Part shown: positions 1 to 42,031 of the stretch, one piece after another
Numbering within the stretch: the first letter of the stretch is position 1
Layout: every line of letters begins with the position of its first letter
Assembly: GCF_016743215.1 (NCBI RefSeq)
Contig: NZ_VRZC01000013.1
Coordinates: 1 to 42,031 of the forward strand
DNA from: Geminocystis sp. GBBB08
Lineage (GTDB): Bacteria; Cyanobacteriota; Cyanobacteriia; Cyanobacteriales; Cyanobacteriaceae
Reading direction: 5' to 3'
DNA: 42,031 bases
Made by a program: the position numbers and the translations under genes
The notes under the pieces: model-generated
What the model was told of the DNA's origin: nothing
Seen by the model: only the letters and a program-made list of their open reading frames with translations
Databases searched by the model: none

Positions 1-23
1 ATATTGTCCTGAAAAGTAAGTTT

Positions 24-221
24 ATGACTAATTCGACTCCTGAATCTATCACTACTAATTCTCAAGAATCCATAGAATCTAATGTTCAACCTCAAGACAG
101 TTATGTTAAATTAGCAATGCGTAACATGGTGAAAAAAAGAGGTACATCTTTAAAGCATTTTTTCTTAACCACTTTTGCTTTATTAGGATTTCTCGTAGGA
201 ATTTCTTATTTAACCAGATAA
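24..221 (+). CDS. DUF3285-like small cyanobacterial protein, one C-terminal TM segment
   Basis: 65-aa ORF; pattern 'YVKLAMRNMVKKRGTSLKHFFLTTFALLGFLVGISYL' resembles the DUF3285 family. Confidence 0.7.
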   Translation: MTNSTPESITTNSQESIESNVQPQDSYVKLAMRNMVKKRGTSLKHFFLTTFALLGFLVGISYLTR

Positions 222-305
222 GCCTCAAAAGTATAAAATAAAAAAAATACTCAGATAAATCCCTGACTACAAACCACCTCAAAATATTTTGTACCCTAAG
301 CCTAA

Positions 306-2051
306 TTAACTTAAAATTTCTTGTAACTGATGTTGTTGCCATAAAGATTTATACAAGCCTTGTTGCGCAAATAACTCTTCATGATTACCTGATTGAATTA
401 TTTTACCTGCTTCCATGACTAAAATACGATCTGCATTTTGTACCGCCGATAATTGGTGAGTTATAAAAATTACGGTTTTTCCCTTCTCTTGTTTAAGATT
501 TTCTAAAATTTGAGCCGCAGTTTTATTATCAACACTAGAAAGAGCATCATCTAAAATTAGAATCGGTGCATCAGCAAATAACGCTCTAACTAATGAACTA
601 CGTTGTCTTTGTCCACCTGAAAGGGTTATACCTCTTTCTCCCACTAAAGTATCATATTTTTGGGGAAAAGTCATGATTTCTGGATGAATTTGAGCTTGTT
701 TCGCTGCATATTCAACTTCTACCATCTCCCCAGCAGGATCACTATAAGCAATGTTATTCTTAATGCTAGTGGAAAATAAAAAACTGTCTTGAGGTACATA
801 GGCGATCGCTTTACGCAAATCTGTTAAATTAATGTTAGTAATATCAATACCATCTAAAAATAATTGTTCTGGTGGTATATCTAATAAACGAGGAATCGCA
901 TTAGCTAAGGTTGATTTTCCTGAACCAATTAAGCCTACAATGGCAACAGTTTCACCTTGATTAATGGTAAAATTCAGATTATTTAAGACAGGATCATTGC
1001 TATTAGGATAACTAAAATTCAGATTAACAGCCCTGATTTCTCCTTTAACCTTTTCCACAGGTAAATTAACAGAAGAAGGATTATTTTGTATCTTAGATTC
1101 AACTTGAGTAATCGATTCAATACGATCAATACTCACCTCACCTCTTTGATAAGTGGTAATTGTAAAACCGAGTAAAGCAGTGGGAAAAACTAATCTTTCC
1201 ACATAAATAATTAAGGCAATAAAATCACCTACAGTAATTAAACCTTTTTCAATATCCGCAGTACCAAACCAAAGTAAAATCAATAAACTAATATTCGCAA
1301 TACCACCAATAATGGGAAATAATAAATTTCTGGTTTGTGCTAATTTTAAATTAGCTTTTAATAAATGTTGATTTTTTTTGGCAAAAGCCTTCCTTTCATT
1401 TTCCTCTTGAGCATAAATTTTTATTAAAGAAATACCACTCATATCCTCCTGAATTAATTCACTAATATCTGATAATTGTTCTTGTACTTCTAACTGTTCA
1501 TCTCTTAACTTTTCACTAAATAATTGAACAGTAAATAACATTAAAGGATAGATAGCCAAAGCCATTAAACTTAACTTTACATTAATCAAAAGCATTGCTG
1601 GTAAAGTTAAACCGTAGGCAAAAATAGTGTTAATTATACTAAGAATAGCAAAGCCAACTAAACGGCGAATATTATCCACATCACTGGTGGCACGATTAAT
1701 TAAATCTCCTGAAGTATTAACATTAAAATAAGCAGGTTCTAACTTTAATAAATGTTCAAAAATACGTTGTTTTAAATCAAATTCTACCTGTCTGCCAATG
1801 CCAAAAATAGCAATTCTGGAAAGCATCCGAATACACCACATAATACAAGCTAAGACAAACAGAAGAATCACATAACCAATCAGAGTTTTATAAGCAAAAT
1901 TATTCTGTAAATCGTCAAAAATATCACGAATTAGCCAAGGGATATAAACCCCGATAATATTCACCACTAATAAAGCCGAAGTTCCCCAATATAGCTTATT
2001 ACGATGCGGTTTTAAATAAGAAATTAATTTATTGAGTCGAGAATTAGCCAT
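306..2051 (-). CDS. ABC transporter, fused permease and ATP-binding protein (MsbA-like exporter)
   Basis: Walker A GLIGSGKST, signature LSGGQRQR, Walker B ILILDDALSSVD, N-terminal TM domain. Confidence 0.93.
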   Translation of the reverse strand: MANSRLNKLISYLKPHRNKLYWGTSALLVVNIIGVYIPWLIRDIFDDLQNNFAYKTLIGYVILLFVLACIMWCIRMLSRIAIFGIGRQVEFDLKQRIFEHLLKLEPAYFNVNTSGDLINRATSDVDNIRRLVGFAILSIINTIFAYGLTLPAMLLINVKLSLMALAIYPLMLFTVQLFSEKLRDEQLEVQEQLSDISELIQEDMSGISLIKIYAQEENERKAFAKKNQHLLKANLKLAQTRNLLFPIIGGIANISLLILLWFGTADIEKGLITVGDFIALIIYVERLVFPTALLGFTITTYQRGEVSIDRIESITQVESKIQNNPSSVNLPVEKVKGEIRAVNLNFSYPNSNDPVLNNLNFTINQGETVAIVGLIGSGKSTLANAIPRLLDIPPEQLFLDGIDITNINLTDLRKAIAYVPQDSFLFSTSIKNNIAYSDPAGEMVEVEYAAKQAQIHPEIMTFPQKYDTLVGERGITLSGGQRQRSSLVRALFADAPILILDDALSSVDNKTAAQILENLKQEKGKTVIFITHQLSAVQNADRILVMEAGKIIQSGNHEELFAQQGLYKSLWQQHQLQEILS

Positions 2052-2199
2052 CAGATTTTTATTGATAATAAAGAGGAGGAGATAGTTAATAATGAAAGTA
2101 GAGACTTAATACATTAAACTCGGACAATAAATAATTAATAGTTGTAAAACAGGCAAGATGCCCATAATTCCACATTCCTCGAAAGGGAATAAGCCTGTA

Positions 2200-2230
2200 A
2201 TTCCTCATTCCTAATTTCTCATTCCTCATT
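2200..2230 (-). repeat. Heptanucleotide tandem repeat (ATTCCTC on + strand), imperfect x4, overlapping the sugar-transferase stop codon
   Basis: attcctc attccta atttctc attcctc att. Confidence 0.9.
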
Positions 2231-2951
2231 AATATGCTCCGTTATTTTTGGGGAAAAGAACAACCCCAATAGTCTTTAGTATAATCCAAATATCCAATAA
2301 CCAATTATAATGATTAACATAATAGACATCAATTAGAACTCTTTGAGGATAAGGAATATCATTCCGACCAGAAACTTGCCATAATCCAGTAATGCCTGGT
2401 TTAATGGTTAAAACTCGATCCATTTTGCTACCATACTTATGTAACTCATCAGGTACAAGAGGACGAGGTCCAACTACAGTCATATCTCCTTTTAACACAT
2501 TGAAAAACTGAGGAAATTCATCTAAACTTGTCCAACGTAAAAATTTACCTATCCAAGTAATGCGTGGATCATCTTTTAGTTTAAAATTATCTTCAAATTC
2601 TTGACGTTTTTGAGGACATCGTGCCAACATTTCTTCTAAAACTTGATCAGCATTTACCACCATAGTTCTAAATTTAATACACTTGAATCTTTTAAAATTT
2701 TTACCAACTCTTTCTTGAGTATAAAAAATAGGTCCGGGAGAGGCAAAAGCAATTAAAATGCTTAGAATTAGATATAGTGGCGAAAAAATCACTAACACAG
2801 AGGCTGAAAAAATAATATCAAAGCTACGTTTATAAAACTCTTTTGTAATTCTTATTTGTTCCCGATTCGGCTGACGAGATATACTAATTAACCCTCGTCT
2901 TGCCAAACCCTGAATTACCTTTATGGAAACAAGTTGGCTATTTGCTGTCAT
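2229..2951 (-). CDS. Bacterial sugar transferase (polyprenyl-phosphate hexose-1-phosphate transferase, catalytic-domain form)
   Basis: KRSFDIIFSASVLVIFSPLYLILSILI, GPIFYTQERVGKNFKRFKCIKFRTM, LDEFPQFFNVLKGDMTVVGPRP, PGITGLWQVSGRN motifs. Confidence 0.92.
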   Translation of the reverse strand: MTANSQLVSIKVIQGLARRGLISISRQPNREQIRITKEFYKRSFDIIFSASVLVIFSPLYLILSILIAFASPGPIFYTQERVGKNFKRFKCIKFRTMVVNADQVLEEMLARCPQKRQEFEDNFKLKDDPRITWIGKFLRWTSLDEFPQFFNVLKGDMTVVGPRPLVPDELHKYGSKMDRVLTIKPGITGLWQVSGRNDIPYPQRVLIDVYYVNHYNWLLDIWIILKTIGVVLFPKNNGAY

Positions 2952-3169
2952 TTTTCTCCTTCACTTCACACCATGAATAATTAACCGTCATTTAATTGTC
3001 TTATTAAACAATGTTTATGACCTGTTTTATTAATTGACTGTTAAAATCAATCAAGTTATTGTCTAGTATTGTAAAACTTTTTTGATTTTATCGACAAACA
3101 ATATTTGTAATTACTTAAAAAATATAGGTAACATTTTAAATTACGTTGCAAGATGCCTATTCCACAAAA

Positions 3170-3200
3170 TTAATTGTTAATTGTTAATTGTTAATTGTTA
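3170..3200 (-). repeat. Heptanucleotide tandem repeat (TTAATTG)x4.4 adjoining the ssb stop codon
   Basis: ttaattgttaattgttaattgttaattgtta. Confidence 0.95.
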
Positions 3201-3201
3201 T

Positions 3202-3558
3202 TTAAAAATTACCATCATTATTTGGATAATTTTCAGAGTCTCTTTTTGCTCCTAATAAATCTAGCTTATCCACATTAATAACAGGTTTTGAACGTTTATC
3301 TCCACTATTACGATCATTCCATGTTTCAATTTTTAACGATCCTTGAATCCCAATTAAACTACCTTTTTTTACATAATTAGCGGCAATTTCAGCCGTTTTA
3401 CCCCAAATTTCTAACTCAAACCAATCGGGTTGATCATCTTTTTTACTCACTCTATTTACGGCAAGAGTAATACGACATTTTACTTTTCCCGAATCAAAAT
3501 AACGAATTTCAGGATTAATACCCGCACGACCGACTAAATGTACTATATTTAAACTCAT
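3202..3558 (-). CDS. ssb: Single-stranded DNA-binding protein, short form
   Basis: OB-fold SSB motifs (LVGRAGINPEIRYFDSGKVKCRITLAVNR, YVKKGSLIGIQGSLKIETW); start trimmed to MSLNIVHLVG. Confidence 0.88.
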   Translation of the reverse strand: MSLNIVHLVGRAGINPEIRYFDSGKVKCRITLAVNRVSKKDDQPDWFELEIWGKTAEIAANYVKKGSLIGIQGSLKIETWNDRNSGDKRSKPVINVDKLDLLGAKRDSENYPNNDGNF

Positions 3559-3835
3559 GATTTTGCGTATAAATGTACTAAATATCATTTATTCTATCAT
3601 AAGATTAGACTTGTTGCACAAGTACCGGAAAGAGCGGATTTGGGAAGAGGGAAGAGGCAACAGATAAACGTTTAAGTCAAGGCAAGGGGTTTAAACCCTT
3701 TGTTAGGAATTAATAAAAACTGCAAGTTAAATGCGTCAAGTGCTTAATAACTCTCAAACTCAAGTCATTTCTAAATTCTAAATTTTTCCTCAATGCAAAT
3801 GCCACAAATCAAATAGGATTGCAACGCCGTTTATA

Positions 3836-4846
3836 TTAACTATCACGCTTTTCTAATTTTATACGAGGATCAACTATTTTTAAGCATAAATCAGCGACTA
3901 AATTACCGATAATCAACATAGTAGCTCCCATCATTAAACTAGCCATGACTAAATATAAATCTTGAGCTTGTACTGCTTGTAATATTAATCGACCTAAACC
4001 AGGCCAGTTAAAGAAATATTCAGCGATAAAAGAGCCACTTAATAGACTAGCAAATTCAAAGCCTAACAAAGTTATTAAAGGATTAATAGCATTACGCAAA
4101 GCATGAACGTATAAAACACGTTTTTCAGGTAATCCCTTCGCTCTTGCAGTTTGAATATAATCTTGCCTCAATACATCTAAAAGTTGTCCCCTAGTAAGTC
4201 GTTGTAAACCTGCAAAACTGGTGATACTTAAAGCAATGGTAGGTAAAATCATGTGCCAACTTATATCTGTCACTTTTCCCCAGAAGGATAATTCATCATG
4301 GTTAATGCTTGTCATGCCACCAACGGGAAAAATCGGTGCTAAATTTTGAGCTAAAATCAAGAATAATAAAGCAGTGATGAAACTAGGAAATCCTTGCCCA
4401 AAATAGCTGATTACTCGTAAAATTCGATCAGTTATAGTATTTTGTTTAACAGCACTAATAATCCCTAAAGGTAAAGCGATCGCCCATGTGATGATGATAG
4501 AGGAAAATGCTAATAATAAAGTCGCCGGGATTCTTTCTAAAATGAGGCTAGATACCGAGCGAGAATAAACGAAACTTTGACCGAAGTCAAATTGGGTGAT
4601 AACTTGTTTAAACCATAATAAATATTGCTGTAAAGGAGATTTATCTAAGCCGAAACGAATTTTTAATTCTTCGATGGTTTCTTGGGAAATAGTGGGATTT
4701 TGTCGTAAATTATCGAGGTAATCCCCAGGGGCTAATTGTATGATCGCAAAACTTAATATGGATGCTAAAAGTAAGGTTAAAAGCCCTTGAAATAAGCGTT
4801 TTAAAACATAAATAACATTTTCATTTAATAACCAATATTTTGTCAT
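3836..4846 (-). CDS. ABC transporter permease (DppB/OppB-like peptide/nickel family)
   Basis: DppB-type N-terminus, RARAKGLPEKRVLYVHALRNAINPLITLLG EAA loop, multiple TM segments. Confidence 0.9.
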   Translation of the reverse strand: MTKYWLLNENVIYVLKRLFQGLLTLLLASILSFAIIQLAPGDYLDNLRQNPTISQETIEELKIRFGLDKSPLQQYLLWFKQVITQFDFGQSFVYSRSVSSLILERIPATLLLAFSSIIITWAIALPLGIISAVKQNTITDRILRVISYFGQGFPSFITALLFLILAQNLAPIFPVGGMTSINHDELSFWGKVTDISWHMILPTIALSITSFAGLQRLTRGQLLDVLRQDYIQTARAKGLPEKRVLYVHALRNAINPLITLLGFEFASLLSGSFIAEYFFNWPGLGRLILQAVQAQDLYLVMASLMMGATMLIIGNLVADLCLKIVDPRIKLEKRDS

Positions 4847-5012
4847 AATTCTTAATCATAAATTTCATTATTGTAACATTTTAATGAAAAATTAAATTTA
4901 TACAAGTTAAATGAGTCTATAAAATTATGAACTATTATCTTATTAAACTAATTATCTCGATTTTGCATAACATCAGGTAATAATAATAAAATGTTGTAAA
5001 TGTGAGCCAAAA

Positions 5013-5642
5013 ATGACTATTATTGCTGTAATTGATTATGATATGGGAAATTTACACTCTGCTTGTAAGGGTTTAGAAAAAGCTGGGGCAATTCCTAAAA
5101 TTACTGATTCTCCAAGAGAAATTGCTAATGCTGATGGAGTAGTTTTACCCGGGGTAGGTTCATTCGATCCGGCGATGCAACATTTAAAAGAAAGAGATTT
5201 AATTGAGCCGATCAAACAAGCGGTAAAAAGTGGTAAACCTTTTTTGGGCATTTGTTTAGGGTTACAAATTTTATTTGAGGCTTCAGAGGAAGGAAAAGAG
5301 GAGGGTTTAGGTATTATTAAAGGTAAAGTAAAGCGTTTTCAATCTGAGCCTAATTTGACTATTCCTCATATGGGGTGGAATACTCTTGATTTTACCCAAA
5401 ATAATCAACAATTATGGAAAAATCTTCCTCTTTCCCCTTATCTCTATTTTGTACATTCTTATTATGTTGATCCTCTTAATGCCGAAATTATTTCAGGACA
5501 AGTTACTCATGGTTCACAAAAAGTAACCGCAGCGATCGCCCAAGATAACTTAATGGCGGTACAATTTCATCCCGAAAAGTCATCAGATTATGGCTTACAA
5601 ATCTTAACTAATTTTGTTGAATTAGCTTCTCACTATTTTTAG
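5013..5642 (+). CDS. hisH: Imidazole glycerol phosphate synthase subunit HisH
   Basis: VIDYDMGNLHSACKGLEKAG, GKPFLGICLGLQILFE nucleophile motif, AVQFHPEKSSDYG. Confidence 0.95.
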   Translation: MTIIAVIDYDMGNLHSACKGLEKAGAIPKITDSPREIANADGVVLPGVGSFDPAMQHLKERDLIEPIKQAVKSGKPFLGICLGLQILFEASEEGKEEGLGIIKGKVKRFQSEPNLTIPHMGWNTLDFTQNNQQLWKNLPLSPYLYFVHSYYVDPLNAEIISGQVTHGSQKVTAAIAQDNLMAVQFHPEKSSDYGLQILTNFVELASHYF

Positions 5643-5799
5643 ATCAAAATCACCTCAGTTACCTCAGTTCTTCTGCTTTGAATATCCGATAAGGTTGCGG
5701 GTTTGACGGTTTGACGGTTGAAGATCATCAAGTTAGCTAATCAATTCCCTAAATTGAAAAATTGAAGGTAGGAAAAAGGGGAGAGTTTTTGATGCACCT

Positions 5800-7401
5800 C
5801 TAACTAATGTTACAATCCATTGTACGAGACATTAAACTATAAATGCCCCTTTCTAACAATCCTGACATCCCTACAGTGGGTAAATGTCCTTGAGGTGCTT
5901 TTATATTGTAAATTAGAATATCTTGAAATAACCATTTACCATTGATTCTCCATCCTAGGCGATCGCCAACTGCTTCCCAAACTTTTTTATCATATTCTCG
6001 TTTTCCTCCTAAACTAAGATAAATACGTTTTTGTACTGAAAAACCAAATTTACCCCTACTATATTTTGTCCAAAGTTTATCAAGAGTGTCTAAATCTCGA
6101 CAAGGAAAAGTGCGCATCAAATCTTTCTCAATCCAACCAGAATCTTCTCGTTTAACGGCTTTTAACATTAGTTTATGAGTTTCTTCATCAGCTTTTTGCC
6201 ATTGTTGATTTTTTAAAAATTCTTCTAAATTAGTATAATCTATACCAACTTCAGAAAGAGATATAACTGGCTGTGGTTCAACAATAGTTTGAGGAGATGA
6301 TATTTCTGTCGGTAAATTTGATTGTTCTAAATCGCTATAAATAGGAGGTATTTCTTCTTGGACAAAAGTTGATTTGTGATCTTCAAATCTAGTAGGTGAT
6401 AAAGGATCATAATGGGAATTATTATTGGGTATCACTTGAGATACTTTTGTAACTTTTCTTACCTTTCTCGTCACAGGTACGGGAGGAACTGCCATAATAG
6501 GTAAGTTATTCAGTGGAATTTTTTTTGGAGGATTAACAGGGATAGTTTTTTCTTTTTCTATGGATGAAGAAAGGTTGATTTGAGTATTTTCTGTGAGAAT
6601 ATGTAACCATTCAGCTACGGATTGAGGACGATTTTCAGGCTGTAATTCCATTCCCTTCAGAATCGCTAAATTAGTACGATCGCTTATGTGAGGATTATGT
6701 TGTTGAGGAGGAATTAAATTAATCCCTTGACTCCGAAATTGAGCGGGAAAAGGTATTTGTAAGGTAACAATATAATATAAAGTAGCCGCAAGGGCATAAA
6801 CATCAGTATAAGCACCTCTTTTGGCATTTCTTAAATATTGCTCTAAAGGTGCAAAACCTTCTGTGCGAGAGTTAGTATGAATTTGGGTTTTATCCTCAAT
6901 AAAATCTCTAGCTAAACCAAAATCAATTAATACCGCCTCATTAGTATGACGACGACGCATGATATTCGCAGGTTTAACGTCTCGGTGTAAAATGCTCCGT
7001 TGATGAATATAACTTAAAGCACTACCTATCTGATAAATATAGCGAATGGCTTCTACTTCATCTAAACCACCTTTTTTTTTGACTAAAGACTCTAAATTCC
7101 CACCATCAATGTACTCCATCATCATACACCACAAATTTCCCTCTTGACACACATCATCTACTCGAATAACGTGGGAATGATTACATTTAGCCAAGCGAAA
7201 CGCCTCTTGTATAAATCTTTCTTGATGTTTAGGAAAATCAGGTTGTGCCTGAATTGTGGCATTTAAGGTTTTAATAGCGATAATATTTCCTGTTTGAACA
7301 TCTTTGGCACTATAAGTAATACCTGCTCCTCCTGCCCCTAACACTTTCTCAATTACATATCTTCCTTTCTGGATAATTTGCCCTGTTTTCCAATAACTCA
7401 T
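5800..7401 (-). CDS. Serine/threonine protein kinase with C-terminal GUN4 domain
   Basis: Kinase motifs (LGAGGAGITYSA, HRDVKPANIM, IDFGLAR, TEGFAPLEQY) followed by linker and GUN4-like region (LEEFLKNQQWQKADEETHKLMLK...IEKDLMRTFPCRDLDTLDKLW...SRGKFGFSVQKRIYLSLGG...GDRLGW). Confidence 0.9.
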   Translation of the reverse strand: MSYWKTGQIIQKGRYVIEKVLGAGGAGITYSAKDVQTGNIIAIKTLNATIQAQPDFPKHQERFIQEAFRLAKCNHSHVIRVDDVCQEGNLWCMMMEYIDGGNLESLVKKKGGLDEVEAIRYIYQIGSALSYIHQRSILHRDVKPANIMRRRHTNEAVLIDFGLARDFIEDKTQIHTNSRTEGFAPLEQYLRNAKRGAYTDVYALAATLYYIVTLQIPFPAQFRSQGINLIPPQQHNPHISDRTNLAILKGMELQPENRPQSVAEWLHILTENTQINLSSSIEKEKTIPVNPPKKIPLNNLPIMAVPPVPVTRKVRKVTKVSQVIPNNNSHYDPLSPTRFEDHKSTFVQEEIPPIYSDLEQSNLPTEISSPQTIVEPQPVISLSEVGIDYTNLEEFLKNQQWQKADEETHKLMLKAVKREDSGWIEKDLMRTFPCRDLDTLDKLWTKYSRGKFGFSVQKRIYLSLGGKREYDKKVWEAVGDRLGWRINGKWLFQDILIYNIKAPQGHLPTVGMSGLLERGIYSLMSRTMDCNIS

Positions 7402-7527
7402 AGCGACTACAAAGTTTTCCGATGATCATCAGTAATGATTTCCCATTTTACTAGATTTGATGTTGATATTTTCTAATTATTAATGATCCTTTACCTTTAC
7501 AGAAAATGCCATCACTTTTGGAAAACT

Positions 7528-7983
7528 TTATCTTTCAGGAAACCAATCTTCATCTAATAATTTATCTAAAGTATAAGGGCATTCAGGAGGAAAAGTCTCT
7601 AATCCTGTACTATCAATGACATATTTACGAGCTTTACGATAAATTGAGGATTTATTTTCCGTTAAATAATGATAAAAATTAGTTGTCATGCGATCGCTTA
7701 TTTGCCCTCGAAAACTGGTAACTTCTGATCGCCAATGACGGTAACTTCTCTCTCTTTCATCCTGCCAATATTCTATTAATAATAAATGTCTAATTATTTG
7801 TTCTAATAAACTTTGTAAAGCTAATTTATCTCTTCTTGCCAAACTTTCTAACTCCTCGATTAAATTTTCTAAATCTAATTCATTTAATCTATTTTCTTTA
7901 AGTAAATTAATAGTTTCTTCTAACCACAAATAATCATCTATTTCATATAATTCTTTTAATTTTTTTTGAGTATCTATGATCAT
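7528..7983 (-). CDS. DUF29 family protein
   Basis: YEIDDYLWLEETINLLKENRLNELDLENLIEELESLARRDKLALQSLLEQIIRHLLLIEYW resembles DUF29. Confidence 0.85.
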   Translation of the reverse strand: MIIDTQKKLKELYEIDDYLWLEETINLLKENRLNELDLENLIEELESLARRDKLALQSLLEQIIRHLLLIEYWQDERERSYRHWRSEVTSFRGQISDRMTTNFYHYLTENKSSIYRKARKYVIDSTGLETFPPECPYTLDKLLDEDWFPER

Positions 7984-8069
7984 AAATTATCAGTCTTTAT
8001 TGTCAATCGGATTTATTTTATTATATAGCAAAACTTTTTGATCCTATGGAATTTAAAAACCCTGTAAAT

Positions 8070-8110
8070 AAAAAAACCGCCCTAGAGTTAATCTAAAAGC
8101 AGTTTTTTAT
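8070..8110 (-). terminator. Candidate intrinsic terminator of the psbEFLJ operon
   Basis: On the minus strand AAAACTGC ... GCGGTTTT stem (one G-U), inner TAGA/TCTA pairing, followed by a T run; lies just after the psbJ stop. Confidence 0.65.
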
Positions 8111-8137
8111 CAGTTAATTAATTTTAATTAAACTATT

Positions 8138-8254
8138 TTATAAAGACGAACCGATTCCAGCATAAGCACCATAGAAAAATAATGCTACCACAGTTAAAAT
8201 ACCCATTCCGGCAACAGTGCCTACAATCCAAAGGGGAATTCTTGCGTCTCCCAT
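8138..8254 (-). CDS. psbJ: Photosystem II protein J
   Basis: Manual translation [38 protein letters not shown]; not in the supplied ORF track. Confidence 0.95.
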
Positions 8255-8284
8255 AATCAAACCTCCTATTAAATAAATTAGTTT

Positions 8285-8404
8285 TTAGTTAAAGAAATAA
8301 CTAGAGAATAAAACACCAAGCACCGCAATAAATAATAACCCTAAATAAAGGGAAGTACGGTTTAACTCTACACGTTGTTTGTTAGGATTTATGTTTCTGT
8401 CCAT
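8285..8404 (-). CDS. psbL: Photosystem II protein L
   Basis: Manual translation [39 protein letters not shown]; not in the supplied ORF track. Confidence 0.96.
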
Positions 8405-8413
8405 TGATTTCTC

Positions 8414-8545
8414 CTATCGTTGAATAAATTGCATAGCGGTAATAGCACCGATGAAAAATACAGAAGGTACGGCTAAAGTATGGATAGCTAACCATCTGAC
8501 TGTAAAAATAGGATATGAAACTGGTTGATTAGAACTATTGCTCAT
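8414..8545 (-). CDS. psbF: Cytochrome b559 subunit beta
   Basis: Manual translation [43 protein letters not shown]; not in the supplied ORF track. Confidence 0.96.
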
Positions 8546-8572
8546 CTTTTATTTACCTTTTTATGTAACTAA

Positions 8573-8818
8573 CTATTTATTAAATTGTTCAATTTGTTTT
8601 GTAGCCTCATAGCGATCGCTAATAATCGGTAACTCTTCACGAGTTTGATTGAAATATTGATCAGGGCGAGGAGTACCAAAAGCATCATATGCTAAACCAG
8701 TACTTACAAATAACCAACCAGCGATGAAAAGCATGGGGATAGTAATACTATGAATTACCCAATAACGTACACTGGTAACTATATCAGTAAATGGACGTTC
8801 ACCTGTACTTCCAGCCAT
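8573..8818 (-). CDS. psbE: Cytochrome b559 subunit alpha
   Basis: [52 protein letters not shown]. Confidence 0.97.
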
Positions 8819-8880
8819 AAGAGCATTGCCTCCAAAATTTTTTTAACTATCTAACTAATTTACAGCATTAACGACTCAAG

Positions 8881-9882
8881 TTATGCTTGACTTTGAGTAT
8901 TATATTTTAACAGAACACCACGCTCTCCTAAAACAAAACCTTGATCTTCATTGAAAAAAAGTATTTTATAGAAATTAGAAGGCACAGATTCCACTTCTCG
9001 ATCTTTCTCCCAAGTAATACCTGTATCAGAACTAACTAATAAATTTGCACTACCACCTGCTAACCAAATTTCATTATTTTGACGGGTAGCTAAATCTAAG
9101 AAACCCCAGCTAGTAGAATATTCAGGGTTAATAGCTTCTTCCCATTCTTCAAAATTATCAGGTTTCGTCAATTGAATTTGTCCACCTCTGGCAATTAACC
9201 AAAGACGATTATTTCCCAGAAAGCCCATATTTTGTAATCGTTTAGAAGAATTACGATTATGGGGAGTCCATTCTGTATCCCCAGGTTTCCATGTAGAATA
9301 AAAGTTACCTCTGGCACTTACGGCAACATATTTACCATCATCAGAACGACTAATATTCCGAGCAACACCAACAGAGCCTTCTACTAAGGCTTTCCAAGTT
9401 TTACCGCCGTCAGTGGTTTTATAAATAGCACCTAAATTAGTTACCATTTCTGCCGTATCAGGTGCAAGGGCAATTATACCATAAGGAATACCGGGTAATT
9501 TATTACTTAAAGGAATGCGATCCCAAGTAGCTCCACTATTTATAGTATGTAATAAAATAGAAGGTTCACCAGTAATCCAACCCTCATCACCATTAAAGCT
9601 AATAGCGGTAAAACTAACTCTTTCTTCCCCTAATTCAATAATTTTCGGTTGCCAAGTTTCACCACCGTCATTAGTTTCAAATAAACTAGCTTTTGTACCT
9701 ACTAACCAGCCGTGATTCGAGTCGCTAGTAAAGGCTAAATCAGCAAAAGTAGCGTCAGTTTCTAAACTAATTAATTGCCAAGGATTTTGAGTAGTTGAAG
9801 GTACATTAGAGCAACTAATACATAAAAAACCAATGATTATCAATACTAAAAATTGTTTTAGTCGATTAAATAACAGATTCAT
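8881..9882 (-). CDS. ycf48: Photosystem II assembly factor Ycf48/HCF136
   Basis: Lipoprotein signal (FLCISCSN), repeated BNR-like 'DGGETWQP', 'DGGKTWKALVEGSVGVARNI' motifs; next to psbE; start trimmed to MNLLFNRLKQF. Confidence 0.94.
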   Translation of the reverse strand: MNLLFNRLKQFLVLIIIGFLCISCSNVPSTTQNPWQLISLETDATFADLAFTSDSNHGWLVGTKASLFETNDGGETWQPKIIELGEERVSFTAISFNGDEGWITGEPSILLHTINSGATWDRIPLSNKLPGIPYGIIALAPDTAEMVTNLGAIYKTTDGGKTWKALVEGSVGVARNISRSDDGKYVAVSARGNFYSTWKPGDTEWTPHNRNSSKRLQNMGFLGNNRLWLIARGGQIQLTKPDNFEEWEEAINPEYSTSWGFLDLATRQNNEIWLAGGSANLLVSSDTGITWEKDREVESVPSNFYKILFFNEDQGFVLGERGVLLKYNTQSQA

Positions 9883-9930
9883 TTTTATTTCCAAATATAA
9901 TTTCTTTGATGAATTATTGATAGTTAATTT

Positions 9931-10278
9931 TTAACTTAATCCATATAAACTAATAAAAAACAGGAAACCCAAAGCTAAAGCACCGAAAATGAGTAAGTTT
10001 TTTTGCCCTGGTGTTAATTTATTAACTCCAAAACCAAACTCTAAGTTTTCAGCAAATCCTGATGGTGCATCTTGAGCTCCAATATTTACAAATGCAGTAT
10101 GACTAGAACCACACACAGGACAACGCCAGTTACTTGGTAAATCAGTAAATAACGTACCCGGTGGTATATTGGTTTTACTATCACCTTTTGAGGGTGCGTA
10201 GGTATAACCACAGGAACGACATTCATAACTCGGTGGTGCTTGTTCTGCTAAAGTTTTTTCTTTGGCCGCTTCACTCAT
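9931..10278 (-). CDS. rubA: Membrane-anchored rubredoxin
   Basis: YECRSCGYTYAPSKGD ... WRCPVCGSSHTAF CxxC pairs, C-terminal TM; canonical rubA-ycf48-psbEFLJ order. Confidence 0.94.
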   Translation of the reverse strand: MSEAAKEKTLAEQAPPSYECRSCGYTYAPSKGDSKTNIPPGTLFTDLPSNWRCPVCGSSHTAFVNIGAQDAPSGFAENLEFGFGVNKLTPGQKNLLIFGALALGFLFFISLYGLS

Positions 10279-10332
10279 GACGATATGTTAAGCAAATCTT
10301 AAAAGTTCTTTAAGAATTATTACATAAAATGA

Positions 10333-10362
10333 GGAATTAGGAATTAGGAATTAGGAATTAGG
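10333..10362 (+). repeat. Heptanucleotide tandem repeat (GGAATTA)x4 plus GG
   Basis: Direct reading gaggaattaggaattaggaattaggaattagg. Confidence 0.95.
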
Positions 10363-10600
10363 CATGATGAGATGAGAAATGAGTAATACTCACATCTTGC
10401 ACTCTTTACATAAAAACTAAGTAAAAGGTGGCCGGTAGTAGGTGTCAGGTTTGATGATTTTTGACTATTTTAAAGGTTGAGGCAACAATTAAGATTTTTT
10501 TGTTAGCTTAAACTCAGATCTTGCACCAGTACAATAATACCAATAAAATAAAACGGGAAAAATCAATTTTAGGAGTTTTAAAATCAATTCTGATTACTTT

Positions 10601-10633
10601 TCCCTCTTCCCTCTTCCCTCTTCCCTCTTCCCT
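10601..10633 (+). repeat. Heptanucleotide tandem repeat (TCCCTCT)x4 plus TCCCT
   Basis: Direct reading tccctcttccctcttccctcttccctcttccct. Confidence 0.95.
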
Positions 10634-10730
10634 ATCCTCATCGAGAAATGTAAATAAATGAATAAATAAAAAATTCAGACAGTGCATTTTGATACAATTA
10701 CTGGTATCAAAAAATTGGAATCAAAAAAAC

Positions 10731-11189
10731 ATGAATAAAACCGTTGCTGAAGTGATGACACCTACTGCTATTACTGTTACTCCAGAAATGCCTTTAAAAG
10801 AAGCGATCGCCATTTTAGTAGAAAATAAAATTAGTGGTTTACCTGTAATTGATGGAGAGGGAAAATTAGTAGGCATAATTTCTGAGAGTGATTTAATGTG
10901 GCAAGAAACAGGAGTTGAACCACCTCCTTATATTATGATTTTAGATAGTATTATCTATTTGCAAAATCTCGGACGATACGAAAAAGATATTCATAAAGCA
11001 TTAGGGCAAACTGTAGGTGATGTTATGAGTGAGAAACCTATTACCATAAAAGGTAATCAACCCGTTAAAAAAGCGGCTCAAATACTCCACGATAAACAAA
11101 TTCGTCGCCTTCCTGTTTTAAATGATCAAGATTTAGTCATTGGCATTATTACTCAAGGTGACATAATCCGTGCAATGGCTTCGGAATAA
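10731..11189 (+). CDS. Tandem CBS-domain protein
   Basis: VAEVMTPTAITVTPEMPLKEAIAILVENKISGLPVIDGEGKLVGIISESDL and second repeat VGDVMSEKPITIKGNQPVKKAAQILHDKQIRRLPVLN; start trimmed to MNKTVAEVM. Confidence 0.9.
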   Translation: MNKTVAEVMTPTAITVTPEMPLKEAIAILVENKISGLPVIDGEGKLVGIISESDLMWQETGVEPPPYIMILDSIIYLQNLGRYEKDIHKALGQTVGDVMSEKPITIKGNQPVKKAAQILHDKQIRRLPVLNDQDLVIGIITQGDIIRAMASE

Positions 11190-11266
11190 AATGCCGGAAA
11201 CTTTCCCTTAAATAATAATTACTTACCTCTTCCCTAGCCTCAGCAAAATACTTTTTGACGCACCCC

Positions 11267-13270
11267 CTAATTATTTACTGCTTCTTTGAAACGAATTTCA
11301 TCCCGTTGAGGATCACAGAAATGTACTTGTAATTTAATTTGTTCTCCTATTTTGGGAACACGATCGAAGCGATGAGCAAATTCTAACCCTAAATCTTCTA
11401 ATAAAATCAAGGCTAAATTATCATCTTCTCTTAACCAACGCAAGACTAAACCATGCCAAATTTCGTTACTATGTTTCTGTAAATATTGTAAACTCCAATA
11501 ACGATTCGTTTGTCTTTCTACTAAGACTGCCTCAGAAGAAGTGCTCATAACTTCAAAAATAATTTCTTGCATTTTATCCCGATGGAAAGGAAATTCATCT
11601 CCTCTTAAATGGGCTTTAATTTGAAAATGGGCAAGTAAGTCTGTATAACGGCGAATTGGTGAAGTTACTTGAGTATAAGTTTCTAAACCTAAACTAGCAT
11701 GACGGGCAGCGGATAACCCTGTCTCACTTTTGGGCATACAACGGCGTAAAGCACATGATCTTACAGGACCTGGAGGTAAAAGTATTAATTCTTCTTCTGG
11801 AGGTAATTCAGGTTGGGGTTGACTGCGAAATGCTACGGGTATATTGTGTTCTTGACAATACTTTCCAGCTACTTCACCAGCTAATATCATCATTTCTGCT
11901 ACTAATGAACGAGAAAAAGAAGGATCTAATAATTCGATGGTAACTTCATCATTATCTTTTACTTTAATCACCGCTTCTGGCATAGAAATCATAACAGATC
12001 CATTCTCTTTGCGCCACTGCGATCGCTTTTTTGCCGCTTCTGCTAACTGTTTTATTTCTGGTTCAGCTTGTATATTCAAATGCAACATTTCATCAACATC
12101 ATGATAGGTTAATCGATAAGTTGGTTTGATTAAGGTAGAGTGAATTTCATAGTCCATAACGCCGCCATTCTCATCCAGAGTAACCCCAAAACTTAATGAG
12201 GGGCAAATTTGACCTTGAATCAAACTCATTGGTCCTGTGGCTAATTCTGAGGGAAACATCGGAATCATCCCCGTAGGTAAATATAAACTGGTACTGCGTT
12301 TACGCGCCTCTAGGTCTAAAATATCGTCAGGGTTGATTAAACGAGTTGGATCTGCTATATGTATCCAATAACGTAATCTCCCATCTTCTAAAGTTTCCAC
12401 ACTTAAACCATCATCTATTTCTTCTGTACTTTCATCATCGATGGTATATACTTTTTGATGAATTAAGTCTAATCTATGATTAGTATCTTCTATCGTACCG
12501 TTATTAATTTGATCTAAAATAGAATGAGCCACTTCCGACACCTGTAGAGGAAAATAATTAGGATAAGAACTACGGCGTAAAAAGATATTTTCGTGTTTAT
12601 CCCATAGTTTTAAGTCTATCAGTAATTGCACTGCTCCATCACCACTTTTTTGTCTGCCGAGGGATTCTAATATTTCTTGTGCCTGTTTTGGTGGGTTGTC
12701 AGGTTGTAAAGCATATTTTTCCAAAAAATTAAGTTTCAGAAAATCGCCATCTTCCCATTTAACTATCTCCCCTTGTAAAACCTGATGAAGTCTAGCAATA
12801 AATCCTTCTTTTTCTTGTTTTTTCTGCGCTTCTATTTCGATTTGATGTTTAATTTCTTCTACTTGACTTGTTGATCGAGGTTCATAAATATCACCTTTTT
12901 TCTTAAAATAGATTTTATCATCGGAAAGAAGAATGTGTGTGGCATAACACATGGCAGGAGTTTCTTCTGAAAAAATCAAAGAAGCTAATTCTGATGGTGT
13001 CACAGGGGTAGAGTCTTCTACCAATAATTCCCATGCTATTTCCAAATTTGATTCATCTAAATAAGGCTTAACTTCTGCTTTAAATTGCCCTATTTCTGTG
13101 TATTTGAAAGATTGTCCTTTTATTTGATAATCAACTCTCTGAGGGCGAATTTTGTGGGGATTTCCCTTTTCATCTATGGCAATCCAGTCTTTTTTCCCTT
13201 CTGGCTTTTCTACTACTGCTAAACGGCGATCGCCATTTACTTTAAATTCTACTAAAGTTCCTTTTTCCAC
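11267..13270 (-). CDS. RNB-domain exoribonuclease (RNase II/R, VacB-like)
   Basis: TIDDESTEEIDDGLSVE, YWIHIADPTRLI, LYLPTGMIPMFP, SPIRRYTDLLAHFQIKAHL. Confidence 0.93.
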   Translation of the reverse strand: MEKGTLVEFKVNGDRRLAVVEKPEGKKDWIAIDEKGNPHKIRPQRVDYQIKGQSFKYTEIGQFKAEVKPYLDESNLEIAWELLVEDSTPVTPSELASLIFSEETPAMCYATHILLSDDKIYFKKKGDIYEPRSTSQVEEIKHQIEIEAQKKQEKEGFIARLHQVLQGEIVKWEDGDFLKLNFLEKYALQPDNPPKQAQEILESLGRQKSGDGAVQLLIDLKLWDKHENIFLRRSSYPNYFPLQVSEVAHSILDQINNGTIEDTNHRLDLIHQKVYTIDDESTEEIDDGLSVETLEDGRLRYWIHIADPTRLINPDDILDLEARKRSTSLYLPTGMIPMFPSELATGPMSLIQGQICPSLSFGVTLDENGGVMDYEIHSTLIKPTYRLTYHDVDEMLHLNIQAEPEIKQLAEAAKKRSQWRKENGSVMISMPEAVIKVKDNDEVTIELLDPSFSRSLVAEMMILAGEVAGKYCQEHNIPVAFRSQPQPELPPEEELILLPPGPVRSCALRRCMPKSETGLSAARHASLGLETYTQVTSPIRRYTDLLAHFQIKAHLRGDEFPFHRDKMQEIIFEVMSTSSEAVLVERQTNRYWSLQYLQKHSNEIWHGLVLRWLREDDNLALILLEDLGLEFAHRFDRVPKIGEQIKLQVHFCDPQRDEIRFKEAVNN

Positions 13271-13510
13271 CCTGAATCCTTAATATATAACTTGATCACT
13301 TTATTTAATGTACCTTATAATGATTATTATTTTAGCTTATTTTCTATTTTGGAGATGTCTAATAGGGATAGTATAAAAAACTCGATTACTTCGACTACGA
13401 GTAATAGTAACTAAATTTTTATAATGAGTTAAACCACTGCTATAGTTAGTTATTTTTCCTCATTAACTGTTGAGATGATTCTTTTGTTAAGATTTAAGCT
13501 AAAAAACTGA

Positions 13511-14677
13511 TTAATTAATTGATAATCGAGGTAGTTTTTCAGTAAAAATATTACTCAAATAATCTTGTCTTTCTTGAGGTGTTTCCGGTCCAAAATTCCA
13601 AAGACTTTCATAAAAGAAAAAAGCCATTCCACCAAAACCTTTTTCTCGGGTAGATTTTATTTGTTCATTAATTAAATTTAAATCAGTAGCTCTGCCTTTT
13701 AAACCTGATAAAATACCTATAGCAGAGGGGATATGATCTTTCGCTAATTGTAAATCTTTTTGTGCCAATTCACGGTTAAAAGAATCCATATTATTTCGGT
13801 AAATTTGGACTATTAATTCTTCTATTAAACCCTTTCTTTCCCATTGCCCCCAATCCATTAAAAATTCTTCTTTAGAAAATTCTTGAGGATTAGGAGAAAC
13901 GGATATTATCACTTTTTGATTAACATTTTTGATTAACTTAAATAATGTCCCCATATAACTGGTTATTTTATCTGATCGCCATTGTATCCATTCAGGATTT
14001 TTTGAGTCTAAAGGCGGTAATTTTCCCTGATGTTCTTGACCGTATAATCTTACAGTATAAGGATCATAACCTAATTCTGAAGGATAACCAAAATGATCAT
14101 CCACTTGAATGCCATCAATATCATATTTAGTCACTATTTCTAAGATTAAATCAGTGATAAAATTTTGTACTTGAGGATGTAACGGATTTAACCACACTCG
14201 TTGATGAATATTTCCTTCTAACCAAATTTTACTTCCATCTCGTCTTTGGGTTAACCATTCTGGGTGACGTTGGGCTAATAGTGAATCTGCTGGTGCCATA
14301 AAACCAAATTCAAACCATGGTATTACTGCCATCTTATGTTTATGACCTTCAGTGATAATTTCTCTTAATACATCTCGATTTTGTAAGCCTTCAGTAGGAT
14401 CAATTTTACTCCCAGTGATATTTTCCGCAACGATACTCGGATTTAAAGTAGGGCCCCAATTCCAAACTTTTGGATAAAGACTATTAAAATTGAATTCAGC
14501 TAAACTGGCGATGGCCTTTTTCGTATTTTCAGGAGAAAACAAGACATCACTATCAATATTCGTTAACCAAACTCCTCGAATTTCTTTTTTTACCGGTTGA
14601 GTATAAGCATATTGACTATAACTATAAATAAAAATAATAGTGAGAAAAAAAATAAGACATAACTTAATTAATTTCAT
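13511..14677 (-). CDS. GHL10/DUF187-family glycoside hydrolase-like secreted protein
   Basis: EIRGVWLTNIDSDVLF..., FNFNSLYPKVWNWG, VIPWFEFGF, YDIDGIQVDDHFGYP; N-terminal hydrophobic segment; start trimmed to MKLIKLCL. Confidence 0.85.
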   Translation of the reverse strand: MKLIKLCLIFFLTIIFIYSYSQYAYTQPVKKEIRGVWLTNIDSDVLFSPENTKKAIASLAEFNFNSLYPKVWNWGPTLNPSIVAENITGSKIDPTEGLQNRDVLREIITEGHKHKMAVIPWFEFGFMAPADSLLAQRHPEWLTQRRDGSKIWLEGNIHQRVWLNPLHPQVQNFITDLILEIVTKYDIDGIQVDDHFGYPSELGYDPYTVRLYGQEHQGKLPPLDSKNPEWIQWRSDKITSYMGTLFKLIKNVNQKVIISVSPNPQEFSKEEFLMDWGQWERKGLIEELIVQIYRNNMDSFNRELAQKDLQLAKDHIPSAIGILSGLKGRATDLNLINEQIKSTREKGFGGMAFFFYESLWNFGPETPQERQDYLSNIFTEKLPRLSIN

Positions 14678-14734
14678 AAAAGTAGGGTGGAGTGTGCATC
14701 GCAATTATCAAAAATTTTAGGAATAAAACCCTAA

Positions 14735-15622
14735 CTACAAACTTACTTGACCATTAATAGAGTATAAAGGTTGATGTAAACTTATTAGATGAGCTAAAGT
14801 CTTTTTAAGTTGCGTACGAGAGACAATCATATCAACGAAACCATGTTGTAACAAATATTCTGAAGTTTGGAAACCATCAGGTAATTTTTCTCTCAGAGTT
14901 TGCTCAATAACTCGTCTTCCTGCAAAGCCAATAGTTGCCTTTGGTTCGGCGATAATTAAATCTCCTAACATCGCAAAACTAGCTGTAACTCCGCCAGTAG
15001 TTGGATGCGTAAGCACAGGAATATATAACAATTTCTTTTCTCTATGACGCTCTAAAGCCCCAGAAATCTTCGCCATTTGCATTAAACTTAACATTCCTTC
15101 CTGCATTCTTGCACCCCCAGAAGCACAAATAATCACTACGGGGAAAGCTGTTTTTGTAGCATATTCAATCAATCTAGTGAGTCTTTCACCGACTACTGAT
15201 CCCATACTACCGCCCATAAAACGAAAATCTATAACCCCTAAAGCTATAGGTAAACCATCAATTAAACCTGTACCAGTTTGTACAGCATCGGTTAAAGGAG
15301 TTTTAGCGTGTAATTCTTTAAGGCGATCGCTATAACTTTTGCGATCATGAAAATGAAGTGGATCTGTGGGAATCAAATGATGATTTAGAGGTTGCCATGT
15401 TTTAGCATCAATTAACTGCTCAATTCTTTCATCACTAAAAATGCGCATATGGTAATTACATTCCAAACATACCATATTATTAGCTTGTAAATCTTTGGTA
15501 TAGGCTAAAACTCCGCATTCAGGACATTTAGTCCATAAACCATCAGCAATTTCTCTTTCTTGTTGGGGTTTTATTTCCGGCTCAGATTTTCTTAAATTAT
15601 CAAACCAATCTAATAATGACAT
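14735..15622 (-). CDS. accD: Acetyl-CoA carboxylase carboxyltransferase subunit beta
   Basis: Zinc motif CPECGVLAY...[44 protein letters not shown]; the longer ORF start at 15670 translates a heptamer repeat ([13 protein letters not shown]). Confidence 0.95.
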
Positions 15623-15629
15623 TTTCTCA

Positions 15630-15663
15630 CAAAGGGCAAAGGGCAAAGGGCAAAGGGCAAAGG
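15630..15663 (-). repeat. Heptanucleotide tandem repeat (CAAAGGG on + strand), about 4.9 copies
   Basis: Direct reading caaagggcaaagggcaaagggcaaagggcaaagg, 7 bp upstream of the accD start. Confidence 0.95.
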
Positions 15664-15722
15664 TAATCAAGAATTATAGTATATATGTTATTCCTTATTT
15701 CCCGTTACCTATTCCCCACTTA

Positions 15723-15748
15723 ATTACTTATTACTTATTACTTATTAT
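15723..15748. repeat. Heptanucleotide tandem repeat (ATTACTT)x3 plus partial, just downstream of psbO
   Basis: attacttattacttattacttattat. Confidence 0.9.
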
Positions 15749-15753
15749 TTAAT

Positions 15754-16587
15754 TTAAACTTGTGGTTCTAAACGAGCATAGAATACACCACGAATTTTAA
15801 CTTCTTCTGGATCTTCTGCACCTAAGTCAGTGGAAGAAGGTTGCTCACTTTCAAATACCCCTGACACTTCCCCTGTCTCTTGATCTACTTTAGTAATTTG
15901 TAAAGAGATTTCACCTTGGTAAGAATCAGCATTTTTGATATTACTACGGGTATATTCTGTACTATCAGCACCTGCTGGTAAAGCTACGGCATTATCATAA
16001 CCTGAAGTTAAACCACGCCCTTTCGGATCTAAGAAAGATGCACCACGATAAGAAGGTACTTTAAATTTACCAACAAAGTCAGCTGAAGTATTAACAGAAG
16101 TGAAACCGGGTTCAGTTTGTGCCACTAATTTTTTGATGGTAAAGAAGAAAGGTACTTGATTCCCACCGGGTAACTGAACTGTAGCAATCTGAAAATCAAT
16201 ACCGTCTAGTTCTGTTAAAGTTAAGACACCATTTTCGTCAGTAGTAAGAGTACCTCTGATTTGTTCAAGGCTAGAAGTGTCTCTAGTTAAGAGTTTACCT
16301 TGTATATATTCTGCTTTTTGTCTTTTATTAATAGGTTCTTCTTTAACAAAATATTCTTGTGGTTCTAAACATAAATCGACGATTGACAAGGGTTGATCAA
16401 CAGAAATAGCAATAGTACCACGAGTAAACTCAGAAATTTCTGGACATTTGTTAGCTAACCCAGTATTAAGAATTTCATCATAGGTAATAGACTTAGGATC
16501 ATACGCCTTAGCAGCACCATCACTACAAGCACCTAAAAATCCTAAACATACAATTAGGAAAGCGACTAATAGGTTGCGAAACCTCAT
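15754..16587 (-). CDS. psbO: Photosystem II manganese-stabilizing protein
   Basis: LTYDEILNTGLANKCPEI-like region, GFTSVNTSADFVGKFKVPSYRGASFLDPKGRGLTSGYDNAVALPA. Confidence 0.96.
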   Translation of the reverse strand: MRFRNLLVAFLIVCLGFLGACSDGAAKAYDPKSITYDEILNTGLANKCPEISEFTRGTIAISVDQPLSIVDLCLEPQEYFVKEEPINKRQKAEYIQGKLLTRDTSSLEQIRGTLTTDENGVLTLTELDGIDFQIATVQLPGGNQVPFFFTIKKLVAQTEPGFTSVNTSADFVGKFKVPSYRGASFLDPKGRGLTSGYDNAVALPAGADSTEYTRSNIKNADSYQGEISLQITKVDQETGEVSGVFESEQPSSTDLGAEDPEEVKIRGVFYARLEPQV

Positions 16588-16955
16588 AATTTGACCTCTC
16601 TGTGTTAATCTCTTTTAAATTTTTAATCTTAAGTCGTACTTACTCCTAATTATGATTCCTAATTAATTGACTAGGATTGAAAAGAATAAGTATAGTTAGA
16701 TTTATCGTGATCTACTTTACCAAATTAAGAGTCTTTATTTACAAAAAATATTAATGATCCATTGACACAGAAGAATTTTTCAATAAAACACGCAAAAGGT
16801 TTAAATAACAAGGAAATATCAAGAAAAAAGTTTCAATATTCAACGATTAATTCTTTTTAAAATTTTATTAAGTAATTGTTACAAAAATTATTTTTTTTAT
16901 GGTCTTTTATATGGTAGAGCAATTATATATATGTGTTAATTGTAAGTATTATATT

Positions 16956-17669
16956 TTAGATTTCAGTGTTAAGATCAAAACCTTTACTCAATAAACAACC
17001 TAATATTTTAGCTTCTGTGGATTCTTGATCACATTGAGAAAGATTCCCGAAAGTATAAGTTTTATTTTTGATAGTTGCAAAACATTTTAAAATTTTCGTA
17101 GATATACTAAATTTTGTCTGGCATAAACTAATAGCATCCATATCTAAAAAATAACTATTATTAATTATGTTATTGCAATCATTTTTAGTAGTAGAATTAG
17201 TAAAAGCATTGCAAATATTTTGAGCCTTATCAAGAGCTATTTTATGTTCATATTGATAATCAAGTTTATTTTTATTAACATTTTTTCCCCTGTGTTTTAA
17301 ACAATCATAAATTTTATATTCATTAGTGCTGTTTCCGCATTTTAATAATTCTGAATCTGTATAAAATTTGTTACTAATACTTTGAAAACAGTTAATAGTT
17401 TGAGTAGAAATAAAAAATATATTTTCACATAAAAAAACTGCATTAAAATCTAAATAACTTGAATTATTAATTATCTCGTTACATTGCTGTCTTAAATCTG
17501 ATCTAGTATATTTTTGACAAATATTTTTAGCTATATTCAAGCCTAATTTTAAAAAATAATGGTTTAGTTGATTGAAGTTATTTATCCGATTATTTTGAGC
17601 GATAATAGCAGTTATATTAACATTAAGAAAAATCAAGGAGAACAATAGAGTAAATTTTCTAAATAACAT
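16956..17669 (-). CDS. Predicted secreted protein with two tandem six-cysteine modules, function unknown
   Basis: 237 aa, N-terminal signal-like segment, all 12 cysteines in two sets offset by exactly 102 residues. Confidence 0.8.
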   Translation of the reverse strand: MLFRKFTLLFSLIFLNVNITAIIAQNNRINNFNQLNHYFLKLGLNIAKNICQKYTRSDLRQQCNEIINNSSYLDFNAVFLCENIFFISTQTINCFQSISNKFYTDSELLKCGNSTNEYKIYDCLKHRGKNVNKNKLDYQYEHKIALDKAQNICNAFTNSTTKNDCNNIINNSYFLDMDAISLCQTKFSISTKILKCFATIKNKTYTFGNLSQCDQESTEAKILGCLLSKGFDLNTEI

Positions 17670-17728
17670 TTAAAATATCGGATAGTATCTATTATTTTAC
17701 TAATTTTTAATTCCTTCTTTATTCTAAA

Positions 17729-18946
17729 TTAAGCACTTCTTAAAGCTACAATAGGATCTAATTTTGCAGCCCGTTGGGCGGGTAAAACGCCGAATAATAA
17801 TCCAATTCCTCCTGAAACTCCAACGGCTAAACCAATAGTTCCCATAGAGATATTCGTAGGCAAAGGAGATACTAAACCAACAATAGTTAAACCACCAATA
17901 CCGATGGCAGTGCCAACTAAACCACCAACGGCGGAAATAATAATCGCTTCAATTAAAAATTGTGATAATATGTTATTTTCTGTAGCTCCGATGGCCTTTC
18001 TTAAGCCAATTTCTTGAGTTCTTTCACTCACCGACACTAACATGATATTCATTACCCCAATACCACCTACTATTAAAGAAATCGCAGCGATCGCACCTAA
18101 CATCATGGTTAATCCTCCTGTAACAGTACCAACAATACTGAGAATATCTTTTTGAGTTTCCACCCGAAAATCATCTTCTCCGACAATTTTGTGCCTTAAA
18201 CGTAATAAATTTTCAATTTGAAATCTAGCCGCCGTTATATCTTCAGCATCTTTAGCAGTAACATTAATTAAACTTAATTCTAATCCGTATTGAGAAGTTT
18301 TGCCGACAATTTGGTTAGCCATAGTGGTTAGGGGAATATATAAAGTTTCGTCCTGATTTGTGCCTAAAAACGAGCCTTTTGACTCCATAATACCAATTAC
18401 TTCAAAAGAAACGTTTTTGATCCTTAAACGCTTTCCGATGGGGTTTTGTCGAGGAAAAAAATCTTCAGCAATTTGTGAGCCTAATACTACTACTTTCTTA
18501 TTACGAACAAGATCCGACTCATCAATAAATCTCCCTTGAGCGACATCAAAACTGCGAACTTGTAAAAATAAGGGAGTTGTACCCATAATTGAAGCATTAT
18601 TATTTTTATTACCATAGGTGACAAGTAAACGAGAATTAATTTGCGGTGCAACACCTACAATACTTGGTACTTGGTTGGCAATGGCTTCAGCATCAGCTAA
18701 GACAAGGGTTTTAGGAGTGTCAAAAGTAGTGCGTCGAGATTCTCGGCTACCGGGTACAACAAATAACACATTAGCACCTAAAGACTCAAATTGATCCGCC
18801 GCTAATTTTTGTGTTGCTTGTCCAATACCTATCATAGAAATCACAGAAGCATTACCTATAATAATTCCTAACATAGTCAAACTACTACGCATTTTATTTG
18901 CCAGTAAAGTAGTAATCGCCATCTTGATGCTATCAGTAATTTTCAT
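17729..18946 (-). CDS. MacB-like ABC transporter permease (FtsX domain)
   Basis: MKITDSIKMAITTLLANKMRSSLTMLGIIIGNASVISMIGIG; GGIGVMNIMLVSVSERTQEIGLRKAIGA; start trimmed. Confidence 0.92.
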   Translation of the reverse strand: MKITDSIKMAITTLLANKMRSSLTMLGIIIGNASVISMIGIGQATQKLAADQFESLGANVLFVVPGSRESRRTTFDTPKTLVLADAEAIANQVPSIVGVAPQINSRLLVTYGNKNNNASIMGTTPLFLQVRSFDVAQGRFIDESDLVRNKKVVVLGSQIAEDFFPRQNPIGKRLRIKNVSFEVIGIMESKGSFLGTNQDETLYIPLTTMANQIVGKTSQYGLELSLINVTAKDAEDITAARFQIENLLRLRHKIVGEDDFRVETQKDILSIVGTVTGGLTMMLGAIAAISLIVGGIGVMNIMLVSVSERTQEIGLRKAIGATENNILSQFLIEAIIISAVGGLVGTAIGIGGLTIVGLVSPLPTNISMGTIGLAVGVSGGIGLLFGVLPAQRAAKLDPIVALRSA

Positions 18947-19124
18947 GGTAGAGGAATAATCAATTATGAACTCTAATGAAATCTTAACCAAAAATTGTGA
19001 TAGTTTCCTGAGATTAATATATAATTTTGAAAATGGCAATGGGATATTTCCCGATAACAAATCATAAAATTCTGTTATAAGCTATTAGTAGGGATAAAAA
19101 AATATTCAAAGGAATATCTAAAAT

Positions 19125-19349
19125 ATGACTAATATACAAGAGAAAATTCAAGAAGAACTAAAAGAAGCTAGGGAGGTTTGTGATGTGAGTGGAAAAGATT
19201 CTCCTGAATGTGCAGCCGCCTGGGATGCGGTGGAAGAATTACAAGCAGAAGCCTCTCATCAGAAAAACAATGAGCCTCAGAAGACATCTTTAGAGCAATA
19301 TTGTGATGCTAACCCTGATGCGGCGGAGTGTCGTCTTTACGAAGATTAA
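19125..19349 (+). CDS. cp12: Calvin cycle regulator CP12
   Basis: AREVCDVSGKDSPECAAAWDAVEELQAEASHQ...SLEQYCDANPDAAECRLYED, both Cys pairs. Confidence 0.96.
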   Translation: MTNIQEKIQEELKEAREVCDVSGKDSPECAAAWDAVEELQAEASHQKNNEPQKTSLEQYCDANPDAAECRLYED

Positions 19350-19382
19350 ATAGTTGGCAATCTTCATCATCAAAATTTTGTG

Positions 19383-19407
19383 GGTGGGCTTTCCCACCTT
19401 TTTTTTT
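19383..19407 (+). terminator. Intrinsic terminator downstream of cp12
   Basis: GGTGGG-CTTT-CCCACC perfect stem followed by nine Ts. Confidence 0.9.
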
Positions 19408-19450
19408 GCTCTCAATATTTTGACGACTTTGAGTTAGCCTTTTGATCTTT

Positions 19451-19557
19451 ATATAGCAATAAACGAGTTAGTTAAGACATTCTCGAAATCTATAGTTGTC
19501 ATTCCGAGCATAGAGAGGAATCTCAAAACGTTCTAATCAACTCGTTATCTGCTATAT
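19451..19557. repeat. 107-bp inverted-repeat (MITE-like/hairpin) element
   Basis: Perfect 8-bp ends ATATAGCA/TGCTATAT with imperfect complementarity continuing inward and a nested ATTCC/GGAAT hairpin. Confidence 0.75.
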
Positions 19558-19687
19558 TTAGTTTTCTTTGACCAATATGCAGAATATATTATATAATCTT
19601 TTTGCTAAAAAATATCATAATTAGTGCAATTAATTCTCAATACTGGTAAAATAAATTTCAGATAAAATTTTTCAAAACCAAGAGTCC

Positions 19688-20749
19688 ATGAATAAAATTA
19701 GCAGAAGAATATTTTTAGGTACAGGAGCAGCAGTTTCGGCAGTGGCTTTAGCTGAATTAACGGGAGTAGGTAAAAGTTCAGCACAAAACAAACAGATTAA
19801 TCTCTATTCGTCTCGTCACTACAATACGGATATGAAACTATATACTGATTTTGAAAAACAAACTGGTATAAAAGTCAATTTAGTGGAAGGAAAAGGAGAG
19901 GAATTATTACAAAGAATTAAAAGTGAAGGGCGTAATTCTCCGGCAGATATTTTTTTGACGGCAGATGTGGGAAATATTTGGTTAGCCCAACAAGCGGGAG
20001 TTTTTGCTCCTGTTAATTCTTCCGTCTTAAATCAACGAATTCCCCCCAATCTACGAGATACGGTTAAAAATGAATGGTTTGGATTTAGTACTAGAGTTCG
20101 AGTGATTATGTATAGAAAAGGAAAAATTAATCCTAGTCAACTATCTACTTATGAAGATTTAGGAAATCCGAAATGGCGAGGGAAATTGATTATGCGTACT
20201 TCTACCAATATTTACAATCAGTCTTTAACCGCATGGCTTTTAGGCATTCAAGGATCAGCAAAAACAGAACAATGGGCAAAGAATGTCGTTGCTAATTTTG
20301 CCCGTCAACCCCAAGGTGGCGATCGGGATCAATTTGAAGCTGTAGCCGCAGGAATTGCTGATTTAACAGTTGCTAATACTTATTATTTAGGAAGTTATGG
20401 TACTTCTAAAGATCCTCAAAAGAAAGAAATTTTTAATAGTATAGGTGTCTTTTTCCCTAATCAAGGTAAAGGACAAAGTGGTGCTTTTTCTAATATTAGT
20501 GGTGGTGGAGTGTTAAAAAATGCCCCTAATCGAGCTGGTGCTATCAAATTTTTAGAGTATTTAACTAGCCCCTCAGCACAAAACTATTTTGCAAAAGGTA
20601 ATTTTGAGTATCCGGTGGTTAAGGGTGCAGAAATTGATCCTTTATTAAAAAGTTTTGGTACGTTTAGAACTTCAACCACTTCTTTAACAGGAGTTGGACC
20701 TAATTTAGCTAATGCAGTCAAAATTATGGATCGTGCTGGTTGGAAATAA
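19688..20749 (+). CDS. futA: Iron(III) ABC transporter substrate-binding protein (FutA/IdiA-like), Tat-type signal
   Basis: SRRIFLGTGAAVSAVAL Tat-like leader; INLYSSRHYNTDMKLYTDFEKQTGIKVNLVEGKGEELLQRIKSEG; GGGVLKNAPNRAGAIKFLEYLTSP. Confidence 0.9.
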   Translation: MNKISRRIFLGTGAAVSAVALAELTGVGKSSAQNKQINLYSSRHYNTDMKLYTDFEKQTGIKVNLVEGKGEELLQRIKSEGRNSPADIFLTADVGNIWLAQQAGVFAPVNSSVLNQRIPPNLRDTVKNEWFGFSTRVRVIMYRKGKINPSQLSTYEDLGNPKWRGKLIMRTSTNIYNQSLTAWLLGIQGSAKTEQWAKNVVANFARQPQGGDRDQFEAVAAGIADLTVANTYYLGSYGTSKDPQKKEIFNSIGVFFPNQGKGQSGAFSNISGGGVLKNAPNRAGAIKFLEYLTSPSAQNYFAKGNFEYPVVKGAEIDPLLKSFGTFRTSTTSLTGVGPNLANAVKIMDRAGWK

Positions 20750-21023
20750 AACCTTAACTTCAACAAAAAATAGGCGATCGCTGTCAGTAAGACTAGAGTT
20801 TAATATGAGGGACAAACAAAAAATTGAAATCCCCTTTTTTCAACTTGGGCGTTTTTAGAGTCTGCTATTTGATTGGGAGGCGATCGCCTTGGGAGGCACT
20901 GGGTGATCGAATGGCTTAAGGCGGTTTCCAAAAAAGAATTTACCATTCTTCTTTATAATTCCCCCTTTGTTAAGGGGAGTTAGGGGGGATGAGGCTTAAA
21001 CCCGTTGCCTTGGCATAAAATTC

Positions 21024-22925
21024 TTAACCTTTCCTATTTATATTAAAAATTAGCACATAAAATTGAAATTCACTATCTAAAGCTCGTTTAATATTTTCGG
21101 CTTTTCTAAATCCATGCGCTTCATCAGGAAAAGTGACATAAATTGTTTTAATTCCCTTCTTTTCAAGAGCTTTTACCATCATTTCTGCTTGATTTGGGGG
21201 GACAATTTTATCTTCTAATCCTTGAAAAAATGCCACAGGACATGATAATTTATCGATGTGATTAATAGGAGATCGAGCTTGATAAATTGCTTTTTCTTCG
21301 GGATATTTACCGATTAAATTATCTAAATAACGAGACTCAAATTTATGGGTATCTTTGGCTAAGGCTTCTAAATCACTGACACCATAATAACTTGCTCCTG
21401 CTTTAAAAGTATCATCAAAAGTTAAAGCAGCTAAAGTAGTATAACCTCCTGCACTACCACCAGAAATTGCTAATTTATTTTCGTCAACTTCTCCTTGTTT
21501 AACTAAATATTTAGCAACATTGATACAATCTTCCACATCGACAATGCCCCAGTTTTTATTTAATCTTAAGCGATAATCCCTACCATAACCAGTACTTCCA
21601 CCGTAGTTGACATCCACAAAAGCAAAACCTCGACTTGTCCAGTATTGTATCTTTAAATTATAACTAGCAGTGGTGGCCGCTGTAGGTCCTCCGTGACTTT
21701 TGACTAATAAAGGAGGCAATGAGTTTTTAGGTGCTTGAAAATCTTTGTTTTTAGGAGGATAATACCACGCAAAAGCAGTTTTATTATTACTGGTAGGAAA
21801 TTCTATCTGTTGGGGTTGACTTAAGTAATCTTGATCTATATCTAAGTTACTCGATAGTTTGAGAATTTTGGTTTCCCCCGTGGCAATGTTGATTTTTACA
21901 ATTCCTGTGGGTTGGGTTGGAGAGCCTCCTGTAAACAAAATATTATTGCCTTTGACTTGTAAATAAGCAATATTGGTAAAAGAAATATTAAGGTTAGTTA
22001 GGCTTTTATTTTTAGTATCTAAACTAGCTAAATGGGAAATGCCATCTTGGATATAAGTGCAAATAATAGTATTTTCATCAGCAAAACCATAAACTGACTC
22101 TCCAAAAACCCAATGAGGATAACTAAATTCGGCATCTAATGCGTATAAAGACGTTACTTCTCCTGTTTCTTCTCGGCGATAAATATTCCACCAATTACGG
22201 CGATCGCAACTAAAGTATAATGTACCGTTGGGGCTAAATTCAGGCTGACAAATCGATTCATTTTCTCCCCCTGCTACTAATTGGATATTGGTTAAACTGC
22301 CATCGGGGTTAATATCCGCTAAATATAATTTTGTACTATCCCAAGGCATATTAGGATGATACCAAGCTAACCATGCTAATTGAGCATTATCTGTAGAAAT
22401 ACGGGGCGAAGAGTAAAAATCTGCCCCTGTGACAAGGTTTTGAACTTTTCCAGTGGTTAAATCAATGGTAACAAGTTTATTTTCAGGTTCAGTGTTAGGA
22501 TTAGTATGATCTTCAGCCACACAAATTAACCGATTACGAGTCTTATCTAAGGCAAAATCAGCATAACGTAAGGAAGATTCAGCAGTTAAGGGTTGCGGTA
22601 TTTCTCCTTTTTTGTGTACATATATCTGTCGATCGGTAAAGTTACTAAAATAAATTATGCCCTCATGAATCAAAAATGCACCACCACCATATTCATGAAC
22701 ACGACTACGCACATTAAAAGGTTTTGGGGTAATATCCACCGTTGTACCATCTTCATTTAAACACACGATCACTGATCTACCGCCTTCCGATGGACGACTT
22801 TCTAGCCAATAGATTTCTTTTCTGTCAAATTTTACTGCACCTAAACCAATGGTAGCGGATACAATTAAATCTGAACTAATTGGCGATCGCCATGAACCAT
22901 AATTTGCGATAGTCGTTTGTGTCAT
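21024..22925 (-). CDS. S9 family peptidase (prolyl oligopeptidase/acylaminoacyl-peptidase like)
   Basis: C-terminal alpha/beta hydrolase: HGGPTAATTASYN, VDVNYGGSTGYGRDYR, AISGGSAGGYTTLAALTF, GLEDKIVPPNQAEMM, DEAHGFRKAENI. Confidence 0.93.
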   Translation of the reverse strand: MTQTTIANYGSWRSPISSDLIVSATIGLGAVKFDRKEIYWLESRPSEGGRSVIVCLNEDGTTVDITPKPFNVRSRVHEYGGGAFLIHEGIIYFSNFTDRQIYVHKKGEIPQPLTAESSLRYADFALDKTRNRLICVAEDHTNPNTEPENKLVTIDLTTGKVQNLVTGADFYSSPRISTDNAQLAWLAWYHPNMPWDSTKLYLADINPDGSLTNIQLVAGGENESICQPEFSPNGTLYFSCDRRNWWNIYRREETGEVTSLYALDAEFSYPHWVFGESVYGFADENTIICTYIQDGISHLASLDTKNKSLTNLNISFTNIAYLQVKGNNILFTGGSPTQPTGIVKINIATGETKILKLSSNLDIDQDYLSQPQQIEFPTSNNKTAFAWYYPPKNKDFQAPKNSLPPLLVKSHGGPTAATTASYNLKIQYWTSRGFAFVDVNYGGSTGYGRDYRLRLNKNWGIVDVEDCINVAKYLVKQGEVDENKLAISGGSAGGYTTLAALTFDDTFKAGASYYGVSDLEALAKDTHKFESRYLDNLIGKYPEEKAIYQARSPINHIDKLSCPVAFFQGLEDKIVPPNQAEMMVKALEKKGIKTIYVTFPDEAHGFRKAENIKRALDSEFQFYVLIFNINRKG

Positions 22926-23442
22926 AAATGTACAAAATTAATTATCTATTGACGGTTTATCATCACCTAATCTTTATCTTGACATAAATTTTGATGATCA
23001 GGAATTAAATTTTTAGCAAAAAAAGATAAATAAAAAGAAATAATAAAAATTGTAAAAAAATAGCTCTTATTTTACGAATAAGACTATATTGAAAGTAGAG
23101 GAAAAAATAAATAGTAAATAGTCAAGATTCAATATAGCAACTATTTTAGTTATAAAAAGACTTCAACTATAGAGTACTACTACATGATGATTCTTAGGCT
23201 ATTAATACCAGTGCAAAATAAATTGTACATAGGCAAGGCACAAGGTTTAAACCCCTTAATTGCCCCTTATTCTCCTAGTATGCCCAAAAATAAAATGCAG
23301 TATTGATTTTGCTTACCTACTTATTTTGACTTCCAGATGAGGTTAACAAATATTGATTATCAAAAATTATAAATTTAGTAAAAAAATAGTTAAATATTGT
23401 TAATATTATGTCAAAAAATAATTAATCTAAGGAGAAAAATAC

Positions 23443-24906
23443 ATGGCTACGGGAATTAGTAAAGGTTTAAAAATTAGATATTGGATAGGTATTGGTTATG
23501 CCATCCCCATTATTTTATCGGTTATCGCTCCCGTTTTAGTAGTTAGAAATATTGGACAATTAAAAGAAGCTATTGCCGAAACAGACAACGTTAGCTTTAT
23601 CATGCAAGATGTAATCAATTTGACGGAAAATGTACAAATTAGTTCTCGAGCAACCCGTGGTTATTTACTCAACCCAGATCAAACCAGTCTTGATAACTTT
23701 AAAGATTCGATCAAAGAAGTACAAGATACTCTTAAATCTATTCAAAAAAGAGTCAAAAATGAGGAACAAATTAAAAGATTAGATGAATTTGAAAAAGTTT
23801 TTGCGGAAATGACTCAACTCAACCAAGATTTATTAGATGTTGCTCGATCTCAAGGAAATGAAGCGGCAATCAAAAAATGGATTGCTGAAGATGGAAGAGC
23901 TGCTATGGGCAGAGTAACAGAAATATTAGATGAATTTGAGGCTAAAGAAAAAGAAATTTTTGAAGAATATGCCACAAAACAAAATGAATCCGTCAACGCG
24001 CTCCAAAAAGTAGTTTTATTGACTAGCATTATTATTGTAGCAGGTTCTTTAACATTTGCGTTTATTATTTATTTCAATATCACCCGTCGTCTCAACGATG
24101 CTACTGCTCAAATTGCGACATCTAGCACTGAAATTGCCGCTACCATTGAACAACAGGATCGTACTTCCAGTCAACAAGCCGCTTCTGTTAATGAAACTAC
24201 CACGACAATGGATGAATTAGGAGCTTCTTCTCGTCAATCATCTGAACAAGCCGAATCCGCCGCTAATGCTGCGAGGGAAGCCTTACAGTTAGCAGAAAAT
24301 GGAGATCATGCGGTACAACAAACTCTCTCAGAAATGAATGAACTTAAACATAAAGTAGGTGCGATCGCCGAGCAAATAATGCAGTTAAGCGAACAAACTA
24401 ACCAAATCGGGAGTATTTCCCAGTTAGTAAGTGATATTGCTAACCGGACTAATATGTTAGCCCTTAATGCTGCGGTGGAAGCAGTTAGAGCTGGAGAACA
24501 TGGTAAAGGTTTTGCTGTAGTTGCTGCCGAAATTCGTAAATTAGCAGATCAAAGTAAACAATCAGCCGAAAAAATCAACGGTTTAGTATCCCAAATTCAA
24601 AACTCCATCAACACAACGGTAATGGTAACCGATGAAGGGACAAAAACTGTAGATTCAGGTATGCAAATCGCTCAAAATACCGCCCTTGCCTTTGCTGGGG
24701 TAAAAGAATCCGTTAATAACGTAGTGATGAATAACCAACAAATCGCCCTCAATATTCGTCAACAATCCACTGCTTTTGAACAAGTCTTAACGGCTATGAA
24801 TGCGATTAATCAGGGTGCAAGAGAAACCTCCGCAGGTATTACTCAAACTCGTATTGGGACACAAAAGCTCAATGATGTTACAAAAGAACTAAAAGAACTT
24901 GTTTAA
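23443..24906 (+). CDS. Methyl-accepting chemotaxis protein with N-terminal CHASE3-like sensor
   Basis: Signalling tip [54 protein letters not shown]; two TM segments; [21 protein letters not shown]. Confidence 0.92.
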
Positions 24907-24932
24907 TTAGGAATTAGGAATTAGGAATTAGG
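24905..24932 (+). repeat. Heptanucleotide tandem repeat (AATTAGG)x4 overlapping the MCP stop codon
   Basis: Direct reading aattaggaattaggaattaggaattagg. Confidence 0.95.
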
Positions 24933-24952
24933 GATCAATAACTTAGTAAATC

Positions 24953-24978
24953 GTCATTGCGAGGCACGAAGCAATCTC
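24953..24978. repeat. Short palindromic repeat GTCATTGC-N10-GCAATCTC
   Basis: gtcattgcgaggcacgaagcaatctc; ATTGC/GCAAT stem. Confidence 0.8.
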
Positions 24979-25096
24979 AACCCCTTAATTTTCCAATTAA
25001 CACAATCCCCTTATTATTGCGTAAGTCGTATTAACCTAGAGCATCGTTGCCTATTGCCCATTACTTCCCTTCAGCAAAAAATTTAGATTATTTATT

Positions 25097-26155
25097 ATGA
25101 AAGATCATCCTTATCTTACTTTTACCCTCAATGATTCAATTTATGGTATCGATACCTTTGCCGTTGAGGAAATTTTCTTTTTACCCGAATTAACTCCCAT
25201 TCCCGAAGCCCCTAGAGATATTATTGGAGTGGTAAATGTGCGAGGTGAAATTTTGCCTGTAATGGATATTAATCTTCGTTTTGGGTATCATGAAGAAGAT
25301 CATCATATTACAGATAGTGTTATTGTTCTTAAATCTGATAATTTAAGGGTTGGTATCATTGTCAATCAAGTCGAAGAAGTCAAAAATATTGAAGATACTG
25401 CTATTAGTGAGGAAATTTCTATCGGTAGAGATTCTATTGTTAGTCAACGGCGTAAATTTATCTCTGGTATTGCCCGAAAAGATGAGAATATTATCGTGAT
25501 TCTTGACTCAAATCATTTAATCCATTACATCGAAAAACAAGAAATTACTCAAGATTTAAGTGATCTTTCTCAAGATAATATTAATGAAGATTATTTAGCT
25601 TTAGAAAAAAGACCCGTTTTTTGTCCAAATGCGACTTCAGAAGAAAGAGAAATTTACCGTCAACGAGCTAATAATTTAAGACAAACAACTGAAACTGAGG
25701 AAAAAGAAGGTTATAAACCTCTTGCCATTATTGCTTTAGACGATGAGTTTTTCGGAATGGATTTAAGTATTGTTAGAGAATTTACCGATATTAGTCATTT
25801 AACCCCAATCCCGTGTTGCCCTCATCATATCATTGGTAACATGAATTTACGAGGAGAGATTTTAACTTTGGTAGATATTAGAAATTTACTAAATCTTTCC
25901 CAAAAGGATATGAGTAATAAATCTCAGGCGATCGTGGTACAAGTAGATGATATAGTGGCGGGAATAAAAGTAGAGGAGGTTGTTGATGTAATGTTCTTAA
26001 ATCCAAAAGAGATTACTTCTATACCTACTGCCCTTCATTCCTTTAACGATGAGTATTTACAAGGCACTGCTCCTTATCGGGATAAAATGATGACTATTCT
26101 TGATCTTCCCAAAATTTTATTAAGTAATGCTTTAGTAGTAGAAGAACTTGTTTAA
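25097..26155 (+). CDS. Dual CheW-domain protein
   Basis: Two CheW-like repeats: LTPIPEAPRDIIGVVNVRGEILPVMDI and LTPIPCCPHHIIGNMNLRGEILTLVDI. Confidence 0.92.
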   Translation: MKDHPYLTFTLNDSIYGIDTFAVEEIFFLPELTPIPEAPRDIIGVVNVRGEILPVMDINLRFGYHEEDHHITDSVIVLKSDNLRVGIIVNQVEEVKNIEDTAISEEISIGRDSIVSQRRKFISGIARKDENIIVILDSNHLIHYIEKQEITQDLSDLSQDNINEDYLALEKRPVFCPNATSEEREIYRQRANNLRQTTETEEKEGYKPLAIIALDDEFFGMDLSIVREFTDISHLTPIPCCPHHIIGNMNLRGEILTLVDIRNLLNLSQKDMSNKSQAIVVQVDDIVAGIKVEEVVDVMFLNPKEITSIPTALHSFNDEYLQGTAPYRDKMMTILDLPKILLSNALVVEELV

Positions 26156-26190
26156 CTGGTCATTACAAGTACTTAAAAGTTATAAAACAA

Positions 26191-26300
26191 TAGACTTCTC
26201 CAAAAAATCTGATTTTAACTCAGGGATCATTAAAAACATAGCCTAAATTCATAAATAGTTTATTAGAATTGATTGCATTTTTAATTATTGGAGATGCCTA
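26191..26300. repeat. MITE-like remnant with imperfect terminal inverted repeats
   Basis: Left TAGACTTCTCCAA, right reverse complement TAGGCATCTCCAA (10-11 of 13 matching). Confidence 0.5.
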
Positions 26301-26533
26301 ATAAATAGTGATGGGGTGAATAAGTAGGGGATTAATGAGAAGATAAAATTTTTTCTTAGGGAAATAAAGTTAAAGTTATAGAAATCTCTTATAACTCTCC
26401 TTTAATCTTAACAGGGTTGTTTTATTTTCGACTAGAAAAGAAATAGTAAAAAAAAGAGAAGAAAAAGTGCAAAGACGCAAAGAATACTATTAAGTTATTA
26501 TCTAAGGATAAGGATAATCAGGAGATTGAGGAG

Positions 26534-29500
26534 ATGACTAATCAACAACCAAGGAATTCAGAAGAGAATCAACAACAGTCGTTAAGTTTCGGGGAAAAAT
26601 TGACTGCTATCATCGCAAAACCCCAGACTCAGTTGGTTTCTTTGTTAACAATAATGGCGATTGTTGCTGGTGGTTATGTCGTAAGTCGGCATTTAATCAC
26701 AAAGGTTATTCCTTCACAAATGGAAAAAGAGTTAGAAAGAATTTTTGACAGGGATGTTAGTTTAGGGAAAGTTACCAGTTTTTCTTGGAATCAAGTTATT
26801 ATTGAAAATTTAGCGATTCCACCCACAAAAAAAGATGTTAGTTTTGTCGAAATAGACGCTATAAAAATTAATGTAGATTTGTTGTCTTTAATTTTCCATC
26901 GTCATTTATTGTTAGATATTATCGCCTCCGATGTCAATGGTTATGCGCAGTTAGATACTTTATTTGATATTCAGAAGCAAAAGACGTTACCAAATTCTCT
27001 AAAGTTACCCCCTTTACCGATTGAGACAATTATTAGTTTAAGGTTAAATCATAGCAAAATCGCCATTACTCCGAATATGGAAACAAAGGCGGTAGAGATA
27101 AAAACGAAAGGAAAACTTAAGTTAATTTATGATAATGATACTCAACCTTTAAGTTATGAGTTAGAGAATACGATTAATAATAGTGAGATTAACATTAAGG
27201 GAGAAACTTTATTAAGCAACACCAGTAGTAAAAATGAGTTAGAAATTCGTTATCTTTATTTGCCTGAAGTTGTCTCATTAATTCCTAATTTACCTTTAGA
27301 GATAAAGGAAGGAAGACTTAACAGTAATTTAGAATTAGTTACTCTTTCTTTGCCACAATTTCCACAGACAATTATCACCGGTAAAATTAGCTTAGAAGAT
27401 GTGGAAGGAAAACTCAATATTAACGAGATTAATGTTAGCAAAGAGATTAATAATATTCAGAAGGTAACAGATAAGGAAAAATCGAGGAAGATTCCCCTCT
27501 TGGAAAAAAGTTTTACTGGTAATGCTTCTTTAAATTTGCAAAACAATTCTCTTAATATTGAAACTGCTAATTTTACTTTCGGTGAGTTAGGAGGTTTTGT
27601 TAAGGGTGATATTGGTATCGACACTGGTTATAATTTGATGGCGAATCTTAATCCCGTTATTATCAGTAAAGTTTTACCGAGTTTAAATATTCAATCACCT
27701 GTTAAAGTTGATGGTTTATTATCAGGGAATTTTCTTGTCAAGGGAGAAATAGACAATCCGCAAATTTTAGGAAAAGTGAGGATAAAAAATAGTCAAGTAG
27801 ATAAATTAGAGTTAGGAGAAATTAATAGTCAATTTTTGGCAAATTTAGATAACGTCACCATCAAAGAAGTAACGGTTAAACCACCAACAGGAGGGAAAAT
27901 TGTCACTCAAGGAGTGATTAATACTAATTTTAGTCAAACTCTTAACGAAGGAAAATCAATAAAAGTGGAGAAGATTCCTTTCAATTTTCGATTTACTGCC
28001 AATTTACCTTCCACAGAGTTAATTAATAGTTATGATATTTTACCAACTGGCATTGATATAGGAAATTTGTTGACAGCAGGAGAAATTAAAGGGAATCTTA
28101 ACCAACCTCAAGGAAGAATATCTTTTTCACTGCCGAATATAACGGGAGAAAAATTAGGAATCATTTCGACACAAGGAAAATTTGTTATCAACAAAAATGA
28201 AGTTAATCTTCTGGATACCGAGTTAGTCATAAATAAAAGTCGTATCCAAATTAATGGTGAGAGTAATTTTAAGGAAAAAACTTGGCAACTTTCCGCACTT
28301 AGTAACAATATCAATCTAACTCCTTTCCTTGATCAATTTTGTCAAACTTCTGCTAACTGTGAGAATCTTCCCGTCAATTTTTCTTTGCCGATAAAAGCGA
28401 AAGATTTAGATATTAGTTTAAAAGGAAGTTTTGAAGAAGAGGAGACACAGAGACAGGGAGATTTGTTAGTTAATATTTCTGAAAAGGAAGAGAAGAGACA
28501 TGATGAAAGTAACGGGTTGGCAAAAATTAATTTTAATAATGTAGAAGGAGAAGGAAAAGTTAACCTTGTTATCAATGATGGTAATTTACGATTAGATACT
28601 CGTTTAGTTAATGGCAATTTATTTATTAACGGTAAGGCTAATCAAATTTCTGTCAATAATTTATTCCCTTCTTTACCGACAACTACTCATCTTATTAGTA
28701 GTCAATTTAAAATTAGTGGTGACGTTAAGGAGTTAATTGACATCGGTAACGAAAATAGAGAGAATCTTCCTCCGAGTTTAACTTTTTCTGCTGATAGTCA
28801 ATTACGCATTGAAAATGGTTTAGTTGAAACTGCTACTAAAATTGATGAGGAAAAGACAGAATTTTCTGCGGATTTTCTTAGTCAACTTAGTCTTAATCAA
28901 TTTATTCCTACTCTTAATGGTGAAGTTAACTCTAGTCAGATAAATTTGTCAGCAAAAACGAAGGAGTTATATCAATTAGCTAGACAATCTTTTAACTTCC
29001 ATAATTTTTCTACTATTAATAGTCTTAACTTGACGGGAAATTTTCAAGGTAGGTTAGCGGATGGTAATTTTAATACCCAGGCAAGGATAAATAATGGCAT
29101 CTTTTCCTTAGATGGAGTCACGAAAAATATTTCCCTTTCTCAACTGTTACCTGAGACGAAGATAAATGCTAAAAATCTCAATACTAATATCAGTATCTCT
29201 AGTAATTTTTCTGAGTTAGTGACTTTTGCGATTAACTATATAGATAGTCAAAGTTTTTCTCCTTTGCCGAGTTTAAATCTTCTTGTGGATGGTAAAACAA
29301 ATATTGCGCAAGGAAGAATCTTCCTCTCTACGAAAATTAATAACAGTCAATGGCAAAGTAATATTAAAACTCAAAATCTTAATCTCGAAAGTTTTAATCA
29401 ACAATTGGCTTTTCTTCCTTCTTCTTTCTTCCTTGAAAAAGAGATAAAAGGAGTTAAGCAATTTAATAACGTCAACAGTGAAATAAATATGAGGGGAAAT

Positions 29501-32500
29501 CTTCCCGTTTTTGGCGAGAAAATCACTTCTTTTCCTGTCAATCTTGAGTCAGCGTTTATTGAGGCAGGGAAAAATACTGTCAATGCAAAAGGTAATTTTA
29601 ATCTTGTCAATATCTTAACTAAACCAGATGTTAATAATTTACAACTGCAAGTAACAGCTAACTCTAACTTAAATATTATTCCTATTAATCAACTTTTTTC
29701 TCAAGAATCTTCTCGTCAAGGTGTCAATTTTCTTCCGCAATCACTGAATCTTGAAGGCAAGGTTAATTTTCAAGGAGTCTTGTCGGCGCAAAATTTATTA
29801 ACTAATCCACTAGGTAAAAATAATCTTAATATTGAGGGAAACTTAAGCCTAACTAACCTTAACTTTAATCAACTAAAATTTGAGTCTTTGTTGACGGGAA
29901 AAGTTGCTATCAATCCCAGTCAAAAAATTGTCTTAGATTTACGAGGAAAAGAAGACATCATCGCCGCTAACTTTGTCAAACAAAATTTATCAATTCCTTC
30001 GGCAAATTTAACTTTACCCTTCACTCCTAATAGTTTAGAAATTAATAAAATAGGAAACTTCCCCTTCAACTTTCAAGGAAGACGAGAAGATAATCAGTTT
30101 ATTGTTTCCCTTCACAACTTTTCTTTAGAAACTCTGCAACTGCAACCGGTGATTAGTTATGGAATCAAGGGGAAAATTCAAGGAAACTTGGCGACAAATT
30201 TTACTCTTAATTTAACTGACTTAACTGCTAAAGGTGACTTAAAGTTAAATAATCTTGGTATTGGCAACATTATCGGTAAGCAATTTACCACTAATTTTTA
30301 CTATCAAAATAATATCGCTCAATTAGATAACGGGCAACTAAAATTTGGTGAAACTATCTATGACTTGCAAGGAAAAATTAACTTAGCAACTCAAGACATC
30401 CAAGGCAAAATTAACTTACAAGGCAAAATTGAAGACATTTTTAACACCTTGAAAATAACCGATGTCGCTACCTTAACTGGTTTACTAAAACAATGGCAAA
30501 ATGAAAATTATTTCGTTGCCGCTTCTGCTATCCCTAGTCAATCTTTAGGAAACCAAGATGATTCCATCAAAACAAAAGTTAATCTACTTTCTAGTATAGA
30601 TGATCAAATCCGGGCGATCGCAAAACAAATAGAATCTGGTACAATACCTAATGATTTAGATATATCGGGCGCTTATGAAGGGGAGATTCTTCTCGGTGGC
30701 AAACTATCGTTACCTGAGATTGGGGTTAACTTAGAAGGCAATCAATGGCAATGGCTACCGCAACAACCTTTTCCGAATATCGTCAATAGTTTGGGTTTAA
30801 TAATACAAGAAAGTCAAGCAATTCCCATTCAAAAAATTGCCTTAAATGCCAACTTCAAAAATGATAATCTAACAGTCAATCCTTTTCGCTTAAATCTTGG
30901 CAACAGTCAAATTTTCTTTGCCGGAAATCTATCACCAAAAACCCAAGAAGGTAAGTTTCAAATAATAGACTTTCCTCTAGATTTCGTTACTGCTTTTTTT
31001 CCTCTACCTTTCGATATTAACAGTTTAATTGATATGGAAGGTAACATCGCTGGAAATTTGCTCAATCCTGAAATAAAAGGCAACCTAACTTTAAATAATA
31101 CTGCCCTCGATGGAGCAATAATTGAAGATAAAATAAACACCGAATTTACCTATAAAAACTATCAACTAGATATAGCAACTATTGATAGTAAAAATATTAA
31201 TTTTAATGCTTCTCTGCCTTACCATCCATTAACTATAACAGATAAACCTGCGATTATTAATTTACAACTAGATACCGAAAACATAACATTTTTAGAATTA
31301 CTTACCAAAGGGCAATTGCAATTAAAGCAAGGAAAAATATCAACAAATTTAGCCATAAAAATAGATTCATTTAATAAGCTGTTTAATAACTTTAATATTG
31401 ATAAAATAAAGCTAGGAGGAAACATAAACTTTGAAGATGCAATAATAAATAGTGTTAGTTTAAATACTCCTGTTAATTTATCAGGCAATATTAACTTAAT
31501 AGAAGAAAAACAAGCAATTGATGTAAGTAATTTAGAGGCAAAAATTAACAATACTGATATTAAGATAACTGGAATTTTACCCCTAATCAATCCATTAAAA
31601 GATAACGAAAATATTCTAACTTTAAATATTCCTAATCAAGCCTTACAAGTAAAAAATATTTACTCAGGAAAAGTTGATGCTGATATCAAGATTGATGGTA
31701 CAGTATTAAAACCTAAAATTGGCGGTTATGTAAGTTTAAATAATGGTAACTTTAGTCTTAGAGAAACAGAAACCAATAATAATGTATCCCAACCCAAAAA
31801 TAAACAACTGTCAGAAGATTGGTTGGGGAAAAAATCCGCCTCAAATTCTAGTTTCTTTCAGCCAGAGTTACAAAATTTTACTTTAAAACTAAATAATACA
31901 ACAGCAAATCAATGGCGATTTTATCGCTTTTTATTTGGCGGAGAATTAGTGCTTAACGGGGGAGTACTTAATTTAGAAAATCTTAGGGCCGATGGGGCAA
32001 TAAACATCCGTAGAGGGCAAATTTATCTGGGGGGTGCAAGTCCTTTAGTAAGTTTAACTTCTGATTTAGCTGTAGGACAAACTACATTTTTCTTATCTCG
32101 CACGAATAATAATAGAATAATCTTTGATAAAAATGAAAATATCCTCAATCCTGACATTGATTTAGAGTTACAAGCTGACATTGTAGATTATTCGAGACAA
32201 TTACCAACTACTCAACAAAACGAAATATCCGATCCGATTATAAGGGGAGGAAGGGGAGAAAATATACAGGTGGTATTAGGAATTAAAGGAGGATTAGCTC
32301 AATTATTACCAGTATTAGGAGATAATAATTATGGTGTGTGTCGTGTACCTGCTTCTACTCCGATAGCTGATAATATACAACTATCACCCTCACAATTAGA
32401 TAAAGTGTCACAATGTATCAATTTAGCGGTATTAAATAAACAAGGCACAAATTTGAATCTATTAAATTCCCCTTTAGTGTCTCTTAGTAGTACACCTAAC

Positions 32501-32815
32501 CGTAGTGAAGGGGAGTTAATTAACTTAATTATAGGGGGACAATTGTTCAATTTAGCCACTCAATTACAGGAGTTAAGTGGAGAGCAATTATTTGAAAATG
32601 GTTTAGTACAATTTATTTTAGTACCTTTAGCCAATAATATCAGTTTTGGGGTCAATGAAAAAGTAAGTACATGGGGTAAACCTTTAGGAATGAAAGATTT
32701 GAGAGTTTTTCCGTTAGTAGAGGGGGTGTATGAAGTGAAAGATAACTCTAATGTGACAGTTTCTTATGACTATATATATGGAGAATTTAAAGTGCGTTAT
32801 CAGATGCGATTTTAA
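26534..32815 (+). CDS. TamB/DUF490-family translocation and assembly module protein (AsmA-like)
   Basis: 2093 aa, N-terminal TM anchor, long beta-rich repeats, C-terminal DUF490-like region ending GEFKVRYQMRF. Confidence 0.9.
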   Translation: MTNQQPRNSEENQQQSLSFGEKLTAIIAKPQTQLVSLLTIMAIVAGGYVVSRHLITKVIPSQMEKELERIFDRDVSLGKVTSFSWNQVIIENLAIPPTKKDVSFVEIDAIKINVDLLSLIFHRHLLLDIIASDVNGYAQLDTLFDIQKQKTLPNSLKLPPLPIETIISLRLNHSKIAITPNMETKAVEIKTKGKLKLIYDNDTQPLSYELENTINNSEINIKGETLLSNTSSKNELEIRYLYLPEVVSLIPNLPLEIKEGRLNSNLELVTLSLPQFPQTIITGKISLEDVEGKLNINEINVSKEINNIQKVTDKEKSRKIPLLEKSFTGNASLNLQNNSLNIETANFTFGELGGFVKGDIGIDTGYNLMANLNPVIISKVLPSLNIQSPVKVDGLLSGNFLVKGEIDNPQILGKVRIKNSQVDKLELGEINSQFLANLDNVTIKEVTVKPPTGGKIVTQGVINTNFSQTLNEGKSIKVEKIPFNFRFTANLPSTELINSYDILPTGIDIGNLLTAGEIKGNLNQPQGRISFSLPNITGEKLGIISTQGKFVINKNEVNLLDTELVINKSRIQINGESNFKEKTWQLSALSNNINLTPFLDQFCQTSANCENLPVNFSLPIKAKDLDISLKGSFEEEETQRQGDLLVNISEKEEKRHDESNGLAKINFNNVEGEGKVNLVINDGNLRLDTRLVNGNLFINGKANQISVNNLFPSLPTTTHLISSQFKISGDVKELIDIGNENRENLPPSLTFSADSQLRIENGLVETATKIDEEKTEFSADFLSQLSLNQFIPTLNGEVNSSQINLSAKTKELYQLARQSFNFHNFSTINSLNLTGNFQGRLADGNFNTQARINNGIFSLDGVTKNISLSQLLPETKINAKNLNTNISISSNFSELVTFAINYIDSQSFSPLPSLNLLVDGKTNIAQGRIFLSTKINNSQWQSNIKTQNLNLESFNQQLAFLPSSFFLEKEIKGVKQFNNVNSEINMRGNLPVFGEKITSFPVNLESAFIEAGKNTVNAKGNFNLVNILTKPDVNNLQLQVTANSNLNIIPINQLFSQESSRQGVNFLPQSLNLEGKVNFQGVLSAQNLLTNPLGKNNLNIEGNLSLTNLNFNQLKFESLLTGKVAINPSQKIVLDLRGKEDIIAANFVKQNLSIPSANLTLPFTPNSLEINKIGNFPFNFQGRREDNQFIVSLHNFSLETLQLQPVISYGIKGKIQGNLATNFTLNLTDLTAKGDLKLNNLGIGNIIGKQFTTNFYYQNNIAQLDNGQLKFGETIYDLQGKINLATQDIQGKINLQGKIEDIFNTLKITDVATLTGLLKQWQNENYFVAASAIPSQSLGNQDDSIKTKVNLLSSIDDQIRAIAKQIESGTIPNDLDISGAYEGEILLGGKLSLPEIGVNLEGNQWQWLPQQPFPNIVNSLGLIIQESQAIPIQKIALNANFKNDNLTVNPFRLNLGNSQIFFAGNLSPKTQEGKFQIIDFPLDFVTAFFPLPFDINSLIDMEGNIAGNLLNPEIKGNLTLNNTALDGAIIEDKINTEFTYKNYQLDIATIDSKNINFNASLPYHPLTITDKPAIINLQLDTENITFLELLTKGQLQLKQGKISTNLAIKIDSFNKLFNNFNIDKIKLGGNINFEDAIINSVSLNTPVNLSGNINLIEEKQAIDVSNLEAKINNTDIKITGILPLINPLKDNENILTLNIPNQALQVKNIYSGKVDADIKIDGTVLKPKIGGYVSLNNGNFSLRETETNNNVSQPKNKQLSEDWLGKKSASNSSFFQPELQNFTLKLNNTTANQWRFYRFLFGGELVLNGGVLNLENLRADGAINIRRGQIYLGGASPLVSLTSDLAVGQTTFFLSRTNNNRIIFDKNENILNPDIDLELQADIVDYSRQLPTTQQNEISDPIIRGGRGENIQVVLGIKGGLAQLLPVLGDNNYGVCRVPASTPIADNIQLSPSQLDKVSQCINLAVLNKQGTNLNLLNSPLVSLSSTPNRSEGELINLIIGGQLFNLATQLQELSGEQLFENGLVQFILVPLANNISFGVNEKVSTWGKPLGMKDLRVFPLVEGVYEVKDNSNVTVSYDYIYGEFKVRYQMRF

Positions 32816-32927
32816 CGATTGACAATTAAGAATGAGCTACTAAGCTATTAAAATATTAATTATGCGGAATATAAGTTAAAATTCAGAAAGTGTTTTTTTG
32901 CTATTTTATTCTTATGGGCTAAATTAT

Positions 32928-33740
32928 ATGTTAAGACTAATTATCGTCACGGTGCTTTTTTGTCTGTTTTTTTTTAATACCCCTACCATCGCCACAGAAA
33001 TAATTAATACTCCCTTTACGGAAGCACAATTACAAGAAGGAGAAAATATCGCTGAAGAAGCGTTAAAAGCAACGGAAAAAGGTGATTTTACCCTCGCCGA
33101 AAACTATTGGAGTCAATTAATCGAAAAATTCCCTACAAATCCCGCCGTGTGGAGTAACCGTGGCAACGCTAGAGTTAGTCAAAATAAATTAGAAGAAGCT
33201 ATTGCTGACTATAACGAGTCTATCAAACTTGCACCGAATGCACCAGATCCTTATCTTAATCGTGGTACTGCCTATGAAAGTTTAAAAGAATATGAAAAAG
33301 CGATCGCTGATTATGAAAAAGTGTTGACATTAGATCCAGAAGATGCTATGGCTTATAATAACTTGGGTAATGCGAAAGCTGGATTAAAAGATTGGGAAAC
33401 GGCGGTGAAATATTATCATAAAGCCACAGAATTATCCCCTCAATTTGCCTTTGCTGGTGCGAATGAATCTCTTGCTTTGTATCAAATCGGCAAAAAAGAT
33501 GAAGCTTTAAAAAAAATGCGTAATCTTGTGCGTAAATATCCGATGTTTCCTGATATGAGAGCTGCTTTAACGGCGGTTTTATGGGAAAATGGGAAACAAG
33601 GGGAAGCTGAAAGTAATTGGGTTGCTACTATTGGCATTGATAGTCGTTATAAAGATGTTGAATGGTTGAAGGAAGTTAGACGTTGGCCCCCTAATATGGT
33701 TGTAGCATTAGAAAAATTTTTAACTATAGACGGAAATTAA
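32928..33740 (+). CDS. TPR-repeat protein with signal peptide
   Basis: Successive TPRs: PAVWSNRGNARVSQNKLEEAIADYNESIKLAPNAPDPYLNRGTAYESLKEYEKAIADYEKVLTLDPEDAMAYNNLGNAK; start trimmed to MLRLIIV. Confidence 0.92.
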   Translation: MLRLIIVTVLFCLFFFNTPTIATEIINTPFTEAQLQEGENIAEEALKATEKGDFTLAENYWSQLIEKFPTNPAVWSNRGNARVSQNKLEEAIADYNESIKLAPNAPDPYLNRGTAYESLKEYEKAIADYEKVLTLDPEDAMAYNNLGNAKAGLKDWETAVKYYHKATELSPQFAFAGANESLALYQIGKKDEALKKMRNLVRKYPMFPDMRAALTAVLWENGKQGEAESNWVATIGIDSRYKDVEWLKEVRRWPPNMVVALEKFLTIDGN

Positions 33741-33764
33741 AATCATCGGCAATCGGTAATATTG

Positions 33765-33915
33765 AGATCTTGCACCAATACATTAATACTAAGGAGATAA
33801 AAGCAAAAAAATCAATTTCAATAGCTTTAAAATCAATTCTTATCACTCTTCCCTCATCTCTTTTCCCAAATCCGCTCCCCTAACCGCCTGATTTATGACG
33901 AATAGTGTAAGATCT
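33765..33915. repeat. MITE-like element with AGATCTTRCACYAWT terminal inverted repeats
   Basis: Left AGATCTTGCACCAAT, right reverse complement AGATCTTACACTATT; interior resembles 10516-10610. Confidence 0.6.
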
Positions 33916-33965
33916 GAGTAATAGGCGAAAAATAATCCTAAAATAATTAGTGCAAAAAAATAGCA

Positions 33966-35099
33966 ATGAGAAAAAAAGTTGGAGTTATTGGCGGTGGTCA
34001 GTTAGCATGGATGATGGCACAAGTTGCACCATTGGAAAATATTGATTTATGGGTACAAACTCCTCATCATTCTGATTCTGCTGTGAGTTTAGCTACTCAG
34101 ACTGTTTTTGCCGATATTGATGATGCCATCGCCACTGATATATTAGCTCAAAACTGTGATGTGATTACTTTTGAGAATGAGTTTGTTAATTTAGAAAAGT
34201 TGCAAAAGTTAGCGGATAAAGGGGGCTGTTTTTATCCTCGTCTTTCTAGTTTATCTCCGTTATTGGATAAATATGAGCAAAGATATTTTTTGAAAAATCA
34301 TGGTTTTCGTGTGCCTCATTTTCAGGCTTATAATTCGGAGGCGGATTTTGAGTCTTTTTCTTTTCCCTTAGTGTTAAAAGTCCGTCGTCACGGTTATGAT
34401 GGACAAGGAACTGTCATCATTAAGCATAGAGAAGAATTAAGCTCGATTTTGCCTAAATTTAATGGTATTCCTTTATTAATAGAAGAATTCATTCCTTTTG
34501 AGCGAGAATTAGCTATTGTCGCCGCTCGTAGTGTTAATAATGAAATTAAGATATATCCAGTGGTGGAAACCTATCAAGAAAATCAAGTCTGCCGTTGGGT
34601 AATCGCCCCTGCTTTAATCACTTTGGAGCAAATTAAGGAAATTGAAGCGATCGCCAAAAAACTATTAATAGAGTTGGATTATGTCGGGGTATTAGCCATT
34701 GAGCTATTTTTAAGCAAAAACGGGAAAATTTTAGTAAATGAAACAGCACCCCGCACTCATAATTCAGGACATTACACATTAGATGCTTGTGAAACTTCTC
34801 AATTTGCTTTGCAGTTACAGGCAATTACGGGAAAACCTTTAGGTAATATAAATTTAAAAACTTCTGGAGCATTAATGGTAAATTTACTTGGTTATGAATC
34901 AGCAAATAGTGAATATTTAGAGAAAAGAGAAGCTATTAAAAAATTAGGTGCATTGGTTCATTGGTATGGAAAAACAGAATCTCGTATAGGCAGAAAAATG
35001 GGTCATGTGACGGTGTTGTTAACCGAAAATAACCCAGAAAAAAGGTATCAACAAGGAAAATTAATAGCAGAAAAAATCGAGTTTATTTGGAATAGTTAA
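33966..35099 (+). CDS. purK: 5-(carboxyamino)imidazole ribonucleotide synthase
   Basis: KVGVIGGGQLAWMM, PLVLKVRRHGYDGQGT, VNETAPRTHNSGHYTLDACETSQF. Confidence 0.96.
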   Translation: MRKKVGVIGGGQLAWMMAQVAPLENIDLWVQTPHHSDSAVSLATQTVFADIDDAIATDILAQNCDVITFENEFVNLEKLQKLADKGGCFYPRLSSLSPLLDKYEQRYFLKNHGFRVPHFQAYNSEADFESFSFPLVLKVRRHGYDGQGTVIIKHREELSSILPKFNGIPLLIEEFIPFERELAIVAARSVNNEIKIYPVVETYQENQVCRWVIAPALITLEQIKEIEAIAKKLLIELDYVGVLAIELFLSKNGKILVNETAPRTHNSGHYTLDACETSQFALQLQAITGKPLGNINLKTSGALMVNLLGYESANSEYLEKREAIKKLGALVHWYGKTESRIGRKMGHVTVLLTENNPEKRYQQGKLIAEKIEFIWNS

Positions 35100-35161
35100 T
35101 ATTTCACAGTATAAAACATTTACTATAGTTTGTATTAAGGGATTTATCCCTGATTTTATTA

Positions 35162-35185
35162 ATTCCTCATTCCTCATTCCTCATT
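35162..35185 (-). repeat. Heptanucleotide tandem repeat (ATTCCTC on + strand) x3.4 overlapping the Tic22-like stop codon
   Basis: Direct reading attcctcattcctcattcctcatt. Confidence 0.95.
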
Positions 35186-35912
35186 ATTTTTTAGGTGCAT
35201 TAGCACGAAGAAACTCGATGGATTCTTTAGAAGGCCACAGTATTATTTTAGTAAGCATTTCATCTTGTCCTTGTTTTAATGCTTCTAACATTCCTTCTAA
35301 GATAACAACTTCAATTTTCACACTAGAAGCTAATTGAGGTTGAGATTTTTTAAAACTTTCGACTAAATCTTCTACCTGTTTTTGATCAAAAAAGAATGGT
35401 ATTACTTCTTGATCATTTTGTTTTATAGTTAAATAACCTTGATCATCTCCAGCTCTAGCAACAAATAAAGGTACTCCTGCTTGATATTGATTATTCAGTT
35501 TTTTTGCTTGATCTACTTGACTTTTTGAAGGTACATAGGCAAAATTGATGGCATCTTTTTCTTTACTATTTTTTTCGGCTAACTCAAAAATTTCCCCTAA
35601 AGAAACAGGAATAACTTGTACTTGTTTACCTAATTCAGGATTTTCTTGTTTCAATTTTGCTACAAAATTATTAGCGTCTTCTTTACTGATAAAAACTCCT
35701 GCGACTTTACCATCTTTATCATTAGAAGCAATAAGAGGAGCTCCTTTACTATCAGCAACAGTAAAGACAGGAATGGGTCTAAGTTTTTGGACAATTACTT
35801 CTTGGGGCAATGCCAATAATTTTGTAGTTTGGGTTAACCAGCAACTAATTAAAGTTGCACTAACTAAACTGACATTTTTTACTTTATTTAATAACGATTT
35901 TTTCTTCGACAT
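35184..35912 (-). CDS. Tic22-family protein
   Basis: LRPIPVFTVADSKGAPLIASNDKDGKVAGVFISKEDANNFVAKL and second half VPLFVARAGDDQGYLTIKQNDQEVIPFFFDQKQVEDLVESFKK. Confidence 0.85.
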   Translation of the reverse strand: MSKKKSLLNKVKNVSLVSATLISCWLTQTTKLLALPQEVIVQKLRPIPVFTVADSKGAPLIASNDKDGKVAGVFISKEDANNFVAKLKQENPELGKQVQVIPVSLGEIFELAEKNSKEKDAINFAYVPSKSQVDQAKKLNNQYQAGVPLFVARAGDDQGYLTIKQNDQEVIPFFFDQKQVEDLVESFKKSQPQLASSVKIEVVILEGMLEALKQGQDEMLTKIILWPSKESIEFLRANAPKK

Positions 35913-35996
35913 AATTGTTTAAAGATATTAATTTGAGTGATGATGTTTGATCGAGACGACTATTTTACTAAATGGCACTCCCACAATAACATATCA

Positions 35997-36040
35997 GATA
36001 TAGTGAATAATTGATTTATCACTTATACTTTCACTATATC
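35997..36040. repeat. Perfect 11-bp inverted repeat GATATAGTGAA-N22-TTCACTATATC
   Basis: Direct reading; upstream of the Tic22-like gene. Confidence 0.85.
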
Positions 36041-36273
36041 AATGTTTTTTGTAGTTTTATGTAAATGAAAACAAAATAATACCATTACTTATAGCTTAAT
36101 AGTGATGATCAGGTACAAACAAAAAATTGAATTCCTCTTTTTCAAGGGGGATAGAATTGCTATATATAAAGATTTTCTTTACATTTTCAACAATTCCCAA
36201 ATCTAAAGTTAAGCTAGAAAATAAGAACTATTATTTATTTATTAAGTTCCTTGATCTGTTTTTAATTATCAAA

Positions 36274-37002
36274 ATGCTTTTTGATACGGCAAATTTAACC
36301 TATTGGATTTTTCTAGGCATTGGTATTTTTTTATTTCTTCTTGTGATTCTCACGGGTGGGGGAGAAGATCAAGATTTAGATACTGATGTAAATTTTGATG
36401 CTGATGTGGATATGGATACCGATGTGGATTTAGATAGTGAGGTGGATAATCATATAACTCCTGATTTTGATACTGATTCTGATGTTAATTTTTTGTTTGT
36501 TTTGTCATGGTTAGGAGTGGGAAAATGTCCTTTTTTAATTCTCCTTGCCATTGATTTTTCTACTTGGGGAGTAGCCGGTTGGTTTCTTAATGTTACCATT
36601 GGTGGTTTTCTTAATGCCATTCCTAGTGGTTTTTTCGCCGTTTTCATTTTCTTTATTTCTTTCTTTTTTAGTATTTGGGTTGGTAGAGTGCTTTCTCATC
36701 CTATCGGTAAAATTTTTGCTAATTTTGGGGAAGAAACTGATGGCGATCGCCTGATTGGTAGTATTGGAACTGTGACTTCTAAACAATTACCTTATTTAAT
36801 TAATGGTAGAATTGGTCAAGCAGATGTAGTTGATAATGCCAGTAATTTAGTAACTATTGAAGTTTGTTTACCTGATTGGGCAAAGATTATACCTCATCGA
36901 GGGCAGGAAATTTTAATTATTGATCGTCAAAAACATTGTTTTATTGCGATCGCAAAAGACACTTCAGATCAAGATAAATGGCTTAATTCCATGAAGAATT
37001 AG
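36274..37002 (+). CDS. YqiJ/NfeD-like membrane protein with C-terminal OB-fold-like region and Asp-rich loop
   Basis: TM segments, loop DQDLDTDVNFDADVDMDTDVDLDSEVDNH, C-terminal GSIGTVTSKQLPYLINGRIGQADVVD; start trimmed because upstream sequence overlaps a dispersed repeat. Confidence 0.75.
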   Translation: MLFDTANLTYWIFLGIGIFLFLLVILTGGGEDQDLDTDVNFDADVDMDTDVDLDSEVDNHITPDFDTDSDVNFLFVLSWLGVGKCPFLILLAIDFSTWGVAGWFLNVTIGGFLNAIPSGFFAVFIFFISFFFSIWVGRVLSHPIGKIFANFGEETDGDRLIGSIGTVTSKQLPYLINGRIGQADVVDNASNLVTIEVCLPDWAKIIPHRGQEILIIDRQKHCFIAIAKDTSDQDKWLNSMKN

Positions 37003-37029
37003 GAATCAGGAAAAAGGAATTAGGAATTG
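36996..37029 (+). repeat. Degenerate heptanucleotide array (GAATTAG-type) containing the upstream stop codon
   Basis: GAATTAG GAATCAG GAAAAAG GAATTAG GAATTG. Confidence 0.8.
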
Positions 37030-37053
37030 ATAATAGACTTCTTGCACCAAGTC

Positions 37054-37081
37054 GAGTAATGAGTAATAAGTAATAAGTAAT
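37054..37081 (+). repeat. Heptanucleotide tandem repeat (RAGTAAT)x4
   Basis: gagtaatgagtaataagtaataagtaat. Confidence 0.9.
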
Positions 37082-37301
37082 GAGTTAAAAAATCAGCATT
37101 TTTCACCTTAAAACAGATTTTACTTTGAATTTTGCACTCGTGTCTAATGAAAAAAAATCCCCTGAGTTGAAGATTGAGGAGCTTAAAAATTTGCCCTCGT
37201 TGCCCAACTTTAGGGGGGAATAAAGAAAAAATGTAACACAGGTATCTTGCCTGTAACCCTAATTGGGGATTAAGTTACTTCATATATTGAGGAGTAAAAT
37301 T

Positions 37302-39401
37302 ATGAAATTTTGGTTACTGTTTATTCAAACTTTATCTATTAGTAAATTAGAAAATATTGAAGTTAATAATCTGATTCAATATGATAGTAATTTCACTAAA
37401 TCTAATAGTAATTTAAAGACAAATATCGCTCAAATACCTTTAAGCAATACCCATACTTTAGCCCAAGTAAATTTAGGGAATTTGACTTTTTTTGGAGGTT
37501 TAATCGGTGGTTTAGTATTACTCGGTTTAGTTGCTATTTGGGGTTATACAAGGGTTTATGTTGTGACTCCTAATAACGAGGCATTTGTTAGAAATGGCGG
37601 TTTATTTACTAAAGAAAAAAAGGTAATTCTTAACGGTGGTTGTATCGTGATTCCAGGTATTCATGAGTTAACTCGAGTGCCTTTAAGAGAGATTTTTATT
37701 GACGTAGTAAGACAAGGGAATTTAGCTGTGCGAACAAAAGACTATTTACGAGCAAATATGCGAGTTACTTTTTATGTTTGTATTAGTGCTGATAAAGATG
37801 CGGTTTTAACAGCGGCTCAAAGGTTATCGAAACAAGGTAAAATTTCTGAATCTGACATCAAAGATGCTCTCGAAAAACGTGCTGATGATGCTATTCGGGC
37901 GGCGGCAAAACAAAAAAGTATTGCTGAAATTGACTCTGATAAGTTAGGTTTTGCGGAAGAAGTTTTAAATTTAATCCAACAAGATTTGCGAAAAGTTGGT
38001 TTAACTTTAAATAATATTGCTGTTTCAGAAATTGAAGAAAGTGATACCTATGATGAAAATAACTTTTTTGATGCCCAAGGAGTTCGTTTACGCACAGAAA
38101 CAATCCAAAAATCTATCAAACAAAAATTAGGAGTTGAATTAGAAACTCAACGAGAAAAAAGAGAGATTGAATTAAATACTCAAGTGGCTATTCAACAACA
38201 AGAATTAGCCGCCGAAAAACAATCTTTAACTATTAATAAACAGAAAGAAGAAGCTAAATTAACACAAATGAAAGAAATTGAATTTCTTAAAGTTCAAAGA
38301 GAAAGAGAAGTTCAAGAAGCAAGGGATCAAGAACAGGCTAAAATTGAACGGAATAAAATTTTGCAACAACAAGCCATTGAGGAGGAAAGAATTAAACAAC
38401 AATTAGCAGTACAACAGAGCCAAATTGATGCTAATATTGCTTTAGAAGAACGTAATAAACAGTTTAAAGTTGCCCAAATCGCTCAAGCACAAGAGTCAGA
38501 AGTAGCAGAAATCGATCGCCAACGTACAGTTGAAGCTACCCGATTACTAGCTCAAATTGCCATAGCTGAAGCTGATCAACAATCTCAAATTGCTCAAAAA
38601 GAGGCGGCGATCGCCATTACCGATAAAGAAAAAGAAAGATTTGTCGCCGAAGCGCAAAAAGCCAAAGCTGAAGAAGCGGTGAAAACTGCCCGACAAGTAG
38701 AAAATGCCGAGAGGGAGAAACAATTATCATTGATTGTTGCTGAAAGAGAAGCGGCAGAAAAACGAATTACCGATCAAAACGTAGTCGAAATCGATGTTTT
38801 CCGTCGTCGTCGTCAAGCAGAAATTGCCCGTCAAGCGGCAGAATTAGAAGCAGAATCTATCCGCACTTTAGCTGATGCTGAAAAGTATCGATTATTAGCT
38901 GAAGCCCAAGGTAAATTAGCTGCTATTCAAGCGGAGAACGTTCTCAGTGACGCAAATCGTACGGCTGACCTCATAAAAGTCATTTTCCCCATAATTGCCC
39001 CTCAATTGCCCGAAATACTCAAATCTTTAGCACCACAACCCGGAGTTTTAGGGGATGCCCGAATTTATGCGTTTCCAGGATTAAATAGTAATGGCACAAA
39101 TAGCGGTAATGATATTAATAAAATTTTGCTTTCTACCAGTGGTTTATCATTAATAAATACTCTATTAGATGAGGGTAAATTAGGTGATATTATTGCTCAA
39201 ATTAAAGGTTTATTAAAGTCAAATGAAGGAGTTAATAATAATACTCAATTAACCAATGATTTTAATTATCAAACTAATGTTACTAATGTTAATTCTGAGA
39301 CTATTCCTTCTGAAACTTTAGCCTCAAATATTGATGAAATTGATCAATCTATGGCACAATCAGAAGATGTAGATTTTTCTCCTTGGGCAGAAAATGGTTA
39401 A
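37302..39401 (+). CDS. Flotillin/YqiK-like SPFH-domain membrane protein
   Basis: TM, SPFH domain (YVVTPNNEAFVRNGGLFTKEKKVILNGGCIVIPGIHELTRVPLREIFIDV), long Ala/Glu/Gln coiled coil; start chosen at ATG behind gaggag. Confidence 0.88.
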   Translation: MKFWLLFIQTLSISKLENIEVNNLIQYDSNFTKSNSNLKTNIAQIPLSNTHTLAQVNLGNLTFFGGLIGGLVLLGLVAIWGYTRVYVVTPNNEAFVRNGGLFTKEKKVILNGGCIVIPGIHELTRVPLREIFIDVVRQGNLAVRTKDYLRANMRVTFYVCISADKDAVLTAAQRLSKQGKISESDIKDALEKRADDAIRAAAKQKSIAEIDSDKLGFAEEVLNLIQQDLRKVGLTLNNIAVSEIEESDTYDENNFFDAQGVRLRTETIQKSIKQKLGVELETQREKREIELNTQVAIQQQELAAEKQSLTINKQKEEAKLTQMKEIEFLKVQREREVQEARDQEQAKIERNKILQQQAIEEERIKQQLAVQQSQIDANIALEERNKQFKVAQIAQAQESEVAEIDRQRTVEATRLLAQIAIAEADQQSQIAQKEAAIAITDKEKERFVAEAQKAKAEEAVKTARQVENAEREKQLSLIVAEREAAEKRITDQNVVEIDVFRRRRQAEIARQAAELEAESIRTLADAEKYRLLAEAQGKLAAIQAENVLSDANRTADLIKVIFPIIAPQLPEILKSLAPQPGVLGDARIYAFPGLNSNGTNSGNDINKILLSTSGLSLINTLLDEGKLGDIIAQIKGLLKSNEGVNNNTQLTNDFNYQTNVTNVNSETIPSETLASNIDEIDQSMAQSEDVDFSPWAENG

Positions 39402-39569
39402 GGAATGAGGAATTACATCTAAGATGCCTATTTTATCAATATCAATTTTTTAGTTGGTCTTTTAAGTTATTGTTGATTTATAATGGCTAAAGCCATCACT
39501 ACGAACTTTGAAAAAATATACAGTTAATTTTACATGGCTACTTATTAATATTACTGACTATTCACTATT

Positions 39570-39860
39570 ATGTCAAATTCACAAAATAACAAAAGAAAAA
39601 CCATAGAAGAATTAGAAGCTGAAATTTTAAATTCAACGCCTATTAAAACAAAAACTTTTAGCAGTTTAATTACATCGGTAAAAAATTGGTTTGCTACTTT
39701 ACCTTCCACTGGTAAAATTGTTGTTGGTTTATTTGGTTTCATGATTGCTTTTTCTCTTTTAAAAACTGTTTTATCCATCGTACAATTAGCTTTTACTTTT
39801 GCTATTTTAGGAGTTATTTTTTATATTGTTTTTCAATTTGTTTCCAAATCTAAACTATGA
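39570..39860 (+). CDS. Small membrane protein of unknown function, overlaps the menC start by 4 bp
   Basis: 96 aa with C-terminal hydrophobic segments; ATGA overlap with downstream CDS. Confidence 0.7.
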   Translation: MSNSQNNKRKTIEELEAEILNSTPIKTKTFSSLITSVKNWFATLPSTGKIVVGLFGFMIAFSLLKTVLSIVQLAFTFAILGVIFYIVFQFVSKSKL

Positions 39861-40966
39861 AAATTGAACAAATTGAGCTTTATAATCTTTCAATTCCTTT
39901 TATTTTTCCTTTTAAATTTAGTAATGGTGAATTATTACAGCATACTTGTTTAATTGTAGCAGTGAAAAGTGAAGGTGAAAAGGGTTGGGGAGAATGTCCA
40001 ACTTTTGATAATCCTTATTATACTTATGAAACTATCAGCACTGCTAGTCATATTTTAAAAGATTTTTTAATTCCTAAAGTTATCGGTAAAAAAATTAATC
40101 GCCCTCAAGAAATTAGAGATTTATTAGCACCAATTCGAGGGCATAACATGGCTAAATCAGCTTTAGATTGTGCAATATATGATTTATTTGCTAAATTTGA
40201 AAATGTTTCTCTTCGTCAATATTTAGGTGGAGTAAAAGATAAAATAAAAGTCGGTGTTAGTGTTTCTTTAGAAGGAGATATTAATCAATTATTAGACAAA
40301 GTTGAAAGTTACGTTAATGAAGGTTATCAAAGAGTTAAATTAAAAATTTCCCCTCATTGGAATTTACAACCTTTACAAGAAGTTAGAAAAAAATATCCTG
40401 ATTTATTATTAATGGCGGATGCTAACTCTGCTTTTACCCTTGATGATGTTGCTTTATTTCAGGCAATGGATGAGTTAAATTTAACTATGATTGAGCAACC
40501 TTTGGCTTATGATGATTTATTAGGTCATAGTACTTTACAACGTCAAATTAATACCCCTATTTGTCTCGATGAAAGCATTAATTCTCTTCATGATACCAAA
40601 TTGGCGATCGCTTTAAAATCAGCAGAAGTAATAAATTTAAAAGTGTCAAGGGTAGGAGGGATAACTAACGCCATAGAAATTCATGATTTATGTGAAAAAG
40701 CAGGAATAAAATTATGGTGTGGGGGTATGCTAGAATCAGGTATTGGTAGAGCAACGAATCTACATTTAGCTAGTTTGAGGAATTTTGTCTATCCTGCTGA
40801 TATTTCCGCCACTAATCGCTATTTTCTCGAAGATATAACCCAACCAACGGTTTATCTTAACTCTGAAGATTCAACGATAAATGTGCCAACAAATTCAGGT
40901 ATTGGAGTAGAAGTTAATAAAAATCTGTTATTAAAATATTCCCACTATCGACAAGTTTTTCGATAA
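39857..40966 (+). CDS. menC: Enolase-superfamily enzyme, probable o-succinylbenzoate synthase (MenC)
   Basis: RVKLKISP, LLMADANSAF, MIEQPLAYDDLLGH, ICLDESI, CGGMLESGIGRATNLHLASL. Confidence 0.82.
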   Translation: MKIEQIELYNLSIPFIFPFKFSNGELLQHTCLIVAVKSEGEKGWGECPTFDNPYYTYETISTASHILKDFLIPKVIGKKINRPQEIRDLLAPIRGHNMAKSALDCAIYDLFAKFENVSLRQYLGGVKDKIKVGVSVSLEGDINQLLDKVESYVNEGYQRVKLKISPHWNLQPLQEVRKKYPDLLLMADANSAFTLDDVALFQAMDELNLTMIEQPLAYDDLLGHSTLQRQINTPICLDESINSLHDTKLAIALKSAEVINLKVSRVGGITNAIEIHDLCEKAGIKLWCGGMLESGIGRATNLHLASLRNFVYPADISATNRYFLEDITQPTVYLNSEDSTINVPTNSGIGVEVNKNLLLKYSHYRQVFR

Positions 40967-41003
40967 TCAATAAAATCTCCCAAAATCTTATTAATTATTA
41001 ATT

Positions 41004-41954
41004 GTGTTGAAGATTATCACTACATCCCTTGAAAATGTTTTTCCTCCCAAGGAAATGATAAAATATCCCAGTGCCGTAGCATTAGGAAACTTTGATGGCA
41101 TACATAAAGGACATCAGCAAGTAATTCAACCTATTTTTAAATATCCTAATTTAACCCCTTCTTTAGTCACATTTATTCCCCATCCTCAAGAATTTTTTAC
41201 TGGTAAAAAGAAACAACTTCTTACTCCTATTTCTGAAAAATGCAAAATATTAGAAACCTTAGGGGTTAAACAATTAATCTTATTACGTTTTGATGGAGAT
41301 TTAGCTAATTTAACAGCAGAAAAATTTGTCAAAGATATACTAATTAAACACATTAAAGCCAATTTTATCAGTGTCGGTGAAGATTTTTGTTTTGGTTATC
41401 AAAGACAAGGAAATGCAAAATATTTAGAATTATTAGCCCATCAATATAACGTCAAAGTAAGTATTACTAAAGAGCAAAATTTAACTATCAGAAAAGAATC
41501 TATTAGAATTAGTAGTTCATATATTCGTCAAAATTTAAGTCAGGGAAAACCAGAGTTAGCGAATGAAATGTTAGGAAGAGAATATCAAATTATTGGTAAA
41601 GTAATTGAAGGACAAAAATTGGGTAGAAAAATTGGTTTTCCGACTGCTAATTTAGAGATTCCTTCAGAAAAATTTTTACCAAAAAAGGGAGTTTATGGTG
41701 TTAAAGTTAATGTAGAAAATAAACACTTATTATCTAATTTACCTGGGGTAATGAATATTGGTACACGCCCTACTATTGAAGGAAAAAATATATCTATAGA
41801 AATTCATTTATTAAATTGGCATGGAGACTTATATAATCAAATTTTAACAGTTAAATTACTTAATTTTATTCGTCCTGAACAAAAATTTTCTTCTATAGAT
41901 GAATTAAAAAAACAAATTAAGTTAGATTGTCAACAATTAACAATAAAAGTATAG
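41004..41954 (+). CDS. ribF: Bifunctional riboflavin kinase/FAD synthetase
   Basis: ALGNFDGIHKGHQQVI, VGEDFCFGYQRQGN, IGFPTANLEIP, GVMNIGTRPTIEG; GTG start. Confidence 0.94.
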   Translation: MLKIITTSLENVFPPKEMIKYPSAVALGNFDGIHKGHQQVIQPIFKYPNLTPSLVTFIPHPQEFFTGKKKQLLTPISEKCKILETLGVKQLILLRFDGDLANLTAEKFVKDILIKHIKANFISVGEDFCFGYQRQGNAKYLELLAHQYNVKVSITKEQNLTIRKESIRISSSYIRQNLSQGKPELANEMLGREYQIIGKVIEGQKLGRKIGFPTANLEIPSEKFLPKKGVYGVKVNVENKHLLSNLPGVMNIGTRPTIEGKNISIEIHLLNWHGDLYNQILTVKLLNFIRPEQKFSSIDELKKQIKLDCQQLTIKV

Positions 41955-42031
41955 GTATAAAGAATTAGTAAGGTAGATGTTGAACAATATTTAAAAAAGT
42001 TAACTACAAATCGAGAAAATTATGCCTTTAA

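Follow-up and report, generated by a model that had tools for sequence, protein, structure and literature searches.

A lineage-restricted cyanobacterial protein of two six-cysteine modules, predicted to be helical and exported

The gene, its two modules and its surroundings

The window, a 42,031-nucleotide stretch of DNA from Geminocystis sp. GBBB08, is cyanobacterial as judged by eye from its genes, psbO and accD among them. An earlier note on this DNA, made from the letters alone, had placed an open reading frame at positions 16956-17669. The coordinates are right, and the frame is read from the minus strand (17669..16956); the plus strand has stops throughout this region. The following features were annotated:

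16956..17669, minus strand: P0001, a complete open reading frame of 237 aa for a putatively exported two-module six-cysteine protein, backed by orthologs and dN/dS
17598..17669, minus strand: predicted signal peptide, residues 1-24, with R/K followed by a hydrophobic stretch and proposed cleavage before Gln25
17271..17573, minus strand: module 1, residues 33-133, six cysteines and six predicted helices (profile match, E 2.1e-43)
16962..17270, minus strand: module 2, residues 134-236, with six cysteines and 43% identity to module 1 (profile match, E 1.2e-44)
16909..17728, no strand assigned: segment of about 820 bp with the gene, absent from the permease-psbO interval of genome G009 (BLAST/MAFFT of the two intervals)

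All 12 cysteines listed in the earlier note were confirmed at residues 51, 63, 81, 94, 111 and 123 of the first module and 153, 165, 183, 196, 213 and 225 of the second, and none lies outside the modules. Each cysteine is exactly 102 residues from its partner, and the spacing 11-17-12-16-11 is the same in both modules. Comparison of residues 49-131 with the segment 102 residues further on gives the claimed 36 identities in 83 positions, while the best of 20,000 composition shuffles gave 17; among offsets 20-139, 102 is the sole strong self-match of P0001. Within a module, the cysteines follow a C-x11/12-C grammar repeated every 29-31 residues. A three-fold internal repeat was dropped because the third unit is unlike both the first and the second, which are themselves weakly alike (z mostly 2-3). 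The same spacing recurs in the orthologs and single-module homologs described below, which is beyond chance.

A MacB-like permease gene lies 59 bp upstream of the gene and psbO 368 bp downstream of it, and the three share the minus strand; a promoter scan gave chance-level signals only. In G009 the permease-psbO interval holds about 36 bp in place of the segment of about 820 bp, and the gene is carried elsewhere. In locus L070 the permease, psbO and accD genes follow in order without the module gene. In both G009 and G011 the gene has a histidine kinase gene on one side and that of a small membrane protein on the other; in the source genome (G000), neither such a kinase nor the module gene was found within 1.5 kb on each side of the small membrane protein gene. 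Since the loci differ among species, the location is unstable and neighbours say little about function. Elsewhere in the window, a 2093-aa frame (26534-32815) looks by eye like a TamB/DUF490-type giant envelope protein.

Relatives of the module and its duplication

Homologs were present in 7 of the 15 genomes of the GTDB family searched. The two-module protein occurs in three genomes of the genus, the orthologs in G011 and G009 being 69% and 66% identical to P0001, with all cysteines kept and the spacing unchanged; the same search gave no match in G008 or G010, both of this genus. Single-module homologs of 135-148 aa with the same cysteine spacing are found in two other genera (G013/G014 and G006/G007), where the genes lie directly downstream of hisH; in the G006 protein Cys3 and Cys4 are one residue further apart. 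The single-module homologs of genus g3 (L006:1414-1818 and L007:1411-1854) carry a YGGC tail that supplies a seventh cysteine. When nine modules were aligned, the mean column identity was 56% and the six cysteines were among 17 invariant columns. With dN/dS of about 0.32 across the gene, P0001 is a real gene under purifying selection, although it diverges fast: its 69% identity in G011 compares with 92% for psbO.

Between species, first modules are 65-72% identical to each other and second modules 68-79%, whereas first and second modules share only 36-43%. The second modules of the three species cluster together in the module tree, and the three orthologs' six modules separate into a first-module and a second-module group; one duplication therefore predates the split of the sampled species. 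Because other genera have single-module homologs, the two-module protein arose by internal duplication, as had been proposed. The single-module form of g5 is closer to the first module (45-46%) than to the second (38-39%).

Nothing credible was found beyond the GTDB family in 391 genomes of the order and 386 of the phylum. Matches in other cyanobacteria with E-values of 0.0006-0.009 fell in frames with stops, in short frames or in small parts of long frames, and were attributed to chance. Scans of phages, plasmids, viral contigs and genome contigs revealed no relative, records near the window possibly having been excluded from the contig scans. Searches of Pfam, NCBIfam, PHROGs and PDB sequences returned sub-threshold matches only, and those to BrxA, a KCGN-repeat, a PHROG and chondroitin synthase (E 0.005-0.45) were likewise treated as chance. 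The suggestion of a new family is thus borne out insofar as the module stays below the cut-off of every Pfam and NCBIfam model: among the genomes searched, the module is an unnamed family restricted to one small cyanobacterial lineage. As these genomes are samples and the initial pass of the genome search was of limited reach, a distant relative may exist elsewhere.

Predicted fold, export and comparison with known proteins

An AlphaFold2 model of module 1, built with the nine modules aligned, has a pLDDT of 92.1 and a pTM of 0.83 and is predicted to consist of six helices (2-23, 28-39, 46-56, 60-69, 76-83 and 88-97 of the model), with one cysteine on each (22, 34, 52, 65, 82 and 94). Foldseek comparison of the model with the PDB and viral libraries gave no match at E <= 0.001, the best TM being about 0.33. 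Three disulfides per module are plausible, and two pairings would fit the helix layout: across short turns (1-2, 3-4, 5-6) or across longer loops (2-3 and 4-5, then 1-6). Cysteines 2-3 and 4-5 lie at matched depth, as judged from helix levels only. A new fold, in the form of a bundle of six helices and three disulfides that was born in one small lineage, duplicated in one genus and relocated among close species, seems to us a rather doubtful reading of the module.

The claim of secretion gained support from seven full-length homologs, in which Gln25 is invariant and the hydrophobic N-terminus ahead of it varies in sequence. Judging from these features, P0001 is probably exported. A homolog of VKOR, a disulfide-forming enzyme, is encoded in the same genome, and given this homolog the module cysteines would be oxidised in the periplasm.

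Several known domains were compared with the module. Saposin-like (SapB) domains are small, secreted and helical, have six cysteines and often occur in tandem; saposins open with CxxC. The first spacing of the module is x11 rather than CxxC, and there is no SapB match in Pfam or by fold. DUF6184 (PF19682) gave sub-threshold matches (E 0.1-0.6) to both the module family and the eight-cysteine family described below; the module family reaches 13.3 bits against a gathering cut-off of 25, or about half. The Helicobacter proteins HcpB and HcpC, which consist of Sel1-like repeats, are exported proteins of helical hairpins in which disulfides tie the repeats together (PMC3851747). They offer an analogue of the principle of disulfide-tied helices, but the module has no Sel1 or TPR match in Pfam and no Foldseek match, and membership in the Sel1-like/Hcp group was rejected because of the missing Sel1 match. 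The Cin1 repeat of the fungus Venturia inaequalis (PF20738) is a tandem repeat with helix-loop-helix units in a three-helix bundle (PMC4617103); one family member matched it below threshold (17 bits, gathering cut-off 27), and the solved Cin1 structure was not among the Foldseek matches of the module.

A widespread eight-cysteine protein and the reading of the module

A cyanobacterial repeat of the form C-x11-C with a pitch of about 30 residues served as the starting point of a further search; the composed query was a lead only. Of 120 genomes of the order, 99 yielded eight-cysteine proteins, the source genome among them (G000:C301:7691-8197; another member lies at L062:1183-1791, minus strand). 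A profile built from the members gave matches in 82 of 292 genomes of the phylum (E <= 1e-5), and the family also occurs in other orders of the class. The frames have about 165-300 codons and a signal-peptide-like start, and conserved RRP and LLP motifs are present. All 59 members examined share the eight invariant cysteines, with spacing 17-11-18-11-x-11-18; none of these members has naturally lost a cysteine pair. The gap between Cys5 and Cys6 is 28-55 residues in some members of this genus and its neighbours and 18-21 elsewhere. Three members scanned received no Pfam or NCBIfam name, and we know of no role for the family. The gene often adjoins one reading as rpsD; only this gene and one reading as moaA recur among the neighbours, which is not informative. 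The model (pLDDT 87.7, pTM 0.82) is a chain of helices with weak PDB matches in Foldseek, TAL-type helical-hairpin solenoids among them (TM about 0.5, E above 4).

The two proteins share a helical character, a signal-peptide-like N-terminus and the C-x11-C unit at a pitch of about 30 residues. The spacings of six consecutive cysteines are nearly equal (11, 17, 12, 16, 11 in the module and 11, 18, 11, 18-21, 11 in the eight-cysteine protein), the six cysteines of the module corresponding, by spacing only, to numbers 2-7 of the eight. In the DSSP strings of both models, a cysteine close to the end of one helix is followed by another roughly six residues inside the next helix. The module's middle hairpin deviates slightly, with Cys52 four residues short of the helix end. 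Were the module descended from an eight-cysteine protein that had lost its outer cysteines, the pairing 1-2, 3-4, 5-6 would leave no orphan partners. The two differ in distribution, the eight-cysteine protein being widespread and the module lineage-restricted and fast-evolving.

The module is a real, unnamed, lineage-restricted family of ordinary kind. Building on the observed reading frame, cysteine spacing, duplication, lineage restriction and purifying selection, we lean towards the view that it is a helical module stapled by disulfides and located outside the cytoplasm, where it would serve as a stable domain for binding or structure; it would work like the eight-cysteine type and may derive from it. 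Its cysteine grammar and the positions of its cysteines on the helices resemble those of the eight-cysteine protein, so it probably acts as a disulfide-stapled helical scaffold of that sort. P0001 would consist of two tandem copies of an all-helical domain of about 100 residues, exported to the oxidising periplasm or outside, where three disulfides would staple neighbouring helices into a compact, robust module. A non-enzymatic binding or structural role in the periplasm or at the cell surface is suggested because, cysteines aside, no set of residues resembling an active site stands out in the invariant columns; we found neither catalytic residues nor a genomic partner pointing to a function, and neighbours differ between species. 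Internal duplication in one genus would have given a form with two heads, which likely serves avidity or the bridging of two partners.

There is a considerable chance that the family is instead lineage-specific and of independent origin, its C-x11-C units having converged on those of the eight-cysteine proteins; it would still be a stapled exported module, with unrelated ancestry and role. Profile-profile comparison of the two families by hhalign was not significant (probability 0.1%, E 0.64-0.69), and cross-family HMM scores lay within the range of shuffles with fixed cysteines. The order and phylum genomes yielded only chance-level matches beyond one family. Foldseek found nothing for the module and weak solenoid-like matches for the eight-cysteine model, so the tertiary arrangements may differ. 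Against this stand the near-equal series for six consecutive cysteines and their like positions on the helices, and the Cys-anchored register gave the best cross-family similarity of 13 registers tried, though with a z of only 1.75 and about 4% of controls as good. As sequence kinship is not demonstrated, our claim is that the module works like the eight-cysteine protein, not that it belongs to that family; it may be a fast-diverging offshoot.

Two other readings are improbable in our judgement, each to the same degree. One is a secreted carrier of small molecules or lipids that works like saposins or arthropod odorant-binding proteins, by means of helices, six cysteines and a cavity inside. 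A domain of about 100 residues with six cysteines and as many predicted helices would fit this, and the plausible pairing 1-6, 2-3, 4-5 is that of Varroa odorant-binding proteins (PMC8222343); the module, however, has no significant fold match in the PDB, no Pfam match and no saposin-like opening. The other is a bacteriocin-like or otherwise antagonistic exported protein, which might be expected to be patchy and fast-evolving and to occupy differing loci. The absence from G008 and G010, the different genomic places and the fast divergence relative to psbO agree with this, but no immunity-like partner adjoins the gene, no phage, plasmid or viral relatives were found, no toxin family matches in Pfam or NCBIfam, and the gene is under purifying selection.

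The earlier note was right on the cysteine pattern, and its readings of duplication and secretion gained support; it had not seen that the frame is on the minus strand, that single-module relatives exist and that a widespread protein has the same cysteine grammar. The step from single to double module is a clear case of duplication, and related genera still carry the two states. Two cyanobacterial families of cysteine-rich helical proteins, both unnamed and apparently exported, come out of the analysis: one is confined to a single lineage, the other widespread. The latter, with eight invariant cysteines, occurs in the majority of the genomes sampled from the order, is without a Pfam or NCBIfam model in the members scanned and may be the more valuable lead.
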